Source: Flavobacterium frigoris PS1
GTDB taxonomy: Bacteria; Bacteroidota; Bacteroidia; Flavobacteriales; Flavobacteriaceae
Assembly (NCBI RefSeq): GCF_000252125.1
Contig: NZ_AHKF01000018.1
Coordinates: forward strand, 186,001-250,000
Direction of reading: 5' to 3'
Length of the DNA: 64,000 nt
Below are positions 1 to 64,000 of the stretch, piece by piece. Below the pieces are notes generated by a model, which was given only the letters and a program-made list of their open reading frames with translations, was not told the DNA's origin and did no database searches. A program made the position numbers and the translations under genes. The number at the start of each line of letters is the position of its first letter. Within the stretch, counting starts at the first letter, position 1.

Positions 1-626
1 AAGTATATGGCAAGGCAAGTGTTGGTGCGCCACCAATGTCAGTCCCACACATAGATTCAAGAATGATCAATGGTGAAAAAGCATTGTTGTTTGGACCTTT
101 TGCAGGGTTTTCAACTCGATTCTTGAAGAACGGTTCTTATTCAGATTTGCCATTATCAATAAAAACAGACAATATATTCCCGATGATTTCTGCCGGGATT
201 AAAAATATACCGCTTACAAAGTATTTGATTGATCAGGTACGCCAATCAACTGAAGACAGGATAAACGCGCTTAGAGAATACGTTCCGGAAGCAAGTTCTA
301 AAGACTGGGTAATTGAAAGGGCAGGACAAAGGGTACAAGTAATTAAAAAAGACGAAAAAGAAGGTGGAATATTGGAATTTGGTACAGAAGTTATCACAAC
401 TGCTGACGGAACCATGGCTGTTTTGTTAGGAGCTTCTCCTGGTGCCTCAACTGCCGTTTCTATAATGGTTGATTTAGTAGGAAGATGTTTCAAAGAAGAA
501 ACTAAAACTGATGAATGGCAGAGAAAGTTCAAAGAAATGATTCCTTCTTATGGCCAAAAGCTAAATGAAAACGCTGCACTATCCGATGAAATAAGAAGAC
601 ATACGACAGCAGTCTTAAAATTATAA
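1..626 (+). CDS. mqo: Malate:quinone oxidoreductase, C-terminal part (5' truncated by window edge)
   Basis: This is the last ~208 codons of an FAD-dependent malate:quinone oxidoreductase, which oxidises malate to oxaloacetate at the cytoplasmic face of the inner membrane and passes electrons to quinone. The frame is open from base 3, so the gene begins upstream of the window and the first Met at 36 is internal. Recognisable family segments are the VGAPPMSVPHID stretch, LLFGPFAGFSTRFLK, and the C-terminal flavin-binding GTEVITTADGTMAVLLGASPGAST. It ends at TAA 624-626 and is followed at once by a hairpin terminator, so it is the last gene of its transcript. The identification is firm from sequence similarity; the N-terminal FAD site cannot be seen here. 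Confidence 0.93.
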   Translation, partial: VYGKASVGAPPMSVPHIDSRMINGEKALLFGPFAGFSTRFLKNGSYSDLPLSIKTDNIFPMISAGIKNIPLTKYLIDQVRQSTEDRINALREYVPEASSKDWVIERAGQRVQVIKKDEKEGGILEFGTEVITTADGTMAVLLGASPGASTAVSIMVDLVGRCFKEETKTDEWQRKFKEMIPSYGQKLNENAALSDEIRRHTTAVLKL

Positions 627-644
627 ATAGTATAGAATTCAGAT

Positions 645-680
645 AAAATCCCGGCATGAGTCCGGGATTTTTTTTGTTTA
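645..680 (+). terminator. Rho-independent terminator after mqo
   Basis: A 10-bp stem (645-654 with 662-671, core ATCCCGG/CCGGGAT) with a 7-nt loop runs straight into a T-rich tract. It sits between mqo and the converging FUSC gene. The T tract is on the plus side, so mainly mqo is terminated. Confidence 0.85.
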
Positions 681-2888
681 AGATTGCATCAAAATTTTAG
701 TAGTTTTCACTATGTTTTCGGACAAGTTTGTCAGCCAAATCAATTGTTCTATCACCAATTGTGACTCTTGCATTTTCAACTGAAAAGCTTCTTCGTCCAT
801 ACCATTCACTTGTTTTAAGTCTCTAGCGCGAATGTTTTTCAACTCGGTAAATCGCTTTCCAATTTCTTCGGCACTATTATCTTTTTGCTGGGTTTCGTCT
901 TCTTTTAAAAGCAGCATTGCATTCTCTAAATTTTGAATCACATTGTTAATTACCACGTTAAATGCTTCAGATGCGTCGGTGGTTTTGTGTGACTGAATAT
1001 AGGTTCCCAGTGAGGCAGCTGATGATAGGAGTGTATGATTTAGCACAGTTAATTTGTATACCTGCGGTAGTTTGTTTTGCTTCGATTTTGGTTCCTGGAT
1101 CATCCTTTGAAAAGAGGCCATTAGATTACCAATTTCTACAAAAGCTTCTTTTCTGGCTAAACGATATGAGGTAGAAATATCTCCTTTTTTATTGTAAAGA
1201 AGTGTTATCTGTTGCAAGTACTTTCGATTTGCATCGATCGATTTTTCTAGATAAACAGGAATGTTCAAAAACTCCCAGGAAGGCCATAAGAAGTAATTAG
1301 CTAAAAACGATAAACTGGCACCAACAAGTGTGTCTAAGACTCGGTATTGTATTACATCTTCTATATTTGGCGTCAATATTCCATAAAGGAAAATGACATA
1401 AATAGTAATAAAAGTGGCCCCAATTTTATAATTGGAAGGCGTAAATGAAAACCCAAAAAGCATCGCTATAATAGCTAAGGCTCCAATAATAGAGGAATCG
1501 TGAATTAGAGAAAGAATTCCAAAAGCAATAAACCCACCTAAAATAGTTCCGAAAATCCTATGGTAGGTACGTTGTTTGGTAAGACCGTATCCTTGACGCA
1601 TAATAACGACAATAGTCAGTACAATCCAATAGTCGTTTTGAAAAGGAAGGATTCTACTGATAATAAATCCTATTAAAATGGTAATCGTCAATCGAAGCGA
1701 ATGCCTGAAGACAGTAGATGAAAAGCTAAAGTTCTGAATCATAGTACTTAAAGGATAGTATTGTGTTGATATGAACTTCTCTAAATCCTTATCCCTTCCT
1801 TTAAAGTCATGCGAAATTACAGATGAAGTAAATGCTCGTTCCAGAATTTTAATAGTATCGACTTGCTTTTCGGCATAGTTCAACATGGTTTTTAGCATAA
1901 AAACGCCTTCAGAAGCAAGAGTGGTATCCATATCTCTTTCGTAGTCTTCAATGGCAAATTCTAAATCCTTTAAATCGTTATTTAAATTGTGTTTTGAGAC
2001 ATATTTTGTTCTATCTTGAATACTTTCAGATAACTGTTTTAAATGGGTGGCAAGGTGATAGGCTAAATTTTGGTAGGTACCTAAAACCTTTGGATAGTTG
2101 TCGAATTTCTGATGTAGTTTATTATGATCGAAAGAGGTAGAAACCGCCAGTTCCATTATTTCCACTAAGGAGATGAAGGTCATTAGCATTTTTCTATTTT
2201 GATTTGAAGAACCGGAGACAGTTCGATTTCGTATCAGAACTTCCCTTATATTTTCGTGTATGGTATTCAATTGGACCTGTAAATGCAATTGTTTTTTCGT
2301 TATCGCTTTTCTGTCGGAGTTAACTTTCCATAAGTCTCCTCTTAATTTTAAGTACTTAGAAGTTAATTGGATACATTCCGCTATTTGTAGTTCAACATAC
2401 CTGTGAGGTCTGACGTAATAAAAAATCAGTGAAATGAAAAGGTAGAACAAGCCTCCAGAAAGGATTAATCCTGAATATTGTACTATTTCCCATCCCGTTT
2501 GTAAATGGGCAAAAGCCAATGAAATGGAAAGAAGTGCCGAAAATGAAACCATAGTTGCCCTTTGACCATAAACAGAAATCATTGATAAGAAAAAAATCAA
2601 TAGCGTCAGTATCGGATAGAAGATGAATGGGTACGGATGAATTAGGTTTATAATTAAATTGACACTGGAAACGATAAGAACCGCAACCAGTATTCCATTT
2701 ATTTTGTGTTTTAAGTTACTGGGAATATCACTTGGGTAAGTGAAAAAGGCACCAAGGGCAATTGTGAAACCGATTCGGAAATGGCCTAAATAAGAAAACA
2801 ACAAAACAGGAATGACTGCAGATATAGTTACCTTTAGTGCATTCGTAAAATAAGTACTGTCTGCAAATTGTTTAATCTTAGAAATCAT
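678..2888 (-). CDS. FUSC family membrane protein (YccS/YhfK-like)
   Basis: A 736-residue inner-membrane protein of the FUSC/YccS type. It shows the family plan: an N-terminal block of hydrophobic helices (about residues 15-190), a long soluble alpha-helical stretch (about 200-390), a second hydrophobic block (about 395-535, including RLTITILIGFIISRILPFQNDYW), and a helical C-terminus. Related proteins are putative aromatic-acid efflux or envelope transport components, but no substrate can be assigned here. An open frame extends to 2987. I chose the internal Met at 2888 because a good promoter (TATCTTTG at 2913-2906 on the minus strand) lies between the two Met codons. It converges on mqo and is divergent from def. 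Confidence 0.8.
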   Translation of the reverse strand: MISKIKQFADSTYFTNALKVTISAVIPVLLFSYLGHFRIGFTIALGAFFTYPSDIPSNLKHKINGILVAVLIVSSVNLIINLIHPYPFIFYPILTLLIFFLSMISVYGQRATMVSFSALLSISLAFAHLQTGWEIVQYSGLILSGGLFYLFISLIFYYVRPHRYVELQIAECIQLTSKYLKLRGDLWKVNSDRKAITKKQLHLQVQLNTIHENIREVLIRNRTVSGSSNQNRKMLMTFISLVEIMELAVSTSFDHNKLHQKFDNYPKVLGTYQNLAYHLATHLKQLSESIQDRTKYVSKHNLNNDLKDLEFAIEDYERDMDTTLASEGVFMLKTMLNYAEKQVDTIKILERAFTSSVISHDFKGRDKDLEKFISTQYYPLSTMIQNFSFSSTVFRHSLRLTITILIGFIISRILPFQNDYWIVLTIVVIMRQGYGLTKQRTYHRIFGTILGGFIAFGILSLIHDSSIIGALAIIAMLFGFSFTPSNYKIGATFITIYVIFLYGILTPNIEDVIQYRVLDTLVGASLSFLANYFLWPSWEFLNIPVYLEKSIDANRKYLQQITLLYNKKGDISTSYRLARKEAFVEIGNLMASFQRMIQEPKSKQNKLPQVYKLTVLNHTLLSSAASLGTYIQSHKTTDASEAFNVVINNVIQNLENAMLLLKEDETQQKDNSAEEIGKRFTELKNIRARDLKQVNGMDEEAFQLKMQESQLVIEQLIWLTNLSENIVKTTKILMQS

Positions 2889-2905
2889 AGGGAATGGATT
2901 ACTTG

Positions 2906-2935
2906 CAAAGATAAGAATTGTACTATTTAACCCAA
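2906..2935 (-). promoter_or_regulatory. Bacteroidota-type promoter of the FUSC gene
   Basis: On the minus strand TTG (2935-2933) is followed after exactly 19 nt by TATCTTTG (2913-2906). This matches the TTTG / TAnnTTTG consensus of the major Bacteroidota sigma factor. The implied start near 2900 leaves a leader of about 12 nt before ATG 2888 and lies inside the longer open frame, which supports the shorter protein. Confidence 0.65.
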
Positions 2936-3017
2936 TCAGAAACGGCAGTGAATTAAGTACTAAATATAAATATATGCTATTTATCAATCAGGAATTATTC
3001 ATTCTCTAAATTTTTAC

Positions 3018-3025
3018 TATTTTTG
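3018..3025 (+). promoter_or_regulatory. -7 element upstream of def
   Basis: TATTTTTG matches TAnnTTTG. No clear TTG lies 19 nt upstream, so the -33 element is weak. The implied transcript starts near 3031 and leads into def. Confidence 0.45.
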
Positions 3026-3087
3026 CCAACCGTATTTAAAGAATGAAGTTTCTAAATTTAGGGTTGATAATACTTAATACAAAAACA

Positions 3088-3675
3088 ATGATTTTACCAA
3101 TTGTAGGATATGGCCATCCCGTTTTGAGAAAGGTAGGGGAGAATATTACAGAAGAGCACCCAGACTTAAAGGAAACGATAACTAATATGTACGAAACGAT
3201 GTATAATGCTTATGGAGTAGGTCTTGCCGCTCCGCAAGTAGGAAAGGCACTTCGTTTATTTGTGATCGATACCACTCCTTTTAGCGATGATGAGGATTTG
3301 GAAGCTAGTAAACAACAAGAATTAAAAGGCTTTAAAAGAACCTTTATCAACGCAAAAATGTTGAAAGAAGAAGGTGAAGAATGGTGTTTTAATGAAGGAT
3401 GTTTGAGTATTCCTGATGTTCGTGAGGACGTTTACAGAAATCCAAAAATTACAATTGAGTATTGTGAAGAGGATTTTGTAATGAAAACAGAAGTTTTTGA
3501 AGGATTAATAGCTAGAGTTATTCAGCATGAATACGATCATATAGAAGGAATCTTGTTTACGGATAAGATCTCATCTTTAAAAAAACGCTTGATTCAGAAG
3601 AAGTTAAAAAATATAACTGAAGGCAAAACATTTCAAGATTATAGAATGAGATTTATTGCCAAAAAAGGAAGGTAA
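3088..3675 (+). CDS. def: Peptide deformylase
   Basis: A 195-residue metal-dependent enzyme that removes the formyl group from the N-terminal Met of nascent proteins. All three family motifs are present: G43VGLAAPQ50, E104GCLS with metal ligand Cys105, and Q146HEYDH with His147 and His151 as ligands and Glu148 as catalytic base. The frame is open from 3043, but homologues begin MILPIVGYGHPVLR, so I place the start at 3088; 3043 remains possible. The length is normal for the family. The downstream DUF5606 gene and mazG are in the same direction, a grouping common in Flavobacteriia. Confidence 0.95.
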   Translation: MILPIVGYGHPVLRKVGENITEEHPDLKETITNMYETMYNAYGVGLAAPQVGKALRLFVIDTTPFSDDEDLEASKQQELKGFKRTFINAKMLKEEGEEWCFNEGCLSIPDVREDVYRNPKITIEYCEEDFVMKTEVFEGLIARVIQHEYDHIEGILFTDKISSLKKRLIQKKLKNITEGKTFQDYRMRFIAKKGR

Positions 3676-3765
3676 ATTGATTTTAGAAGGCTTATCTTGG
3701 TATGGTTCTTGGACTTTGACAAAACACATAAAAAAAATAGAATTCTTAATTATAAGTAAAATAGC

Positions 3766-4230
3766 ATGAATTTAGAAAAAATATTAGCGATTTCAGGGAA
3801 ACCAGGTTTATATCTACTTAAAGTACAAACACGTAGTGGTTTTGTTGCTGAATCATTAGCAGATGGAAAAAAAATTACAGTAAACTTAAAAAGTAATGTG
3901 AGTTTGTTATCCGAGATTTCAGTTTATACTTACGAAGGTGAGCAACCATTGGCAGAAATAATGAAAAAAATTGCTGCAAAAGAAAGTAATGGTCCTGCAA
4001 TTTCACATAAATCAGATAACGCTACATTGGCTGCTTATTTCAAAGAGATTTTAGCTGATTACGATGAAGAAAGAGTGTATCCTTCAGATATTAAGAAAAT
4101 TTTAAACTGGTACAATATGATCCAGGCTAAAGGTCTTGTTGTTGATGAGGTAGTAGCTGAAGAAAATGTTGTAGCAGAAACTCCTTCTGATACAGAAGCG
4201 GAAGCAGTTGCTGAAACTCAAAAAAAATAA
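3766..4230 (+). CDS. DUF5606 domain protein
   Basis: A 154-residue protein of a conserved Bacteroidota family of unknown function (DUF5606). The N-terminal half, starting MNLEKILAISGKPGLY, looks like a small beta-rich domain. A helical segment follows (about residues 75-130, including a YPSDIKKILNWYN motif), and the last 20 residues are acidic and low in complexity (EAEAVAETQKK). No signal peptide or membrane helix is seen, so it is probably cytoplasmic. It lies 90 nt after def and ends just before a terminator that separates it from mazG. Placement next to def suggests a housekeeping role, but nothing in the sequence defines it. Confidence 0.85.
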   Translation: MNLEKILAISGKPGLYLLKVQTRSGFVAESLADGKKITVNLKSNVSLLSEISVYTYEGEQPLAEIMKKIAAKESNGPAISHKSDNATLAAYFKEILADYDEERVYPSDIKKILNWYNMIQAKGLVVDEVVAEENVVAETPSDTEAEAVAETQKK

Positions 4231-4267
4231 AAAAAGAGTGTAGAATAATTTATTCTCATTATTTATA

Positions 4268-4316
4268 AAGAAATCCTGTAATCTACTTTTTTAGATTTCA
4301 GGATTTCTTATTTTTA
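4268..4316 (+). terminator. Rho-independent terminator after the DUF5606 gene
   Basis: A 17-bp stem with one mismatch (4268-4284 with 4293-4309; outer arms AAGAAATCCTG / CAGGATTTCTT) and a short T-rich loop, followed by TTATTTTTAC. It lies 24 nt before mazG, so mazG either has its own promoter or depends on read-through. Confidence 0.85.
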
Positions 4317-4332
4317 CACAAAATCATTTTCA

Positions 4333-5106
4333 ATGAATACAAGACAAACTCAACTTAAGGCCTTCGAAAGATTACTAGATATCATGGACGATCTTCGTGA
4401 AAAATGTCCATGGGATAAAAAGCAAACCATGCAAACACTTAGACATCTTACCATTGAAGAAACCTATGAATTAGGTGATGCCATCTTGGATAATGATTTG
4501 ATCGAAGTTAAGAAAGAACTGGGCGATTTGATGTTGCATCTTGTCTTTTATGCTAAGATAGGAAGCGAGACAAATGATTTTGACATTGCTGATGTCTGCA
4601 ACGAAATTTGTGATAAACTAATTCACCGTCATCCTCATATTTATAGCGATACGGTAGTAAAAGACGAGGAAGAAGTAAAACAGAATTGGGAAAAATTAAA
4701 GCTAAAAGAAGGTAGAAAATCCGTTCTGGAGGGTGTGCCTAAAAGTTTGCCAGCTTTAGTAAAAGCAAGCCGAATTCAGGATAAAGTAAAAGGTGTCGGT
4801 TTTGATTGGGAAGAATCAAACCAGGTTTGGGATAAAGTGCAAGAAGAGTTAGAGGAGTTGCAAGTTGAGGTCGCTGCTGGTGATCAAGATAAAATGGAAG
4901 GAGAGTTTGGAGATGTTTTATTTTCAATGATTAACTATGCTCGTTTCTTAAATATTAATCCAGAAGATGCTTTAGAGCGTACCAATAAAAAATTCATTAA
5001 GCGTTTTCAATACCTGGAAAGCAAAGCTGGAGAACTTGGTAAACCTTTAATGGACATGACTCTTGCAGAGATGGACATTTTCTGGGAAGAAGCGAAGAAA
5101 TTATAA
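4333..5106 (+). CDS. mazG: Nucleoside triphosphate pyrophosphohydrolase MazG
   Basis: A 257-residue all-alpha NTP pyrophosphatase that hydrolyses (d)NTPs to monophosphates and pyrophosphate, a house-cleaning role. Two MazG folds are visible. The N-terminal one has CPWDKKQT, EETYELGDAI and KKELGDLMLHLVFYAKI with the acidic metal-binding residues. The C-terminal one has VQEELEEL and EGEFGDVLFSMINYAR. The length matches E. coli-type two-domain MazG (about 260). It begins 24 nt after a terminator and ends 56 nt before a permease gene on the same strand. Confidence 0.93.
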   Translation: MNTRQTQLKAFERLLDIMDDLREKCPWDKKQTMQTLRHLTIEETYELGDAILDNDLIEVKKELGDLMLHLVFYAKIGSETNDFDIADVCNEICDKLIHRHPHIYSDTVVKDEEEVKQNWEKLKLKEGRKSVLEGVPKSLPALVKASRIQDKVKGVGFDWEESNQVWDKVQEELEELQVEVAAGDQDKMEGEFGDVLFSMINYARFLNINPEDALERTNKKFIKRFQYLESKAGELGKPLMDMTLAEMDIFWEEAKKL

Positions 5107-5162
5107 CTACATTTTAGCTTGAACTTAAAATAAAACACAATACAAGTCAACAGCATAGAACT

Positions 5163-6611
5163 ATGTCGGAAAATAAAACGGAGTTAAAACGCTCTTTAGG
5201 ATTAATTGATGCTACGAGTTTAGTAGCGGGTTCCATGATAGGATCCGGAATTTTCATTGTTACGTCGGCCATGGCAAGGGACATAGGTTCAGCAGCTTGG
5301 TTGCTAGTTATTTGGATGGTAACAGGTTTGATTACAGTTGCCGCAGCTTTGAGTTATGGTGAATTAGCAGGAATGATGCCCAATGCCGGTGGACAATTTG
5401 TGTACATTCAGCGTGCGTATGGTAGATTAGTTTCCTTTCTCTATGGTTGGACCGTTTTTACAGTGATTCAAACAGGGGTTATCGCTGCAATTGCAGTAAC
5501 ATTTGCCAGTTATGCGGCCATTTTTTTTCCAATCTTAGACGATACGCTTTTTCAAATAGGAGCAGGTTTTGTATTTACAAATAGCAAACTATTGGCTATT
5601 TTAAGTATTATTCTGCTTACATATATCAATACACAAGGAGTTAAAAGTGGAAAAATAGTGCAGCTCATATTGACTTCGGCTAAATTGATTGCTTTATTTG
5701 CTTTGATTATTCTAGGGATCTACGTAGGATTAAAAACAGATATTTTGGCAAATAACTTTGCTAATATGTGGGATGCGAGTAAAACGGTACTTAATCCTGA
5801 TGGAACCGTAACTGTTACAAAATTGGCCGGAACGGCACTGTTAGGAGCTGCCGCAGCGACAATGATTAACTCCTTATTTTCAAGTGATGCCTGGAACAAT
5901 GTTACTTTTATCGCAGGAGAAATTAAAGAGCCAAAAAAGAATATTCCTAGAAGTTTATTCTTAGGAACATTGATTGTAACGATTATTTATGTTTTGGCTA
6001 ACGTAGCGTATTTAGCGTTACTACCAATGCAAGGAACTCCAGGAGCGACATCTATTTTTGATGGCGGAATTATGTTTGCAAATAATGATAGAGTTGGAGC
6101 TGCAGCTGCAGGTATGATTATGGGTAATGTTAGTGTTTTTGTAATGGCAGCGTTAATTATGGTATCTACTTTTGGTGCTAATAGCGGACTGATTCTTTCA
6201 GGAGGTAGATTGTTTTACGCTATGGCAAAAGACGGTTTGTTTTTTAAACAAGCAACAGAATTAAATAAAAATCAAGTTCCGGCCAAAGCGCTGTGGGTAC
6301 AATGTATTTGGGCTTGTGTTTTAGCACTTTCAGGTAAATTTGGAGACTTATTAACGTATGCTACTTTTGCTTCTTTGTTATTTTATATCTTAACTATCAT
6401 TGGTGTATTTATATTAAGAAAAAAAGAACCTAATACAGAAAGACCTTATAAGGCTTTTGGGTATCCATTTGTACCTGCAATTTATGTTGTAATTACCACT
6501 GGTATATGTCTTACATTGCTAGTATATGACACGGTAAATACAGGTTTAGGTCTTGGTATTGTATTATTAGGAATTCCCGTTTATTATATGCTAATGGATA
6601 GGAAACAATAG
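5163..6611 (+). CDS. APC-superfamily amino acid permease
   Basis: A 482-residue inner-membrane transporter of the amino acid-polyamine-organocation superfamily. About 12 hydrophobic helices are visible. The first helix has the unwound GSMIGSGIFI motif that binds the substrate backbone, and helix 6 contains NSLFSSDAWNNVTFIAGEIKEPKKNIPRS, a family hallmark. It probably imports or exchanges an amino acid; the substrate cannot be read from sequence. Only 14 nt separate its stop from the stop of the convergent Crp/Fnr gene and no hairpin is seen between them, so the two transcripts may overlap. Confidence 0.88.
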   Translation: MSENKTELKRSLGLIDATSLVAGSMIGSGIFIVTSAMARDIGSAAWLLVIWMVTGLITVAAALSYGELAGMMPNAGGQFVYIQRAYGRLVSFLYGWTVFTVIQTGVIAAIAVTFASYAAIFFPILDDTLFQIGAGFVFTNSKLLAILSIILLTYINTQGVKSGKIVQLILTSAKLIALFALIILGIYVGLKTDILANNFANMWDASKTVLNPDGTVTVTKLAGTALLGAAAATMINSLFSSDAWNNVTFIAGEIKEPKKNIPRSLFLGTLIVTIIYVLANVAYLALLPMQGTPGATSIFDGGIMFANNDRVGAAAAGMIMGNVSVFVMAALIMVSTFGANSGLILSGGRLFYAMAKDGLFFKQATELNKNQVPAKALWVQCIWACVLALSGKFGDLLTYATFASLLFYILTIIGVFILRKKEPNTERPYKAFGYPFVPAIYVVITTGICLTLLVYDTVNTGLGLGIVLLGIPVYYMLMDRKQ

Positions 6612-6625
6612 GTATAAAAGAGTAA

Positions 6626-7306
6626 CTATTCAGCGATCCTTTTTAATTTATTGATGTCTTTAAGAGTGATTTTCTTGCCGACCAATTCAATTATTCCTAA
6701 TTTTTTAAAATCAGACAACAAGCGAATGCAGCTTTCAGTGGCAGTCCCAATCATGCTGGCTAATTCATCCCTTGACAACTGAATCTTTAATGAATTATCC
6801 CCGTTTACACCAAAAGTATCATGCAAATGAAGCAGTGTTTCTGCTAATCTTTCTTTGACCGATTTTTGGGCCATATCAACCATATGACCATCAGCTTCTT
6901 TTAAGTCTCCGCAAATGGTTTTCATTACATTCATAGAAAACTGGTTGTTCTTGTCAAAGAAACCCATTACCTCGGTTTTAGGAATAAAGCATACTTCCAT
7001 GTCTTCAAGAGCAACGGCACTTAAGTTTACAGGTTCTTCACTTATTAGCGAACGTTGACCTAATAACTCTCCTTTTGTAACAAGTTTTATTATTTGATCT
7101 TTACCGTTTGGACTTAATTTTGTGAGTTTGCATACTCCTTTTTTAATGCAGAATATTCCATTTACATTTTCGCCTTCTCCAAAAATCACTTCCCCTTTTT
7201 TAATGGTGTGTGATGTTTTGCAATCAGCAAGTTTTAGTAACTCATCTTTGCTGAGTGCTTTTAGAGAACTAAATTCTCTAACTATACATTGTTCGCATTT
7301 ACTCAT
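6626..7306 (-). CDS. Crp/Fnr-family transcription regulator, FNR-like, with 3 of 4 cluster cysteines
   Basis: A 226-residue regulator with an N-terminal cyclic-nucleotide-binding-like beta-roll (about 15-120), a dimerisation helix (about 125-150) and a C-terminal winged helix (about 150-225). Set beside E. coli FNR from memory, Cys4, Cys7 and Cys106 fall at FNR Cys20, Cys23 and Cys122 with a constant offset of 16; FNR Cys29 corresponds to Ser13. The recognition helix reads E191SCIR195 where FNR has ETISR and CRP has ETVGR, so the residue before the conserved Arg is Ile. The gene is divergent from ccoI, and a TATGA-N6-TCATA palindrome lies between them. It very likely activates the cbb3 genes when oxygen is low; an iron-sulphur cluster is possible but unproven because one ligand is missing. 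Confidence 0.9.
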   Translation of the reverse strand: MSKCEQCIVREFSSLKALSKDELLKLADCKTSHTIKKGEVIFGEGENVNGIFCIKKGVCKLTKLSPNGKDQIIKLVTKGELLGQRSLISEEPVNLSAVALEDMEVCFIPKTEVMGFFDKNNQFSMNVMKTICGDLKEADGHMVDMAQKSVKERLAETLLHLHDTFGVNGDNSLKIQLSRDELASMIGTATESCIRLLSDFKKLGIIELVGKKITLKDINKLKRIAE

Positions 7307-7346
7307 CTTGAAAAAGGTTTGTTAGTTCGGTAAAATTACGGTTTTA

Positions 7347-7391
7347 TATGACATATATCATATTTTAATTAACATTCGTTGAGCATCTTTG
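7347..7391 (+). promoter_or_regulatory. Crp/Fnr-type box and ccoI promoter
   Basis: The palindrome TATGA-CATATA-TCATA (7347-7362) is followed by a -7-like CATCTTTG (7384-7391). The distance from box centre (7354.5) to the last base of the -7 element is 36.5 nt, the same as before ccoS and hemN. No TTG -33 element is present, as expected for an activator-dependent promoter with the box near -41.5. In the other direction, a weak TAATTTTA (7338-7331) could serve the regulator gene, with the box overlapping it at about -28, suggesting autoregulation. Confidence 0.75.
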
Positions 7392-7414
7392 TATTAGGTA
7401 AAATGAGCAAAGTT

Positions 7415-9793
7415 ATGGATACACAAAATTGTTTCCATTGTGGTTTAGATATAATTAAAGTAGAAGAAATTGTTTTTGACGAAAAAAAATTTTGTTGCAA
7501 CGGTTGTAAGACCGTGTACGAAATTTTTAGTCTGAATGATTTGGGCTGCTATTATGATTTTGAAAAATCCCCTGGAGCGACTCCGCTAGACATAAGCGGT
7601 AAATATGATTTTTTAGACAATGAAAGTATTATTTCAAAATTATTGGAGTTTCAAGAGGATAGAACCGCTATTGTTTCACTTAGTATTCCTCATATTCATT
7701 GTAGTTCGTGTATTTGGATTCTGGAAAATTTACAACGTCTTCAAAAAGGAATAAGCGCTTCTCAGGTAAATTTCCCAGATAAAACAGTTAGGATTACATA
7801 CAATCCAGAATTAGTTTCGATCAAAACGATAGTTTATCTGTTAAGTTCTATTGGATATGAACCCTATATTAGTCTGGACAATTATGAAACGGGGACGAAG
7901 AATATTGATCGAAGCTTAACTTACAAATTAGGCGTTGCTTTCTTTTGTTTTGGAAATATTATGTTGCTTTCCTTTCCTGAATATTTTGAAGTTAATGAGT
8001 ATTGGCTAGACACTTACAAGCCTTTCTTTAGGTGGTTGATTTTTGTGATCTCGTTGCCTGCCTTCTTTTATTCGGCCAATGGCTATTATATTTCCGCATA
8101 CAAGAGTATCAAGTCAGGAATGTTGAATATTGATATCCCAATCGCATTGGGGATTATTGTAATGTTTGTTAGGAGTACCATAGATATAGCTTTTAATTAT
8201 GGGTCTGGCTTCTTTGATAGTTTAACGGGTTTGATTTTCTTTATGTTATTGGGTAAGATGTTTCAAATCAAGACTTATAGTTTTTTAAGTTTCGAAAGGG
8301 ATTTTAAGTCCTATTTTCCTATAGCCATTACCCGAGTTAATAGTGATACTACAGAAGAGAGTGTTCCGGTTTATGATATTCAAAAAGGGGATCGGTTGCT
8401 TATCAGGAATCAAGAGTTGATACCCGTTGATGGTATTTTAATTAGTGGAAGTGCGTCAATTGACTACAGTTTTGTGACAGGAGAAGCAATTCCGATCACC
8501 AAAAAATCGGGAGATAAAATATTTGCCGGAGGAAAACAAATAGGTAAAGTTATCGATATGGAGGTGCTGCATTCAGTGTCACAAAGTTACTTAACTCAGT
8601 TATGGAGTAATGATGTTTTTCAGAAAGATGTGGAACAAAAACACAAAAATATCACTGATATGATCAGCCGTTATTTTACTCCAATTCTTTTGTTGATTGC
8701 TTTTAGCTCATTTATGTATTGGATTTTTATTGATACAATCACTGCTTTTAATGTTTTTACATCCATATTGATTGTAGCCTGTCCTTGCGCCTTGGCGTTG
8801 ACCGCTCCTTTCACTATGGGTAATGTATTACGGATTTTGGGAAAACAGAAATTTTACCTAAAGAATGCTTTAGTCATTGAACAATTAGCAAAAGTAGATA
8901 CGATAGTTTTTGACAAAACAGGAACTATCACGACCAACAAGAAATCAAGTATTTCTTATGAAGGTATTTCGTTTTCTGAAGAGAACTTAATTCAGGTCAA
9001 AAATTTGCTTCGAGCTTCTAATCATCCATTGAGCAGAATGCTGTATGATTTCTTACCAGAAGGAAAGAGAATGAAAACAAATGATTTTGAAGAAATCACT
9101 GGTAAAGGAATTCAAGGTATGATTGATGGAAAGCATATTAAAATAGGTTCTGCTCTTTTTGTCGAAAAATCAGAAGAAAACGACATCATGCAAACATCGG
9201 TTCATATTATGATTGATGGGGTTTATTTCGGGAAATATGTTTTCAATAATCAATACAGAGAGGGCTTAGACAGTCTTTTTAAGATTTTGAAACAAAATTA
9301 CCAGATCAAAGTATTATCTGGTGATAACGATGGCGAAAAAACGACTTTAAGGAATATTTTGCCACAGGGAACTGAATTGGTATTTAATCAAAAGCCAGAA
9401 CAGAAACTCGAATTCATCAAGAAACTACAAGAAGAGGGTAAAAATGTTATGATGGTTGGCGATGGTTTAAATGATGCGGGTGCATTGGCGCAAAGCAACA
9501 TCGGTATATCAATTTCAGAAAACGTCAATGTTTTCTCACCTGCTTGTGATGCCATTCTTGAAGCGAACGAATTTCAAAAATTGCACTATTTTTTAAAGCT
9601 TTCGAAAAAAGCAATGAAAACTATCAAGATGAGTTTTGCAATATCATTGTTTTATAACGTAGTAGGATTGTCATTTGCAATCACGGGAAATTTAATGCCT
9701 TTGGTTGCCGCTATAATTATGCCGTTAAGCACCATTACGATTGTGAGTTTTGTAACGATAATGAGTAATTATTATGCAAAAAGGCTAAGGTAA
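7415..9793 (+). CDS. ccoI: Copper-transporting P-type ATPase CcoI/FixI
   Basis: A 792-residue P1B-type ATPase that moves copper across the inner membrane for cbb3 oxidase assembly. The N-terminus carries a Cys-rich metal-binding region (NCFHCG at 5-10, FCCNGC at about 27-31) and an HMA-like domain with HCSSC. Further motifs are the intramembrane CPC at 456-458, the phosphorylation site D500KTGT, the HP motif at His537 and the hinge G682DGLND. The frame is open from TTG 7379, but the predicted transcript starts near 7396. ATG 7415 gives MDTQNCFHCG and ATG 7403 is the alternative. It heads the cbb3 cluster, divergent from the Crp/Fnr regulator. Confidence 0.95.
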   Translation: MDTQNCFHCGLDIIKVEEIVFDEKKFCCNGCKTVYEIFSLNDLGCYYDFEKSPGATPLDISGKYDFLDNESIISKLLEFQEDRTAIVSLSIPHIHCSSCIWILENLQRLQKGISASQVNFPDKTVRITYNPELVSIKTIVYLLSSIGYEPYISLDNYETGTKNIDRSLTYKLGVAFFCFGNIMLLSFPEYFEVNEYWLDTYKPFFRWLIFVISLPAFFYSANGYYISAYKSIKSGMLNIDIPIALGIIVMFVRSTIDIAFNYGSGFFDSLTGLIFFMLLGKMFQIKTYSFLSFERDFKSYFPIAITRVNSDTTEESVPVYDIQKGDRLLIRNQELIPVDGILISGSASIDYSFVTGEAIPITKKSGDKIFAGGKQIGKVIDMEVLHSVSQSYLTQLWSNDVFQKDVEQKHKNITDMISRYFTPILLLIAFSSFMYWIFIDTITAFNVFTSILIVACPCALALTAPFTMGNVLRILGKQKFYLKNALVIEQLAKVDTIVFDKTGTITTNKKSSISYEGISFSEENLIQVKNLLRASNHPLSRMLYDFLPEGKRMKTNDFEEITGKGIQGMIDGKHIKIGSALFVEKSEENDIMQTSVHIMIDGVYFGKYVFNNQYREGLDSLFKILKQNYQIKVLSGDNDGEKTTLRNILPQGTELVFNQKPEQKLEFIKKLQEEGKNVMMVGDGLNDAGALAQSNIGISISENVNVFSPACDAILEANEFQKLHYFLKLSKKAMKTIKMSFAISLFYNVVGLSFAITGNLMPLVAAIIMPLSTITIVSFVTIMSNYYAKRLR

Positions 9794-9825
9794 CTTTATA
9801 ATAAATTTAACAAAAAATAAAGAAG

Positions 9826-9870
9826 TATGATAAATGTCATATTTTTAGGAGGACAAGCAAGTTAACTTTG
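9826..9870 (+). promoter_or_regulatory. Crp/Fnr-type box and promoter of the ccoS-ccoNO operon
   Basis: TATGA-TAAATG-TCATA (9826-9841) is followed by a perfect -7 element TAACTTTG (9863-9870). The centre-to-end distance is 36.5 nt, identical to the ccoI and hemN promoters, and no -33 TTG is present. The predicted start is near 9875, 14 nt before the ccoS ATG. This gives the structural oxidase genes a promoter separate from ccoI. Confidence 0.78.
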
Positions 9871-9888
9871 TATACACAAATTATAGGT

Positions 9889-10074
9889 ATGAGTGTCATT
9901 TATTTATTAATCTCCATCAGTATTTTCGTAGCTGTTGCTTTTTTTATTGCTTTTATAGTAGCGGTAAGAAGTGGTCAATATGACGATGACTATACTCCAT
10001 CCGTCAGGATGCTTTTTGATGACGAGATCAAGCCCCAAAAAGAAATACAAACAACAGAAGAAAAACAAAATTAA
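9889..10074 (+). CDS. ccoS: cbb3 oxidase assembly protein CcoS
   Basis: A 61-residue protein with one transmembrane helix (VIYLLISISIFVAVAFFIAFIV, cut here for description) followed by a short acidic tail that includes SGQYDDDYTPS, the usual CcoS signature. CcoS is needed for cofactor (haem b and copper) insertion into cbb3 oxidase. A longer frame from TTG 9868 would overlap the -7 element, so ATG 9889 is preferred. It ends 2 nt before ccoNO, so the two are translationally close and share the upstream box-controlled promoter. Confidence 0.9.
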   Translation: MSVIYLLISISIFVAVAFFIAFIVAVRSGQYDDDYTPSVRMLFDDEIKPQKEIQTTEEKQN

Positions 10075-10076
10075 TT

Positions 10077-12260
10077 ATGGAAATGCAGCAGTTTTACTAT
10101 GACAACAAAATTGTTAAAAAGTTCATTTACGCGACCATTGTTTTTGGAGTGGTCGGAATGGCAGTCGGACTTTTATTGGCGACATTATTTTTATTCCCAA
10201 ATCTTACGGACGGAATTTCGTGGTTAAGTTTTGGTCGATTAAGACCTTTACATACTAATGCAGTTATTTTTGCCTTTGTAGGAAATGCAATGTTTGCGGG
10301 AGTCTATTATTCTTTGCAGCGATTGTTGAAAGCGCGAATGTTTAATGATTTTTTGAGTAACCTGAATTTTTGGGGTTGGCAATTAATTATTGTGGCCGCG
10401 GCCATTTCCTTACCGTTAGGATATACTTCTTCAAAAGAATATGCTGAGTTGGAATGGCCTATAGATATTGCCATTGCATTGATTTGGGTTGTTTTTGGTA
10501 TCAACATGATTGGTACAATATTAAAAAGAAGAGAGCGTCATTTATATGTTGCGATTTGGTTTTATTTGGCCACTTTTGTAACGGTAGCCGTTTTACATAT
10601 TTTTAATAGTTTGGCATTGCCTGTGTCTGCAATGAAAAGTTACTCCGTTTATGCAGGTGTACAAGATGCTCTAGTGCAATGGTGGTACGGGCATAATGCG
10701 GTAGCTTTTTTCTTGACGACTCCGTTTTTAGGATTGATGTATTATTTTGTACCAAAAGCGGCAAACCGTCCGGTATACTCTTACCGTTTGTCAATCGTTC
10801 ACTTTTGGTCATTGATATTTTTATATATATGGGCAGGTCCCCATCACTTATTATATTCTGCATTGCCTAACTGGGCTCAGAATTTAGGTGTTGCGTTTTC
10901 AATCATGTTATTGGCTCCGTCTTGGGGAGGTATGATTAATGGATTGTTGACTTTACGTGGTGCTTGGGATAAAGTGCGTGTTGATCCTGTTTTGAAATTT
11001 TTCGTTGTAGCAATTACCGGATATGGTATGGCTACGTTTGAAGGACCTATGTTGTCTCTTAAAAACGTAAATGCAATTGCGCATTTCACGGATTGGATTA
11101 TTGCACATGTTCACGTTGGGGCTTTGGCTTGGAATGGTTTTATGGCTTTCGGTATGATTTACTGGTTGGTTCCAAGAATGTCAAAAGGACCTTTGTTTTC
11201 ATCTAAATTGGCCAACTTTCACTTTTGGATTGGGACACTAGGTATCATACTTTATACATTACCGATGTACGTAGCCGGTTTTTTACAAGCCTCAATGTGG
11301 AAACAATTTAATCCTGATGGAACTTTAACTTACGGAAATTTCCTTGAAACTGTGACGCAAATTATGCCAATGTATTGGATGCGTGCTGCAGGAGGAACCT
11401 TATATATTATCGGAATGTTTGTTTTAGTATATAACATCACTAAAACAATCAGAGCAAATGCATCAATTGAAGATGAATTAGCCGAAGCACCTGAATTACA
11501 AAAAATCAGCAGTGGTAGAACTAAAGGAGAGAAGTTTCACCCTTGGTTAGAGAGAAAACCAATTCAGTTGACAATTCTTGCAACAGTAGCAATCTTAATT
11601 GGTGGAATTATTCAAATCGTTCCGACGATAATGGTAAAATCTAATATTCCAACTATCGCCAGTGTAAAACCATACTCACCTTTGGAATTAGAAGGTCGTG
11701 ATTTATACATCCGTGAAGGTTGTGTGGGTTGTCACTCACAAATGGTACGTCCTTTTAGAAGTGAAGTAGAACGTTACGGGCCACAATCAAAAGCGGGAGA
11801 ATTTGTTTATGATCATCCATTCCTTTGGGGTTCTAAACGTACAGGACCAGATTTATTAAGAGTAGGAGGTAAGTACAATGATAACTGGCACTTCAACCAT
11901 ATGTGGAGTCCTCAAAGTACCTCTTCAGGTTCTATAATGCCAGGATACAAATGGTTGTTTGACAATAGCGCTTTAGATATTTCAGATATTGAAGCGAAAA
12001 TGAAAGTGATGCAAACGCTAGGAGTTCCTTACACTGATGCTGAAGTTGCAAATGCTAAAAATGCAATTAAGGAGCAATCTCAAAAAATTGAAGATAATCT
12101 TCATGCTGATCCTGACTTTGTTAAAAGTTATGAGAACAGTAAGAAAAAGGCAGTGGCTAAAGGAGAAAAATTTGTGCCAATGCATGAGAGAGAAATTGTA
12201 GCATTAATAGCTTACATACAAAGGTTAGGAACTGATATTAAAGTAAAAGATAATAAGTAG
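10077..12260 (+). CDS. ccoNO: cbb3-type cytochrome c oxidase fused subunits I and II (CcoNO)
   Basis: A 727-residue fusion of the catalytic haem-copper subunit CcoN and the monohaem cytochrome c subunit CcoO of the high-affinity terminal oxidase. The first ~470 residues have about 12 membrane helices with HTNAVIFAFVGNAMFAG, WWYGHNAVAFFLTTP and HVHVGALAWNGF carrying haem and CuB histidines. After a linker and one more helix, the CcoO part has C549VGCH553 with SQMVRPF and the distal PGYKWLF Met-ligand region. The fusion is usual in Bacteroidota, whereas proteobacteria have separate genes. It is flanked by ccoS and ccoQ. Confidence 0.95.
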   Translation: MEMQQFYYDNKIVKKFIYATIVFGVVGMAVGLLLATLFLFPNLTDGISWLSFGRLRPLHTNAVIFAFVGNAMFAGVYYSLQRLLKARMFNDFLSNLNFWGWQLIIVAAAISLPLGYTSSKEYAELEWPIDIAIALIWVVFGINMIGTILKRRERHLYVAIWFYLATFVTVAVLHIFNSLALPVSAMKSYSVYAGVQDALVQWWYGHNAVAFFLTTPFLGLMYYFVPKAANRPVYSYRLSIVHFWSLIFLYIWAGPHHLLYSALPNWAQNLGVAFSIMLLAPSWGGMINGLLTLRGAWDKVRVDPVLKFFVVAITGYGMATFEGPMLSLKNVNAIAHFTDWIIAHVHVGALAWNGFMAFGMIYWLVPRMSKGPLFSSKLANFHFWIGTLGIILYTLPMYVAGFLQASMWKQFNPDGTLTYGNFLETVTQIMPMYWMRAAGGTLYIIGMFVLVYNITKTIRANASIEDELAEAPELQKISSGRTKGEKFHPWLERKPIQLTILATVAILIGGIIQIVPTIMVKSNIPTIASVKPYSPLELEGRDLYIREGCVGCHSQMVRPFRSEVERYGPQSKAGEFVYDHPFLWGSKRTGPDLLRVGGKYNDNWHFNHMWSPQSTSSGSIMPGYKWLFDNSALDISDIEAKMKVMQTLGVPYTDAEVANAKNAIKEQSQKIEDNLHADPDFVKSYENSKKKAVAKGEKFVPMHEREIVALIAYIQRLGTDIKVKDNK

Positions 12261-12271
12261 TAAAGTAACAG

Positions 12272-12337
12272 AGTCACAAAGCCTCAAAGTAGCGGAAGCA
12301 TAAAATAAAAACTTTGCTACTTTGAAACTTTGCCACT
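12272..12337. repeat. Imperfect inverted repeat between ccoNO and ccoQ
   Basis: Two 22-nt arms (12272-12293 and 12316-12337) pair with four mismatches around a 22-nt loop; the shared core is TCAAAGTAGC/GCTACTTTGA and the arms are rich in CAAAG. It begins 12 nt after the ccoNO stop and ends 17 nt before ccoQ. No T tract follows, so it is not a typical terminator. It could be an mRNA-stabilising or processing hairpin, or a REP-like dispersed element. Confidence 0.6.
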
Positions 12338-12354
12338 TTTAAACTCAATTTAAA

Positions 12355-12531
12355 ATGTTTGAACAAATAAAACACAACATGGAAACGATCGCGGGAGTTG
12401 CGATTTATCCGATACTATCGTTATTGATTTTCTTTTTCTTCTTTGTGGGCCTTGGAATATGGGTTGCGTTCTATAAAAAAGAGAAGATCAATGAATTGAG
12501 TCAAATTCCATTTAACGATAATAATATATAA
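12355..12531 (+). CDS. ccoQ: cbb3 oxidase subunit CcoQ/FixQ-like small protein
   Basis: A short gene of 58 codons, ATG 12355 to TAA 12529-12531. The protein starts MFEQIKHNMETIAGV and has one strongly hydrophobic helix (about residues 15-40, ending GLGIWVAFYKKEK). A charged tail follows, ending NDNNI. A single-helix protein between ccoNO and ccoP is the expected form and place of CcoQ, which stabilises the CcoP interaction in other bacteria. A second Met at residue 9 could also start the protein. Its gap to ccoP is 16 nt, so the operon continues. Confidence 0.85.
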   Translation: MFEQIKHNMETIAGVAIYPILSLLIFFFFFVGLGIWVAFYKKEKINELSQIPFNDNNI

Positions 12532-12547
12532 TTTCAAAATATTTAAA

Positions 12548-13459
12548 ATGAAAAAATTAATTCCAGCCTACGTTAGAGTACCGGCAATTTTCTTCCTCAT
12601 TTTTGGAGCAATGGAATATTTTATAGATTCAGGTGATCGAGCCGCATTTATAAAATACCCTATGGTCTCATTGTTTCTGTTGTTTTTTCTATTTCTTTTA
12701 ATCGCAATAGAAATTACAATTAAAGCAATTGATAACATCACATATCAAATGCTGACTGAGGAGCAAAAAATAAAATTAGAAGAACAAAGTAACTTGAGTT
12801 TTAGGGAGAGCGACTGGTATCAAACGCTGATGCAAAAACTGACCAAAACTGAGCCTATTGAAAACGAAGGAAATCTTCTGCTAAATCACGACTATGATGG
12901 TATCAAGGAATTAGACAATAATCTGCCGCCATGGTGGGTATATTTATTCTACGGTTGTATTGTTTTTGCGCTAGTATATATGGTTCGATTTGAAATTATG
13001 GGAGGTGACGACCAAGAAATGGAATTGAAGAAAGAATTAGCACAAGCTAAAATTGATGTTGCTGAATACATGAAAACAGCTCCAGATTTAATGGATGAAA
13101 AAACGGTGACCTTACTTACGGAACCGGCTGATTTAGCTATCGGTAAAACAATTTTCATGGAAAATTGTGCAGCCTGCCATAGAGCGGATGCTGGAGGACA
13201 AATTGGGCCTAACTTGACGGATGATAAATGGATTTTGGGTGGCGGAATTAAAAATGTATTCCATACTTTAGTTAATGGAGGTCGTGATGGAAAAGGAATG
13301 ATCTCTTGGAAAGGTACACTTAAACCAAAAGAAATGCAGAAAGTGGCAAGTTATGTATTGTCTCTGAAAGGAAGCAATCCAAAAGATCCAAAAGCACCTG
13401 ACGGTGAAGTATGGGTTGAAGAAGCTGCATCGAGTACTGAAGTTTCGGTTGCTAACTAA
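12548..13459 (+). CDS. ccoP: cbb3 oxidase cytochrome c subunit III (CcoP), monohaem
   Basis: A 303-residue membrane-anchored cytochrome. It has two N-terminal hydrophobic helices (about 8-60), a soluble helical stretch, then the FixP_N segment with HDYDGIKELDNNLPPWW and a third helix (about 135-150). A single class I cytochrome c domain follows, with C207AACH211 and the distal Met in KGMISWKG. Only one CXXCH is present, where proteobacterial CcoP usually has two haems. The extra N-terminal helices and the single haem seem to be the Bacteroidota form. It feeds electrons to CcoO in the periplasm. The Ala/Glu-rich tail is low in complexity. Confidence 0.93.
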   Translation: MKKLIPAYVRVPAIFFLIFGAMEYFIDSGDRAAFIKYPMVSLFLLFFLFLLIAIEITIKAIDNITYQMLTEEQKIKLEEQSNLSFRESDWYQTLMQKLTKTEPIENEGNLLLNHDYDGIKELDNNLPPWWVYLFYGCIVFALVYMVRFEIMGGDDQEMELKKELAQAKIDVAEYMKTAPDLMDEKTVTLLTEPADLAIGKTIFMENCAACHRADAGGQIGPNLTDDKWILGGGIKNVFHTLVNGGRDGKGMISWKGTLKPKEMQKVASYVLSLKGSNPKDPKAPDGEVWVEEAASSTEVSVAN

Positions 13460-13488
13460 AGATACATTGAAAGTATAAAAATAAAAAC

Positions 13489-14907
13489 ATGTCAAAATTA
13501 CCAGACGAAGCATTTAGAGATACCATTGGTACTATCGACGAAGAGGGAAATAGAAAATTTATATTTCCTAAAAAACCTTCAGGTAAATTCTACGACTATA
13601 GAAAATGGGTGAGTTACTTTTTGTTGATCATTTTGATTGCCAATCCTTTTATAAAGATTAATGGAAATCAGTTCATGTTATTCAATATCATGGAACGTCG
13701 ATTTAATATTTTTGGATTTCCTTTTTGGCCGCAGGACTTCTATCTATTTGTACTATTTATGATAGTAGGAGTGGTATTTGTCATCTTGTTTACTGTGATT
13801 TTTGGAAGAATATTTTGTGGATGGATTTGTCCGCAAACTATTTTCTTAGAGATGGTTTTTCGTAGAATTGAGTATTGGATAGAAGGAGATCGAGGTGCGC
13901 AAATCAGATTGTCTAAACAAGAATGGAATGCAGAGAAAATAAGAAAAAAGGGAATTAAGTGGTTTATTTTTCTAATCATCTCTTTTGGTATTGCAAATGT
14001 ATTTCTTGCCTATCTTATTGGTAGTGATAAACTATTGCAAATGATTGAAGAGGGACCTATTAATAATATTAGTACGTTGATTGCGTTGTCTATTTTTACA
14101 GGGGTTTTCTATTTTATATTTGTTTGGTTTAGAGAGCAAGTTTGCATTATAGCCTGTCCTTACGGAAGGTTGCAAGGAGTTCTCTTGGACAATAAATCAA
14201 TAAATGTTGCTTATGACTTTGTACGTGGCGAAAAAGAAACGGGTAGAGCTAAGTTTAATAAGCAGGAAGATAGAGATGCCAGCGGAAAAGGGGATTGTAT
14301 CGATTGCAAACAATGCGTCAATGTATGTCCAACAGGAATTGACATTCGTAATGGGACTCAATTGGAATGTGTGAATTGCACTGCTTGTATTGATGAGTGT
14401 GATGTGATAATGGAGAATATAGGTTTGCCCAAAGGATTAATCCGCTATGCATCCGAAGATGAAATAGAGCAGAAGCTTCCTTTCAAGTTCACCGCAAGAA
14501 TGAAAGGCTATACTTCGATATTGGTTATTTTAGTCGGTATTTTATTGGGTTTACTGTTTTTGAGAACAGAGGTAGAGGCTACTATTTTAAGATTGCCTGG
14601 ACAGCTTTTTCAGCACAAAGGGGATAAAATAAGTAATGTTTTTACCTATAAAATTATAAATAAGACCAACAATGATTTTAATGATATTCATTTCAAATTG
14701 GAAGGTATAAAAGGAAGTTTAAATGTAGTTGGAAAACAACATTTTATAGTTAAAAAACAAGGAATGAATGAAGGGACCTTGTTTGTTGAAATCAATCAAT
14801 ATTTATTAGAGAGTGATAAAACAAAATTAAAAATTGAAGTGTACGACGGTGATAAAAAAATTGAAACCAGTACGACTAATTTTTTAAGTCCACGAAGTTT
14901 CGATTAG
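13489..14907 (+). CDS. ccoG: cbb3 oxidase accessory protein CcoG (polyferredoxin)
   Basis: A 472-residue inner-membrane iron-sulphur protein of the CcoG/RdxA/FixG family, involved in Cu(II) reduction or cofactor delivery for cbb3 assembly. About four N-terminal membrane helices include the FCGWICPQ motif, with a later IIACPYGR motif. Two 4Fe-4S motifs follow, CIDCKQCVNVCP (from Cys270) and CVNCTACIDECD. There is a fifth helix near residue 345 and a C-terminal Ig-like domain ending SPRSFD. Spacing from ccoP is 29 nt and ccoH follows after 46 nt. The length is typical. Confidence 0.94.
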   Translation: MSKLPDEAFRDTIGTIDEEGNRKFIFPKKPSGKFYDYRKWVSYFLLIILIANPFIKINGNQFMLFNIMERRFNIFGFPFWPQDFYLFVLFMIVGVVFVILFTVIFGRIFCGWICPQTIFLEMVFRRIEYWIEGDRGAQIRLSKQEWNAEKIRKKGIKWFIFLIISFGIANVFLAYLIGSDKLLQMIEEGPINNISTLIALSIFTGVFYFIFVWFREQVCIIACPYGRLQGVLLDNKSINVAYDFVRGEKETGRAKFNKQEDRDASGKGDCIDCKQCVNVCPTGIDIRNGTQLECVNCTACIDECDVIMENIGLPKGLIRYASEDEIEQKLPFKFTARMKGYTSILVILVGILLGLLFLRTEVEATILRLPGQLFQHKGDKISNVFTYKIINKTNNDFNDIHFKLEGIKGSLNVVGKQHFIVKKQGMNEGTLFVEINQYLLESDKTKLKIEVYDGDKKIETSTTNFLSPRSFD

Positions 14908-14953
14908 TATAATAATTAATTGAAGGTGCGCCTTCAAAATTAAAAATATAGAT

Positions 14954-15403
14954 ATGAAAATTAATTGGGGAGGCGGAATCGTCATAGCAATTGTATTGTT
15001 TATGAGTTTCATTTTATATTTTGTTATCAAAGTACAAGTAAATCCAAAATATGATAACGATTTGGTCGTCGAGGAATATTACAAGCATGACGCTGTTTTT
15101 GGACAGGAAATGAAAAGAGTCCAGAATGCAGAGGATTTAGATCAAAAACCACTTATAGTAAAGACTGCTGCCGGAATCACAGTTGTTTTTCCATCCGCAT
15201 TTAAGCCACATAAAATAAAAGGAACAGTGTCCCTTTATAGACCGTCTAACAAAAAATTAGACTTCGAAATTCCTATTTCGTTGTCTAATCCATCTTTGCT
15301 CATACCTAAATCAAATTTGGTAGGCGGTCGCTGGGACATTAACATGGAGTGGCAGTATGACGGAAAACAGTATTTGACCAAGGATACTTTCTATATAAAT
15401 TAG
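14954..15403 (+). CDS. ccoH: cbb3 oxidase assembly protein CcoH/FixH
   Basis: A 149-residue protein with one N-terminal membrane helix (about 5-27, GGGIVIAIVLFMSFILYF) and a periplasmic beta domain, the FixH/CcoH layout. The motif DLVVEEYYKHD just after the helix and the C-terminal GRWDINMEWQYDGKQY are family features. CcoH assists late cbb3 assembly and may stay associated with the complex. It sits between ccoG and the TauE/SafE-like gene, all in one direction. Confidence 0.9.
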   Translation: MKINWGGGIVIAIVLFMSFILYFVIKVQVNPKYDNDLVVEEYYKHDAVFGQEMKRVQNAEDLDQKPLIVKTAAGITVVFPSAFKPHKIKGTVSLYRPSNKKLDFEIPISLSNPSLLIPKSNLVGGRWDINMEWQYDGKQYLTKDTFYIN

Positions 15404-15441
15404 AAACAACTATTCGAAAATTCTAGACCCAACAAGTCTTA

Positions 15442-16170
15442 ATGATTTTCGATTTTACGACTTATTTTATGCTTTACACAGCGTTTATTTTCGGTTTAAT
15501 TAGCAGTTTTCATTGCATAGGAATGTGTGGGCCTATTGCTATGATGTTACCTGTAGACAGAAATAACCCTACAAAAAAAGCGAGCCAGATTGTAACCTAT
15601 CATCTGGGGAGGTTAACAGCCTATGGTACAATAGGTCTCATTTTTGGGTTGGTTGGTAAAGGTTTTTTCATAGCTGGAATACAACAAAATCTGTCCATAT
15701 TTATTGGAGTTGCTATGATTGCGGTGATCTTGATTCCAGATAAGATATTTTCAAAATATAATTTTTCAAAACCAATATTTAAATTGATATCTAAAGTCAA
15801 ATCAACGCTGGGTAGTCAATTTAAAAACAGGAGCTATAAGTCACTGTTTACTATAGGTTTACTTAATGGTGTTTTGCCATGTGGGATGGTTTATGTAGCT
15901 TTGTTTGGAGCAATCGCCATGCAAAGTGAAAGTTTAGGTGTTTTGTATATGGTTTTGTTTGGATTAGGAACCGTTCCTATGATGAGCAGCGTAATTTACA
16001 TCAATTCTTTTTTGACAGTGCCGGTCCGTAATAGGATTCAAAAGGTCATACCATATGTTGCCGTTTTAATTGGAATACTATTTATATTGCGAGGATTGGG
16101 CCTGGGAATTCCTTATGTTTCCCCATCTAATATGAGTTTGTTTATACAGGAAACTCCAAATTGCCATTAA
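15442..16170 (+). CDS. TauE/SafE (UreH-like) family membrane protein of the cbb3 cluster
   Basis: A 242-residue polytopic membrane protein with about six helices. The signature SFHCIGMCGPIAMMLP lies in the first helix, and a related LPCGMVYVALFGA is seen near residue 148. This family is often encoded beside ccoG and ccoH and is thought to handle copper or another factor for oxidase maturation; the label sulphite exporter is inherited and not supported here. ATG 15442 is the first start, and ATG 15469 (MLYTAFIFG) is also plausible. It ends 36 nt before the DUF465 gene. Confidence 0.85.
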   Translation: MIFDFTTYFMLYTAFIFGLISSFHCIGMCGPIAMMLPVDRNNPTKKASQIVTYHLGRLTAYGTIGLIFGLVGKGFFIAGIQQNLSIFIGVAMIAVILIPDKIFSKYNFSKPIFKLISKVKSTLGSQFKNRSYKSLFTIGLLNGVLPCGMVYVALFGAIAMQSESLGVLYMVLFGLGTVPMMSSVIYINSFLTVPVRNRIQKVIPYVAVLIGILFILRGLGLGIPYVSPSNMSLFIQETPNCH

Positions 16171-16206
16171 TTAATTGTCATTATTTTTAATATAAATTCA
16201 ATCCAC

Positions 16207-16443
16207 ATGGAAAGACACGATTTAATACACGAGTTTCCTCAATTTGAGGAAAAAATTCATAAATTAAAAGTTGAAGATCCCCATTTCAGAAGGCTCTTTG
16301 ATGAATATCACGAACTAGAACACGAAATTCATCGCGTAAATACTGACATTGAAGTAGTCACTGATGAGCATGCCCATGAGTTAAAAGCTAAATTACTGTT
16401 TATCAAAGATGAACTGTATGGCATTTTAACAAAGGACGAATAG
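16207..16443 (+). CDS. DUF465 (YdcH-like) small helical protein
   Basis: A 78-residue highly charged, all-helical protein, starting MERHDLIHEFPQFEEKIHKL. It contains the DxHFRRLFDEYHELEHEIHR pattern of the DUF465/YdcH family and probably forms a helical hairpin or coiled coil in the cytoplasm. Function is unknown. It is the last gene of the cbb3 run and is followed by a strong hairpin, so co-transcription is likely, though a direct role in respiration is not implied. Confidence 0.85.
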   Translation: MERHDLIHEFPQFEEKIHKLKVEDPHFRRLFDEYHELEHEIHRVNTDIEVVTDEHAHELKAKLLFIKDELYGILTKDE

Positions 16444-16484
16444 ATTCTAATTGGACCGCTATTTTTTTATGATTTCAAAATAAT

Positions 16485-16558
16485 ACCGCAAATTCACAAA
16501 TTAGGGACACAACAGTACTAGTATCTTTAATTTTCGAATTTGCGGTTTACTTTTTTTG
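16485..16558. terminator. Terminator between the cbb3 run and hemN
   Basis: A long imperfect stem (16485-16503 with 16528-16546, outer arms ACCGCAAATTC / GAATTTGCGGT, two mismatches) with a 24-nt loop, followed by TTACTTTTTTTG. It lies between two convergent genes and can end the plus-strand transcript; the minus-strand side has a weaker T run. Confidence 0.75.
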
Positions 16559-16597
16559 TATCTAAACAGAATAACTGTTTGCTCAGAAAATATTCAA

Positions 16598-17962
16598 CTA
16601 TATTGTCATAGAAAATAGTTCTGTTTCTGGCGCTTTACGCTTTAAATGTAAGTCAAATGCCATACAAATGTTACGAATATGTGGTTTGCCACTTTCAGTG
16701 ACCTGGATGGAATTATCGCGAATCAACAGTAGGCCATCTTTTTCCATTTCTTGTAACTGAATCAGTACTTCTGGAATTTCTTCAAAGTAATCCTGCTTAT
16801 TTTCCCATGAAGTTTCAAATTGACACATTATATTAAGGATATGTTTTCTAATGATGAGGTCTTCATCGTTCAGCAAATGACCTCTAAAAATGGGCAACTT
16901 GTCCCATTCTAGGATTTGGTAATAATCTTCTAAATTTTTTTCATTTTGTGCAAAGCTGTACCAGCTGTCGCTAATCGAGGATACCCCTAAACCAATCATT
17001 AATTGAGTTTTTGACGAGCTGTAGCCCATGAAATTGCGATGCAATTTACCATTTTTAAAAGCTTCAAAGAGACTATCAGTTTTTAATGCAAAATGATCCA
17101 TCCCTACTTCATAGTAGCCGTTGTCTAGTAATAACTCTTTGCCTATTTGGTACAACATTCTTTTTTCTTGGTCTTGTGGAATGTCTTCGTCCTTAAAGCC
17201 ACGTTGACCATTTCCCTTTATCCAAGGAACATGTGCGTAACTGTAGAATGCTAATCGATCGGGCTGCAGCGATTTTGTTTTTTCTATGGTGTCAATAACA
17301 TCTTCTATTTCCTGGAAAGGAAGTCCAAAAATAATATCATGACCAATGGAGGTATAGCCAATTTCTCTTGCCCAGAACGTTACTTTTGCAACATTATGAA
17401 ACGGTTGCTCTCTATGGATGGCCTTTTGTACTTTATCGGAATAATCCTGAACGCCAAAACTGACTCTCCTAAAACCCAGATCGTACAGTTTTTTTAAATG
17501 TTCGTGAGTAGTGTTGTTAGGATGACCTTCAAAACTAAATTCATAATCTTTAGCTTTACTGGCATAAGAAAAAATACCATTGATTAAATCCTCTAGGTTT
17601 TTGGGAGAGAAAAAAGTGGGCGTTCCTCCGCCCAAATGAATTTCTTTTATCTGTGGCTTTTCACCTAATATTTTACAGTATAATATCCATTCTTTTAAAA
17701 CAGCTGCAATGTAGGGGTGCTCCACTGTATGGTTTTTTGTAATGCGCTTGTTGCATCCACAAAAAGTGCATAGACTTTCACAAAAAGGAAGGTGGATGTA
17801 GAGACTGATTCCTTCTTTTGAATTGGTTTCCACAAAGGTTTTCTTTAAGCTGTCTATCCAATTTTGATATAAAAAATCGGCTTCATTCCAATAAGGAACA
17901 GTCGGATAGCTTGTATATCTTGGTCCAGGGACATTGTATTTTTGAATCAACGAATTTTTCAT
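16598..17962 (-). CDS. hemN: Oxygen-independent coproporphyrinogen III oxidase
   Basis: A 454-residue radical-SAM enzyme that converts coproporphyrinogen III to protoporphyrinogen IX without oxygen, a haem biosynthesis step. The N-terminal KYNVPGPRYTSYPTVPYW and the cluster motif C61ESLCTFCGC70 are diagnostic of true HemN, and the EIHLGGGTPTF glycine motif follows. An upstream Met at 17980 would fall on the predicted transcription start, so Met 17962 is preferred. The promoter carries the same palindrome at the same spacing as ccoI and ccoS, which fits haem supply for cbb3 oxidase at low oxygen. Confidence 0.95.
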   Translation of the reverse strand: MKNSLIQKYNVPGPRYTSYPTVPYWNEADFLYQNWIDSLKKTFVETNSKEGISLYIHLPFCESLCTFCGCNKRITKNHTVEHPYIAAVLKEWILYCKILGEKPQIKEIHLGGGTPTFFSPKNLEDLINGIFSYASKAKDYEFSFEGHPNNTTHEHLKKLYDLGFRRVSFGVQDYSDKVQKAIHREQPFHNVAKVTFWAREIGYTSIGHDIIFGLPFQEIEDVIDTIEKTKSLQPDRLAFYSYAHVPWIKGNGQRGFKDEDIPQDQEKRMLYQIGKELLLDNGYYEVGMDHFALKTDSLFEAFKNGKLHRNFMGYSSSKTQLMIGLGVSSISDSWYSFAQNEKNLEDYYQILEWDKLPIFRGHLLNDEDLIIRKHILNIMCQFETSWENKQDYFEEIPEVLIQLQEMEKDGLLLIRDNSIQVTESGKPHIRNICMAFDLHLKRKAPETELFSMTI

Positions 17963-17984
17963 AAGATATAAATTTTTCAATATT

Positions 17985-18029
17985 CAAAATTAGCTGTAAT
18001 TATGAAAAGTTAAAATGATAATTATCATA
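17985..18029 (-). promoter_or_regulatory. Crp/Fnr-type box and hemN promoter
   Basis: On the minus strand TATGA-TAATTA-TCATT (18029-18014) is followed by -7 element TAATTTTG (17992-17985). The centre-to-end spacing is 36.5 nt, exactly as for ccoI and ccoS. No -33 TTG is present. The predicted start is near 17980, giving an 18-nt leader to ATG 17962. Confidence 0.77.
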
Positions 18030-18045
18030 CTCTTACGTTTTTTGG

Positions 18046-18082
18046 CATAAAAAAACCTCATTCTAGCGATAGAATGAGGTTT
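18046..18082 (-). terminator. Terminator of the DUF349 gene
   Basis: A 13-bp perfect stem (18053-18065 with 18070-18082, AAACCTCATTCTA / TAGAATGAGGTTT) with loop GCGA. On the minus strand it is followed by a T run (TTTTTTTATG), so it terminates the gene at 18105-20120. Confidence 0.9.
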
Positions 18083-18104
18083 ATGATGTATCAATTTAAA
18101 TTTT

Positions 18105-20120
18105 TTATTCTTGATTTAGATTCCTTAGTTGTTTTAGCTTTTCCTTCCAAGTATCAAGGCTTTCTTTGTGAATTGCTATATTTTTTCGTACCTCTAAAAC
18201 AATTGAATTTTCTTTCTTTGCATTACGTGTATTTGTAAAAAACTGAATGTTGTTTTCTAATTGATTAATTTCGTTTCGAAGCTCTTCAATTTTACGCATT
18301 ATGAAAATCTTTTCATTCTCCAGTTTTCTAGAGTCGTTGTTTTCAGACAAACTATCCATTCTGTTGGCAAAACGAATCATATCAGTATCTTTCTTGCTCA
18401 AACTCAATTTGTCAAAAAGTGCGTCAAGAATTTTATTGAATTTCCCTTCAATATGCCTTCTTGGGAAAGGAACTTTTCCGAAGTTTTTCCAAGTTTCAAT
18501 ATGTAATTTTATAGCGTCTAAATCTGTTTTGTGATCTCCGGTCAATTGGTAAGCACGTAGAGTATCAAGGTATAATTTTTTATTATCAAAGGCTGCAATT
18601 TCTTCTGCACTGTCTTCGTCCTTGTGTTCTTTTAATTTGTCGAAATAGTGATTACAAGCTTCTTTGAATTCCTTCCAGATTTTATCTGAATATTTTCTCG
18701 GCACATGACCTATTTGTTTCCACTCGTCCTGAATTCGCTTCATGATTGGAGTAGTAACAGCAAAATCGGTGCTTTCTTGTAGTTCTTGTGCTTTCGTAAC
18801 AAGAGCGTTTTTCTTAGCTAAGTTTTCGCTTTGATCTTTTTTGATTTCTTTGTAAAAAGAATTTTTAAAAGAGTTAAAATTTCTTACAGCACTTTTAAAA
18901 GCCGCCCAAGTTTCTTCGTTTACATCTGAAGGAACTTTACCCGCAGAGAAGAACGCCGTTCGTAGTGCTTCCACTTTTTCAATTTGCTGAAGCCATTGGG
19001 AATGAGCATTTACTTTTTCCGTTGCCAAAACTTCAATATCAGCAATAATAACTTTTTTCTTTTCTAAATTTTCAAGTTCAGTACCTCTTAATTTTTCAAA
19101 CAAAACCTCACGCTTATCGTGCATTTGTTTTGTTAGATCACTGAATTGGTTCCAGATAATATCGCGATTTTCTCTCGAAACTGGTCCGATGTCTTCTTTC
19201 CAGATTTTGTGTAAGTCCTGTAATTCTCTGAAAGCCTTATTTACGTCAGCCTCGTTAACCAATTCTTCAACTCGAGCAACAATTTTTTGTTTTAGCTCTA
19301 GATTATGTTTGAAGTCCAAATCTCTGGCCTCTCTGTCTAGATGTAAATAATCATAGAAGTTCTCTACATGAAAATGATAATTATTCCATACATGATTGTA
19401 TTTGTCTTTTGGAATGGGTCCAGCATTTTTCCATCGTTCTCTTAAATCATTAAAATGTTTTAAAGTGTCCTTGATGTTTTCCTGAGGATTGATTAGTTCT
19501 TTCAATTCCTCTACAATAGCTAATCTATTTTCTAAATTTGTTTTCAAGTTAGTTTGTAAACTCTTGAAATGGGTATTTATATTATCTCTAAAAAGAGAGT
19601 AAACTTGATCAAATTTTGTTTTTAAAGGAGAATGATATTGAAAATCTTCTGTTGTATCGGGGTTTTCAGTATGGTATTCTTCTTTTTTTTCTTCAATAAA
19701 GTGATTGTATTTTGCTAAAAATGCTTTTTTGATCTCTTCGACATGTTCTTTGATCGACATTACTTTTCCTGTAGAAACTAAAGCATCTAGCTCGTCCACA
19801 AGTGCCGCCATTGATAAGGTATCGTAATCTTGCATCGGAATTTCATGACGTTCCTTTAAGGTTTCGTCTTCACTTTCTTCCGCATTTGAATCATCAATTG
19901 AGTTTAATGCTTTTTGATTTTCATTCTCAATTGTTGCAGCAGTTTCCGGGACTTCCTCTTCTGTTGAAACTTCTGCATTAGAATCAGTGATTACAGGTTC
20001 TGTAGTCTCAGTAATTGCTGGTGTTTCCGCAATTGTTGAATTGTCTTGAAGTGATTCAATAGAATCAGTCGTTAAATTTCCATCTGCTTCTTGCAGGTTA
20101 TCATTCTTTTCTTCTAACAT
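18105..20120 (-). CDS. DUF349 repeat protein
   Basis: A 671-residue cytoplasmic, strongly helical protein. The first ~100 residues are acidic and low in complexity (Glu/Thr/Ser-rich). The rest contains several DUF349 repeats, recognisable by lines such as LRERWKNAGPIPKDKYNHVWNNY, LHKIWKEDIGPVSRENRDIIW, FSAGKVPSDVNEETWAAFK and EWKQIGHVPRKYSDKIWKEF. The C-terminus (about 600-671) is a predicted coiled coil. The family is conserved in Bacteroidota but its function is unknown. It has its own terminator and a ~400-nt upstream gap, so it is probably monocistronic. Confidence 0.88.
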   Translation of the reverse strand: MLEEKNDNLQEADGNLTTDSIESLQDNSTIAETPAITETTEPVITDSNAEVSTEEEVPETAATIENENQKALNSIDDSNAEESEDETLKERHEIPMQDYDTLSMAALVDELDALVSTGKVMSIKEHVEEIKKAFLAKYNHFIEEKKEEYHTENPDTTEDFQYHSPLKTKFDQVYSLFRDNINTHFKSLQTNLKTNLENRLAIVEELKELINPQENIKDTLKHFNDLRERWKNAGPIPKDKYNHVWNNYHFHVENFYDYLHLDREARDLDFKHNLELKQKIVARVEELVNEADVNKAFRELQDLHKIWKEDIGPVSRENRDIIWNQFSDLTKQMHDKREVLFEKLRGTELENLEKKKVIIADIEVLATEKVNAHSQWLQQIEKVEALRTAFFSAGKVPSDVNEETWAAFKSAVRNFNSFKNSFYKEIKKDQSENLAKKNALVTKAQELQESTDFAVTTPIMKRIQDEWKQIGHVPRKYSDKIWKEFKEACNHYFDKLKEHKDEDSAEEIAAFDNKKLYLDTLRAYQLTGDHKTDLDAIKLHIETWKNFGKVPFPRRHIEGKFNKILDALFDKLSLSKKDTDMIRFANRMDSLSENNDSRKLENEKIFIMRKIEELRNEINQLENNIQFFTNTRNAKKENSIVLEVRKNIAIHKESLDTWKEKLKQLRNLNQE

Positions 20121-20236
20121 TATTGAAATGTTTAAGGTTTCTACTTTAATCGAATCCGAAAGATAGTGAAGCAGTATGAAATTACAAAATAAAACCCTTG
20201 TTTAGAGCCGTTTTATGTTAAAAGTATGTTTTTTTT

Positions 20237-20320
20237 GGAGCAATTTCCTGCTATTCGCTGTATCTTTTTTAGCCTCCAAAAAGGGAGCCAGAAAAAGGAT
20301 GCCGCTGCTATCAGGGCTAT
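20237..20320. repeat. Dispersed hairpin repeat, copy 1, in the 20121-20523 gap
   Basis: The flanks GGAGCAATTTCCTGCTATTC (from 20237) and GATGCCGCTGCTATCAGGGC (ending ~20317) match, in inverse orientation, the outer parts of the element at 42149-42216. The middle (about 20266-20302) is a different sequence, with a small hairpin GCCTCC-AAAAA-GGGAGC. The conserved ends and variable core indicate a family of dispersed, probably structured intergenic elements. The rest of this 403-nt gap holds only the aroE terminator; no gene is seen. Confidence 0.7.
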
Positions 20321-20460
20321 GGGCAGCCGATTGTCATTTAGATTGGTATAAATAATGTGTTTTAACTTGTCATTCTCAATTGAAAGGAGTCTGTAGCAGA
20401 AGGTAAAAGCAAGTATAGTATACTGTAGATTTTATTTTTTAATACTAGTTTCTGAGACAA

Positions 20461-20497
20461 TACAAAAAGCTTTCAACTTTTTAAAGGCTGGAAGCTT
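20461..20497 (-). terminator. Probable terminator of aroE
   Basis: On the minus strand AAGCTTCCAGC (20497-20487) pairs with GTTGAAAGCTT (20477-20467), one mismatch and one wobble, and is followed by TTTTTGTATTG. It lies 27 nt past the aroE stop. Confidence 0.65.
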
Positions 20498-20523
20498 CGA
20501 TATTTATAATTGTTAAATTGGTT

Positions 20524-21279
20524 TTATTTATTCCAAATTTCCCATGCTTTCTCTGCTTGGAAAACAAGCATTTCCAATCCGTTTTTAACTTGAGCCCCTT
20601 GTTCTTTGGCTTTCTTCAGGAATTGAGTTTCGGCAGGATTGTAAATTAAGTCAAATGCAATGTGTTTTTCAGTAAAATACTGATAAGGTAGTAATGGAAA
20701 CGCATCAACGTTAGGACTTGTGCCTACCGGAGAAGAGTTAATTATGATGTGGTAGTTGGTAAATGTAGTTGCATTGATTTGGCTGTAATCTATTGCATTT
20801 TCCTTAGCCTCTCTTGAGACAAAAGTATACAATATACCCAGTTCTTCCAAGGCATAAGCAACTCCTTTCGAAGCGCCTCCCGTACCCAGAATCAATGCTT
20901 TTTTATGGTGCGGCTGTAGCAAAGGTTCTAAAGCTTTTTGGAAGCCGTAGTAATCCGTGTTGTAACCTTTTAGTTTTCCTTTTTTACTAACTGTAATGGT
21001 GTTAACCGCGCCGATTTTTGCCGCTTTTTTTGATAGTTTATCCAGAAAAGGAATAACTGCTTCCTTATATGGAATGGTAACGTTTAACCCCTTAAGGCCT
21101 GAGCTTTCTGCGTCTTTGGTAATTTGGATAAATCCCGCTATTTCTTGGATGTCGAAATTCTCATAACTGCAACCACTAAAGTCACCAGTATTGAATTTAT
21201 CAGTGAAGTAGCCTTTAGAGAATGAATAACTAATATTCTTACCCAATAAACCAAAACGTTTTTTTTCGATAGCAGCCAT
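20524..21279 (-). CDS. aroE: Shikimate dehydrogenase
   Basis: A 251-residue NADPH-dependent enzyme of the shikimate pathway, reducing 3-dehydroshikimate to shikimate. The N-terminal substrate domain has YSFSKGYF and NVTIPYKEAV with the catalytic Lys, and NTDYYGFQ carries the catalytic Asp. The Rossmann domain has LGTGGASKGVAYAL. The C-terminal MLVFQAEKAWEIW is typical. Its start overlaps the last base of the upstream TPR gene stop (TAATG type), so the pair is translationally coupled. Confidence 0.94.
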   Translation of the reverse strand: MAAIEKKRFGLLGKNISYSFSKGYFTDKFNTGDFSGCSYENFDIQEIAGFIQITKDAESSGLKGLNVTIPYKEAVIPFLDKLSKKAAKIGAVNTITVSKKGKLKGYNTDYYGFQKALEPLLQPHHKKALILGTGGASKGVAYALEELGILYTFVSREAKENAIDYSQINATTFTNYHIIINSSPVGTSPNVDAFPLLPYQYFTEKHIAFDLIYNPAETQFLKKAKEQGAQVKNGLEMLVFQAEKAWEIWNK

Positions 21280-22676
21280 TACTCTTTCTTATGTTTTGCG
21301 ATGTAATTTTGCACCATTTTCTTTTTCCAAACTACTGGAAACATATCCTCAATAAGGATATAGTTGTCAAAGTTTAAACGCATGGCATTACTCAAGTGGA
21401 ATTTTGCTTTGGTGTTGTCTTGAATCATAAAATACAATCCAGCCAAACGGTATTCTACTTCGTTTTCTTCAGGGAAATATTCAGAGGCTTGCAATAAAGT
21501 TTGTATTGCGCTTTCGAACTCTCCTAAAAATTGTAGGGTGTCTACCCAAAACAACCAGGTGTCTAGGCTATGGTCACCAAATTCTACTGCTTTTCTATAA
21601 CCAAATTCTGCTTCTTCAAAGAAGTTCATTTGTTTGTTTATGCTGGCGTACCGTTTCCAATAGAGACGATTTTGATTGTCTATAGCCAAAGCCTTGTTTA
21701 CGTAAAATAAGGCTTTCTGGAAGTCCTTTTGACGCACATAGAAATCAGTAATAGCAATCCAACCTTTGTCTAAAAGGGGATCTTCATGCACCGTATCGTT
21801 GTAGTACTTTATTGCTTGAACTTTATTGCCTAGTTTTTCATAACATTTTCCTATTCGAAGTAAAGCATAACTAGTTGCATCGTCTAATTCGATGGTTCTC
21901 TTGTAGCTTTCAATAGCTTCTTCATATTTGTTTAATCTTTCAAATGCTTTAGCTTTTTCCATGAAAGCACCAAGGAACTCATCATCGATAAGAGTCGCAT
22001 AATCAAATGCACGGATGGCATTCTCGTAATCTTTTACCCCATAATACAAACGTCCCATTTGATGCCAAGCGATTTCGCTGTATGGGTTTTTGTCGATGTA
22101 TTTGTTTAAATAGGCAATAGCATCTAAATTTTGGTCTAAAAATTCAAAACAATACACCACATTATATAAAGCAGATTGATCGTCAAGGTCTTCTTCTAAA
22201 CATTTGATAAAACTCTGTTTTGCCATTTCTAGATTATCCATAAAGAGATATTCCATACCTATTAAGTTATACACATCGGCATAATCATCTGTATATTCCA
22301 AGGCAGTTTTTAGAAATTCAACTGCCTTTTCATGTTGGTCTCTTTTAGAGTAGATATTTGCTTTCTGAATAAAAATTTCTTCATTCGTAGGTTCGATGGC
22401 ATACAGCTCGTTGAGTAATCTCTCAGCTATATCCAATTTGTCGTCATAAACTAACATTTCAACCTGAACCAATTTCAAACCTGTTGATTTTGGGTGCTGA
22501 TCTAACGCTAATTTAAGTGCTTTTTTTGCCAAAGCGGCCTTACCCATATCAAGATAATGAAGTATGATTTCTTCAAATTCTTCAGAATCAAAAAAGAGAA
22601 CTTTGTTGGTTTTCAACATAGACTCAAATTTTGAAAGAGATAAGTTATAGTCTTCTTCTTCGTTGCTTAATTGCAT
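21279..22676 (-). CDS. Tetratricopeptide repeat protein
   Basis: A 465-residue protein made almost wholly of TPR helical hairpins, with about ten to twelve repeats. Clear units include EIFIQKANIYSKRDQHEKAV, DVYNLIGMEYLFMDNLEMAK, EIAWHQMGRLYYGVKDYENA and SYALLRIGKCYEKLGNKVQA. No signal peptide or membrane helix is seen, so it is probably a cytoplasmic scaffold for protein interactions. It precedes aroE with a 1-nt overlap, an arrangement I recall from other Flavobacteriia. The specific partner is unknown. Confidence 0.88.
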   Translation of the reverse strand: MQLSNEEEDYNLSLSKFESMLKTNKVLFFDSEEFEEIILHYLDMGKAALAKKALKLALDQHPKSTGLKLVQVEMLVYDDKLDIAERLLNELYAIEPTNEEIFIQKANIYSKRDQHEKAVEFLKTALEYTDDYADVYNLIGMEYLFMDNLEMAKQSFIKCLEEDLDDQSALYNVVYCFEFLDQNLDAIAYLNKYIDKNPYSEIAWHQMGRLYYGVKDYENAIRAFDYATLIDDEFLGAFMEKAKAFERLNKYEEAIESYKRTIELDDATSYALLRIGKCYEKLGNKVQAIKYYNDTVHEDPLLDKGWIAITDFYVRQKDFQKALFYVNKALAIDNQNRLYWKRYASINKQMNFFEEAEFGYRKAVEFGDHSLDTWLFWVDTLQFLGEFESAIQTLLQASEYFPEENEVEYRLAGLYFMIQDNTKAKFHLSNAMRLNFDNYILIEDMFPVVWKKKMVQNYIAKHKKE

Positions 22677-22816
22677 ACTTTATTTTTTTGAATTTGGCCT
22701 ACTTAAAATTAGGCATCCTTACTGTTGTTGTGGAAGAAAATTAGAATTGTTATGAACAATTTAATTAACAAAAAGGAAGTGATGTTTTTATTGTAGTTGT
22801 TTTAAGCCAATTAATT

Positions 22817-24004
22817 TTAAACCGACACTAGGATTTCATCCATTACTTTTAGCATTATTGCGCAACCTTCTCTTATCTCTTCGTTAGAGATTGTAAGCGG
22901 TGGCGTAATTCTTATCGCACATCCTTCAAAAAGTAACCAAAATAAAATAAGCCCTTTGTCTTGACATTTCAATATCACTTCATTTGTTATTGCAGCGCTT
23001 TTTGTCATTGCGGCCAGCATTAACCCTTTTCCACGAACTTCTTCTATCAAAGGATGTACCAAAAGCGATTTAAACAGCTTTTCTTTTTCTAAAGCGCTTG
23101 ACATCAGTTCAGTTTCGGTAATTTCCTTCAAAGTAGCCAAACATGCTGCCGCAATGACAGGGTGACCGCCAAAAGTAGTGATATGTCCCAATTTTGGGTT
23201 ATCGCTTAACAAATCCATCATTGCAGATGAAGCTGTAAAGGCGCCAACGGGCATGCCTCCTCCCATTCCTTTTCCCATCACAACAACATCCGGTACAACG
23301 TTATAATTTTGGAAACCAAAGAGTTTTCCTGTTCTTCCAAAACCAGGTTGGATTTCGTCCAGGATCATAAGTGCACCAACTTCAGTACAACGTGCGCGAA
23401 CTTTATTAAGGAAATCGTTTTGTGGCTGTATAAATCCCGCTCCTCCTTGGATAGTTTCCAGCAAGATAGCCGCAGTTTTTGTTGTTATTTTTTCTAAGTC
23501 GGCTTCATTATTGAAAGTGATAAAATCTACATCGGGAATTAGTGGTCTGAAAATTTGTTTGCGTTCCTCAAATCCCATTACACTCATGGATCCCATAGTG
23601 TTACCATGGTAAGCATTGTTACAAGAAATCAATTGACTGCGACCTGTAACGCGTCGCGCTAATTTTAAGGCACCTTCAATGGCCTCAGTACCTGAGTTTA
23701 CCAAATAGGTTTTGTCTAAAGGTTTGGGCAACAAAGAGGCCAAAAGTTTACAATATTCAACTGCAGGACTTTGAGAATATTCGCCATAAACCATTACATG
23801 CGAATATTTGTCTAATTGATCTTTAATTGCCTGATTTACTCTTGGCGGTTGATGACCAAGTGTACACGCGGAAACTCCCGCCACAAAATCTAAGTATTTT
23901 TTATTATTTGTATCGTAAATATAAGAGCCCATAGCGTATGAAACTTCCATTCCTAACGGATAGGGTGAAGTTTGTGCTTGGTATTTTATGAAATCGTTAT
24001 TCAC
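22817..24004 (-). CDS. Class III PLP-dependent aminotransferase (acetylornithine/ornithine type)
   Basis: A 395-residue fold-type I aminotransferase. Motifs include SGTEAIEGALKLAR for the phosphate cup, LMILDEIQPGFGRTGKLFG with the Asp that holds the pyridine nitrogen, and VVMGKGMGGGMPVGAF with the Schiff-base Lys. The closest families are acetylornithine and 4-aminobutyrate aminotransferases, but it is not in an arginine gene cluster, so the substrate is left open. It has 140 nt to the TPR gene downstream and 191 nt to the OstA-like gene upstream, with no clear hairpin in either gap. Confidence 0.88.
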   Translation of the reverse strand: MNNDFIKYQAQTSPYPLGMEVSYAMGSYIYDTNNKKYLDFVAGVSACTLGHQPPRVNQAIKDQLDKYSHVMVYGEYSQSPAVEYCKLLASLLPKPLDKTYLVNSGTEAIEGALKLARRVTGRSQLISCNNAYHGNTMGSMSVMGFEERKQIFRPLIPDVDFITFNNEADLEKITTKTAAILLETIQGGAGFIQPQNDFLNKVRARCTEVGALMILDEIQPGFGRTGKLFGFQNYNVVPDVVVMGKGMGGGMPVGAFTASSAMMDLLSDNPKLGHITTFGGHPVIAAACLATLKEITETELMSSALEKEKLFKSLLVHPLIEEVRGKGLMLAAMTKSAAITNEVILKCQDKGLILFWLLFEGCAIRITPPLTISNEEIREGCAIMLKVMDEILVSV

Positions 24005-24195
24005 TTTTTTTATGTATTTAAATGCAAACTGCGTTGTGTTTTACGCAAAGTACACTGAGGTATAAATTGTATTATTTTTCGTGACTTATTTTTATTGATT
24101 CTCAACTGCTAGCATCTAAACTTATGATTTACAGATAAGCATGTCCGTGATTAGCTATAAACAGACATGGATGGCTCACAGAAGTACAACACTTC

Positions 24196-25827
24196 TTACT
24201 TAGTCTTTTTCTTCTTGTCGTAATTCAATGTTTCTTTCCTTATTTTCATGGGGACATTTTCCTTTTCATCCTCTTTTTTTCCAGCTTCGATCATTTTGTC
24301 ATTCAATTTATTGTCTTCGTCTGAGAAAATATCGTCTTTAGATTTTATTCGTTCGTCACCCCGCCAGACAAGACCCCGCAGTTTTCTTGCGTTTTCAGGC
24401 AAGTCTTTATCAGGGTAAATATCGCCGTCAACCTGATTGAAAAAAGTGATGGTTTCTATGGCGCTGTCCTCAAAAATTAAGTTGATTTTACTACTTACGT
24501 TTTTGTTGATTCCAATAAGTTCATTTGCTTCATTTCGCATAAAATAGACGACTTCTGCATTTTTGACTATATCTACATCGTGCAATTTTCCCTCTTCAAA
24601 TTTCCCATAGAGATTTAGACCTTTCACCTGATTGTATCCAGTTCCCAAAGTGTCTTTTGAGACGAGGAACGTATTGTTTAGGACTTTTAGCGAATCGAGT
24701 TTTTGGGTGCTGTTGTTTCCTATAAGATGCATTACATCTCCAGTGATTTGGCTTTCGCCATTCCAGAGTATTGGGTTACCAATGAGTTTAGTTATGGCAG
24801 TTTTTGAACTAGAATGTATCGAATCACATTTTCCGCTCATGTCGGTTTTGTAGAATCGTACATTATTGTAGGCTCGAATAATCCTGTTGTTTTCCTTTCC
24901 AGTAACCATCAGTCTTTTGCCATGAATATAAACCGAGTCGTTTTGGACAAAGTTTACTGCCACAGCTCTCTTAGTAACAAACATCGAGTCTTGTTTTTTG
25001 TATATTTCTGCATAATGGCCCTTTACAATTCCACGATTGACGGAATCCGTTATTTTCACATTTCGGGTGGCAGAAGCAAATTCTCTATTTCGATCATAAT
25101 ATAAACTATCTCCTTCAATTAATCGGTCTTCGTATTTTATGTAGGACTTTCTTAGAAAATGTGCTAGGTTTTTTTTAGTGTCATAAAAGCCTTTTTCGGT
25201 ATAGATATAATTGGTCTTACTTGTAATTGTCGAAGGACCAAAAAGATAGCTATGGCCAGAATTACTGTAATAGTCCAAGTGATTTGATTTTATCACGTAG
25301 TTTGGATTTGTAATGGTAACCGCTGTTAGGAATTGGAACTTTTTTTGAGCTACATAATATTTTCCCGATTTGCTTTTTAAAGTATTATCCTTGTTGATTA
25401 TAGTACCTGGGGAATTGTAATATACTTCCTGAATGTTTCTGTCAAAATTTATGGTGTCTGTTGCTAAAGTAGCATCTGGTGAACTCATAAAAGCTTCTCC
25501 GGCTGCAAAAGCTTTTTTTACATTTCCATTATATTCGGCATACTTGCTGTTTAAGAACAAGGTATCCCCTTGAACTAATTGAACATTTCCAAAAGCTTTT
25601 ATATAATTTTCTTTCTGGAAATAATAGGCTTTGTTGCAAGTAAGAACCACCCCGTCATGGCTAACGCGCACATTTCCTGTGAGTAAAAAGGCATCAGGCA
25701 TCTCAGCTTGGTTTACATCTGCATAATCAGAATGCTCTACTACGATCTTTTTTGCTGCTTGCGCCAAAATGGGTTTTGAACTTAATATTGCCAAACAACA
25801 ACAGATGAAAAACAGGAATTTCTTCAA
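24196..25827 (-). CDS. OstA/LptA-like outer-envelope protein
   Basis: A 543-residue exported protein with a signal peptide (KKFLFFICCCLAILSSKPILAQA region) and repeated OstA-type beta segments, for example YADVNQAEMPDAFLLTGNVR and VSHDGVVLTCNKAYYFQKEN. OstA-like domains bind lipopolysaccharide and form the periplasmic bridge for its export; the long Bacteroidota form may be a related scaffold. The start codon is TTG at 25827-25825, with no in-frame ATG before the signal sequence. A -7 element lies at 25851-25844. The C-terminal ~70 residues are charged and Lys-rich. Confidence 0.83.
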   Translation of the reverse strand: MKKFLFFICCCLAILSSKPILAQAAKKIVVEHSDYADVNQAEMPDAFLLTGNVRVSHDGVVLTCNKAYYFQKENYIKAFGNVQLVQGDTLFLNSKYAEYNGNVKKAFAAGEAFMSSPDATLATDTINFDRNIQEVYYNSPGTIINKDNTLKSKSGKYYVAQKKFQFLTAVTITNPNYVIKSNHLDYYSNSGHSYLFGPSTITSKTNYIYTEKGFYDTKKNLAHFLRKSYIKYEDRLIEGDSLYYDRNREFASATRNVKITDSVNRGIVKGHYAEIYKKQDSMFVTKRAVAVNFVQNDSVYIHGKRLMVTGKENNRIIRAYNNVRFYKTDMSGKCDSIHSSSKTAITKLIGNPILWNGESQITGDVMHLIGNNSTQKLDSLKVLNNTFLVSKDTLGTGYNQVKGLNLYGKFEEGKLHDVDIVKNAEVVYFMRNEANELIGINKNVSSKINLIFEDSAIETITFFNQVDGDIYPDKDLPENARKLRGLVWRGDERIKSKDDIFSDEDNKLNDKMIEAGKKEDEKENVPMKIRKETLNYDKKKKTK

Positions 25828-25843
25828 TGGATTTATTTTTTGT

Positions 25844-25851
25844 CAAATTTA
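25844..25851 (-). promoter_or_regulatory. -7 element of the OstA-like gene
   Basis: TAAATTTG on the minus strand fits TAnnTTTG and gives a start near 25838, about 11 nt before the TTG start codon. No -33 TTG was found at 19 nt. Confidence 0.4.
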
Positions 25852-26123
25852 TGAAAAAGGAAACAATCCTAATCCATATTAGCATTTATTTATAAGTTGG
25901 TACATGTGACGTATTGGAACATTTTTTATTAGCCTTACAAGTTATGAACAAAAAACGTTACTCTTTCGTTGTAGTGAAGTTTTAAATTCTCATTTTTGAG
26001 TAATAAAAAAATGAATTTGGCGTAGTTTTAAAAATTACAGTAAATTTAAAAACTGATTATTGAAGTATTTCATTTTACCGGAAATGAATTCGAATAATTG
26101 TTTAGCTGTTAATATTTAAAGGA

Positions 26124-27992
26124 ATGATAAAAAAGAAAACCCTTGTATTAGGGATAAGCGTAGTACTTCTGTCTACGGCTTGTAAAACGAAAGATTTAAA
26201 AATGAGTGGAGAAAAGACAGAGATTGTCACTGAAAAAAAAGAAGTGGTATACCAAGTGTTTACCCGTTTATTTGGGAATAAAAACACAAACAATAAACCG
26301 TGGGGAACTATTGAGGAAAATGGAGTAGGTAAGTTTAATGATTTTACGGATAAAGCGCTGCAGGAAATTAAGGACTTGGGCGTTAGTTATATTTGGTATA
26401 CTGGAGTTCCGCATCATGCTTTGATTCGGGATTATACCGCTATTGGTGTATCAAATGACGATCCTGATATTGTAAAAGGAAGAGCAGGTTCACCTTATGC
26501 TGTAAAAGATTATTATAATGTAAACCCTGATTTGGCTGTTGATCCAGCAAATCGCCTGCAAGAATTTGACGCTTTGATTAGCAGAACGCATGCAGCAGGG
26601 TTAAAGCTGCTGATTGATATTGTGCCCAATCACATTGCTCGTAAATACGAAGGTAAAAGCAATCCTGCAGGAGTTAGAGATTTTGGCGCTGACGATGATG
26701 TTACTTTTGAATATCAAAGAGATAACAATTTCTATTATATTCCTAATTCTCAATTTGAGGTTCCAGACACAGCACAGCCTTTAAATGGAGAAGTTACTGC
26801 ACTTAGTGACCGCAAATTCCAGGAGATTCCAGCGAAGTGGACAGGAAATGGTTCCAGGATGGCAAAGCCAGACAAAAATGATTGGTATGAAACAATAAAA
26901 GTAAACTACGGAGTGCGTCCCGACGGTTCTAAGGATTTTCCGGAACTTCCAGCAGGCTATGATTCGAAATCATACGAAGAGCATTTTGAATTTTGGAAAG
27001 ATAAAAGCGTTCCTTCTTCTTGGATAAAGTTCCGAGATATCGCCTTGTATTGGACAGGTAAAGGAGTTGACGGTTTCCGATATGATATGGCTGAGATGGT
27101 TCCGTATGAGTTTTGGAGCTATATGAATTCAGCCGTAAAAATGAAGAACCCTGATGCATTCTTATTAGCTGAAGTGTATAATCCTGACCAGTACCGCAAT
27201 TATATTCGATTAGGGAAAATGGATTATTTGTATGACAAGGTGGAAACCTATGATAAGTTAAAAGATATTATTCAGGGAAGGTCCCTGCCTGATGGACTTT
27301 CTGATATTCAAAAAGGAATGAAGGATATCGAGCATCATATGTTGCATTTCTTGGATAACCATGACGAGCAACGTTTAGCAAGTCCGGAATTTGCCGGTAC
27401 AGCCGAAAAAGGAAAGCCTTTAATGGTAGTTTCAACTACGATTAGTACTGCGCCTACAATGGTTTATTTTGGACAAGAAGTAGGGGAGGCCGGTAGTGAA
27501 GATGCAGGATTTGGCACGCATTCAAGAACTTCAATTTTTGACTATATTGGCGTACCAAATCATCAACGATGGATGAATAACGGTGAGTTTGATGGTGGAT
27601 TATTAACGCAAAAAGAAAAGGAACTTCGGGATTTTTATAAAAGACTGCTTAATTTCTCTATCAGTAGTTCTGCGTTAATGGGTGATTTTGAAGAAATTCA
27701 AACAATTAATCGCGAGTCAACGGCAGGTTTTGACCCAGGGATTTATGCATACACACGCTGGTCAGCTAATCAGAAATTAATCATAGTGACTAATTTTTCA
27801 TGGATCAGTAGTAGTTCTTTTGAACTTAAGATACCATCTGATATTATCAAAAAATGGAAATTAAAAGACGGTAGCTATACGATTACGGATCAATTGTATA
27901 AGGTGTCTAAAGCGCAATTAGAGGTGGTAAACGGGGAAGGAAAAGTGCAGGTTGCTATTGCACCTTCGGAATCGTTTATTTATCAACTATAA
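26124..27992 (+). CDS. Alpha-amylase family glycoside hydrolase (GH13), lipoprotein
   Basis: A 622-residue secreted alpha-glucan hydrolase. A lipoprotein signal ends at the lipobox LSTAC with Cys20, so it is probably anchored in the outer membrane. The (beta/alpha)8 barrel has all four GH13 regions: DIVPNH, GFRYDMAEM with nucleophile Asp321, LLAEVYNP with acid/base Glu350, and FLDNHDEQR with Asp414. A small C-terminal beta domain completes it. No SusCD pair or other glycan gene is nearby, so it stands alone rather than in a polysaccharide utilisation locus. The 296-nt upstream gap shows no good promoter. Confidence 0.93.
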   Translation: MIKKKTLVLGISVVLLSTACKTKDLKMSGEKTEIVTEKKEVVYQVFTRLFGNKNTNNKPWGTIEENGVGKFNDFTDKALQEIKDLGVSYIWYTGVPHHALIRDYTAIGVSNDDPDIVKGRAGSPYAVKDYYNVNPDLAVDPANRLQEFDALISRTHAAGLKLLIDIVPNHIARKYEGKSNPAGVRDFGADDDVTFEYQRDNNFYYIPNSQFEVPDTAQPLNGEVTALSDRKFQEIPAKWTGNGSRMAKPDKNDWYETIKVNYGVRPDGSKDFPELPAGYDSKSYEEHFEFWKDKSVPSSWIKFRDIALYWTGKGVDGFRYDMAEMVPYEFWSYMNSAVKMKNPDAFLLAEVYNPDQYRNYIRLGKMDYLYDKVETYDKLKDIIQGRSLPDGLSDIQKGMKDIEHHMLHFLDNHDEQRLASPEFAGTAEKGKPLMVVSTTISTAPTMVYFGQEVGEAGSEDAGFGTHSRTSIFDYIGVPNHQRWMNNGEFDGGLLTQKEKELRDFYKRLLNFSISSSALMGDFEEIQTINRESTAGFDPGIYAYTRWSANQKLIIVTNFSWISSSSFELKIPSDIIKKWKLKDGSYTITDQLYKVSKAQLEVVNGEGKVQVAIAPSESFIYQL

Positions 27993-28027
27993 ATGTCTAA
28001 GGCTTGATTACTTAATATGTTTAAATA

Positions 28028-28070
28028 AAAAAGCTGATGCAAGATTATGATAATTGTGCATCAGCTTTTT
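28028..28070. terminator. Bidirectional terminator between amylase and superoxide dismutase genes
   Basis: A 14-bp stem (28028-28041 with 28057-28070, AAAAAGCTGATGCA / TGCATCAGCTTTTT) with a 15-nt loop, T-rich on both exits. It separates two convergent genes. Confidence 0.88.
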
Positions 28071-28086
28071 ATTTTTTAAGGACTAA

Positions 28087-28863
28087 CTAGTATTTTCTTC
28101 TTAAAGCAGCTTCGTAATTTGCACCCACCTTTTTCCAATTGATTACATTAAAGAAAGAATCAATATAGTTTCTTCTTCTGTATTGGTACCCTAAGTAATA
28201 CGCATGTTCCCATAAGTCTAATGCTAATATAGGCTTTCCCGGTATCAAGGCGTTCTTCATTAACGGATTATCTTGATTTTCGCTGCTGGTCACTTTTAAT
28301 GTACCTGACTTATCGACGATTAAAAATACCCAGGCAGAAGCAAATTGTTTCGTAGCTTCGCTTTTAAAAGCAGTAATAAAGTTTTCATAAGATCCAAAAT
28401 CCCTTGTAATTGCAGTAGCCAATGTGTCTTTCGGCATTCCTCCGGCATTTGGAGCCATTGACTTCCAATATAAGGAATGATTGTAGTACCCCCCCGCATT
28501 GTTTCTTAAATCGGTGTTTTTTGGGTCTAAATGAGACAAGATATCTTCGATTGACTGATTCTCGAACTCAGTTCCAGCTATAGCGTTATTTAGATTGTTG
28601 GTATAAGTCAGATAATGTTTAGAATAATGCATTTGCAAGGTTAAAGGTGAAACCGTTGGTGCCAATGCGTCATAGGGATAAGGTAGCTTTTCCAGTTGAA
28701 ACGAACCTTTATTTGCCTTTACATCGTCGGGATACCCGATGGAGACTTTTTCTTGTGCGGTTGGTAAAGGCACTTCTACGACTTCTGTCAGTTTTTTGTT
28801 ATTACAAGAAACTAAAATAATAATTAATAGTAGGCTCGACAGTAATAAATTCAATCTTTTCAT
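28087..28863 (-). CDS. Fe/Mn superoxide dismutase with lipoprotein signal
   Basis: A 258-residue superoxide dismutase preceded by a lipoprotein signal with lipobox LVSC (Cys20), so it should act outside the cytoplasm, anchored to a membrane. The Fe/Mn SOD metal ligands can be placed at His79 (QMHYSKHY), His129 (GGYYNHSLYW), Asp216 and His220 (LDLWEHAYYL). The NHSLYW form resembles Mn-type enzymes, but metal choice is not certain. It lies 8 nt after the acyl-CoA-binding gene at the end of the LUD-cdsA-psd group and precedes a terminator, so it is probably co-transcribed with envelope lipid genes. Confidence 0.93.
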   Translation of the reverse strand: MKRLNLLLSSLLLIIILVSCNNKKLTEVVEVPLPTAQEKVSIGYPDDVKANKGSFQLEKLPYPYDALAPTVSPLTLQMHYSKHYLTYTNNLNNAIAGTEFENQSIEDILSHLDPKNTDLRNNAGGYYNHSLYWKSMAPNAGGMPKDTLATAITRDFGSYENFITAFKSEATKQFASAWVFLIVDKSGTLKVTSSENQDNPLMKNALIPGKPILALDLWEHAYYLGYQYRRRNYIDSFFNVINWKKVGANYEAALRRKY

Positions 28864-28871
28864 TAGTTGTA

Positions 28872-29141
28872 TTATTTTTCCATAATGGAATTGATGATTT
28901 CTATATAGTGTTCTTTTGCTTCTTCAGCGGAAAGATGACTGATTTGCATCCAAGCATTGGTTTTAAAAGCATCCCTTAAATGATAAGTCGAAGTTTGTCT
29001 TGGTTCTAAGGTGCCAAAAGTAGCTTGTTTGTAATAGGCATAAAGGCGTAGCTGAACATCCTGCGGTAAAGATGCTTGAGTCATTTCGCCTGCCGTTTTT
29101 ACTGCCTCTTGAAACCTTATGTCCAAATCTTTTTCATTCAT
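28872..29141 (-). CDS. Acyl-CoA-binding protein
   Basis: An 89-residue four-helix protein of the ACBP family, which binds long-chain acyl-CoA esters in the cytoplasm. The hallmark is LRLYAYYKQATFG (about residues 26-38), followed by the ACBP-typical KTNAWMQ segment. The start overlaps the psd stop by one base (TAATG), showing translational coupling. Grouping with cdsA and psd fits a role in delivering acyl chains for phospholipid synthesis. ACBP is common in eukaryotes and scattered in bacteria, including Bacteroidota. Confidence 0.92.
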   Translation of the reverse strand: MNEKDLDIRFQEAVKTAGEMTQASLPQDVQLRLYAYYKQATFGTLEPRQTSTYHLRDAFKTNAWMQISHLSAEEAKEHYIEIINSIMEK

Positions 29142-29794
29142 TACTCCTTCGTTGCAATTATAGTTTTTCCTCCGATTGCTTTTTGGTTTAGCACGACGCT
29201 AATTGGGGTACCTATAGGTAGGAAAAGATCTACTCTAGATCCAAATTTAATAAAACCAGCATCTGTTCCTTGTACGACTTGCATACCTTCTTCAGCGTAG
29301 TTTACGATTCTTCTTGCTAAAGCACCTGCAATTTGTCTGTATAAAACAGCACCGAAAACTTTGTTTTCAACTACTATAGTTGTTCTTTCGTTTTCTTCAC
29401 TTGCCTTAGGATGCCATGCCACCAAAAATTTACCTGGGTGGTATTTGCTAAATTTTATTATTCCGCTCATAGGATAGCGGGTAACATGTACGTTTACTGG
29501 AGACATGAAAATAGAAATTTGCAGGCGTTTTTCTTTAAAGAATTCTCCTTCGTATACTTCTTCGATAACAACTACTTTTCCATCTACTGGTGCTAAAATC
29601 TGATTTTCATTTAGCAAAGCATTTCTTTTCGGATTTCTAAAAAATTGTAGAATAATAATCAATATCAAAAACGCGGCAATTTGTAAAACCTTTCTAAGCC
29701 AAATAATGTCAATTAATTTGTCAGATAGTAAAAGTACAATGGCTGTAAAAGCTACGCCTAGTAAAATAGTTTTGGCTCCTTCTTTATGAAACAT
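29141..29794 (-). CDS. psd: Phosphatidylserine decarboxylase family protein (short, Psd-A type)
   Basis: A 217-residue membrane-associated proenzyme that makes phosphatidylethanolamine from phosphatidylserine. One or two N-terminal hydrophobic helices (about 10-50) precede APVDGKVV, the MSPVNVHVTRYP motif, and the self-cleavage site at G185-S186 (KFGSRVDLFLP), whose Ser becomes the pyruvoyl group. The GSR form marks the short family also seen in rhizobia and archaea. It overlaps cdsA by 11 nt and the ACBP gene by 1 nt in a tight lipid operon. Confidence 0.93.
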   Translation of the reverse strand: MFHKEGAKTILLGVAFTAIVLLLSDKLIDIIWLRKVLQIAAFLILIIILQFFRNPKRNALLNENQILAPVDGKVVVIEEVYEGEFFKEKRLQISIFMSPVNVHVTRYPMSGIIKFSKYHPGKFLVAWHPKASEENERTTIVVENKVFGAVLYRQIAGALARRIVNYAEEGMQVVQGTDAGFIKFGSRVDLFLPIGTPISVVLNQKAIGGKTIIATKE

Positions 29795-30629
29795 AATTTA
29801 AAATTTGATAAAATAAAAATACAATTGGTGCTACAAATATAACACTATCTAGTCGATCTAGTATACCTCCGTGACCGGGCATTATTTTTCCGCTATCTTT
29901 TACCCCGGCAATGCGTTTGAATTTGGATTCGATTAAATCACCTATAGTTCCAAAAACACCAACGATTATTGCGATTATAATCCAAATAAAAGTTTTTCCT
30001 TCTGCGATTTCGATATAATATTTTGAAACCAAATAACTGGCTATAACTGAAAATAGTACCCCACCGAAAAAACCTTCAATAGTTTTTTTGGGTGATATTC
30101 GCTCAAATAATTTAGTTTTTCCAATAGACTTTCCAACAATATATGCAAAGGTGTCATTTGTCCATATTAGAATAAAGATACTGATGAGAATTTTTGGATT
30201 GTAGCCGTCTATTCCAAAAGGAATCTTTGTCATAATGGCAAAGGGAAGTATGATATAACCGAGTAGGTATACGTATTTTGAAAAGGAATCAATCCTGACG
30301 ATTTTATTATCAAAAAGAAAATGTATACATTTTATAAATACGATAAGAGTTGCAGAAAGAACAATCAAGTCAAATGTTTTACTGAATCTCAGGATGTACA
30401 AATACCCTTCTTGCGCAATAGATATTTGGTAAAAAAGCAAATAGGTGGCGCTTGCCACAATAAAAGGAATGATTCTTGAAATTTCGATCAAATTACAAAA
30501 CTCAACGGTTGCAATGAGAAGAAATACACCGAAAAGTATAAAAAAACTTTCAGTTGAATATAGTATGGAAAATATTAATAAAATAATATAAACAGCACCA
30601 GATATAGATCTCTTAAGGGTTTCATTCAT
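29784..30629 (-). CDS. cdsA: Phosphatidate cytidylyltransferase
   Basis: A 281-residue inner-membrane enzyme with about eight helices that makes CDP-diacylglycerol from phosphatidate and CTP. The C-terminal signature is present in SKFKRIAGVKDSGKIMPGHG followed by GILDRLDSVIF. Upstream ISPKKTIEGFFGG is also typical. CDP-diacylglycerol feeds phosphatidylserine and then PE synthesis via psd, whose gene overlaps this one by 11 nt. The gap to the upstream LUD gene is one base. Confidence 0.95.
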   Translation of the reverse strand: MNETLKRSISGAVYIILLIFSILYSTESFFILFGVFLLIATVEFCNLIEISRIIPFIVASATYLLFYQISIAQEGYLYILRFSKTFDLIVLSATLIVFIKCIHFLFDNKIVRIDSFSKYVYLLGYIILPFAIMTKIPFGIDGYNPKILISIFILIWTNDTFAYIVGKSIGKTKLFERISPKKTIEGFFGGVLFSVIASYLVSKYYIEIAEGKTFIWIIIAIIVGVFGTIGDLIESKFKRIAGVKDSGKIMPGHGGILDRLDSVIFVAPIVFLFYQILNYVS

Positions 30630-30630
30630 G

Positions 30631-31236
30631 TTAAAGATCTTCTAACAACAGCAAATAAAGGTTTTTGGCTGAACTTCCATACTGAGTAAAGTCTTCTTCT
30701 TTTGCTTTTTCGAAATATTTTATTGCGGTAATGTTTGTTGGATAATCCCTTTCGTATTTTTTTCTTATTGAAGTCAGTCCATCACTTTTTGCAGCAAGAA
30801 TCTGGCTGGTTCTAGCGACAACAACAATGTTAATGGGTAAGTCGTGTGGTTTGAGTTGCTTTATTTGATTTGACGAAAATAAAATGGAGCCTTCTTCAGC
30901 AATTAGATTTTCACAATATGAAAAAAGAAATTTTGGATTTGCTGACTTTGCGTAGCTGAGCTTGTTTTCATCTAATATGTTGAAAAGTTTAGGCTCATAA
31001 CATAAGACTTCACTTTCATACCAGTCGTTCTCTTCTAGAATATTTTCGAACTGCTCTTTTACTTCCTCAAGGTTTTCACAATATAAAAATTTACCACCAT
31101 TTTTCTTAAAATTATAGATGAACTGTTCATCTGCAGACATCATATCAGCATCAGGGGAAAATTTACTATTTTCTTTCTCTTTATCCTCATCTGAAGGCGA
31201 AATACTAGAACCAAAAATTTTTCTGAAAAGACTCAT
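30631..31236 (-). CDS. LUD domain protein (LutC-like)
   Basis: A 201-residue protein with a LUD domain over roughly residues 50-195, with NLIAEEGSILFSSNQ and INIVVVARTSQIL as the recognisable core. LUD proteins include LutB/LutC of lactate oxidation, but this one has no partner iron-sulphur gene here, and in Bacteroidota it is usually found between ftsH and cdsA. The role is therefore unknown. The first 30 residues are charged and Ser-rich. It starts the cdsA-psd-ACBP-sod group, one nt before cdsA, and follows the ftsH terminator. Confidence 0.82.
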   Translation of the reverse strand: MSLFRKIFGSSISPSDEDKEKENSKFSPDADMMSADEQFIYNFKKNGGKFLYCENLEEVKEQFENILEENDWYESEVLCYEPKLFNILDENKLSYAKSANPKFLFSYCENLIAEEGSILFSSNQIKQLKPHDLPINIVVVARTSQILAAKSDGLTSIRKKYERDYPTNITAIKYFEKAKEEDFTQYGSSAKNLYLLLLEDL

Positions 31237-31286
31237 ATGTTGTTAAGGTGCTTTATATGTTAATTAGGAAACGGTCAAAGATAAAA

Positions 31287-31325
31287 AAATCTTAATTCAA
31301 AAAGGGTTTTTGAATTAAGATTTTA
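31287..31325 (-). terminator. Terminator of ftsH
   Basis: An 18-bp perfect stem (31287-31304 with 31308-31325) with a 3-nt loop. On the minus strand it is followed by TTTTTTTATC in part formed by the stem base. It lies 25 nt past the ftsH stop. Confidence 0.9.
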
Positions 31326-31349
31326 AAAATAATTAAATTTGATGTATTG

Positions 31350-33275
31350 CTATAATATTACTTCTTCAAGATTTTTGTCAAAAGCTCTTTTTCCAAAAAT
31401 AGCTTCTAGATCATCTTTGAAGATAACTTCTTTTTCAATTAGTATATCGGCAAGCTGATTCAGTTTGTCTTTATTTTCTTCTAAAATTTGAACTGCTCTT
31501 TCATATTGACTTTCAATAAGTAATGAAATTTCTTTGTCTATAACTTTAGCAGTTTCCTCGGAATATGGTTTAGAGAAATTATATTCATTTTGCCCGCTTG
31601 AGTCATAATAAGTAACATTTCCTATTTTATCGTTTAAACCATATACAGTGACCATTGCACGTGCTTGTTTGGTTACTTTTTCTAAATCACTTAAAGCGCC
31701 TGTTGAAATTCTGTTAAAAGTAACTTTTTCAGCTGCTCTTCCTCCCATGGTAGCACACATTTCGTCTAGCATTTGGTCAGTGCGCACTATTAAACGTTCT
31801 TCGGGTAAATACCACGCTGCACCAAGACTTTGGCCTCTTGGAACTATAGTTACTTTAATTAGTGGCGCTGCATGTTCTAGCATCCAACTTACTGTTGCGT
31901 GTCCCGCTTCATGAATAGCAATTGCCTTCTTTTCTTCAGGGGTTACAATTTTATTTTTCTTTTCTAATCCACCGACTATTCTGTCAACGGCATCTAAGAA
32001 GTCTTGTTTGTCAACTGCAGTTTTGTTGTATCTAGCAGCAATTAAAGCAGCTTCGTTGCAAACATTAGCAATATCTGCTCCAGAAAAACCGGGAGTTTGT
32101 TTTGCTAAGAATTCAGTGTCCAAACCTTCTACTTTTTTCAGTGGAGCTAAGTGGACCTTGAAAATTTCAGCCCGTTCACGAATATCAGGTAAATCCACAA
32201 AGATTTGTCTGTCGAAACGACCAGCACGCAATAGCGCTTTATCCAGAACGTCTGCTCTGTTTGTAGCGGCTAATACAATTACATTAGAGTTGGTTCCAAA
32301 GCCGTCCATCTCAGTAAGCAATTGATTAAGAGTGTTTTCTCTTTCGTCATTACCACCAGACATGTTGCTTTTTCCTCTAGCTCTACCCACAGCATCAATT
32401 TCATCAATAAAAATGATTGCTGGTGATTTTTCTTTAGCTTGTTTAAACAAATCACGTACTCTCGATGCACCTACACCAACAAACATTTCAACAAAATCAG
32501 AACCTGATAGTGAGAAAAATGGTACTTGTGCCTCTCCAGCTACGGCTTTTGCCAATAGCGTTTTTCCTGTTCCAGGAGGTCCCACAAGTAATGCACCTTT
32601 TGGTATTTTACCACCAAGGTTGGTATACTTTTCTGGGTTCTTCAGGAATTCTACAATTTCTTGTATTTCTTCTTTAGCACCTTCTAAACCTGCAACATCT
32701 TTAAAAGTTGTTTTAACATCCGTCTTTTCATCAAAAAGTTTCGCTTTAGATTTTCCAATATTAAAAATTTGTCCGCCACCGCCACCGGCACCACCTGACA
32801 TTTTTTTCATTATGAAGATCCAAACACCAATAATGATAATAATAGGAAGTAAACTAATTAAGATGTCAGTCCAATTGCTTTTTTGAGAAAAATTGAAATC
32901 TTTTAATTTTCCTTCAGCAACTGCTGTTTCTAATTTCTTTTGAAATAATTGATCATTACCTATCTCAAAAGTATATTGAGGCCCTTTATTGGGTCTATCA
33001 AAAATATCTTTTGCAACCTTTTGATGTTCTTTTGCCTTAAGAGCTTCGGGCTTCAAAAAAACTTCGGCTTCGGTTTTATTATACACAACTACTTTCTCAA
33101 TTTGTCCTTTTTCTAAAAAGACATTGAATTTAGAAGAAGTTAATTGTGCTGGTTCTTGCAAACTTGAACTTCCAGTTATAAAACTGATAAATAAAAATAC
33201 AAGTAGTATGGCAGTGTAAACTAACCATGGACTAACTTTAAATTTATTAGGAGTTGGATTATTATCTTTAGCCAT
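31350..33275 (-). CDS. ftsH: ATP-dependent zinc metalloprotease FtsH
   Basis: A 641-residue AAA+ membrane protease that degrades misfolded and regulatory proteins at the inner membrane. Two helices (about 15-35 and 135-155) flank the periplasmic domain. The AAA domain has Walker A G232PPGTGKT, Walker B IIFIDEID, and the SRH region with [11 protein letters not shown]. The M41 zinc site is H455EAGH459. A glycine-rich GGAGGGGG linker follows the second helix. It lies 14 nt after rsfS and ends at a perfect hairpin, so rsfS-ftsH is probably one transcript. Confidence 0.97.
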
Positions 33276-33289
33276 TCTGGTTTTTTTCT

Positions 33290-33661
33290 TTAGTATTTGT
33301 TTTCTATTGTAGTGATTTTAGCATCTCCCCACAAACTCTCAATGTTGTAATATTCCCTGATTTGTTTTTGGAAAACGTGAACTACGATATTAACATAATC
33401 CATAAGAACCCATTCCGCATTATCGGATCCCTCAACATGCCAAGGCTTGTCTTTTAATTCTTTTGAAACTGTTTTTTGAATAGAGTTAACAATTGCGTTA
33501 ACTTGTGTATTTGAATTTCCGTTGCAGATAACAAAATAGTCGCAAACTGCGGTATCAATTTCTCTTAGGTCGAGAATATCAATGTCATTTCCTTTTACTT
33601 CTTCGATTCCCTTAATAATGTTTGCCAATAATGCATCATTATCTATAGTCTTTTTTGCCAT
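33290..33661 (-). CDS. rsfS: Ribosomal silencing factor RsfS
   Basis: A 123-residue protein of the Iojap/RsfS family, which binds uL14 on the large ribosomal subunit and blocks subunit joining when nutrients are low. Typical lines are DIDILDLREIDTAVCDYFVICNGNS (shown in part), KDKPWHVEGSDNAEWVLMDY and VVHVFQKQIREYYNIE. Length is normal. It is divergent from birA and 14 nt upstream of ftsH. Confidence 0.94.
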   Translation of the reverse strand: MAKKTIDNDALLANIIKGIEEVKGNDIDILDLREIDTAVCDYFVICNGNSNTQVNAIVNSIQKTVSKELKDKPWHVEGSDNAEWVLMDYVNIVVHVFQKQIREYYNIESLWGDAKITTIENKY

Positions 33662-33704
33662 GAATTATTTTATATAAGTTTGTAAAGTTACCATTTTTTG
33701 TGAT

Positions 33705-33712
33705 TATTTTTG
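33705..33712 (+). promoter_or_regulatory. -7 element upstream of birA
   Basis: TATTTTTG fits TAnnTTTG; TTG at 33680-33682 is 22 nt upstream, slightly longer than ideal. The predicted start near 33718 gives a leader of about 38 nt. Confidence 0.4.
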
Positions 33713-33755
33713 AACCTTAACATAATATTAAATTCCGTTAGACAAATAATTACAT

Positions 33756-34484
33756 ATGAAAGTAATCAAACTCGATGCCATAGATTCGACAAATGAATTT
33801 CTCAAAGGATTATCAAACAAACAGGAACTAGAAAATTTTACTGTTGTCACTGCGGAAAATCAAGTGAAAGGGAAGGGGCAGATGGGTTCTGTATGGAGCT
33901 CTGAGGCAGGTAAGAATCTAATAATGAGTGTTTTTATTAAAGATTCTTTGTCAGATGTGAGTCAGATTTTTAAACTGAATATTGGAGTTGCACTTGCGAT
34001 CGTTGAAGCCTTGGAAACATTTAATATTCCAAGTTTAATGATTAAATGGCCAAACGACATTATGTCATATAATTTTAAAATAGGTGGCATTTTAATTGAA
34101 AATAGTATCAAAAGTGACGGAACGGTGCATTCTATTGTAGGTTTGGGACTAAATGTCAACCAAATTAATTTTGAAAATTTACCTAAAGCGTCTTCATTGG
34201 CTGTAATATGTGATTCACAATTTGACAAAGAGAAGATTTTGAAAGAGATTGTAATGAAAATTAAACAAAATATTGCCATGATGAATGGCGATACGGATGC
34301 CCTATGGTTGGAGTATAGTAGTAGACTCTTCAAAAAAGGGGTTCCAATGGCTTTTAAAGACAAATCAAATCAAAACTTCATGGGAATTATTCAAGGAGTT
34401 TCTTCGCATGGAAAGTTACAGGTTCAATTGGAAGATAATAGCATTTCTGAATATAGTATTAAGGAAGTTCAGCTGCTTTATTAA
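33756..34484 (+). CDS. birA: Biotin--[acetyl-CoA-carboxylase] ligase
   Basis: A 242-residue biotin protein ligase that attaches biotin to the carrier lysine of acetyl-CoA carboxylase. The ligase core has DSTNEFLK, the biotin/ATP motif KGKGQMGSVWSSEAGKNL (GRGRxGR-like), and IKWPNDIM plus KIGGILIEN. There is no N-terminal winged helix, so it is a monofunctional ligase and not a biotin repressor. It is followed by a hairpin that also ends the convergent SRPBCC gene. Confidence 0.94.
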   Translation: MKVIKLDAIDSTNEFLKGLSNKQELENFTVVTAENQVKGKGQMGSVWSSEAGKNLIMSVFIKDSLSDVSQIFKLNIGVALAIVEALETFNIPSLMIKWPNDIMSYNFKIGGILIENSIKSDGTVHSIVGLGLNVNQINFENLPKASSLAVICDSQFDKEKILKEIVMKIKQNIAMMNGDTDALWLEYSSRLFKKGVPMAFKDKSNQNFMGIIQGVSSHGKLQVQLEDNSISEYSIKEVQLLY

Positions 34485-34535
34485 AAAAAAAGTGTTTAGG
34501 AATTAAAATAATTTCAATTCTTAAACACTTTTTTT
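34485..34535. terminator. Bidirectional terminator between birA and the SRPBCC gene
   Basis: About 20 bp of stem (AAAAAAAGTGTTTAGGAATT with 34516-34535) with one mismatch and a 10-nt loop, A-rich on entry and T-rich on exit, so it works for both convergent genes. Confidence 0.88.
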
Positions 34536-34549
34536 ATGTTATTCAGGAT

Positions 34550-34942
34550 TTATAGTTTTCCCATGTTAGTAGCCAATGTTTCGATAAACTTACCAATTGG
34601 CCCTTTTATCATCATGGCCATCATTGGGTTAAAATCACCTTCAAAATCAAGTTTAACTGCACTTGATTCATCAGATACAGCATCAATGTTAGCTATTAGT
34701 GTAAAAGGAAGTTTGTCACTCGCAGCACCCAAAACTACTTTGCTTGGAGATACTTTTTCCTTCATTTTTAGTTTTATTTCTGGCATACCTTTTAGTCCAA
34801 AAATAAAAGCATCATCACCGATAACTTCAAATTTTGCTATGTTTTCAGGCATTAGCCTTTCGAAGTTTTTAACATCTGTCAATAAATCGAATAATTCTTG
34901 CGCTGATTTCCCAACTGCAACTTTTGGACTTTCTAAGTTCAT
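34550..34942 (-). CDS. SRPBCC (START-like) family protein
   Basis: A 130-residue protein of the SRPBCC/polyketide-cyclase-like fold, a beta-barrel-like cavity around a long C-terminal helix that can bind hydrophobic ligands. The frame is open from 34981, but MNLESPKVAVGKSAQELFDL from 34942 is the usual family start. The C-terminal GDFNPMMAMMIKGPIGKFIE is characteristic of a conserved Bacteroidota subgroup next to pyrE. No ligand or reaction can be named. It is 51 nt downstream of pyrE on the same strand and probably co-transcribed with it. Confidence 0.82.
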   Translation of the reverse strand: MNLESPKVAVGKSAQELFDLLTDVKNFERLMPENIAKFEVIGDDAFIFGLKGMPEIKLKMKEKVSPSKVVLGAASDKLPFTLIANIDAVSDESSAVKLDFEGDFNPMMAMMIKGPIGKFIETLATNMGKL

Positions 34943-34993
34943 ATAATTTTGTTTTTTAACTTCAATTGATGTTAGTATCAACGATGAAGTGCT

Positions 34994-35638
34994 TTAAACG
35001 ATATCCCATGTCGATGGGCTAACGCTCCATTCTCTTAAAGTTTTTTCTTCTTTCTCAGAGATATAACTTTTGGCTACAGCCAAATTCAATAAATTTTGAT
35101 AATTGCTTAAAGTATATAAATCTACTTTTGCATTTTTAAAATTTTGATCTGCTACATCAAAGCCATAGGTGAAGATTGCTGCCATTCCCTTTATGTTTGC
35201 TCCGGCGGTGCGCAAAGCTTCTACTGCCAGTAAACTGCTGTTTCCTGTGCTTATCAAATCTTCGACAACCACTACATTTTGGCCTTTCTGCAAAAAACCT
35301 TCTACTTGGTTTAGTCGGCCGTGCTTTTTAGCTTCTGGTCGCACATAAACAAAAGGCAAACCCAAACTTTCTGCAACTAGCATTCCAATTCCTATTGCTC
35401 CAGTGGCTACACCGGCAATAACATCTGGCTTTCCAAATTGTTTTTCAATATGTTTAGAAAATTCATCTCTAACATAATTTCTTATGGGTGGAAATGAGAG
35501 TATTAGCCTGTTATCACAGTAAATAGGTGATTTCCATCCAGAAGCCCATGTAAAAGGATTTCCTGGATTCAATTTAATTGCATTTATTTGCAAAAGCAAT
35601 TCGGCTGTTTTTTCGGCAGTATCTTTATTAAAAATCAT
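34994..35638 (-). CDS. pyrE: Orotate phosphoribosyltransferase
   Basis: A 214-residue enzyme of pyrimidine synthesis that joins orotate to PRPP to give OMP. The PRPP-binding motif is NVVVVEDLISTGNSSL, and the substrate loop region has VRPEAKKHGRLNQVEG. The open frame begins at 35671, but the Met at 35638 (MIFNKDTAEKTAELLLQ) is the family start and agrees with a promoter whose -7 element ends at 35643. Only 7 bp separate this start from the NUDIX start on the other strand. Confidence 0.94.
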   Translation of the reverse strand: MIFNKDTAEKTAELLLQINAIKLNPGNPFTWASGWKSPIYCDNRLILSFPPIRNYVRDEFSKHIEKQFGKPDVIAGVATGAIGIGMLVAESLGLPFVYVRPEAKKHGRLNQVEGFLQKGQNVVVVEDLISTGNSSLLAVEALRTAGANIKGMAAIFTYGFDVADQNFKNAKVDLYTLSNYQNLLNLAVAKSYISEKEEKTLREWSVSPSTWDIV

Positions 35639-35642
35639 ATTA

Positions 35643-35672
35643 CAAATGTATAAAGTTTTTGTTAACGACAAA
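35643..35672 (-). promoter_or_regulatory. pyrE promoter overlapping the NUDIX start codon
   Basis: On the minus strand TTTG (35672-35669) and TACATTTG (35650-35643) are separated by 18 nt. The -7 element covers the NUDIX ATG at 35646-35648. The predicted start falls at or next to the pyrE ATG, so the pyrE message may be nearly leaderless. Confidence 0.55.
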
Positions 35673-36260
35673 CCACTTTTTTTGACAAATAAAATATCAA
35701 AAGAAACAGATTTTCAATTATTTCTATTAGAAAGTATTGATATAAAGCAACTTATAGTCAAAATTTTTCAAAATAAAATTCAAAAAGCGTATCTCTATCA
35801 CCCTGATGAAAAGGAGATTATGAAGACTTTGAAAACTAAAATTCCTGTCAATAAGGCTGGGGGAGGCTTAGTCTACAATAAAAATGGGGAGGTTTTATTC
35901 ATTTTTAGGAATGGAAAATGGGATTTACCTAAGGGTGGAACCGAAAAAGGAGAGGATATTGAAGGTACCGCAATGCGTGAAGTAGAAGAAGAGACAGGAG
36001 TAAACCTACTGCGTATTACAAGTAAATTGCAAAAAACGTATCATGTTTTTAAACGTAATGGTGTTTTTAAGCTTAAAATAACACATTGGTTCGAAATGCA
36101 GTCTGATTTTGAAGGAATACCGCAAGGACAATTGGAAGAAGGAATAGAAAAAGTAGCATGGTTTAGCCCTGATCAGATACCTGAGGCGTTAAAAAATTCT
36201 TATGAGAACATTAAATTATTGTTTGAAGAAGAAAAAGGCGACCATCCGCATACAATATAA
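35646..36260 (+). CDS. NUDIX hydrolase
   Basis: A 204-residue NUDIX pyrophosphohydrolase. The NUDIX box is complete: GGTEKGEDIEGTAMREVEEETGV (shown as its start GGTEKGED and end REVEEETG), with acidic residues for metal binding. About 65 N-terminal residues form an extra domain before the fold. The substrate is not predictable. It starts 8 nt from the pyrE start in a back-to-back arrangement, and a possible -7 element (TATCTTTA, 35620-35627) lies within pyrE. The gene ends before a perfect 20-bp hairpin. Confidence 0.9.
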   Translation: MYKVFVNDKPLFLTNKISKETDFQLFLLESIDIKQLIVKIFQNKIQKAYLYHPDEKEIMKTLKTKIPVNKAGGGLVYNKNGEVLFIFRNGKWDLPKGGTEKGEDIEGTAMREVEEETGVNLLRITSKLQKTYHVFKRNGVFKLKITHWFEMQSDFEGIPQGQLEEGIEKVAWFSPDQIPEALKNSYENIKLLFEEEKGDHPHTI

Positions 36261-36280
36261 TTTTTATTGTTGCGCTAAAT

Positions 36281-36321
36281 AAAACAAGGGCTATGATCAT
36301 AATGATCATAGCCCTTGTTTT
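36281..36321. terminator. Perfect 20-bp hairpin terminator after the NUDIX gene
   Basis: Arms 36281-36300 and 36302-36321 are perfect complements (AAAACAAGGGCTATGATCAT), with a T-rich exit on both sides. It lies between convergent genes; the M14 peptidase stop is 128 nt away, so it mainly serves the NUDIX transcript. Confidence 0.88.
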
Positions 36322-36448
36322 ATTTATGAATGGAGCGTTATTAGAGGGCAAATTTCGAAATATTAAAATAATGATTTGCTAATTTCGAAAAAAGCAAAAA
36401 AAAGTAAAATAGACTTCCATGCAAAAACAGGGACGACCTAATATTGCT

Positions 36449-38173
36449 TTAATTCGGCAGTCTGTAAACGGGATATTGCAAATGTGCCTTTTCGTAGTAA
36501 ACTGAATTTTTATAAATCCAGTCCAGTTGACCCTCAGGATTATTAGCAAAAGCTGAATCAGCTGTTTTTTTCTGCTCTAATTCATTTTTAAGTTTTGGGT
36601 TGTCTTTTAATAATTGGGCTGCGGTATCCTCAAAAACATATTCAGAATAACCTTCTTTTTGTTGAAGCATGGTATCAAAATAATTCCAATTAAAGAATGA
36701 ATCCACCCCTTGCGGCTCTAGGGTTTCCAATAAATATTTGACTCCTTTTTGAGATGTTGGAAATAGATAATCACCTTTAGCGAAAGCTATTTGCTTCTTG
36801 CTTACGCTTAATTTTGTGTCTCTATGTGTAAAATGGCCTTCATAAGCTGAACTGGTTGTTTTGTAGTCGGCAATCTTATAGCTTTCTACGTTAATAATCG
36901 TATCTTTTTTAAGCTGTGTGTAGCTTAAATTGTTGCTTTTAAGCAGCTCTATAACGTTCCAAAATGTTTTTGGGATAATGTATGCTTCTGGGATTATAAT
37001 TTCTTGTGCTGACTTATATTCTTTTAGGTAGGGGATGTCTTTTTTGAAAGGCTTTGTTGTGTCATAATACAGCCTATTGCCTGTTGTTGCTTCACTTGGT
37101 TTATGCCCAGCCTCAAATCCCAAAAATGAAAATGGAGTCACTTTTGTGGTGTCAATTTCCCATTTAATCGTGTAGGATTTTCCAGGAAGATATTGTGATT
37201 CGTTTTGCAACCGTAGTTCTTTTATTTTTTGGTAATTTGCATCGGTGTAAGCCATTGTTGTCAGCATGTATTCGTAAGTAGCTTTCACACGCTCGGCATA
37301 TTTTTTTAGCATATGCGTTTCCACCACAAATCCTATGCTGTTAAATAGGGACGTGTATCCTGTGGAATAGCGAGGGCTGTCAAAAAATTGCGCAAAACCA
37401 TTATCGGGAGTTTCGCTAAAAGCATTCACATAAGGTGTGCTTTCTAGGTTTTTTTGTTTTAAACCTTGCACTATTGCAGGCATCATTTCTATATCTAAAT
37501 AATTGCCCAATATAGTTCCTAGGTGGTTTTTCTGGGTCATGATGTAAGTGATTTTATACTGATAGTCAGCACCATTACTTACATGATTGTCAATAAAAAC
37601 ATCAGGGTTCAGTTGATGAAAGATCTCATAAAAGCTTTTTGTATTTCTGGTGTCCGCTTTGATGAAATCACGATTCAAATCATAATTTCTTGCGTTGCCT
37701 CTAAATCCGTAACTTTCTGGGCCATCCTGATTAGCCCTCGTTGTCGAATTGCGATTTAAGGCGCCGCCAATATTATATACTGGAATCGTTGCTATAATGG
37801 TGTTTTTTGGAACTTTGATTTTAGCTAGTGCCAAATCACGAAATAACTGCATGGTTGCATCAATTCCGTCTGGCTCGCCAGGGTGAATTCCGTTATTGAT
37901 TAGTAGGACGGCTTTCTTTCTCGCTTGTACATTAAATTTTTTATCAGGATCGAATAGGACTAGGGTCAGTCGTTCTCCACTATCTGTAAAACCCATTTCT
38001 TGCATTTTTATCGAAGGAAAATCTTTGGACAAAAGAGAATAGTAGGCGATGGTTTGCTGGTATGTGGCCGATTGATTTCCATTTCCTTTTTCGAAAAAAG
38101 TCTTGTAATTGGTGTCTTTTTGTGCAGAAATGGCCATTGAAAACAGCAGTAAAGCAATAGTGAATAATCTCAT
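36449..38173 (-). CDS. M14 family zinc metallocarboxypeptidase, secreted
   Basis: A 574-residue exported peptidase. The signal peptide is MRLFTIALLLFSMAISAQ. The M14 zinc ligands are His97 and Glu100 (HPGEPDG) and His197 (FIDNHVSNG), and FVVETHML supplies the likely catalytic Glu. The region after residue ~320 is a long extra domain with unclear fold. The NYDLNRDF motif is also usual for the family. It probably trims peptides in the periplasm or outside the cell. It stands alone, divergent from the helicase gene. Confidence 0.9.
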   Translation of the reverse strand: MRLFTIALLLFSMAISAQKDTNYKTFFEKGNGNQSATYQQTIAYYSLLSKDFPSIKMQEMGFTDSGERLTLVLFDPDKKFNVQARKKAVLLINNGIHPGEPDGIDATMQLFRDLALAKIKVPKNTIIATIPVYNIGGALNRNSTTRANQDGPESYGFRGNARNYDLNRDFIKADTRNTKSFYEIFHQLNPDVFIDNHVSNGADYQYKITYIMTQKNHLGTILGNYLDIEMMPAIVQGLKQKNLESTPYVNAFSETPDNGFAQFFDSPRYSTGYTSLFNSIGFVVETHMLKKYAERVKATYEYMLTTMAYTDANYQKIKELRLQNESQYLPGKSYTIKWEIDTTKVTPFSFLGFEAGHKPSEATTGNRLYYDTTKPFKKDIPYLKEYKSAQEIIIPEAYIIPKTFWNVIELLKSNNLSYTQLKKDTIINVESYKIADYKTTSSAYEGHFTHRDTKLSVSKKQIAFAKGDYLFPTSQKGVKYLLETLEPQGVDSFFNWNYFDTMLQQKEGYSEYVFEDTAAQLLKDNPKLKNELEQKKTADSAFANNPEGQLDWIYKNSVYYEKAHLQYPVYRLPN

Positions 38174-38310
38174 ATGTGATTTATTTAATAGCTAAGCCAA
38201 ATGTAATATTATTTTGACAGCAATACCAACAGCGAGCTTAGGGATAGTATTAGTAAAAATGAAAACTAGGACAGAATGCTAAAAACCTACCATTGAGCAC
38301 TTTTTTTAAG

Positions 38311-38318
38311 TACTTTTG
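38311..38318 (+). promoter_or_regulatory. -7 element of the helicase gene
   Basis: TACTTTTG is a perfect TAnnTTTG. The implied start is near 38323, the ATG itself, so the leader is minimal. A TTG lies 15 nt upstream, shorter than ideal. Confidence 0.45.
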
Positions 38319-38322
38319 CAAA

Positions 38323-39669
38323 ATGAATAAGAAACACCATTCCAACAATATACTTTTGAATTTAGGCATAGAAAGCCTGAACGAGATGCAGGAAGTGGCG
38401 CAAGACGCTATCCTAAACGATAATAATGTATTACTGCTTTCCCCAACAGGTTCTGGGAAAACCTTGGCCTTTTTATTGCCGATTTTAGAAATGTTACAGC
38501 CTGAAATTCTATCTGTGCAATGCTTAATTCTAGTTCCTTCAAGAGAACTGGGACTGCAAATTGAGCAAGTTTGGAAAAAAATGGGTACAGATTACAAAGT
38601 AAATGTATGCTACGGTGGACACTCCATCGATACTGAAATTAAGAACTTAAGCAATCCACCAGCCGTTTTAATAGGGACTCCTGGGCGTATCGCAGATCAT
38701 ATAGACAGAGGGACTTTCCGGACTGATAAAATTCAAACATTAATTTTGGATGAATTTGACAAATCATTGCAATTGGGATTCCATGAGCAAATGTCATTCA
38801 TCATTGGGAAATTGGCTAAACTGAACAAAAGAGTGCTGGTTTCGGCCACATCGGATATTGAGATTCCAAGATACACCAGAGTGGTTAACCCAACTATTTT
38901 AGACTTTATTCCTGAAAATGAGGTAGAAACAAATCTTTCGATGAGAATGGTGGTTTCAAAAGAGAGAGATAAAATAGGAAGCTTGTTCAATCTGATTTGT
39001 TCACTTAAATCAGAGTCGGCTATCGTTTTCTGTAATCATCGTGATGCTGCAGAACGAATCAGTGATACTTTAAATGAAAAAGGGATTTATGCTACTTATT
39101 ATCATGGTGGAATGGATCAAGATGAGCGCGAACGTGCATTAATTCAGTTTCGTAACGGAAGTGTAAGTTATTTAATCACAACTGATTTAGCGGCCCGTGG
39201 ACTTGATATTCCAGAAATGAACCATGTTATTCATTATCACTTGCCATCAAAAGAAGACGAATTCACTCATAGAAACGGTAGGACAGCACGTATGTTAGCT
39301 TCTGGGACGGCTTATATTGTAGCTCACGAAAGCGAGAAAAAGGTAGATTATATTGATTATGGGATGAAAGCATTCACTGTAGATGCTACCGTTAACTTAC
39401 CAAAACCTCCGCAATTTCAAACTATTTATATTAGTGGTGGAAAGAAAAACAAACTAAATAAGATTGATATCGTAGGTTTCTTTTCTCAAAAAGGGAAACT
39501 AGAAAAAGGTGATTTGGGATTAATCGAAGTGAAGGATTTTATTTCTTTTGCTGCCGTGAAATTCAATAAAGTAAAAGACTTGTTGAATAACATCAAGGAT
39601 GAAAAAATGAAGGGCAAGAAGTTCAAAATTGAAGTTGCTCGTAAAGTGATTAAGAAGGAAGAAGAATAG
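38323..39669 (+). CDS. DEAD/DEAH-box RNA helicase, DbpA-like
   Basis: A 448-residue ATP-dependent RNA helicase. Motif I is SPTGSGKT, motif Ia PSRELGLQ, motif II DEFD in place of the usual DEAD, motif III SAT, and motif VI HRNGRTAR. After the two RecA domains there is a C-terminal DbpA-type RNA-binding domain (about 370-445, IYISGGKKNKLNKIDIVGF onward, cut here), which in DbpA binds 23S rRNA hairpin 92. It is probably a ribosome assembly helicase. The open frame starts at TTG 38293, but ATG 38323 follows the promoter and begins MNKKHHSNN. Confidence 0.92.
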   Translation: MNKKHHSNNILLNLGIESLNEMQEVAQDAILNDNNVLLLSPTGSGKTLAFLLPILEMLQPEILSVQCLILVPSRELGLQIEQVWKKMGTDYKVNVCYGGHSIDTEIKNLSNPPAVLIGTPGRIADHIDRGTFRTDKIQTLILDEFDKSLQLGFHEQMSFIIGKLAKLNKRVLVSATSDIEIPRYTRVVNPTILDFIPENEVETNLSMRMVVSKERDKIGSLFNLICSLKSESAIVFCNHRDAAERISDTLNEKGIYATYYHGGMDQDERERALIQFRNGSVSYLITTDLAARGLDIPEMNHVIHYHLPSKEDEFTHRNGRTARMLASGTAYIVAHESEKKVDYIDYGMKAFTVDATVNLPKPPQFQTIYISGGKKNKLNKIDIVGFFSQKGKLEKGDLGLIEVKDFISFAAVKFNKVKDLLNNIKDEKMKGKKFKIEVARKVIKKEEE

Positions 39670-39719
39670 TGAGATGTGAAAAGTTTTCTAGTATTCAGTA
39701 AAATAAAATTCAGAAAATA

Positions 39720-39759
39720 AAAAATCGTTAACAGTAAATTTTACTGCTAACGATTTTTT
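39720..39759. terminator. Terminator after the helicase gene
   Basis: A stem AAAATCGTTAACAGTAAA with TTTACTGCTAACGATTTT (one mismatch), very short loop, T-rich exit. It can also end the convergent PhnA transcript. Confidence 0.85.
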
Positions 39760-39839
39760 ATTTTAAAAAGTGTGATTTTTAGTAAAAGTAAAATCTTGGT
39801 AATACAATCCGATTCACATATCACTATTCACTAAAAAAA

Positions 39840-40418
39840 TTATAATTTCTTCACGTATTGTGTAATGATTACAATAGTCTGCCCGTCTACTTTTCCTTCA
39901 ATATATTCGGCATTTTCGTGATCCAGTCTGATGTTACGTACAGATGTTCCTTGTTTAGCCACCATGCTCGATCCTTTAACTTTAAGGTCTTTAATCAAAA
40001 CTACTGAATCTCCTACTTCTAGAATTACACCATTCACATCTCTGTGTATGACTTTATTCTCATCTTCTTCACCTTCTCCAGTTGCTTGAGCCCAGGCTAG
40101 TGTTTCTTCGTCAAAATACATTTGGTCAATCAATTCTTGTGGCCAACCTGCAGAACGAAGGCGACTCAACATTCTCCAGGATACCACTTGCACAGCGGCA
40201 TGCTCACTCCACATACTATCATTTAGACATCTCCAATGGTTTAGATCTTCATTGCCAGGATTTTCGATTTGCTCAATGCACGTGCTACATGCCATTATTG
40301 CTTCGTCAATTCCACCTTTTTTAGTAGGTAAAACTTCATACACTTTTAGGTTTTCAGTTGCAGCACATAATTCACATTTCGACCCACTACGCTTGCTTAA
40401 TTCTCTTTCTTTACTCAT
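39840..40418 (-). CDS. PhnA domain protein
   Basis: A 192-residue cytoplasmic protein of the PhnA family. An N-terminal zinc ribbon (CELCAATENL and CSTC) is followed by a middle helical part and a C-terminal SH3-like barrel containing DVNGVILEVGDSVVLIKDLKVKG (in part) and the QGTSVRNIRL segment. The name comes from its neighbourhood to phosphonate genes in E. coli, but it is not an enzyme of the C-P lyase, and no phosphonate genes are here. Function is unknown. Confidence 0.86.
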   Translation of the reverse strand: MSKERELSKRSGSKCELCAATENLKVYEVLPTKKGGIDEAIMACSTCIEQIENPGNEDLNHWRCLNDSMWSEHAAVQVVSWRMLSRLRSAGWPQELIDQMYFDEETLAWAQATGEGEEDENKVIHRDVNGVILEVGDSVVLIKDLKVKGSSMVAKQGTSVRNIRLDHENAEYIEGKVDGQTIVIITQYVKKL

Positions 40419-40571
40419 TGTTGGCTTTTATTTTGATTTGGCGAAAATACGGCTATTATGTACTTTCTGCAAGTTTATTAATACTTGTTCTGCATTCATT
40501 AGGCAGTATTAAGTTTACAAATAAATCATCTATACTCTTATACGGCTTAACACTAAAAACTTGATGACTTC

Positions 40572-41030
40572 TTATTTCTTCAATCTAACAGCTTTTGGAA
40601 CTAGCATTTGGTATTCGCCACCATTGCGAATAACGTCCCGCACAATACTGGAGCTTATGTATGATGTTCTTGCGGCAGTTAGCAAGAATACGGTTTCTAT
40701 TTTAGATAAATGTCTATTAGTGTGCGCGATGGCCTTTTCGAACTCAAAATCGGCTGGATTACGCAAACCACGTAGGATGAAATCAGCTTTTATTCTATGA
40801 CACAAATCAATGGTCAGGCCTTCATAAGTAATCACTGTAACTTTTGGTTCGTCTTTGAAGGTTTCTTCGATGAATCGTTTTCTTTCTTCAAGTGAAAACA
40901 TGTATTTTTTTTCGGCGTTGACACCAATGGCAATTACAATTTCATCAAAAAGGGAAACTCCTCTTTTAATGATGTCTTCATGGCCTAAGGTTATGGGATC
41001 AAAGGATCCAGGAAATATGGCTTTTCTCAT
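40572..41030 (-). CDS. coaD: Pantetheine-phosphate adenylyltransferase
   Basis: A 152-residue enzyme that joins 4'-phosphopantetheine and ATP to make dephospho-CoA. The nucleotidyltransferase motif TLGH is in GSFDPITLGHEDII, and the C-terminal ISSSIVRD is the other signature. RGLRNPADFEFE is also typical. The frame is open from 41045, but MRKAIFPGSFDP at 41030 is the family start. It is 58 nt downstream of ddl on the same strand. Confidence 0.95.
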   Translation of the reverse strand: MRKAIFPGSFDPITLGHEDIIKRGVSLFDEIVIAIGVNAEKKYMFSLEERKRFIEETFKDEPKVTVITYEGLTIDLCHRIKADFILRGLRNPADFEFEKAIAHTNRHLSKIETVFLLTAARTSYISSSIVRDVIRNGGEYQMLVPKAVRLKK

Positions 41031-41103
41031 TATTAAAAATTTCAAGTTTTGAAGTTTGAAGTTGAAAACCGCAAAAATTCAGAGGTTTTTAGATTTCTTT
41101 ACT

Positions 41104-42081
41104 TTATTTTTTCTGTGAAGATAGCTCTATTGCATTGGTAAACAATTCTTCCAGTGAAATTCCTGCCGCTATGGCCTGTTGTGGAATCAAACTCTCCGGT
41201 GTCAATCCAGGGATGGTGTTCATTTCCAACATAAATGGCTCATCGTTTACAATGATAAATTCTGTTCTCGAAAATCCTTTCATTTTTAGTAATTCATAGG
41301 CGCGCTTGGCAATATCACCCACTTTTTTGGTCATCTCGTCTGAAATTCTGGCGGGGGTAATTTCCTGTGATTTACCTAAGTATTTGGCTTCATAATCGAA
41401 AAAATCGTTCTCAGAAACAATCTCAGTTATAGGTAAAACGGTTATTGTTCCTTTGTAGTCAATCACACCCACTGTCACCTCAGTTCCGTCAAGGAAAGCT
41501 TCGATGATGATTTCGTTATCTTCTTGGTAAGCTACTTCGATTGCAATTGGTAGTTCAGCTGCGGTTTTTACTTTTGAAATTCCGAAGCTTGAACCCGCTT
41601 TATTGGGTTTTACAAAACAAGGCAATCCCACTTTTTTTACAATTTCGTCCGCATAGATTACGTCTCCTTTGTTTAAATAATAAGAAACGGCACTTTTTAT
41701 ACCGTATGGTTTTAATACAGAAAGGAAATCTCTTTTGTTGAAAGTCAATGCTGCTTGGTAATAATCGCAGGAAGTTTGTGGAATTTCGAGCAATTCAAAA
41801 TAGGCTTGCATGAGACCATCTTCGCCCGGAGTTCCGTGAATTGCATTGAAAACACAGTCAAAATTGATTTTTTTTCCGTCTACTATAGTCGAAAAATCAT
41901 TTTTATCGATAGGGAATTCGGTTTCAGCATCATTCACATATACCCATTTTTCCTTAAAAATATGGACGCGAAATCCGTTGTATTTTGTCTTGTCCAATGA
42001 TTGGTATACAACGTTTCCGCTGATTAGTGAAATTTTGTATTCGCTGGAATAGCCTCCCATGATAATAGCAATGTTCTTCAT
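41104..42081 (-). CDS. ddl: D-alanine--D-alanine ligase
   Basis: A 325-residue ATP-grasp ligase making the D-Ala-D-Ala dipeptide for peptidoglycan. Motifs include GGYSSEYKISL (usual HGGxSxE region), HGTPGEDG, PCFVKPNKAGSSFGI for ATP, and FMLEMNTIPGLT near the end. It is followed by coaD and divergent from the PASTA gene, an arrangement I recall from other Flavobacteriia. A dispersed repeat lies in the 232-nt upstream gap. Confidence 0.94.
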   Translation of the reverse strand: MKNIAIIMGGYSSEYKISLISGNVVYQSLDKTKYNGFRVHIFKEKWVYVNDAETEFPIDKNDFSTIVDGKKINFDCVFNAIHGTPGEDGLMQAYFELLEIPQTSCDYYQAALTFNKRDFLSVLKPYGIKSAVSYYLNKGDVIYADEIVKKVGLPCFVKPNKAGSSFGISKVKTAAELPIAIEVAYQEDNEIIIEAFLDGTEVTVGVIDYKGTITVLPITEIVSENDFFDYEAKYLGKSQEITPARISDEMTKKVGDIAKRAYELLKMKGFSRTEFIIVNDEPFMLEMNTIPGLTPESLIPQQAIAAGISLEELFTNAIELSSQKK

Positions 42082-42148
42082 TTTTAAGTTTTTAGGTCTA
42101 GGATTTGAGTTAGTACAACTACTGATTTTGTGAAAACGATTCGATTTT

Positions 42149-42216
42149 TAGCCCCGATAGCAGCGACATCCCACGCTTTTTTGCGTGGATATAGCGGATA
42201 GCGGGAAATAGCTCCT
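42149..42216. repeat. Dispersed hairpin repeat, copy 2, between ddl and the PASTA gene
   Basis: The outer parts (TAGCCCCGATAGCAGCGAC from 42149 and ATAGCGGATAGCGGGAAATA to ~42210, then GCTCC) are the reverse complement of the element at 20237-20320. Here the core is the hairpin CACGC-TTTTTT-GCGTG (about 42172-42187), unlike the core of copy 1. The copy lies in a divergent intergenic region of 232 nt, upstream of the PASTA promoter. Confidence 0.72.
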
Positions 42217-42284
42217 AAAATTCATTAAGAAAGTACTAAATACCATTAAACAAAATTATCATTTTTTTTGAAACGAAATAGCTA

Positions 42285-42292
42285 TATCTTTG
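42285..42292 (+). promoter_or_regulatory. -7 element of the PASTA-rluD pair
   Basis: TATCTTTG is a perfect TAnnTTTG; TTTTG ending at 42270 is only 14 nt upstream. The implied start near 42298 leaves about 16 nt to ATG 42314. Confidence 0.5.
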
Positions 42293-42313
42293 TCCAATTA
42301 TAAAATTAAATTT

Positions 42314-42928
42314 ATGAGTTTACGTAAGTATCTTAGCAGTCGTGTGTTTCTTATTCAAGTATTTTTAGCCGTTTTGATTATTGCCGTTTTGGGATACCTG
42401 TTTATGCATTGGTTGACTTTTACGACTGATCATGGAAATGAGATTACGGTTCCTAATTTAAGTAAATTAACGGAGGAGCAAGTGGAGGAAAAGCTAGATG
42501 ATTTAGATCTTAGTTATGTGCTACTAGATAGTTTAGATTATAAAAGTGATTATCCGAAGTATAGTGTAGTGCAGCAAGATCCTTTACCGGGGGAGAAAGT
42601 AAAAGTGGGAAGAAAAGTCTATATAAAAATCAACAGTTCTGGATTTTCATCAGTGAAAGTTCCGGATTTGATCGAAAAAACATATCGTGAAGCGTCTCCA
42701 ACCCTAAGAGCATTAGGTCTTGAGGAAGGTACGATTACCTATGTTCCAAATCTTGGAAAAGACATGGTGCTGGAAATGCGTTATAAAGGTAGAAATATCA
42801 AAGCGGGAGATAAAGTCTTGAAATCATCTAAAATTGATTTGGTTTTAGGTGATGGAAAAATGAGTTATGAAGAAGAAATAAAAACGGATACTATAAATCC
42901 AACAGAAGAAATGCCAAATGAACAATAA
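42314..42928 (+). CDS. PASTA domain membrane protein
   Basis: A 204-residue protein with one N-terminal membrane helix (about 11-35) and two to three PASTA repeats outside the cytoplasm. Recognisable units are TVPNLSKLTEEQVEEKL, then VVQQDPLPGEKVKVGRKV, and KVPDLIEKTYREASPTL. PASTA domains bind peptidoglycan fragments in kinases and penicillin-binding proteins; this protein has no kinase domain. The frame is open from TTG 42290, which lies within the -7 element, so ATG 42314 is preferred. It overlaps rluD by 11 nt and is near ddl, consistent with an envelope role. Confidence 0.85.
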   Translation: MSLRKYLSSRVFLIQVFLAVLIIAVLGYLFMHWLTFTTDHGNEITVPNLSKLTEEQVEEKLDDLDLSYVLLDSLDYKSDYPKYSVVQQDPLPGEKVKVGRKVYIKINSSGFSSVKVPDLIEKTYREASPTLRALGLEEGTITYVPNLGKDMVLEMRYKGRNIKAGDKVLKSSKIDLVLGDGKMSYEEEIKTDTINPTEEMPNEQ

Positions 42929-43961
42929 TATAGAGTCGATAGACTTGGAAGAAGAATTGTACGAACATTTTAAATTTGAAGTCCCCAAAGGCCAAGCGTC
43001 CTTGCGAATTGATAAATACTTGATGGGTTTGATTCAAAATGCGACCCGTAACAAAATTCAGATTGCAGCTACCGAAGGGAATATTTTTGTGAACGATTTG
43101 ACTGTAAAGTCAAATTATAAAGTGAAACCTTTAGATGTAGTGCGTGTAATGTTGACACACCCGCCATATGAAAACCATATCATACCGGAGAATATTCCGT
43201 TAGACATTGTTTACGAAGACGATACTTTGTTGTTAATTAACAAACAACCCGGAATGGTTGTGCATCCCGGACATGGAAATTATACAGGGACTTTAGTACA
43301 TGCCTTGGCATATCATTTTGATAATTTGCCAATGAATAGCAGCGAGCGTCCTGGATTAGTGCACCGAATTGATAAAGACACTTCAGGATTATTAGTCATC
43401 GCTAAAACTGAAGCGGCGATGACACATCTTGCCAAACAATTTGAAGCAAAAACATCCGAAAGGGAATATGTTGCTTTGGTTTGGGGAAATGTAAACGAAG
43501 AGGAAGGAACTATCGAGGGAAACTTAGCACGTCACTTGAAAGACCGTATGCAAATGGCTGTTTTTGCTGATCCTGAGATAGGCAAACCAGCTGTGACCCA
43601 TTATAAGGTACTGGAACGTTTTGGTTATGTGACTTTGATCTCTTGCCAACTGGAGACGGGAAGAACACACCAGATTAGAGCGCATTTGAAACATATAGGA
43701 CATCCTTTATTTAATGACGAGCGTTATGGTGGTCATTTGATTTTAAAAGGAACCACGTTTACTAAATACAAACAATTCATAGACAACTGTTTTAAAATAT
43801 TGCCAAGACAGGCTTTACACGCTAAAACTTTAGGATTTGTTCATCCTACAACAGCTGAGATGATGCGTTTTGACACTGAATTGCCGCAAGACTTTCAAGA
43901 CTGTATTGAAAAGTGGAGAGGCTATTCTAAATCGCATTTGACAGAGGAAGAAGATAACTAG
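42918..43961 (+). CDS. rluD: RluA/RluD-family 23S rRNA pseudouridine synthase
   Basis: A 347-residue enzyme converting uridines of 23S rRNA to pseudouridine. An N-terminal S4 RNA-binding domain (about 15-90) precedes the catalytic domain with HRIDKDTSGLLV, which holds the catalytic Asp, and LETGRTHQIRAHLKHIGHPL. The C-terminal RQALHAKTLGFVHP is typical. The precise target (RluD or another RluA member) is an inference. It overlaps the PASTA gene by 11 nt, so translation is coupled. Confidence 0.9.
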   Translation: MNNNIESIDLEEELYEHFKFEVPKGQASLRIDKYLMGLIQNATRNKIQIAATEGNIFVNDLTVKSNYKVKPLDVVRVMLTHPPYENHIIPENIPLDIVYEDDTLLLINKQPGMVVHPGHGNYTGTLVHALAYHFDNLPMNSSERPGLVHRIDKDTSGLLVIAKTEAAMTHLAKQFEAKTSEREYVALVWGNVNEEEGTIEGNLARHLKDRMQMAVFADPEIGKPAVTHYKVLERFGYVTLISCQLETGRTHQIRAHLKHIGHPLFNDERYGGHLILKGTTFTKYKQFIDNCFKILPRQALHAKTLGFVHPTTAEMMRFDTELPQDFQDCIEKWRGYSKSHLTEEEDN

Positions 43962-44013
43962 CCTAATCGAAAGTTGGAAGACAGGAGATTACAAAGCGAT
44001 ATAAAATTATATG

Positions 44014-44048
44014 AAAAATCCCTTTTGATTAATTCAAAAGGGATTTTT
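44014..44048. terminator. Terminator after rluD
   Basis: A 15-bp perfect stem (44014-44028 with 44034-44048, AAAAATCCCTTTTGA) with a 5-nt loop and T-rich exit; it sits between convergent genes. Confidence 0.9.
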
Positions 44049-44077
44049 GGTTTGTAATAAGGTTTTTTGGTTGGTTT

Positions 44078-44584
44078 TTATTTTTCTAATTTTTTTAGTG
44101 CCGAATAATTTGCGATTTTAAAACAGCGTAAAAGGTTATTCTTTTCATTTCCACCGGTCATGTTTTTGTAGCTGCTATTAATTGTGTCTACTTCATTATT
44201 ATTTATCTTATAATTAATCACAGTACTCATAGTGGCTGATGACAGATTAAATGTCCATAAAATTTCAGTTACATCAGCATTCACATTTGTATCTGAATTG
44301 CTATTGGAATTACCGAATTCATTAAACTTTAAATCTAATTTTGTTTCCTTTGCTAACTCTTCGATGGATTGTTTGAAAACTTCTTTTACATCGGGTTGGC
44401 GTTCAATTCCTGCTTTGGGGCCAGAATAAGCGACAGCTTTTTTACTATTTTCATTGAAAGTAAAAACGATTTTTTTGTTTTTGAAAAAATCATTATTAAG
44501 ATTGTTCTTAGTAAAATCACTGCTTGTGGCGCAACCAACTAAACTTAAAAGAAGTAAAACGGAAAGATTTTTTAATGCTTTCAT
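44078..44584 (-). CDS. Hypothetical lipoprotein
   Basis: A 168-residue lipoprotein of no recognised family. The signal MKALKNLSVLLLLSLVGC has a clean lipobox with Cys18. The body is short, Asn/Ser/Lys-rich and predicted to be beta strands with a few helices. It lies 12 nt downstream of a gene for a probable outer-membrane barrel, so the two may be co-transcribed and form an envelope pair. It is probably anchored in a membrane facing the periplasm. Nothing in the sequence gives a function. Confidence 0.7.
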   Translation of the reverse strand: MKALKNLSVLLLLSLVGCATSSDFTKNNLNNDFFKNKKIVFTFNENSKKAVAYSGPKAGIERQPDVKEVFKQSIEELAKETKLDLKFNEFGNSNSNSDTNVNADVTEILWTFNLSSATMSTVINYKINNNEVDTINSSYKNMTGGNEKNNLLRCFKIANYSALKKLEK

Positions 44585-44596
44585 ATAGAATGTTTT

Positions 44597-45184
44597 TTAT
44601 AAAGTATATCCAATTCTTAGATGTAAATGAGGAGTATATTGATTTCTGTTTGTTGCTTCATCTACGTTTTGAATATTTCCGCTTTGGTAATTGTCCTTTA
44701 AATACACGATTCGATATCCTAAACCTACTGCTGCCTCATAACTAAAATGGCTCGCAATTTGGCGTTTGATTCCCCAAGTTGGAATAATGGCTAAATCAGC
44801 CGTTTTAGTATAATTATCGGATAAGTTGATGACAAACCAATCTGGATGGTAACTTGTTTTGATTGAAAGGTAATTACCGCTATTGTTATTGGTTTTCCTC
44901 CCGTTAGCGTTCCGTTTTTCTAAGTTGTAATAATAACGTGGCTCTATTGTAATTACAGGCTGTAAAATAAATCCTGCACCGTCATAATGATCACCTACGG
45001 TAAAGTCATGCTCAATACCCGTTTCGCTTCGTACTGCAATGGTGTTAGAAAGTTTACTTTCATTGTTCAACCAAAAGCCTACTAAGCCTGTTTGTAATCC
45101 AAAGACTGATTTTTCTACGGTATTGTTTTGTGCTTGTGCACTAACACAAACCCCTAAAATTAGGGCTGCTGCTATTCTTTTCAT
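44597..45184 (-). CDS. Probable outer-membrane beta-barrel protein
   Basis: A 195-residue exported protein with a Sec signal peptide (MKRIAAALILGVCVSAQAQ). The mature part has alternating short amphipathic strands and ends in IGYTL, a hydrophobic-aromatic C-terminal strand of barrel proteins. Strand-like lines are GVGYRIVYLKDNY and YYYNLEKRN. It resembles small porin-like proteins seen in Bacteroidota but no named family is recognised. It is upstream of the hypothetical lipoprotein, 12 nt apart. Confidence 0.68.
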   Translation of the reverse strand: MKRIAAALILGVCVSAQAQNNTVEKSVFGLQTGLVGFWLNNESKLSNTIAVRSETGIEHDFTVGDHYDGAGFILQPVITIEPRYYYNLEKRNANGRKTNNNSGNYLSIKTSYHPDWFVINLSDNYTKTADLAIIPTWGIKRQIASHFSYEAAVGLGYRIVYLKDNYQSGNIQNVDEATNRNQYTPHLHLRIGYTL

Positions 45185-45211
45185 TTTGAAATGTGATTAT
45201 TTGTGGGTTTT

Positions 45212-45472
45212 TTATAGAACTTGTTTCAGATTCACTTTTTTATGATTTACAAACAGTCGACAGCTTACCTTGAAAAAACCAGAAATATTAGTTTTTACAT
45301 GAAGTCTATCACCCTTTTTATCTGTCAAAATTCCGGACATTTTACTTGGAGTAATAAAATTTAATTGCTCATCTTGCAGTTTGTCATTTATAAATAGCTT
45401 TTCGCCAGTAAACCAATTGTTGGTTATTGTTATTAGGTTGTCATCGTAGTTGGCAATCCATTCGCTTTTCAT
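45212..45472 (-). CDS. Hypothetical small protein
   Basis: An 86-residue predicted protein with no recognised domain, signal peptide or membrane helix. The sequence starts MKSEWIANYDDNLITITNNW and is rich in beta-forming residues, compatible with a small beta-sandwich or barrel. It lies 27 nt upstream of the barrel gene on the same strand. Codon use looks ordinary, and the frame has no overlap with a better gene, which supports it being real, but the assignment is less secure than its neighbours. Confidence 0.55.
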   Translation of the reverse strand: MKSEWIANYDDNLITITNNWFTGEKLFINDKLQDEQLNFITPSKMSGILTDKKGDRLHVKTNISGFFKVSCRLFVNHKKVNLKQVL

Positions 45473-45674
45473 AATAGTTTTTTTTTTGAGATTAAGTTAT
45501 AGTTTTTTAGTAGTTGGTTTTTAATAGTCTATAGTTTGAAAAATAGTGGTAAAAGATTAAGTTTTTGCAGTCATTTTCCTATCGTAAATAGACGAAATTA
45601 AAGTGACAATGACAATACCTACTTTTAGTGATATTTACAAGCAGCAGTATTTTAAGGAATGTTCTTTTAACCGT

Positions 45675-46043
45675 TTAAGGGCTATTGAATTCTCCAAAGT
45701 GCCACAGGATTCCAGACGGGTCATGCAAATAACACTCTTTACCCCAAGGCTGCAGGCGGATGGCAGTTAGCTTTACACCATCGTATTTAGAAGGTAATTT
45801 TAAGGCTAATAATTCATTATAATAACGATTGACATCATCCACCTCCATGAAAATCATGGTATTGTTGATCCAATCTTTAGTGTAATAATCTTGTAAATAA
45901 AAACCTAGACCATCAGCTTCAAAATAGGACATTTTTGCTGATAATACAGTTTCTTTAAAATTAAGATCACCGTAGAAACTGCGAGATTGTTCGTGATCTT
46001 TAGCACCTATAAAAGGACGTATTGATTTGGCTTTATGTTTCAT
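45675..46043 (-). CDS. VOC-fold (glyoxalase/bleomycin-resistance-like) protein
   Basis: A 122-residue protein of the vicinal oxygen chelate superfamily, with paired beta-alpha-beta-beta-beta modules. SIRPFIGAKDHEQSRSFYGDL marks the first module and PWGKECYLHDPSGILWHFGEF the second, including the conserved DPSGxLW pattern. The reaction cannot be predicted from the fold. It is a single short gene with ~66 nt to the upstream GNAT gene on the same strand. Confidence 0.85.
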   Translation of the reverse strand: MKHKAKSIRPFIGAKDHEQSRSFYGDLNFKETVLSAKMSYFEADGLGFYLQDYYTKDWINNTMIFMEVDDVNRYYNELLALKLPSKYDGVKLTAIRLQPWGKECYLHDPSGILWHFGEFNSP

Positions 46044-46109
46044 TATTTCTTCAAATTAATACAATTAATTCTTTTTTCTGTTTTTCGATGCACTAGAGCA
46101 ACTGTTTGT

Positions 46110-46535
46110 TTAATTGATGGGCTTGCTGAAATGAAAGGCACTGATGGTAAAACCTTCTTTGAAGTAGAGCTTGTGCGCCGCAGTTCTTACATGTCCACTA
46201 TCCAAATGTACAGCGTTACAATCTTGTTCTGCAGCCACTTGATACAAGTGTTTTAAAAGAGTTGTGGCATGACCTTTTCCTCTCACTGATTCTAAGGTTG
46301 ATAAATCATCAATATATAATATTTTACCAGAATATAACGTGCTATATATGCGATATCCAGCTATCGAAACTACTTTGTTGTACTCAAATTGGTACAAAAG
46401 GACATAACCTTCTTTTTGCATTTCTTTTATTTGATCTACAAAAGTGGCTGCTTGAAGCATGGGTCTTAATAGATAGAGTGCTTCCCAACACATCTTGATT
46501 TCTTGATCTGTGATTGCGATTTTGATTGCTGCCAT
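46110..46535 (-). CDS. GNAT family N-acetyltransferase
   Basis: A 141-residue acetyltransferase of the GNAT fold. The acetyl-CoA motif A is LYIDDLSTLESVRGKGHATTLL, with R/Q-x-x-G-x-A in RGKGHA, and the HLDSGHVRTAAHKLYFKEGF segment is motif B. The substrate is unknown. It lies between the VOC and AlkB genes on the same strand. Confidence 0.88.
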   Translation of the reverse strand: MAAIKIAITDQEIKMCWEALYLLRPMLQAATFVDQIKEMQKEGYVLLYQFEYNKVVSIAGYRIYSTLYSGKILYIDDLSTLESVRGKGHATTLLKHLYQVAAEQDCNAVHLDSGHVRTAAHKLYFKEGFTISAFHFSKPIN

Positions 46536-46630
46536 TTTTAGTGTTTTAGAAATGAATTCAAGGAAGACAGAATTGACTTATACTGTAGGTACTAAAGTAG
46601 TATTTATTTTGTATTTAATGATAATCTTTT

Positions 46631-47245
46631 TTACGGCCTTAGCACGATAGTTCTAAATGTGAGGTTTACTCTAGGTTTACTTATAAGTTTAGTAGGAGGG
46701 AGGCGGTGCAACCAATGGGTTTGGGTTTCATCCTTCATCACTAAAAGGCTACCATTTTGTAGTATTTTGGAAACTGTTTCCTTGGTCTTTTTGTGCTTGA
46801 AGGCAAATTTTCGTTCGGCTCCAAAACTCATCGAGGCGATGGCGCCGTTTTTTTTGAGGTCCTTTTCTCCATCGCTATGCCAGGCCATGCCTTCGTTGCC
46901 GTCATGGTATAAGTTAAGCAGACAGGAATTGTAGGTTTCTCCTGTTGTAGCTTCTGCAAGTGCTTTGAGTTTGCGTAAGGCTGGTGTCCAAGCTAAGGCT
47001 TCTTTAGTAGTATTGGAATAGGTATAACTGAAGTTGGTATCGCCGTACCAGGCTACTTTTCTCTTGGTGATAATAAGTTTTCCAAAAATTATAGCTTGGT
47101 CATTTTGCCAGTTTATGTTTTCGAGTAATTCAACTAAATATTCGTTGGCTTTGACCTGCGGCATCAGCGTACCATAGTAGTTTACAGTACCGTCTTTGGG
47201 CAGTAGGTTTATGTTTTCGTCTGGTTCTGCGCTGAATAAATCCAT
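46631..47245 (-). CDS. AlkB-type 2-oxoglutarate/Fe(II)-dependent dioxygenase
   Basis: A 204-residue dealkylation repair enzyme that oxidatively removes alkyl groups from damaged nucleic acid bases. The iron ligands can be placed as His123, Asp125 (WHSDGE) and His180 (THWLHRLP), with Arg192 and Arg198 (PRVNLTFR) for 2-oxoglutarate. The frame is open from 47278, but the family start MDLFSAEPDENINLLP is at 47245. Related proteins resemble human ALKBH2. It is alone here, 314 nt from the next gene; that gap has no recognisable feature. Confidence 0.92.
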   Translation of the reverse strand: MDLFSAEPDENINLLPKDGTVNYYGTLMPQVKANEYLVELLENINWQNDQAIIFGKLIITKRKVAWYGDTNFSYTYSNTTKEALAWTPALRKLKALAEATTGETYNSCLLNLYHDGNEGMAWHSDGEKDLKKNGAIASMSFGAERKFAFKHKKTKETVSKILQNGSLLVMKDETQTHWLHRLPPTKLISKPRVNLTFRTIVLRP

Positions 47246-47559
47246 TGTTGGTATTCGGTTTTCATAGAATGGGTACAAGGTCGGAAATTGTTTTGAATTG
47301 CTTCAGCTTGGGAAGTAAAAAACACACGTTTTTCTCTTTTTATTCTTCTACCAGATTTACGTGAAGTGATCCGTAAATTTTTAGTTTACGGTTTTTGCGT
47401 GAGGAAATTTCATGGTTCTTGATTTTTAATATCAGTTTGGAGGCTTTCAATTGATCGTGCTGAAGCATTTTTACTTTATTTTGATGCTTTCACAACTATT
47501 TAAAAGCATCAATAAAATCAAAAGGGTCAAGGATAATTTTCAACCTTTAAAAGTGATTT

Positions 47560-48432
47560 TTATTTCGCGATTTCCTCCAGTATTTTTGTTGGGTTTCTTC
47601 TTGGTTTAAAGATAATAACTGGTCTCTCAATATTATTGTTTGCATCATGTGTTGGAAATTCAAAGGAATAACTCTTTCCGCTCAAAAATAAGATTCCATG
47701 GATTATTGATACGGGGAGAAAATGCAGTTTTGTCAGGAAGTAATCGCAGGTTTTGTTACGATAATTGGTTATCAGAAATGGGAATGAGTTCATAGCAAGA
47801 TACAGCTCTCGGATTCTCTTGGGATCGGCTGGAATTTCTTTGTTGAACTCAAAATATTTAATTTCTTTGTTTTGTTTTTTTAGCGCAGTAAGATCGGAAA
47901 CAGATAAAGGCAATCGCGGGTTAGAATGATAAAAACAAATGCATTTGGCCACATCGATAATGATCCACTTTTGTAGTTCTTTGGAGTATATTGCATTAAA
48001 CGAGTGCCCGCCCAAAGTTTGTGGATTATCAGTTATAATTTTTAATCCCCATTCTTTTACTTTTAAATCATTAATCACACAAAAATTATTATAAACTTGT
48101 GCAAAATCACTGCAAACGCCACCTTCCCCATTAATCATTTTTTGTAAGGCAATTGCTGAGGAATTGCCTAATCCTGGGCCACCTTTAATATTATTTCTAA
48201 GCCATTTCGCAATTTTTATCGCTTTTTTGAGATCAGTTAGAACTTCATTACCATCAGTAAATATAGATTGGTTTATCTCATAATAAATAGAGGGGATTTC
48301 ATTTTTGGAGTTGATTGAATTATAGCAAAAATCTTCCATTTCAGCAAAAGTTGACTTTTTAGAAACCAACTTAAATCTTATTTTATATAATAGGGAATGT
48401 CTCCTTAAATACCATTTTAAAGGTTTGCTCAT
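47560..48432 (-). CDS. Transglutaminase-like domain protein
   Basis: A 290-residue protein with a transglutaminase/protease-like core: Cys107 (GGVCSDFAQVYNNFC), His143 (GGHSFNAIY) and Asp160 (KWIIIDV) form the likely catalytic triad. There is no clear signal peptide; the start MSKPLKWYLRRHSLLYKIRF is basic, with a hydrophobic segment near residue 235-255. Such domains occur in proteases, cyclases and polysaccharide-associated proteins. The function here is unknown, and no partner gene is near. Confidence 0.8.
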   Translation of the reverse strand: MSKPLKWYLRRHSLLYKIRFKLVSKKSTFAEMEDFCYNSINSKNEIPSIYYEINQSIFTDGNEVLTDLKKAIKIAKWLRNNIKGGPGLGNSSAIALQKMINGEGGVCSDFAQVYNNFCVINDLKVKEWGLKIITDNPQTLGGHSFNAIYSKELQKWIIIDVAKCICFYHSNPRLPLSVSDLTALKKQNKEIKYFEFNKEIPADPKRIRELYLAMNSFPFLITNYRNKTCDYFLTKLHFLPVSIIHGILFLSGKSYSFEFPTHDANNNIERPVIIFKPRRNPTKILEEIAK

Positions 48433-48940
48433 TATAAAAGATATTAGGGATTCGTGACTATCAAACTTAATGAAAACTAAGTAATGTATATGGAAAAACC
48501 TAAATTATACGTTGATAATCATATGTATACGATTAAGTGTGGTTTTTTGTACAAGATTTAATACAATCTATTTTAAAGCGACGAAAAATCTCATAAATTG
48601 AATCGACTTTGATGCTTTAAGGTTTTGGTTTGAGAGGAACTATTTGTTTTACTGAGCGATACTGCAATGTACTTTGGTTAAAGCTATAATTAATGCGAAA
48701 CGTTGTATCGATAGTTATATATTCTGTAGCAGTCGCATGTCTTCGATATATGCAAATAAGCTGTAAAGTCTGCAGCTGTTAATTTATTTCTTAAAGTTAA
48801 GTTGGTATAATGGATCGTAGCTAAAATAGGACTATACTTATTGGTCAGCTACGAAATTCAATACATTTCCTATTGTTAAGCTAATATAGAAAGTGTTTTA
48901 TGCGTTATAAAACCCGCAGCTTGCACTCTATGTTTGTAGT
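48433..48940. other. 508-nt gap without a recognisable gene
   Basis: Both strands have frequent stop codons and no convincing coding frame. An inverted repeat TCGTAGCT/AGCTACGA (48815-48822 and 48847-48854) has a 24-nt loop but no T tract. No tRNA, known RNA or mobile element end was recognised. It may hold the promoter of the gene at 47560-48432 and possibly a small RNA. Confidence 0.5.
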
Positions 48941-50284
48941 CTATTTCTTTTTCTGTAGATCAGGTTTAGGGATGTTTCTCGGTGCTCTAAAAATTTCTAT
49001 TTCGTTCTTTACCAATCGTTGTTTTAACCACAATACCAGTTTTTCCTCCGAAGGTTTTTCTATTCCCTCTTTGCTTTTGTAGATCAAGACCGGCACTGTC
49101 CTTGTACTGTCTGTGTTCTCATCAAAAGTGTGATTAGATAAGGAAATATTTTCAATCTCTGGAAATAGAATTTTTACCTCAGCCAATAAGGCTTTGTTAT
49201 CATACCTATTTTGGGAAATTTGATTTTTTAATTTTAAGATAGTAACATCTTTTTTACTCAATACCGATTGGTTTGAATTGATTTCGTTTAAAATGTCACT
49301 TTTAAGGTCGGTGGTATCTTGAAGCACCACTAATTTTGTGTCATTTATATCGTAGGTCTTTAACTTTTGGTTGAGGACATTAATTTCTTCATCGCTAAAT
49401 CGTTTCGACAGTACACCGAGTTGTAGTTTTTTTGGCTTTGAATTAAAGTTTGTTTTCTTATATAAAATAGCAATCCCTTTATTGGTAAATTCATTTTCCA
49501 TGAAAACAGCAACTTGATGTTGGTATTTTTTCTGCTCAATTAATTGATACGCAAAATAAATACTCGGAAGAATTAATACTGTTATTAAGGTTGTAATTAT
49601 GTATCGTACTTGCTTTTGATGTTTGTCATCCAGTTGTTTTTTGACGGGGTACTTTAAAAACTTAACGATGAAAAAGGTAGAAATACAGATAAAAACACAA
49701 TTAATTGAATACAAGTACATTGCGCCAAAAAAGAATTTTAGGCTACCAAGTGCTAAACCATATCCCGCGGTACAAAGAGGCGGCATAAGAGCGGTAGCAA
49801 TCGCTACACCCGGGATGGGATTCCCTTTTTCAACCCGCGTTATTGCAATAGCCCCAACCAATCCTCCAAAAAAAGCGATAAGAATATCGTAAATATTAGG
49901 AGAAGTTCTTGATAATAATTCAGGCTGAGCTTCCTTAAAAGGACTAATATAAAAGTATATTGCAGATACTAGTAAACCAACTACTGTAGCTATTAAAAGG
50001 TTTTTTAGGGACTTTTTGAGTAAATTAAAATCATAAACTCCCAATCCAAAACCGGCACCTATGATTGGTCCCATCAGCGGAGATATAAGCATGGCGCCTA
50101 TAATAACCGCCGTCGAATTGACATTCAATCCTATAGATGCTACTACTATAGCACAAGCTAAAATCCATAAATTGGAACCCCTGAATGAAATGTTGGATTT
50201 TACATTGTCCAACACTATATTCTTATCTTCCTCGCCTTTGCTAAGGTTGATATAAGCAAATAACTTATTTATTGTCGCTTTCAT
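48941..50284 (-). CDS. DUF389 membrane protein
   Basis: A 447-residue membrane protein of the DUF389 family. About six helices fill residues 30-225, with the signature STAVIIGAMLISPLMGPIIG. The following ~220 residues are a soluble, mostly helical domain, with a Ser/Asn-rich stretch and a basic tail. Function is unknown. The N-terminal 20 nt of the gene overlap the end of nhaA (50265-50284), so the two are co-transcribed; a link to ion or envelope homeostasis is only suggested by that. Confidence 0.86.
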   Translation of the reverse strand: MKATINKLFAYINLSKGEEDKNIVLDNVKSNISFRGSNLWILACAIVVASIGLNVNSTAVIIGAMLISPLMGPIIGAGFGLGVYDFNLLKKSLKNLLIATVVGLLVSAIYFYISPFKEAQPELLSRTSPNIYDILIAFFGGLVGAIAITRVEKGNPIPGVAIATALMPPLCTAGYGLALGSLKFFFGAMYLYSINCVFICISTFFIVKFLKYPVKKQLDDKHQKQVRYIITTLITVLILPSIYFAYQLIEQKKYQHQVAVFMENEFTNKGIAILYKKTNFNSKPKKLQLGVLSKRFSDEEINVLNQKLKTYDINDTKLVVLQDTTDLKSDILNEINSNQSVLSKKDVTILKLKNQISQNRYDNKALLAEVKILFPEIENISLSNHTFDENTDSTRTVPVLIYKSKEGIEKPSEEKLVLWLKQRLVKNEIEIFRAPRNIPKPDLQKKK

Positions 50285-51455
50285 CTGTAACTTCTTTTAA
50301 GGTATTTTTTAAAAAAAGGAAGCCAATTAAACCTGCAATTAATGAAGAAAGTAAAATAATGAATTTAGCATTACTAATTATAGTTTGGTCATCAAAAGCA
50401 AGTAGAGTTATGAATATTGACATTGTAAACCCAATTCCACCTAAGAAACCTACTGCAATGATGGTTTTCCAGTTTAAGTCTGCGGGAAGTTTACAAAGCC
50501 CAACAGAAACAGCCAAAAAGCTAAAGAGATAAATACCTAATGGTTTTCCAACTATTAGTCCTAAAGCTATACCCAGACTGTAGTGCTGTGCAATGGTTTC
50601 ACCTATATTTGAGCTGATCACAATTGCCGTATTCGCCAAGGCAAATATTGGAAGAATAAAAAATCCAACTGGTTTATGTAAAAAATGTTGTAAAATGGAA
50701 GAAGTTGATTTTTTATCTCCATTTCCAAATGGTATTACGAAGGCTAATAGAACCCCTGTAACAGTTGCGTGAATACCGGAATGCAACATGAACCACCACA
50801 TAATCACACCACCTATAAGATATGGAATTAAATTACGAATTTTCATTCTATTCATTATAAACAGGACTAACATAACACCGAGAGCAGTAAATAAGTTGGT
50901 CCAAAGTATTGTTTTAGTATAAAAAATGGCAATAACCATAATAGCACCCAAATCATCAATAACTGCTAATGCCGTTAAGAAAATTTTCAAAGACAGTGGG
51001 ACTCTGTTTCCCAATAAAGAAAGTATTCCCAACGCAAATGCGATGTCAGTAGCCATTGGGACCCCAGCTCCAGCTTGTGCAATAGTTCCATAGTTTAAGA
51101 GCAAATACAAGCCTGCAGGAACTAACATTCCACCTAATGCTGCAAAAATAGGAAGCAGTGCATCTTTTATATTGGATAATTCCCCCAGATATATTTCTCT
51201 TTCTAATTCTAAACCAATAAGCAAGAAAAAGATGGTCATTAAACCATCATTAATCCAATATTCCAAACTTTGACCACCAATTACTGTGTGCCAGGTATGC
51301 AGGTATTGAGAACCAAAAATCGAATTTGCCATAAACAATGAGAAAATGGTACATCCTATCAGAACGAGTCCACTGGATTTCTCATTATTAAAGAACTCAT
51401 TAAATAACTCATTATTATAAATCTTTTTTATCGCCTTCTCGATCTTTACTTTCAT
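50265..51455 (-). CDS. nhaA: Na+/H+ antiporter NhaA
   Basis: A 396-residue electrogenic Na+(Li+)/H+ antiporter with about 12 helices. Family motifs include GLMTIFFLLIGLELERE, GVPMATDIAFALGI with the two adjacent acidic/transport residues region, and LAVIDDLGAIMVIAIFYT with the essential Asp pair. It exports sodium at alkaline pH. The start is preceded by a leader of perhaps 75 nt containing the palindrome CGGAAATTTTCCG (51485-51497) and a possible -7 element TATTTTTG on the minus strand. It overlaps the DUF389 gene by 20 nt. Confidence 0.94.
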   Translation of the reverse strand: MKVKIEKAIKKIYNNELFNEFFNNEKSSGLVLIGCTIFSLFMANSIFGSQYLHTWHTVIGGQSLEYWINDGLMTIFFLLIGLELEREIYLGELSNIKDALLPIFAALGGMLVPAGLYLLLNYGTIAQAGAGVPMATDIAFALGILSLLGNRVPLSLKIFLTALAVIDDLGAIMVIAIFYTKTILWTNLFTALGVMLVLFIMNRMKIRNLIPYLIGGVIMWWFMLHSGIHATVTGVLLAFVIPFGNGDKKSTSSILQHFLHKPVGFFILPIFALANTAIVISSNIGETIAQHYSLGIALGLIVGKPLGIYLFSFLAVSVGLCKLPADLNWKTIIAVGFLGGIGFTMSIFITLLAFDDQTIISNAKFIILLSSLIAGLIGFLFLKNTLKEVTDESDNK

Positions 51456-51749
51456 GTATTCTATGTTTTTTTTTAGCCAATACTCGGAAATTTTCCGCTT
51501 TTATTTACAAATGTCAACCATTTGTCGCTAGATTGACAAAAATAGCCAATTAGTAGGTAATCTCATTGTACAATTCAATAATAATGTAGTAAAAATAAGT
51601 GAGTGAAATTTTTGAAAATGTTTTAAGAGATGTTCTTTAGTGATGATCTGGCAACGATTATTCTGAATTTAAAAGTGGTTTACTCAAATTAGGTTTTATA
51701 AGTATATTGTTAACAGTTATTTAAGAAGCTATCGCTGGTTTAGACCTTT

Positions 51750-52748
51750 TTAAGAGGCAGTTTGTAAGTCACTAAGGATTTTATAAGAATTTAATCTTGC
51801 TTTGTGATCGTAAATATGGGAAACTACCATAAGTTCATCAATTTGTGTATCATCAACAAATTGGGTTAGCGCTTCTTTGATTTCTGAGGGGTTTCCAATG
51901 AAGGAGTAGGTCAAAAATTGCTTCATAACTTGTTTTGCTTCGGGACTCGCTTTAAAATTTGGATCTGCGGGTTGAAGAGGATGCCTGTCATTTGTCAGAA
52001 TACCTAAAAAAATCTTCTCCATGGAAGTGGCAGTCAATTTGGCCTCGGCAGAAGTTGCTGCCGCGGTAACATTTACACAGGCAATCGCATACGGTTCTTT
52101 TAGATGTTCCGAAGGTTTGAAATTGGTCCTATAGATGTAAAGCGCTTCTTTTAATTGCTGCGGTGCAAAATGGCTGGCAAAGGCATAAGGCAATCCAAAT
52201 GCTGCGGCTAATTTTGCACTGTCGGTACTTGAACCCAATATCCAGATTGGAATATCTAGGCCTTCACCTGGTATCGCTCTAACTGCCGAATTTTGGTTAT
52301 CCTCAGATAAGTAGTTTTGCAGTTCCCTCACTGTTTTTGGGAATTCGAAAGCCGCCTGATCGTCTCGTTGCAGGGCGCGAGCGGTAAGTTGATCTGTTCC
52401 TGGGGCACGGCCAAGTCCTAAGTCAATTCTATCGGGATATAATGAGGCTAGTGTGCCAAATTGTTCTGCTATAACCAAAGGCGTATGGTTAGGTAACATA
52501 ATTCCGCCAGAGCCTACTCTTATTTTTGTGGTGCCTCCAGCAATGTGGCCTATTAATATAGATGTCGCTGAACTGGCAATACTGACCATATTGTGGTGTT
52601 CTGCCAACCAAAAGCGATGGTATCCAAGGGTTTCCGCGTGCTGTGCCAGACTAAGACTGTTTTTGAATGATTGGGCAGGAGCGTTTCCTTCTAAAACTAA
52701 GGCTAAATCTAATATGGATAATGGAATGCTGTTAAATTTGTTTTTCAT
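51750..52748 (-). CDS. LLM-class flavin-dependent oxidoreductase
   Basis: A 332-residue protein of the luciferase-like monooxygenase superfamily (MsnO8/LuxA-like). Typical lines are [39 protein letters not shown] and [18 protein letters not shown]. It uses reduced flavin to oxidise an organic substrate, which cannot be named. The 294-nt gap to nhaA has no clear gene; the gap to the GNAT gene is 98 nt. Confidence 0.9.
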
Positions 52749-52846
52749 TGGAACTATAATTGTATCGGGTTTTTGAGGCCCTTATTTTTTTAAATTTGTG
52801 TACGAGCTTAAGGTACGAAATTCCGAGGTATTTAGGGGTTATATTC

Positions 52847-53374
52847 CTATCTTATTTTTATTTGTAGTTTCATTAGTAGATCGGTTTGTATATCGTTTCC
52901 AAGGGTAAATACATGTTTGTCAAATACATAAAAATCATTTTTTCGGTAAAAACTAAGTGCTCTATGGTTTTGTTCCCATACACCTAACCAAATGAATGTG
53001 ACAGGATTTAGCTTTGCTATGTTTAGAACTTCATCAATAAACAATTGTCCTACTTTTTTTCCATGAAACTCCTGCAAAACATAGATGCGTTGAATTTCCA
53101 TTGCTGATGTATCCATTATTTCGGTCTGTGCTTTTCCGAAATTTATTTTTAGATAGCCAATGTTTTTTTTATCTAAAGTAGCCAGATAGAAAGAGGATTC
53201 AGGATTATTAAGTTCCAGAGTTAATTGAGCTGTATTGAAGCTTTCTTCAAGGTAATGCGAAAGATTTTCAGGAGTGTTGACAGCAGCAAAAGTCTCCATG
53301 AAGGTTTGACTTCCAATTTTTTGGAGTGATTCTAGATCAGATAAGGATGCTTTTCTAATTTCTATTTTGTTCAT
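52847..53374 (-). CDS. GNAT family N-acetyltransferase
   Basis: A 175-residue acetyltransferase. Motif A is IQRIYVLQEFHGKKVGQLF with the Q/H-G-K-K-V-G pyrophosphate loop, and motif B is IWLGVWEQNHRALSFYRKNDF. The substrate is unknown. It is divergent from yaaA across a 180-nt gap. Confidence 0.9.
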   Translation of the reverse strand: MNKIEIRKASLSDLESLQKIGSQTFMETFAAVNTPENLSHYLEESFNTAQLTLELNNPESSFYLATLDKKNIGYLKINFGKAQTEIMDTSAMEIQRIYVLQEFHGKKVGQLFIDEVLNIAKLNPVTFIWLGVWEQNHRALSFYRKNDFYVFDKHVFTLGNDIQTDLLMKLQIKIR

Positions 53375-53509
53375 GATAAATTAAGTGCGTTTTTAGGGCA
53401 TAAATGTAAAACTCAAAAATAGTGAAAAGAATATTTGAAATCATTTATACTTTCTATTCAATCATTAAATAAATCAATTTAAGTAATCCTGTTTCTTGAT
53501 TTCAATTTG

Positions 53510-53517
53510 TACTTTTG
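53510..53517 (+). promoter_or_regulatory. -7 element upstream of yaaA
   Basis: TACTTTTG is a perfect TAnnTTTG. The implied start near 53523 gives about 32 nt of leader. The -33 element is weak (CTG at 18 nt). Confidence 0.4.
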
Positions 53518-53554
53518 GATCAATATTGAAAAGAACCTGTAATTAGGAATATTT

Positions 53555-54313
53555 ATGAAAATTGTGATCTCGCCTGCCAAATCGTTGAATTTCGAAAAAG
53601 AATTGCCTACAGCCACTTATACGGAACCTTTATTTTTAAAAGAAGCAACGCAGATTCAGAAGGTATTGAAGAAAGAATCTCCAAAAGATTTGTCGGAATT
53701 GATGCATATTTCGGATAAATTAGCTGATTTAAACTGGAAGCGCAATCAAGATTGGGCAACACCATTTTCTCCTGAAAATGCGCGTTCAGCCGTTTATGCT
53801 TTTGACGGGGATGTATATACGGGTTTAGATGCCTATTCAATTCCACCGGATAAATTAGATGCGTTACAAAATAGTTTGCGAATTTTATCCGGTTTGTATG
53901 GACTGTTGAAACCTTTGGATTTAATGCAAGCCTATCGATTAGAAATGGGTACAAAACTACCAGTGGGAGAAAATAAAAACCTGTATGAATTTTGGAAAAC
54001 CACCATAACTAAGAGCCTCAACAAGGAGCTGAAAGATGACGAATTATTTGTCAATTTAGCGAGTAACGAATATTTTTCGGCTGTAGATGTGAAAGCGCTA
54101 AAAGTTCCTGTGATCACACCTGATTTTAAAGACTATAAAAATGGAAAATTAAAAATTATTAGCTTTTTTGCCAAAAAGGCTAGGGGTCTGATGGTACGTT
54201 ATATAATAGACACAGATGCCAAAACAATTGATGATCTAAAAGGCTTCAATTATGACGGATACCAGTTTGATGCGAATTTGTCTAAAGGAAACCATCTCGT
54301 TTTTACTAGATAA
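53555..54313 (+). CDS. yaaA: Peroxide stress protein YaaA
   Basis: A 252-residue protein of the YaaA/DUF328 family. It begins MKIVISPAKSLNFEK and has the SPAKSLNF, YGLLKPLDLMQAYRLEMGTKL and NLASNEYFSAVD signatures. In E. coli YaaA lowers intracellular free iron under hydrogen peroxide stress and protects DNA. Length is normal. It is monocistronic, ending at a strong terminator before the convergent efflux operon. Confidence 0.94.
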   Translation: MKIVISPAKSLNFEKELPTATYTEPLFLKEATQIQKVLKKESPKDLSELMHISDKLADLNWKRNQDWATPFSPENARSAVYAFDGDVYTGLDAYSIPPDKLDALQNSLRILSGLYGLLKPLDLMQAYRLEMGTKLPVGENKNLYEFWKTTITKSLNKELKDDELFVNLASNEYFSAVDVKALKVPVITPDFKDYKNGKLKIISFFAKKARGLMVRYIIDTDAKTIDDLKGFNYDGYQFDANLSKGNHLVFTR

Positions 54314-54331
54314 TTATTCAACTTAAAATTT

Positions 54332-54367
54332 AAAAAGCCGATATCACTGATGATATCGGCTTTTTTT
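54332..54367. terminator. Bidirectional terminator between yaaA and the efflux operon
   Basis: A 15-bp perfect stem (54332-54346 with 54351-54365, AAAAAGCCGATATCA) with loop CTGA; T run on both exits. It ends yaaA and the emrB-like gene. Confidence 0.93.
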
Positions 54368-54374
54368 ATTGCAA

Positions 54375-55961
54375 TTAATGCATGGCATCTGCGGGATTAA
54401 TTTTGTTTTTTCCTTTTTTTATCAAGAACACAACTGGAATACAGCAGAGAAACATGATTCCGAGATACATGAAAATATCCATGTACGATAATACGGTACT
54501 TTGTTTCATAACTGAATAGTCTATTGCCTGGTAGGCTTTGTTCAATGCTTCATTAGATGTAAATCCTTTAGACATAAATCCCTTTTGCAACAGCAGTAAT
54601 CGTTGTTGTACTTCATAAGTACTCCCATCTAAATGCGCTACTAGATTTACGCGATGTTCTTGGTTGAACCTAGTGATAAATGTAGTAATTATAGCAATTC
54701 CGAAAGAACCTCCCAGTTGTCTCATCATACCTGTAAAAGCAGCACCTTCACCGATATTTTTTCCTGACAAAGTAGATAGTGATAAAGTGGTTATGGGAAC
54801 AAAAAGTAGTCCCAATCCAATTCCTCTTAAGATCAACGACCAGTATAAGTGCTCGACTCCAGTATCTGGCGTCATATTATTACGCATCATTAGGGTAAAC
54901 AAAAAGAAAATTAAAAAACCTAATGCTATCATATATCCTTGAGGAACACCTTTTTGGATTAATTTACCAATTATAGGCATCATAAAGGCAGTAGTTATCG
55001 ATCCTGGAATCAGTAACAATCCGGCATCAGTAGCTGTCCATCCTAAAACTGATTGCGTGTAAATTGGGATGATTAAAGTAGAACCGTACAATCCAAAACC
55101 AAGAATAAAAGCCATTAATGTACCAATCCTTAAATTACCGTCTTTCAGTACACTTAAATTTACTATGGGATGCTTGTAGGTTAACTGTCTCCAAATAAAT
55201 AAAATTAGTCCAAATACTGAAATAGCGCTTAGTAGCACAATCAATTTGTTATTAAACCAATCGTCTTGTTGACCATGTTCTAGTACAAATTGCAAAGAGC
55301 CGATAAAGGATGCTAAAAGGACGATTCCAATCCAATCGACTTGATTTGCTTTTAGTTTTTCACCATATTTTGGGCTTCGCACAAAACTTAATGTCAAAAG
55401 CGTTGCGATAATACCTAATGGTATGTTGATATAAAAAATATAAGGCCATGAAAAATGATCCACTAAATATCCTCCTAATGGAGGACCTAAGGTGGGACCA
55501 ACAATCACTCCCATACCGTAGATGGCTTGCGCCATTCCTCTTTTAGCAATAGGATAACTTTCTGTAATAATCGTTTGTGCAGTAACTAATAATGCGCCAC
55601 CGCCAAGACCTTGAATAAACCGGAAAGCAACAAGTTCCCATATATTAGTTGCATTACCACATAAAAAAGAAGCAACTGTAAATATTATGATGGAAACGGC
55701 AAAATAATTACGCCTTCCAAATTGTTGTGAAAGCCAACTCGTCATTGGGATTACAATAACATTGGCAATAGCATAAGCTGTAATCACCCAAGCCACATCA
55801 GTTAATGTAGCTCCTAGGCTTCCTCTCATATTGGTCAGTGCAACATTGACAATAGTCGTATCTACAATTTCCAGTAATGCACATAGTACAGCTGTAATTG
55901 TAATAATAACTCGTCTAAAGCCATATTCTACTAAATCGTCTTGTCCTTGTCCTTGTACCAT
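54375..55961 (-). CDS. DHA2-family MFS drug efflux permease (EmrB-like)
   Basis: A 528-residue, 14-helix major facilitator transporter. Motif A is LSQQFGRRNYF after helix 2, motif C is GMGVIVGPTLGPPLGGYLVD in helix 5, and LLEIVDTTIVNVAL is the DHA2 helix 1 signature. It exports drugs or other toxic compounds using the proton gradient and works with an adaptor and an outer-membrane channel. The adaptor gene (55963-57042) is one nt away, then a TolC-family gene and a TetR gene: a complete tripartite efflux operon transcribed right to left. Confidence 0.93.
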   Translation of the reverse strand: MVQGQGQDDLVEYGFRRVIITITAVLCALLEIVDTTIVNVALTNMRGSLGATLTDVAWVITAYAIANVIVIPMTSWLSQQFGRRNYFAVSIIIFTVASFLCGNATNIWELVAFRFIQGLGGGALLVTAQTIITESYPIAKRGMAQAIYGMGVIVGPTLGPPLGGYLVDHFSWPYIFYINIPLGIIATLLTLSFVRSPKYGEKLKANQVDWIGIVLLASFIGSLQFVLEHGQQDDWFNNKLIVLLSAISVFGLILFIWRQLTYKHPIVNLSVLKDGNLRIGTLMAFILGFGLYGSTLIIPIYTQSVLGWTATDAGLLLIPGSITTAFMMPIIGKLIQKGVPQGYMIALGFLIFFLFTLMMRNNMTPDTGVEHLYWSLILRGIGLGLLFVPITTLSLSTLSGKNIGEGAAFTGMMRQLGGSFGIAIITTFITRFNQEHRVNLVAHLDGSTYEVQQRLLLLQKGFMSKGFTSNEALNKAYQAIDYSVMKQSTVLSYMDIFMYLGIMFLCCIPVVFLIKKGKNKINPADAMH

Positions 55962-55962
55962 T

Positions 55963-57042
55963 TTATTTTATATGTACGTCAACATCCACATTCATACCTG
56001 GACGTAATAATTTTATCTTTTCGGCATCATTATCGGCATCAATACTGATTTTAACAGGTAAGCGTTGAATCGTTTTTACGAAGTTACCAGTTGCGTTATC
56101 TGGAGGTAAAATAGAGAAACGAGCCCCGGTTGCAGGTGAAAATGAGGTGACTGTTCCGTTAAAGTCATAATCAGGATACGCATCTACTTTTAGGGTAACT
56201 TTTTGTCCTGTAACCATTTTGTTTAGTTGTGTTTCTTTGAAATTGGCTACAACCCATGCTTCATTATTGTTAATGATATAAAAGAGAGACTGTCCTGGCT
56301 GAACTAATTGTCCCGGTTGAATATCAATTTTAGAAACTTGGCCGTCGATAGCAGCCGTTACAGCTGTGTATGTTAGATTTAATTTTGCCGAATCAAGTAA
56401 CGCTTTAGCTCTTTTGATATTGGCGGCTGCTACATCAGTTTGTTTGTCCGACGCTTTTGATTTGGCTACAATAACTGATTTCTGGAAAGCAGATGCTTTT
56501 TTCTGTTGCTCTAAAATACGTACTTCACTTTCTGCTTCTTGCTTTGAAGCTAAAGCTTGCTCGTATTGTTGTTTTGTGATGGTATGGCTTTTGTATAAAT
56601 TGTTGTAACGGTTGTAATCACTTGTAAGGCGACCCAATCTGATTTTGGCAGTTTCGATATTTCCTCCTGCTGATTTTACATTGGCATCAGAGACTGAAAT
56701 ACTAGCTAGAATACTATTGATATCTGCTTTAGAAACCTCAAAATTTCCTTCAGCAGCGGCCAAATTTGCAGTTGCTTCATCTATTTTTAATTGGTAATCC
56801 TTTTTATCAATCGTAAATAAAGTATCTCCTTTTTTTACAAAATCATTATCCTTGATATACACTTTGTCAACATAACCAGACACTCTCGGAATAATTGGGT
56901 TCATGTTTTTCTCTATTTGGGCATCATCTGTTCCTTCATGGGAAAGGGAGTAGATGTATTTATAAGTTCCATAAGCAAAACCTAATAGCACCAAAGAAGC
57001 TATTATAATGATAAACTTTGTATTTGTTTTTTTCTTTGTCAT
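55963..57042 (-). CDS. HlyD-family membrane fusion protein (EmrA-like)
   Basis: A 359-residue periplasmic adaptor anchored by one N-terminal helix (about 9-29). A lipoyl half-motif (VSGYVDKVYIKDNDFVKKGD) is followed by a long coiled coil (about 75-210, Ala/Lys-rich) and the second half (DGQVSKIDIQPGQLVQPGQ), then beta-barrel and C-terminal domains. The EmrA signature SHEGTDDAQIEKNM is present. It links the MFS permease to the TolC-like channel. It starts 11 nt downstream of the TolC-family stop, so the operon is compact. Confidence 0.93.
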   Translation of the reverse strand: MTKKKTNTKFIIIIASLVLLGFAYGTYKYIYSLSHEGTDDAQIEKNMNPIIPRVSGYVDKVYIKDNDFVKKGDTLFTIDKKDYQLKIDEATANLAAAEGNFEVSKADINSILASISVSDANVKSAGGNIETAKIRLGRLTSDYNRYNNLYKSHTITKQQYEQALASKQEAESEVRILEQQKKASAFQKSVIVAKSKASDKQTDVAAANIKRAKALLDSAKLNLTYTAVTAAIDGQVSKIDIQPGQLVQPGQSLFYIINNNEAWVVANFKETQLNKMVTGQKVTLKVDAYPDYDFNGTVTSFSPATGARFSILPPDNATGNFVKTIQRLPVKISIDADNDAEKIKLLRPGMNVDVDVHIK

Positions 57043-57053
57043 TTTGGTGTCGA

Positions 57054-58379
57054 TTATATTTTTGAAAGATTGAATGTTTGGTTTAGTTGTCCAGTTACAG
57101 AAAGCAACTCATAATATTTTTGAATGACGTTCGCTTTCGCCAATGTTTTATTAATGTTGGAACCTAATTGCTCCACATCGGCTTCCAATAAATCATTGGT
57201 GTCCGAGAGTCCATTATCGTACTTGTCTCGTATTATTCTGTAATTTTCTGATGCCTGTTCAACAGCTTGATTGTAGACTAAATCTTGTTTTAGTGCTAAG
57301 TCATAATCTTCAATGGCTTTCTGAACTTGTATTTTGATATAATCAGTCAGCATCGCTTCGGAACTTTGTATTTCTAAAGCCTTACTTTCAGCTATTTTTA
57401 CATTTGTACCGTTTTTAAGTATCCCGCCTAAATCATATGATACGCCAACGCCTATATTCATTGCGTTTTGCACGGTAATCACATTTTTTAAATCTAAAGC
57501 GGTATATCCTGCAATGATTGAAATAGTAGGGTAGTATCCACTTTTGGCAATTTGAATATTAGCAAGACTTGCTTTTTCCTGTAAGCGAATAGCTTCTAGA
57601 TCTTTACGATTTGTTAACGCAGGTTCTTCGTTAGTAGGAACATTGTTCATCTGAAAGTTAGCAAAATCACTTTCTCTAATTTCTAATTTCGTCTTAGGAT
57701 TCATTTTTAAAAGACTGGCTAGTTCGAAATTTACAATGTTTAGCTCACTTATAGCTCTGTCTAACGATAACTGTACTTTAGAAACTTGAAGTTGTGACTT
57801 CAATAGATCATTTCTAGGAATGATTCCGTTTTTTTCTAGTTCAAGAAAATCATCGACACGCTGTTGTGCACTTTTTTGATTCTCTTTTAAGAGCTCTACT
57901 GTTTTTTGGGCTTTGTATAAATCTGCATAATAATTGACAACTTGCATGGCAACTTCTTCCTTTGTTTGCATTGCACTTGCTGTCTCTGCCTGATACATGT
58001 TGTCATGGGCTTTAATACTGTTTTGTATTTTAAAACCGGCAAATAGGGGAAGACTTGCATTGACCTGTCCAAGCATTAATTGATCAACAACAGGAAGCGG
58101 CTTTGAATCAGAACTTTTGTTCAATTTCAAATCTATCGAAGCTTTTGCTAAACGTTGGTACTGTCCTGAGACTTTCAAATCAGGGTATCTGTTGTTTTTT
58201 GCGGACTGAAGCTCATATTTTTTTGTTGCCACTTTGGAATTGGCCAAATTTACTTCATTGCTTTTTGCCCAGGCCAAATGAATGGCCTCATCGAGTGTTA
58301 AGCTCGTTTTTTCTTGCGCTTCTATGGATGAAATTCCAATAAAGAAAATCCCAAAGAGCATTAATTGACTAACTTTCAT
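57054..58379 (-). CDS. TolC-family outer-membrane efflux protein
   Basis: A 441-residue outer-membrane channel with a signal peptide (MKVSQLMLFGIFFIGISSIEA) and the duplicated OEP domain: long helices with KKYELQSAKNNRYPDLKVSGQ in the first half and LEAIRLQEKASLANIQIAKSG in the second. It forms the exit duct for the EmrAB-like pump downstream. Its start overlaps the TetR gene end by 11 nt, so the regulator is the first gene of the operon and is co-translated with the channel. Confidence 0.93.
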   Translation of the reverse strand: MKVSQLMLFGIFFIGISSIEAQEKTSLTLDEAIHLAWAKSNEVNLANSKVATKKYELQSAKNNRYPDLKVSGQYQRLAKASIDLKLNKSSDSKPLPVVDQLMLGQVNASLPLFAGFKIQNSIKAHDNMYQAETASAMQTKEEVAMQVVNYYADLYKAQKTVELLKENQKSAQQRVDDFLELEKNGIIPRNDLLKSQLQVSKVQLSLDRAISELNIVNFELASLLKMNPKTKLEIRESDFANFQMNNVPTNEEPALTNRKDLEAIRLQEKASLANIQIAKSGYYPTISIIAGYTALDLKNVITVQNAMNIGVGVSYDLGGILKNGTNVKIAESKALEIQSSEAMLTDYIKIQVQKAIEDYDLALKQDLVYNQAVEQASENYRIIRDKYDNGLSDTNDLLEADVEQLGSNINKTLAKANVIQKYYELLSVTGQLNQTFNLSKI

Positions 58380-59001
58380 ATATCAGAAGTGCTTTTATTG
58401 TTTGTTGGATGTGTTTTGTCAGATTGGTTTTTATGTAATTGTTGTATAATTCGTCAGTACTTAGTTGTAATAAATTTTTAAAATACGCCTTATTCATATG
58501 GAAATGAAAAAATGTACCAAGGATGGTTGGGGTGATAAGAGGAACAATAATGTCCTTTCTAAAAACACCTTTGTTTTGTCCTTCTTCGATAATGGTAATT
58601 AAAGCTTTTAAATTTCCAGTTCTCAGGTCATTCAAAGCTTGAAGATCAATGTCTCTTTTTTCATTGGAAAACTCAAAATGCAATATTCGGTATATTCCTT
58701 TATTGCAATTTATCCGATGTATATAAATTTCAATCAGTTTGTTTATTTTCTCGATAGGTTCAAGATTCTCAGCCGATAAGTTTTCTATTTGAAATTTTAA
58801 GTCTTTTGTTCTGAAATGGATAAGCGATTCTAATAATCGTTCTTTTGAACCGAAATAGTACGAGACCATTGCTACGTTGATTTTAGCTTCTTTGGCAATG
58901 GTTCGAATAGAAGTACCATCAAAACCTTTTTCGGCAAATAGGGTTTCCGCTACCTGAAGTATTTGGATTTGCTTTTCGTTAAAAGGACTATTTGATGACA
59001 T
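58369..59001 (-). CDS. TetR-family repressor of the efflux operon
   Basis: A 210-residue TetR-type regulator. The N-terminal helix-turn-helix is AETLFAEKGFDGTSIRTIAKEA followed by NVAMVSYYFGSKERLL; the C-terminal helices form the ligand domain, with a sequence unlike any named regulator. It heads the TetR-TolC-EmrA-EmrB operon, and a 41-bp near-perfect palindrome lies 18 nt upstream of its start. The likely model is autorepression relieved by a pump substrate. The ligand is unknown. Confidence 0.93.
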   Translation of the reverse strand: MSSNSPFNEKQIQILQVAETLFAEKGFDGTSIRTIAKEAKINVAMVSYYFGSKERLLESLIHFRTKDLKFQIENLSAENLEPIEKINKLIEIYIHRINCNKGIYRILHFEFSNEKRDIDLQALNDLRTGNLKALITIIEEGQNKGVFRKDIIVPLITPTILGTFFHFHMNKAYFKNLLQLSTDELYNNYIKTNLTKHIQQTIKALLIYES

Positions 59002-59018
59002 AAAATTATATATGGAGT

Positions 59019-59059
59019 AAAATTAAACAACCGTTTAAATTAAACGGCTGTTTAATTTT
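59019..59059. promoter_or_regulatory. Predicted operator of the efflux-operon TetR regulator
   Basis: A near-perfect palindrome: 59022-59037 (ATTAAACAACCGTTTA) and 59041-59056 (TAAACGGCTGTTTAAT) are complementary with one mismatch, and the symmetry extends three bases further on each side. The inner part is CCGTTTA-AAT-TAAACGG. It ends 18 nt from the TetR ATG, so it overlaps the likely promoter (TAATTTTA-like on the minus strand). No second copy was found in the window. Confidence 0.82.
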
Positions 59060-59356
59060 TATTTTAACATAATTTTAACAAGATGTTGCTATCTCTATTT
59101 TTTGTTAAAATGGTTCTTTACAATGCAGTCGATTTAATGCGGTATGTATAGATAGGGATATGCTAGCGCCAAATATTTAGATATTCTCGTCCTCAAAATT
59201 TGAAAAGCTTTAAAATCAGTTATTCAGCGTTATTTTACAATTCAGATGTTTTAAAAGTTTAGGAAATAGATGGAGGATAATGGGGGACTTGCTTTGTGCT
59301 TCATTTTTGGGATAAATCTTTAATAGTATTAAATAAAACCCAATTACATATAAATT

Positions 59357-59388
59357 AATGAACGTTCATTCTTTTTTATGTAATTTTG
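59357..59388 (+). promoter_or_regulatory. Predicted TetR operator and promoter of the 59434 gene
   Basis: A 14-bp perfect palindrome AATGAACGTTCATT (59357-59370) lies 10 nt before a perfect -7 element TAATTTTG (59381-59388), covering the -33 position, so binding would block RNA polymerase. The start would be near 59393, ~41 nt before the ATG. The rest of the 432-nt gap between the two TetR genes (59002-59433) shows no gene. Confidence 0.78.
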
Positions 59389-59433
59389 TACTCTTAAATA
59401 ATTATAAAAGGTTTATCTTCAATATATAGCAGT

Positions 59434-60018
59434 ATGGGACAGCTTCAAAAAAGTAAAATTAAACGGATAGCACTATTAAGCGCTACGCTTAGTTTAGTCA
59501 ACAACGGTGGGATTCAAGGTGCTTCTATGGCTAAAGTTGCCAAAGTGGCTAATGTTTCTCCAGCGACCATTTATCTGTATTTTGAAAGCAAACAGGATTT
59601 AGTAAATCAATTGTACCTTTATGTGAAGAGTGGTTTTGCAGAAGCAGCCTTCAAAGGATACAATCAAGATATAGCTGTTAAAGACATTTTTAAACGTATT
59701 TGGTTTAATATGTCAAGTTTTAAATTAGAGTTTAAGGAAGAAGCTTCTTTTTTATCTCAATGCGATAATACACCAATGATCGATGAAAAAACCAGGCAAG
59801 AAGGTCTTTTATATATGACTCCACTTTTTGATCTATGGGTACGAGGTAAAAAGGAGGGGATCATAAAAGATATTTCGCCCTATTTGCTCTATGCGTTTAG
59901 CATATACCCAATGGCTTTTTTAATGAACATGCAAAACAGAGGACTTTGTCAGTTAGACAAAAAGGTGTTAGAAGAATCTTTTCAGGCTGCATGGGATAGT
60001 ATTTGTGAAATAAAGTGA
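59434..60018 (+). CDS. TetR/AcrR-family regulator
   Basis: A 194-residue TetR-type protein. The HTH is TLSLVNNGGIQGASMAKVAKVA followed by NVSPATIYLYFESKQDLV, and the TFR C-terminal domain follows. It is unlike the efflux regulator at 58369-59001 in both sequence and operator. A palindrome fits autorepression. A nitroreductase-like and a medium-chain reductase gene follow on the same strand after 63 and then 124 nt, so they are the likely targets. Confidence 0.92.
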   Translation: MGQLQKSKIKRIALLSATLSLVNNGGIQGASMAKVAKVANVSPATIYLYFESKQDLVNQLYLYVKSGFAEAAFKGYNQDIAVKDIFKRIWFNMSSFKLEFKEEASFLSQCDNTPMIDEKTRQEGLLYMTPLFDLWVRGKKEGIIKDISPYLLYAFSIYPMAFLMNMQNRGLCQLDKKVLEESFQAAWDSICEIK

Positions 60019-60081
60019 GAACAAACAGAGTAGAATAAAGAGAGTAGAAATAGATAATTAACAATAAAACAAAATATTAAA

Positions 60082-60714
60082 ATGGAATTATTAGATAAAT
60101 TAAAATGGCGTTATGCTGCTAAAGCAATGAACGGCGAAAAAGTGTCTCAAGAGAAAATTGACACAATAATTGAAGCAGCCTCACTAGCACCTACTTCAAG
60201 TGGTTTGCAGCCTTTTGAAATAATGGTGGTCACCAATCCGGAAGTAAAAGCAAAGATCAGAGAAATTGGTTGGAACCAGTCTGTGATTACAGATTGCTCT
60301 CATTTGCTTGTTTTTGCAGCTTGGGATACATATACAGCGGAACGCATCAATAAAATGTTTGACCTTACTAATGAGGTTCGTGGTTTTAAGAATGAAGGGT
60401 GGGAAAATTACCGCCAAATGTTGTTGAATAGCTACCCGCAAAAAGATGCTGAAGAAAACTTTCAACATGCAGCAAGACAAGCATACATTGCTTTTTCACA
60501 ATCTATTGCCGCAGCTGCTTTTGAAGGTGTTGACAGTACGCCAATCGAAGGTTTTGATCCAGCTGCATTAGACAAAATTCTAGACCTTAAAGAAAAAGGA
60601 CTTAGAAGTTGTGTGATACTGGCCTTGGGTTACAGAGACTCAGATAAAGACTGGTTGGTAAATTTGACAAAAGTTAGAAAAAGCAAAGAAGATTTGGTAA
60701 CATATATAGACTAA
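60082..60714 (+). CDS. NAD(P)H-dependent nitroreductase-family oxidoreductase
   Basis: A 210-residue FMN enzyme of the nitroreductase family (NfsB-like). The N-terminal RYAAKAMNGEKVSQEKIDTI and the FMN-contact APTSSGLQPFEIMVV are typical, as are the ASLAPTSSGLQP loop and the C-terminal LGYRDSDKDWL. It may reduce nitro compounds, quinones or other electrophiles; the physiological substrate is unknown. It lies 63 nt after the TetR gene. Confidence 0.92.
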   Translation: MELLDKLKWRYAAKAMNGEKVSQEKIDTIIEAASLAPTSSGLQPFEIMVVTNPEVKAKIREIGWNQSVITDCSHLLVFAAWDTYTAERINKMFDLTNEVRGFKNEGWENYRQMLLNSYPQKDAEENFQHAARQAYIAFSQSIAAAAFEGVDSTPIEGFDPAALDKILDLKEKGLRSCVILALGYRDSDKDWLVNLTKVRKSKEDLVTYID

Positions 60715-60838
60715 TACTAGTTGAAAATCATCTAGTTTTAAATTCCTTTTTTGTCACTAAATAAATAAGTTACAAGATTATCGATAAAGATATTATTTGA
60801 ATAATGGAAAATCGTAAATGAATATAAAAACAAATAAA

Positions 60839-61834
60839 ATGAATCATACTATTTTATTAAATAAAAGACCAGTGGGTAGACCACAATTATCCGACTTCGA
60901 TTTGATAACGGAAGAGCAGCCGCAACTACAATCTGGAGAAGTTTTACTAAGAGCAAGTTATGTTTCTGTAGACCCTTATTTAAGAGGGCGTATGAGTGAT
61001 GCAAAATCATATGTTCCTCCATTTGAATTAAATAAACCAATAAGTTCAGGGGTTATTGCTGAGGTTGTTGAGTCAAATAATCATGACTTCAGCAAGGGTG
61101 ATTACGTTTCTGGCATGTTAGAATGGAAGGAATTTCAAAAATCTAACGGAACGGGATTAACTAAAGTTGATACAACAAAGGTTCCCCAATCTGCGTATTT
61201 AGGTGTTTTAGGAATGACAGGAATGACGGCTTATCTTGGTTTAACCGAAATAGGAAAACCTCAAAAAGGAGAAACCATCGTTGTGTCTGGAGCTGCTGGA
61301 GCCGTAGGGAGTATAGTGGGGCAAATAGGTAAAATTTTGGGTTGCCGAGTTGTGGGTATTGCAGGTACCGATGAAAAGGTAGAAATGCTAAAATCAGAAT
61401 TTGGTTTTGATGCTGCGATCAATTATAATACAGCTAATAATATGACAGAAGCTATTGCCGCTGCATGTCCAGACGGAGTCGATGTTTATTTTGACAATGT
61501 AGGAGGCGAAATTTCGGATGCAGTACTTTTCAATATTAATAAATTTGCTCGAATGATTATTTGCGGTGCAATATCTGTTTATAACGAAACATCTGTGCCT
61601 AAAAGTATTAGCGTACAACCATTTTTAATAAAAAATAGTGCTCTAATGCAAGGGTTTATTGTAAGTAATTACGCGACTAAATTCCCAGAAGCTGTTGAGC
61701 AATTGGCGACATGGTTACAAGAAGGAAAGCTAACTTATACAGAAACAGTGGTGGAAGGTTTTGATCAGATTCCACAGGCTTTTATTGATCTCTTTGATGG
61801 AAAGAACAAAGGTAAAATGGTCGTTAAGATTTAA
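60839..61834 (+). CDS. Medium-chain NADP-dependent oxidoreductase (CurA/leukotriene B4 dehydrogenase-like)
   Basis: A 331-residue zinc-independent MDR enzyme that reduces activated double bonds of enones and alkenals. It starts MNHTILLNKRPVGRPQLSDF, has YVSVDPYLRGRMSDAKSY, and the NADPH motif GAAGAVGSIVGQIGK. The frame is open from ATG 60818, but the family start is at 60839. Together with the preceding nitroreductase and TetR regulator it suggests a small electrophile-response unit. A terminator follows. Confidence 0.9.
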   Translation: MNHTILLNKRPVGRPQLSDFDLITEEQPQLQSGEVLLRASYVSVDPYLRGRMSDAKSYVPPFELNKPISSGVIAEVVESNNHDFSKGDYVSGMLEWKEFQKSNGTGLTKVDTTKVPQSAYLGVLGMTGMTAYLGLTEIGKPQKGETIVVSGAAGAVGSIVGQIGKILGCRVVGIAGTDEKVEMLKSEFGFDAAINYNTANNMTEAIAAACPDGVDVYFDNVGGEISDAVLFNINKFARMIICGAISVYNETSVPKSISVQPFLIKNSALMQGFIVSNYATKFPEAVEQLATWLQEGKLTYTETVVEGFDQIPQAFIDLFDGKNKGKMVVKI

Positions 61835-61860
61835 TAGCTATTTAGAAAATAGATTTCAAG

Positions 61861-61894
61861 AAACAGTCCCTACATTTTGTTGGGACTGTTTTGG
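61861..61894 (+). terminator. Terminator after the medium-chain oxidoreductase
   Basis: A 10-bp stem AAACAGTCCC (61861-61870) with GGGACTGTTT (61882-61891), 11-nt loop, followed by TGGTTT. It lies 27 nt after the stop. Confidence 0.8.
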
Positions 61895-62040
61895 TTTAAG
61901 CTTATTTGTTTTCAGGAGCTGGTAGTTAATTTCTTGTGTGCTTCAACTCATATAAACTTATTTAGATTTGCTTACACGAGGAATACTTTTTGTAAAATAA
62001 ATAGGATCTATTTTTGACTTTTTAGCCAGATACTGATACT

Positions 62041-62477
62041 ATGAAAAAAGGAATAATTAAAAGCCGAATATTGGAAGATTGTATCTAAAAGTGGAATGAG
62101 CTTATTGCTAACTTTAAAAAGCGATAGACTGAAATAAACGAACATACTTTTTGCCCAAATGAATCTGCTAGCCAGAGAGAAGATCTTAGGGCCGGCAAAT
62201 ATGAGCTACTCAAAGCATTGGGTGATGAGCTTGCTTTTGCGCAACAAGAATTCATATATTTAAATTCATTAGACGTAACAAAAGATGAGCCTGGAGCAAT
62301 TGTTGCTACTGTTCAATTAACTATTTTATAGGTTTTTTTGAGAAAGTAGGAATAGACGGAGAAACAATTGTTAGTATTTCAACCCGAGCTCCTATTTACG
62401 ACGAAATGATTGGTTTACAAAAAGGAAGTTCATTTCAATATAATGAAACAAATTATGCCATTGGGGGTTTGTATTAA
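62041..62477 (+). pseudogene. Decayed GreA-like (transcription elongation factor family) gene
   Basis: The frame from ATG 62041 resembles the small GreA/GreB-like proteins of Bacteroidota (about 140 residues), with DLRAGKYELLKALGDELAFA near the middle and FQYNETNYAI near the end. It is broken by TAA at 62086-62088, TAG at 62125-62127 and a frameshift near 62317-62325, after which the reading frame continues NYFIGFFEKVGIDGETIVSI to TAA 62475-62477. A perfect -7 element TATTTTTG (62009-62016) lies upstream, so the promoter may survive. The family assignment rests on overall pattern and is moderately sure; the broken state is plain. Confidence 0.72.
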
Positions 62478-62676
62478 AAGAGCTGTGCAAATACCACTAT
62501 ATTTTCGGAAAGTTAATCTTGAAGTTTTTGGCTTTTGTTTGAAAGTCTATGCCATAATTTTTTTTGTGTTTGAACATTAGCTGTACCCTAAGGCTTCTAT
62601 AATGAATCTTTACTTTTCGAGTAGCTATGCCTTTTAGGAAAGAGTTTCATTGCTTTTACCCGCAGTGAATACGTTA

Positions 62677-64000
62677 CTATTTATTGAAATGCTTTTGTAT
62701 TAATGCTAGTAAATTTTCTTTTTTAATGGGTTTTGAAATATAATCGTTACAGCCCGCAGCTTTTGATTTTTCAAAGGCTTCGATATGTACAAATGCTGTT
62801 TGTGCAATGATAACAACGTCTTTGTTGAATTGTCTTATTTGCTGCGTTGCTTCGTATCCATTCAATACAGGCATCTGAATATCCATAAGTATTAAATCGA
62901 TGTCAGGGTTATTGCGACAGACTTCTATAGCTTCACTACCATTCCTTGCTTTTAATATTTCTTTACCGAACATTTTACAGGTTTTATCAAATAAAAATTC
63001 GGATATTCGATCATCTTCGACAAATAATATTTTTAGGTTTTTACCATAAAGACTATTAGTATCGCATTGTAAAACATCTTTAGTAACTATTTTTTCTTCG
63101 TCTCTAAAATCGTATGGCAAGGTAAAATAAAATATAGATCCTATGCCAACTTCACTTTCTACCCATATTTTACCGCCAAGCATTTCTACATAGGCTTTCG
63201 TAATTGACAAACCCAATCCTGCTCCCTGATGCGCCATTTTATTAGTAATGTCGGCCTGAATAAAACGTTCAAATATAACGTCATATCTGTCTTTTGGAAT
63301 TCCAATTCCTGAGTCTTTTACATAAAATTCAAGGTAGTTACCCTTATGGACATAGCCTAATTCAATAGAGCCTTTATTGGTAAATTTAATTGCATTTTTG
63401 ACAAGGTTGGTAAGAATAGCAAAAACTTTTTCACGGTCTGTTTTAATTATAATTTCACTATTAGGTAAAATGTTATTAACTGAAAGTTGTACTCCTTTAA
63501 CTTCGACTTCTAGCTTGAAAAGAGAATAAATGTATTCGAGCTGTTCATTAATATTTGAACCCTTTAGGTCTAGCAACATAAGCCCGGATTCTATTTTCGA
63601 AATATCAATAATATCGTTTATGATATTGAGCATACGGGCACCACTTTTCTCTATTATTCGAATGTAATTTTGTTGTTCTTCGCCTGTTAGTCCGGGCTCT
63701 TTCAATAAGTCTGCAAAACCAAGAATTCCATTCATTGGAGTTCTTATTTCATGCGACATATTAGCTAAGAATGCTGATTTTAGTTTGTCGCTTTCTTCCG
63801 CTTTGTCTTTTGCTATGATTAATTCGATTGCACGTTTTTCCTTTTCTTCATTTTGAAATGCAAGCTCTTTGTTAGCAACACCTAATTCGGTTGCACGTTT
63901 TTCTTTTTCATCGTTTTGAAAAGCAAGCTCTTTGTTGGCAATGCCTAATTCAGTTGCACGTTTTTCTTTCTCTTCGTTTTGAAAAGCAAGTTCTTTGTTA
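62677..64000 (-). CDS. Hybrid sensor histidine kinase, C-terminal part (runs off the window)
   Basis: The visible 441 codons hold a kinase core and receiver domain of a hybrid two-component sensor; the N-terminal sensing part lies beyond base 64000. In order: a coiled linker of 21-residue repeats (63797-64000), HisKA with the phosphorylated His in ANMSHEIRTPMNG, HATPase with NLVKNAIKFT, DSGIGIPKD and GAGLGLSITKAYVEMLGGKI, then a receiver domain with ILFVEDD, the phospho-acceptor Asp in LILMDIQMPVLNG, and the Lys of DYISKPIKKE. No transmembrane helix is seen in this part. No output domain follows the receiver, so the phosphate is probably passed to another protein. Confidence 0.93.
   Translation of the reverse strand, partial: NKELAFQNEEKEKRATELGIANKELAFQNDEKEKRATELGVANKELAFQNEEKEKRAIELIIAKDKAEESDKLKSAFLANMSHEIRTPMNGILGFADLLKEPGLTGEEQQNYIRIIEKSGARMLNIINDIIDISKIESGLMLLDLKGSNINEQLEYIYSLFKLEVEVKGVQLSVNNILPNSEIIIKTDREKVFAILTNLVKNAIKFTNKGSIELGYVHKGNYLEFYVKDSGIGIPKDRYDVIFERFIQADITNKMAHQGAGLGLSITKAYVEMLGGKIWVESEVGIGSIFYFTLPYDFRDEEKIVTKDVLQCDTNSLYGKNLKILFVEDDRISEFLFDKTCKMFGKEILKARNGSEAIEVCRNNPDIDLILMDIQMPVLNGYEATQQIRQFNKDVVIIAQTAFVHIEAFEKSKAAGCNDYISKPIKKENLLALIQKHFNK
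63797..64000 (-). repeat. 63-nt tandem repeat in the kinase linker
   Basis: The coding sequence repeats every 63 nt (starts of the shared GCAAGCTCTTTGTT word on the plus strand at 63860, 63923 and, with one change, 63986). Each unit encodes 21 residues, NKELAFQNEEKEKRATELGI plus A, i.e. three heptads, fitting a continuous coiled coil joining the sensor to the HisKA helix. At least three units are visible and the window ends inside one. Confidence 0.88.

Follow-up and report, generated by a model that had tools for sequence, protein, structure and literature searches.

A palindrome that precedes ccoI, ccoS-ccoNO and hemN in a 64-kb stretch of flavobacterial DNA (the window, i.e. the whole stretch that was analysed) probably serves as operator for a class II activator of FNR type, which is encoded alongside it and combines a variant sensor with a variant half-site. 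Oxygen control and binding to the box are both inferred. At low oxygen, the regulator would hold a [4Fe-4S] cluster on C4, C7, C53 and C106, and in this form it would dimerise and then bind the box. The bound regulator could recruit RNA polymerase in class II fashion, replacing the absent -33 contact. Because the ccoI palindrome also overlaps the fnr promoter (at about -28.5), the active regulator probably represses its own gene via box 1. The features are collected in Table 1.

Table 1. Genes, boxes and promoter elements of the locus, in window coordinates.
Feature	Position	Strand	Remarks
fnr-like, Crp/Fnr regulator, 226 aa	6626..7306	-	C4, C7, C53, C106; recognition helix GTATESCIR; divergent from ccoI
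likely -7 element of fnr, TAATTTTA	7331..7338	-	23.5 nt from box 1 centre
box 1, TATGAC-ATAT-ATCATA	7347..7362	+	between fnr (-) and ccoI (+); -41.5 to ccoI, about -28.5 to fnr
-7 element of ccoI, CATCTTTG	7384..7391	+	
ccoI, P-type ATPase	7403..9793	+	TIGR01494 over cut-off
box 2, TATGAT-AAAT-GTCATA	9826..9841	+	-41.5 to ccoS-ccoNO
-7 element of ccoS, TAACTTTG	9863..9870	+	
ccoS, cbb3 assembly protein	9889..10074	+	
ccoNO, fused cbb3 oxidase subunits I/II	10077..12260	+	
ccoP	12548..13459	+	under model cut-off, 105 of 180 bits
ccoG	13489..14907	+	
hemN, oxygen-independent coproporphyrinogen III oxidase	16598..17962	-	ATG at 17962
-7 element of hemN, TAATTTTG	17985..17992	-	
box 3, TATGAT-AATT-ATCATT, minus-strand letters TATGATAATTATCATT	18014..18029	-	-41.5 to hemN

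The three boxes were present as the first-pass annotation had claimed, and the distance from the box centre to the last base of the -7 element was 36.5 nt at ccoI, ccoS and hemN alike. Excerpts from a study of F. psychrophilum place the -7 element of mapped promoters at -12 to -5 (PMC9723704). The box position of -41.5 is given in this borrowed start-site frame, and the class II geometry proposed earlier agreed with both the spacing peak and the conservation in relatives. As read from the sequence, a TTG at -35 to -33 was absent from the ccoI, ccoS and hemN promoters of the window. The ccoI -7 element begins with C; of 37 ccoI sites that were aligned, the window counted, 35 have an initial base other than T. 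Box 1 is common to ccoI and the divergent fnr-like gene, which the first-pass annotation had left unmentioned. The ATPase scored 312 of 397 bits with the copper model TIGR01511 and 342 of 346 with the heavy-metal model TIGR01525. Its start is the ATG at 7403 or 7415, while the TTG at 7379 sits upstream of the -7 element.

The literal pattern TATGA-N6-TCATA occurred at 7 sites in the organism's own genome versus 13 for the pattern read backward, and was dropped as a motif, since on its own it was no commoner than the reversed control. With at most one mismatch, the window held 10 occurrences versus 3.94 expected. The composite TGA-N6-TCA-N23-TAnnTTTG was enriched in the own genome (13 versus 2), and the ccoI box is missing from these 13 sites because its -7 element begins with C. 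A gap of exactly 23 was found in 46 of the 150 TGAT-N4-ATCA...TAnnTTTG pairs listed, which stem from 13 of 41 Flavobacterium genomes; the 30 other gap values within 10-40 averaged 3.5 pairs each in the same list. Almost all gap-23 sites lay outside open reading frames (45/46), compared with 3 of 14 comparison sites, a count that retains one site with gap 10 (L187) that is really the fnr promoter of a relative.

Conservation was scored in relatives whose CcoNO reaches 75% identity or more, with the arrangement defined as a gap of 22-24. It was found upstream of ccoI in 38 of 41, of ccoS in 46 of 48 and of hemN in 19 of 23 cases, and the mirrored pattern in none before these three genes. The box is thus kept upstream of the orthologues in Flavobacteriaceae, as the first-pass proposal demanded. 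Boxes were fewer beyond the family, where CcoNO identity falls below 70% (ccoI 3/15, ccoS 7/20, hemN 2/7). For ccoS, a profile anchored solely on the -7 element, with the box ignored, yielded TGAtaaataTCA with its centre at -41.5; ccoI and hemN gave similar palindromes. The lack of a -33 TTG was likewise borne out in three sets of promoters (0/53, 0/44 and 0/19). Chance sharing of a palindrome in AT-rich DNA, which the missing enrichment of the literal pattern might suggest, is refuted by the spacing kept before orthologues with a mirror control of 0, by the spacing peak at 23, by the intergenic placement of the sites and by the -7-anchored profile; we consider it practically excluded.

The conserved core in the aligned sites is TGAY-N4-RTCA. 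The outer TA is loose (T 36% or C 38%, then A 65% or C 31%), so TATGA did not survive as the defining half-site. Nor does the N6 spacing set the box apart from that of FNR, as had been proposed: the E. coli FNR box is TTGAT-N4-ATCAA, and TATGAT-N4-ATCATA and nTTGAT-N4-ATCAAn have the same register and the same TGA...TCA core, with a mismatch only at the next base outward, where the flavobacterial half-site has A or C and the FNR box has T. E. coli FNR acts from a class II site at -41.5 and represses its own gene; the class II position is shared by the flavobacterial system, as is, probably, autorepression, whereas the TAnnTTTG -7 element is unlike E. coli FNR promoters. CRP (TGTGA-N6-TCACA) shares the fold, the TGA...TCA core and the class II site, but its half-site G, which CRP prefers beside TGA, is replaced here by A or C (G in 3% of 104 sites), and invariant cysteines are found here.

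The regulator belongs to the Crp/Fnr superfamily, with both PF00027 and PF13545 over cut-off, and its predicted structure (pLDDT 90) matched PDB entries 2gau and 5e44, the latter FNR of A. fischeri. The P. gingivalis Crp/Fnr protein 2gau was the top solved-structure match by sequence and fold, although its sequence alignment begins at residue 25 and so leaves the CxxC outside. With the NCBIfam Fnr model the regulator reached 89 of the 228 bits required. It shares 25% identity with E. coli FNR (b1334) and, besides the fold, a CxxC, a C122-equivalent cysteine and the E and R of the recognition helix: C4, C7 and C106 align with C20, C23 and C122, and E191 and R195 with E209 and R213. Neither the canonical ligand set 20, 23, 29, 122 nor the recognition triad E209, S212, R213 is complete, the regulator having serine at the C29 position and I194 in place of S212. 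C4, C7, C53 and C106 were invariant in 40 of 40 aligned regulators, and the four cysteines were all present or all absent in 58 of 59, the exception being a paralog. By alignment, C53, invariant where C29 is lacking, is a candidate substitute for this ligand.

A search of the own genome with HTH_Crp_2 identified five places: this regulator, L131, L132, the 190-residue Crp-like L134 and the ArsR-like L133. As box regulators, L131, L132 and L134 were rejected because none has the cysteine set, and L133 because it looks like an ArsR-type protein. It is unlikely that the box is read mainly by another Crp-family protein, such as the histidine kinase/REC-Crp fusion of relatives or a cAMP-type CRP. 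Genomes G097, G074 and G116 carry gap-23 sites and a histidine kinase plus REC-Crp pair without a Cys-type protein; the REC-Crp recognition helix likewise reads E..IR, the sites in G074 precede hemN and a UspA-like gene, and part of the G074 and G097 sites are a few kb or less from the pair, which may recognise the same box. In the own genome, however, the other HTH_Crp_2 matches have neither the cysteine set nor the size of a REC-Crp fusion, the recognition helices of L131 (SREVISR) and L132 (SRQTATQ) differ, box 1 is common to the Cys-type gene and ccoI, and the base adjoining TGA is not the one that CRP would call for.

The predicted regulon of the FNR-like activator is genome-wide rather than local. 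The first-pass annotation had described it as local, but boxes also precede conserved genes elsewhere in the genome. Targets in relatives, which include further genes for low oxygen or nitrogen oxides, comprise the Cu nitrite reductase nirK, RIC, OmpW, UspA, YceI and a small cytochrome c resembling NorC, besides hemN and cco. The presence of nirK, RIC and the NorC-like cytochrome among them would suit a regulator of the DNR/NnrR type that senses nitric oxide or another signal instead of oxygen. Fe-S FNR proteins can respond to NO too, so that O2 and NO sensing are not exclusive. We regard a regulator that does not sense oxygen as unlikely, given the four invariant cysteines of FNR type, the well-conserved targets ccoS, ccoI and hemN, and the induction of cbb3 and haem-synthesis genes on oxygen limitation in F. 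psychrophilum, as stated in excerpts from PMC9723704.

With kinship ignored, the number of sites per Mb was 1.94 where the Cys-type protein is encoded (39 genomes) and 0.30 where no relative was found (52 genomes). The three genomes named above that lack the Cys-type protein carried 9, 6 and 3 gap-23 sites. A further group of 20 genomes, of which 19 belong to family f4, had 88 such sites; it also holds one genome of family f7 with four cysteines (G069), and the groups were left as drawn. In 4 genomes of this group that were inspected, the sites look like a different motif before different genes, and class II spacing is therefore not unique to the Cys-type regulator.

Family f4, probably Weeksellaceae from its position beside Flavobacteriaceae, lacks all four cysteines in 19 of 19 genomes sampled, and the gene still adjoins ccoI. 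Its boxes are not at -41.5 but overlap two promoters: that of fnr, right over its start region, and that of ccoS, at -29.5. L080, titled Chryseobacterium gleum and with a full cysteine set, was left out of f4; its label is doubted because it falls among Flavobacterium in the tree. It is conceivable, though we hold this tentatively, that in f4 an O2-sensing activator became a cysteine-free, probably oxygen-independent regulator, with the recognition helix kept and box positions like those of a repressor.

In Proteobacteria, FixK, FnrN, FnrL and Anr control cbb3 oxidase and hemN. These systems are alike in kind of gene set and class II logic but belong to another phylum, with other promoter elements and another half-site. 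No published description of the flavobacterial box was among the matches listed in a literature search mostly without subscription journals. Carbon sensing (MalR) is the role given to Crp/Fnr homologs of Flavobacteriales in excerpts from a metatranscriptome study (PMC8510549).

If the proposed activator is confirmed, the Flavobacteriia, a group with common environmental degraders and pathogens of fish among its members, would gain an oxygen regulon that can be tested, with both site and geometry given exactly, and the class II -41.5 rule would extend to the -7/-33 promoter of Bacteroidota. The system would also offer a natural FNR experiment: the fourth ligand would have moved, and one lineage would have lost the whole ligand set while its sites are at repressor-like positions. 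Should the reading of f4 be true, it would represent a natural case of an activator inverted into a repressor inside one orthologous regulator, and would independently support C53 as the fourth cluster ligand elsewhere.

The positions assigned to the three boxes and their -7 elements in the first-pass annotation were correct, and the distance from box centre to the last base of the -7 element was 36.5 nt in all three cases. Mapped transcription starts of F. psychrophilum place its -7 box, TAnnTTTG, at -12 to -5 (PMC9723704). With this frame borrowed for F. frigoris, the boxes in the window would be centred at -41.5.

Features of the window discussed in the text
Feature	Position	Strand	Description
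fnr-like gene	6626-7306	-	226-residue Crp/Fnr protein
fnr -7 element			TAATTTTA, 23.5 nt from box centre
ccoI box	7347-7362	+	TGA-N6-TCA
AGGTA, ccoI	7396-7400		
ccoS-ccoNO box	9826-9841	+	TGA-N6-TCA
AGGTA, ccoS	9885-9889		
ORF between ccoNO and ccoP	12355-12531		58 residues, possibly a CcoQ-like peptide
hemN box	18014-18029	-	TGA-N6-TCA

Relatives came from a CcoNO scan, as 80 loci of a longer list. Genes were taken, window included, when the match started no more than 12 residues from the gene start and the stretch held at least 180 nt of sequence; the pattern scored upstream was TGA-N6-TCA followed by NAnnTTTn after a gap of 22-24 nt. Where CcoNO was at least 75% identical, this arrangement preceded 38/41 ccoI, 46/48 ccoS and 19/23 hemN genes, with a gap of exactly 23 in 35, 46 and 19, respectively. 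At 70-75% identity it was present at ccoI (5/5) and ccoS (4/6), with 0 hemN cases in the sample, and below 70% at ccoI in 3/15, ccoS in 7/20 and hemN in 2/7. The mirrored pattern occurred 0 times before these genes in each identity group. Drawn from loci with a CcoNO identity of 70% or more, the 104 exact sites gave a consensus of about YMTGAY-AAAT-RTCA, with a variable outer TA (T 36% or C 38%, then A 65% or C 31%). Only 2 of 37 ccoI sites had the first T of the -7 element, as might be expected of an activator-dependent promoter.

In a check independent of the box, promoters from loci with a CcoNO identity of 70% or more were aligned on the best TAnnTTTG upstream of the gene; 53/54 ccoS, 44/46 ccoI and 19/23 hemN stretches were kept after -7 and length filters. 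The consensus placed TGA at -47 to -45 and TCA at -38 to -36, and both stood exactly there in 44/53 ccoS, 32/44 ccoI and 17/19 hemN promoters. TTG within -36 to -32 was found in none of these 53, 44 and 19 promoters.

The ccoS and ccoI promoters also carry a conserved T-tract at about -33 to -30, immediately 3' of the box, where a -33 element would sit. Shine-Dalgarno sites are seldom used by flavobacteria; AGGTA directly 5' of the start codon was seen in 29/54 ccoS, 25/46 ccoI and 2/23 hemN relatives (CcoNO at least 70% identical).

The gap-23 composite (TGA-N6-TCA-N23-TAnnTTTG) occurred 13 times in the own genome vs 2 for the reversed pattern, and 10 of the 13 also fitted TGAY-N4-RTCA. Genes immediately downstream include ccoS, hemN and, by blastp against members scanned in other genomes, relatives of UspA (63% identity), OmpW (62%), an MBL/rhodanese protein (64%) and YceI (56%), as well as, by its look, an Old-Yellow-Enzyme-like protein. 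One strict site (L090, C30:35483-35525) lies upstream of a 42-residue predicted membrane peptide.

A search of 41 Flavobacterium genomes for TGAT-N4-ATCA at gap 10-40 to TAnnTTTG gave at least 150 matches, those listed coming from 13 genomes. Among the 150 listed, gap 23 accounted for 46, gap 24 for 14 and gap 22 for 10, the remaining 28 gaps averaging 2.9 each; the binomial value on the gap-23 peak takes no account of relatedness. Of the gap-23 sites listed, 45/46 lay outside ORFs of 90 codons and 41/46 had a gene start (at least 90 codons) no more than 250 nt downstream. At other gaps, 14 sites served for comparison, and 11 of them were inside ORFs; they were a non-random pick among 80 such matches, all in the five genomes that head the list. 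Recurrent targets among the 46 were nirK (5), an outer-membrane barrel (5), ccoS-ccoNO (5), hemN (4), MBL/rhodanese (3), UspA (3), YceI (3) and RIC (2). One member per scanned cluster was run against family models, where the barrel member had no match.

For the AlphaFold model of the fnr product (pLDDT 90), structural matches include 2gau from P. gingivalis and 5e44, the FNR of A. fischeri. C4, C7, C53 and C106 are invariant in 40/40 aligned sequences. In an alignment with the E. coli FNR record, C4, C7 and C106 correspond to C20, C23 and C122; the E. coli C29 is a serine here, and C53 is an alanine in E. coli. In the model, C53 lies on strand 50-56 and C106 on strand 103-109; the beta roll of Crp has the corresponding strands side by side. 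Two residues with which E. coli FNR reads TGA have counterparts in E191 and R195. I194 takes the place of S212, the FNR residue in contact with the T flanking TGA, and the base at that position of the flavobacterial box is A or C.

The palindrome also lies no more than 200 nt upstream of fnr in 88/100 loci examined. The distance from the palindrome centre to TAnnTTT was 22.5 nt in 18 cases, 23.5 nt in 9 and 24.5 nt in 5, which puts the box at about -27.5 to -29.5 of fnr, covering the -33 region. At L023, L027, L028, L032 and L216 the distance to the fnr -7 was 36.5 nt; further loci had different distances, a few with the box more than 120 nt away. Repression and activation are both predictions made from box position.

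We scanned 118 genomes of the order with the strict composite and its mirror. Genomes with an ortholog carrying all four cysteines (Cys-type; 39) had 278 sites (mirror 6; 1.94 per Mb), those with a best match 36-38% identical (20) had 88 (mirror 0; 1.10 per Mb), those with weaker relatives only (7) had 18 (mirror 0; 1.02 per Mb), and those with no relative found (52) had 20 (mirror 1; 0.30 per Mb). Three genomes lacking the Cys-type protein, G097, G074 and G116, had 9, 6 and 3 sites, respectively, and encode a histidine kinase and a REC-Crp fusion; despite this absence, G074 sites precede hemN and a UspA-like gene. The kinase and fusion (about 345-350 aa) were seen at loci L273, L274 and L275, in three genomes in which the Cys-type regulator was not found, and UspA-like genes adjoin them in two.

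We read 59 regulators, comprising the top hit in each of 58 genomes from the first two groups, with the genome of the window excluded, and one G097 paralog. All four cysteines were present in 39 and none in 19; the paralog was mixed (CCIC). The 19 come from every sampled genome of a sister family of Flavobacteriaceae (f4), and each retains its divergent orientation to ccoI and has a GTATESAIR helix. In a tree built with the cysteine columns kept in, they group in a single clade (100/100) that is sister to Flavobacteriaceae (86/92); with a REC-Crp outgroup, on long branches, the clade falls within the cysteine-bearing family, its inner placing lacking strong support. The regulator of a MAG titled Chryseobacterium gleum (L080) groups with Flavobacterium, so that label is apparently wrong.

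In all 19 f4 genomes the fnr promoter has the box 0-1 nt after the -7 (TATTTTTG), thus over the expected transcription start, and TGA-N6-TCA at gap 20-26 before the ccoI -7 was found in 0/19. All 12 f4 ccoS loci fetched have the box at gap 11 to TAAATTTG (centre to last -7 base 24.5 nt, or -29.5), and none has the gap-23 arrangement within the stretch. A gap-11 site was seen near the fnr-ccoI locus in 18/19 f4 genomes; in 7 of these the assignment was by location and similarity alone. In the one exception, G088, TGAY is replaced by TGAG. Since f4 ccoS promoters have an additional -7 farther downstream, the box may activate that second promoter element from about -53.

Gap-23 sites in four f4 genomes inspected look unlike the box, many being TGAYnnnARTCATAAA; some are upstream of short lipoprotein genes, and many have no nearby ORF of 70 residues. 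Among the many f4 gap-23 sites (L282-L311), some lie close to another Crp-like gene. Sites in Cys-type-free genomes and the divergent f4 sites stand against a one-to-one link between regulator and site, and class II spacing is therefore likely to be common to Crp/Fnr proteins in this group of organisms.

The window regulator is a member of the Crp/Fnr superfamily, for which we infer oxygen sensing, cluster ligation, binding and direction of regulation. Canonical FNR features absent from the system are C29, S212, the outer T of the box and a score above the NCBIfam cut-off. In its working, the system would resemble the regulation of cbb3 oxidase and hemN by FNR.
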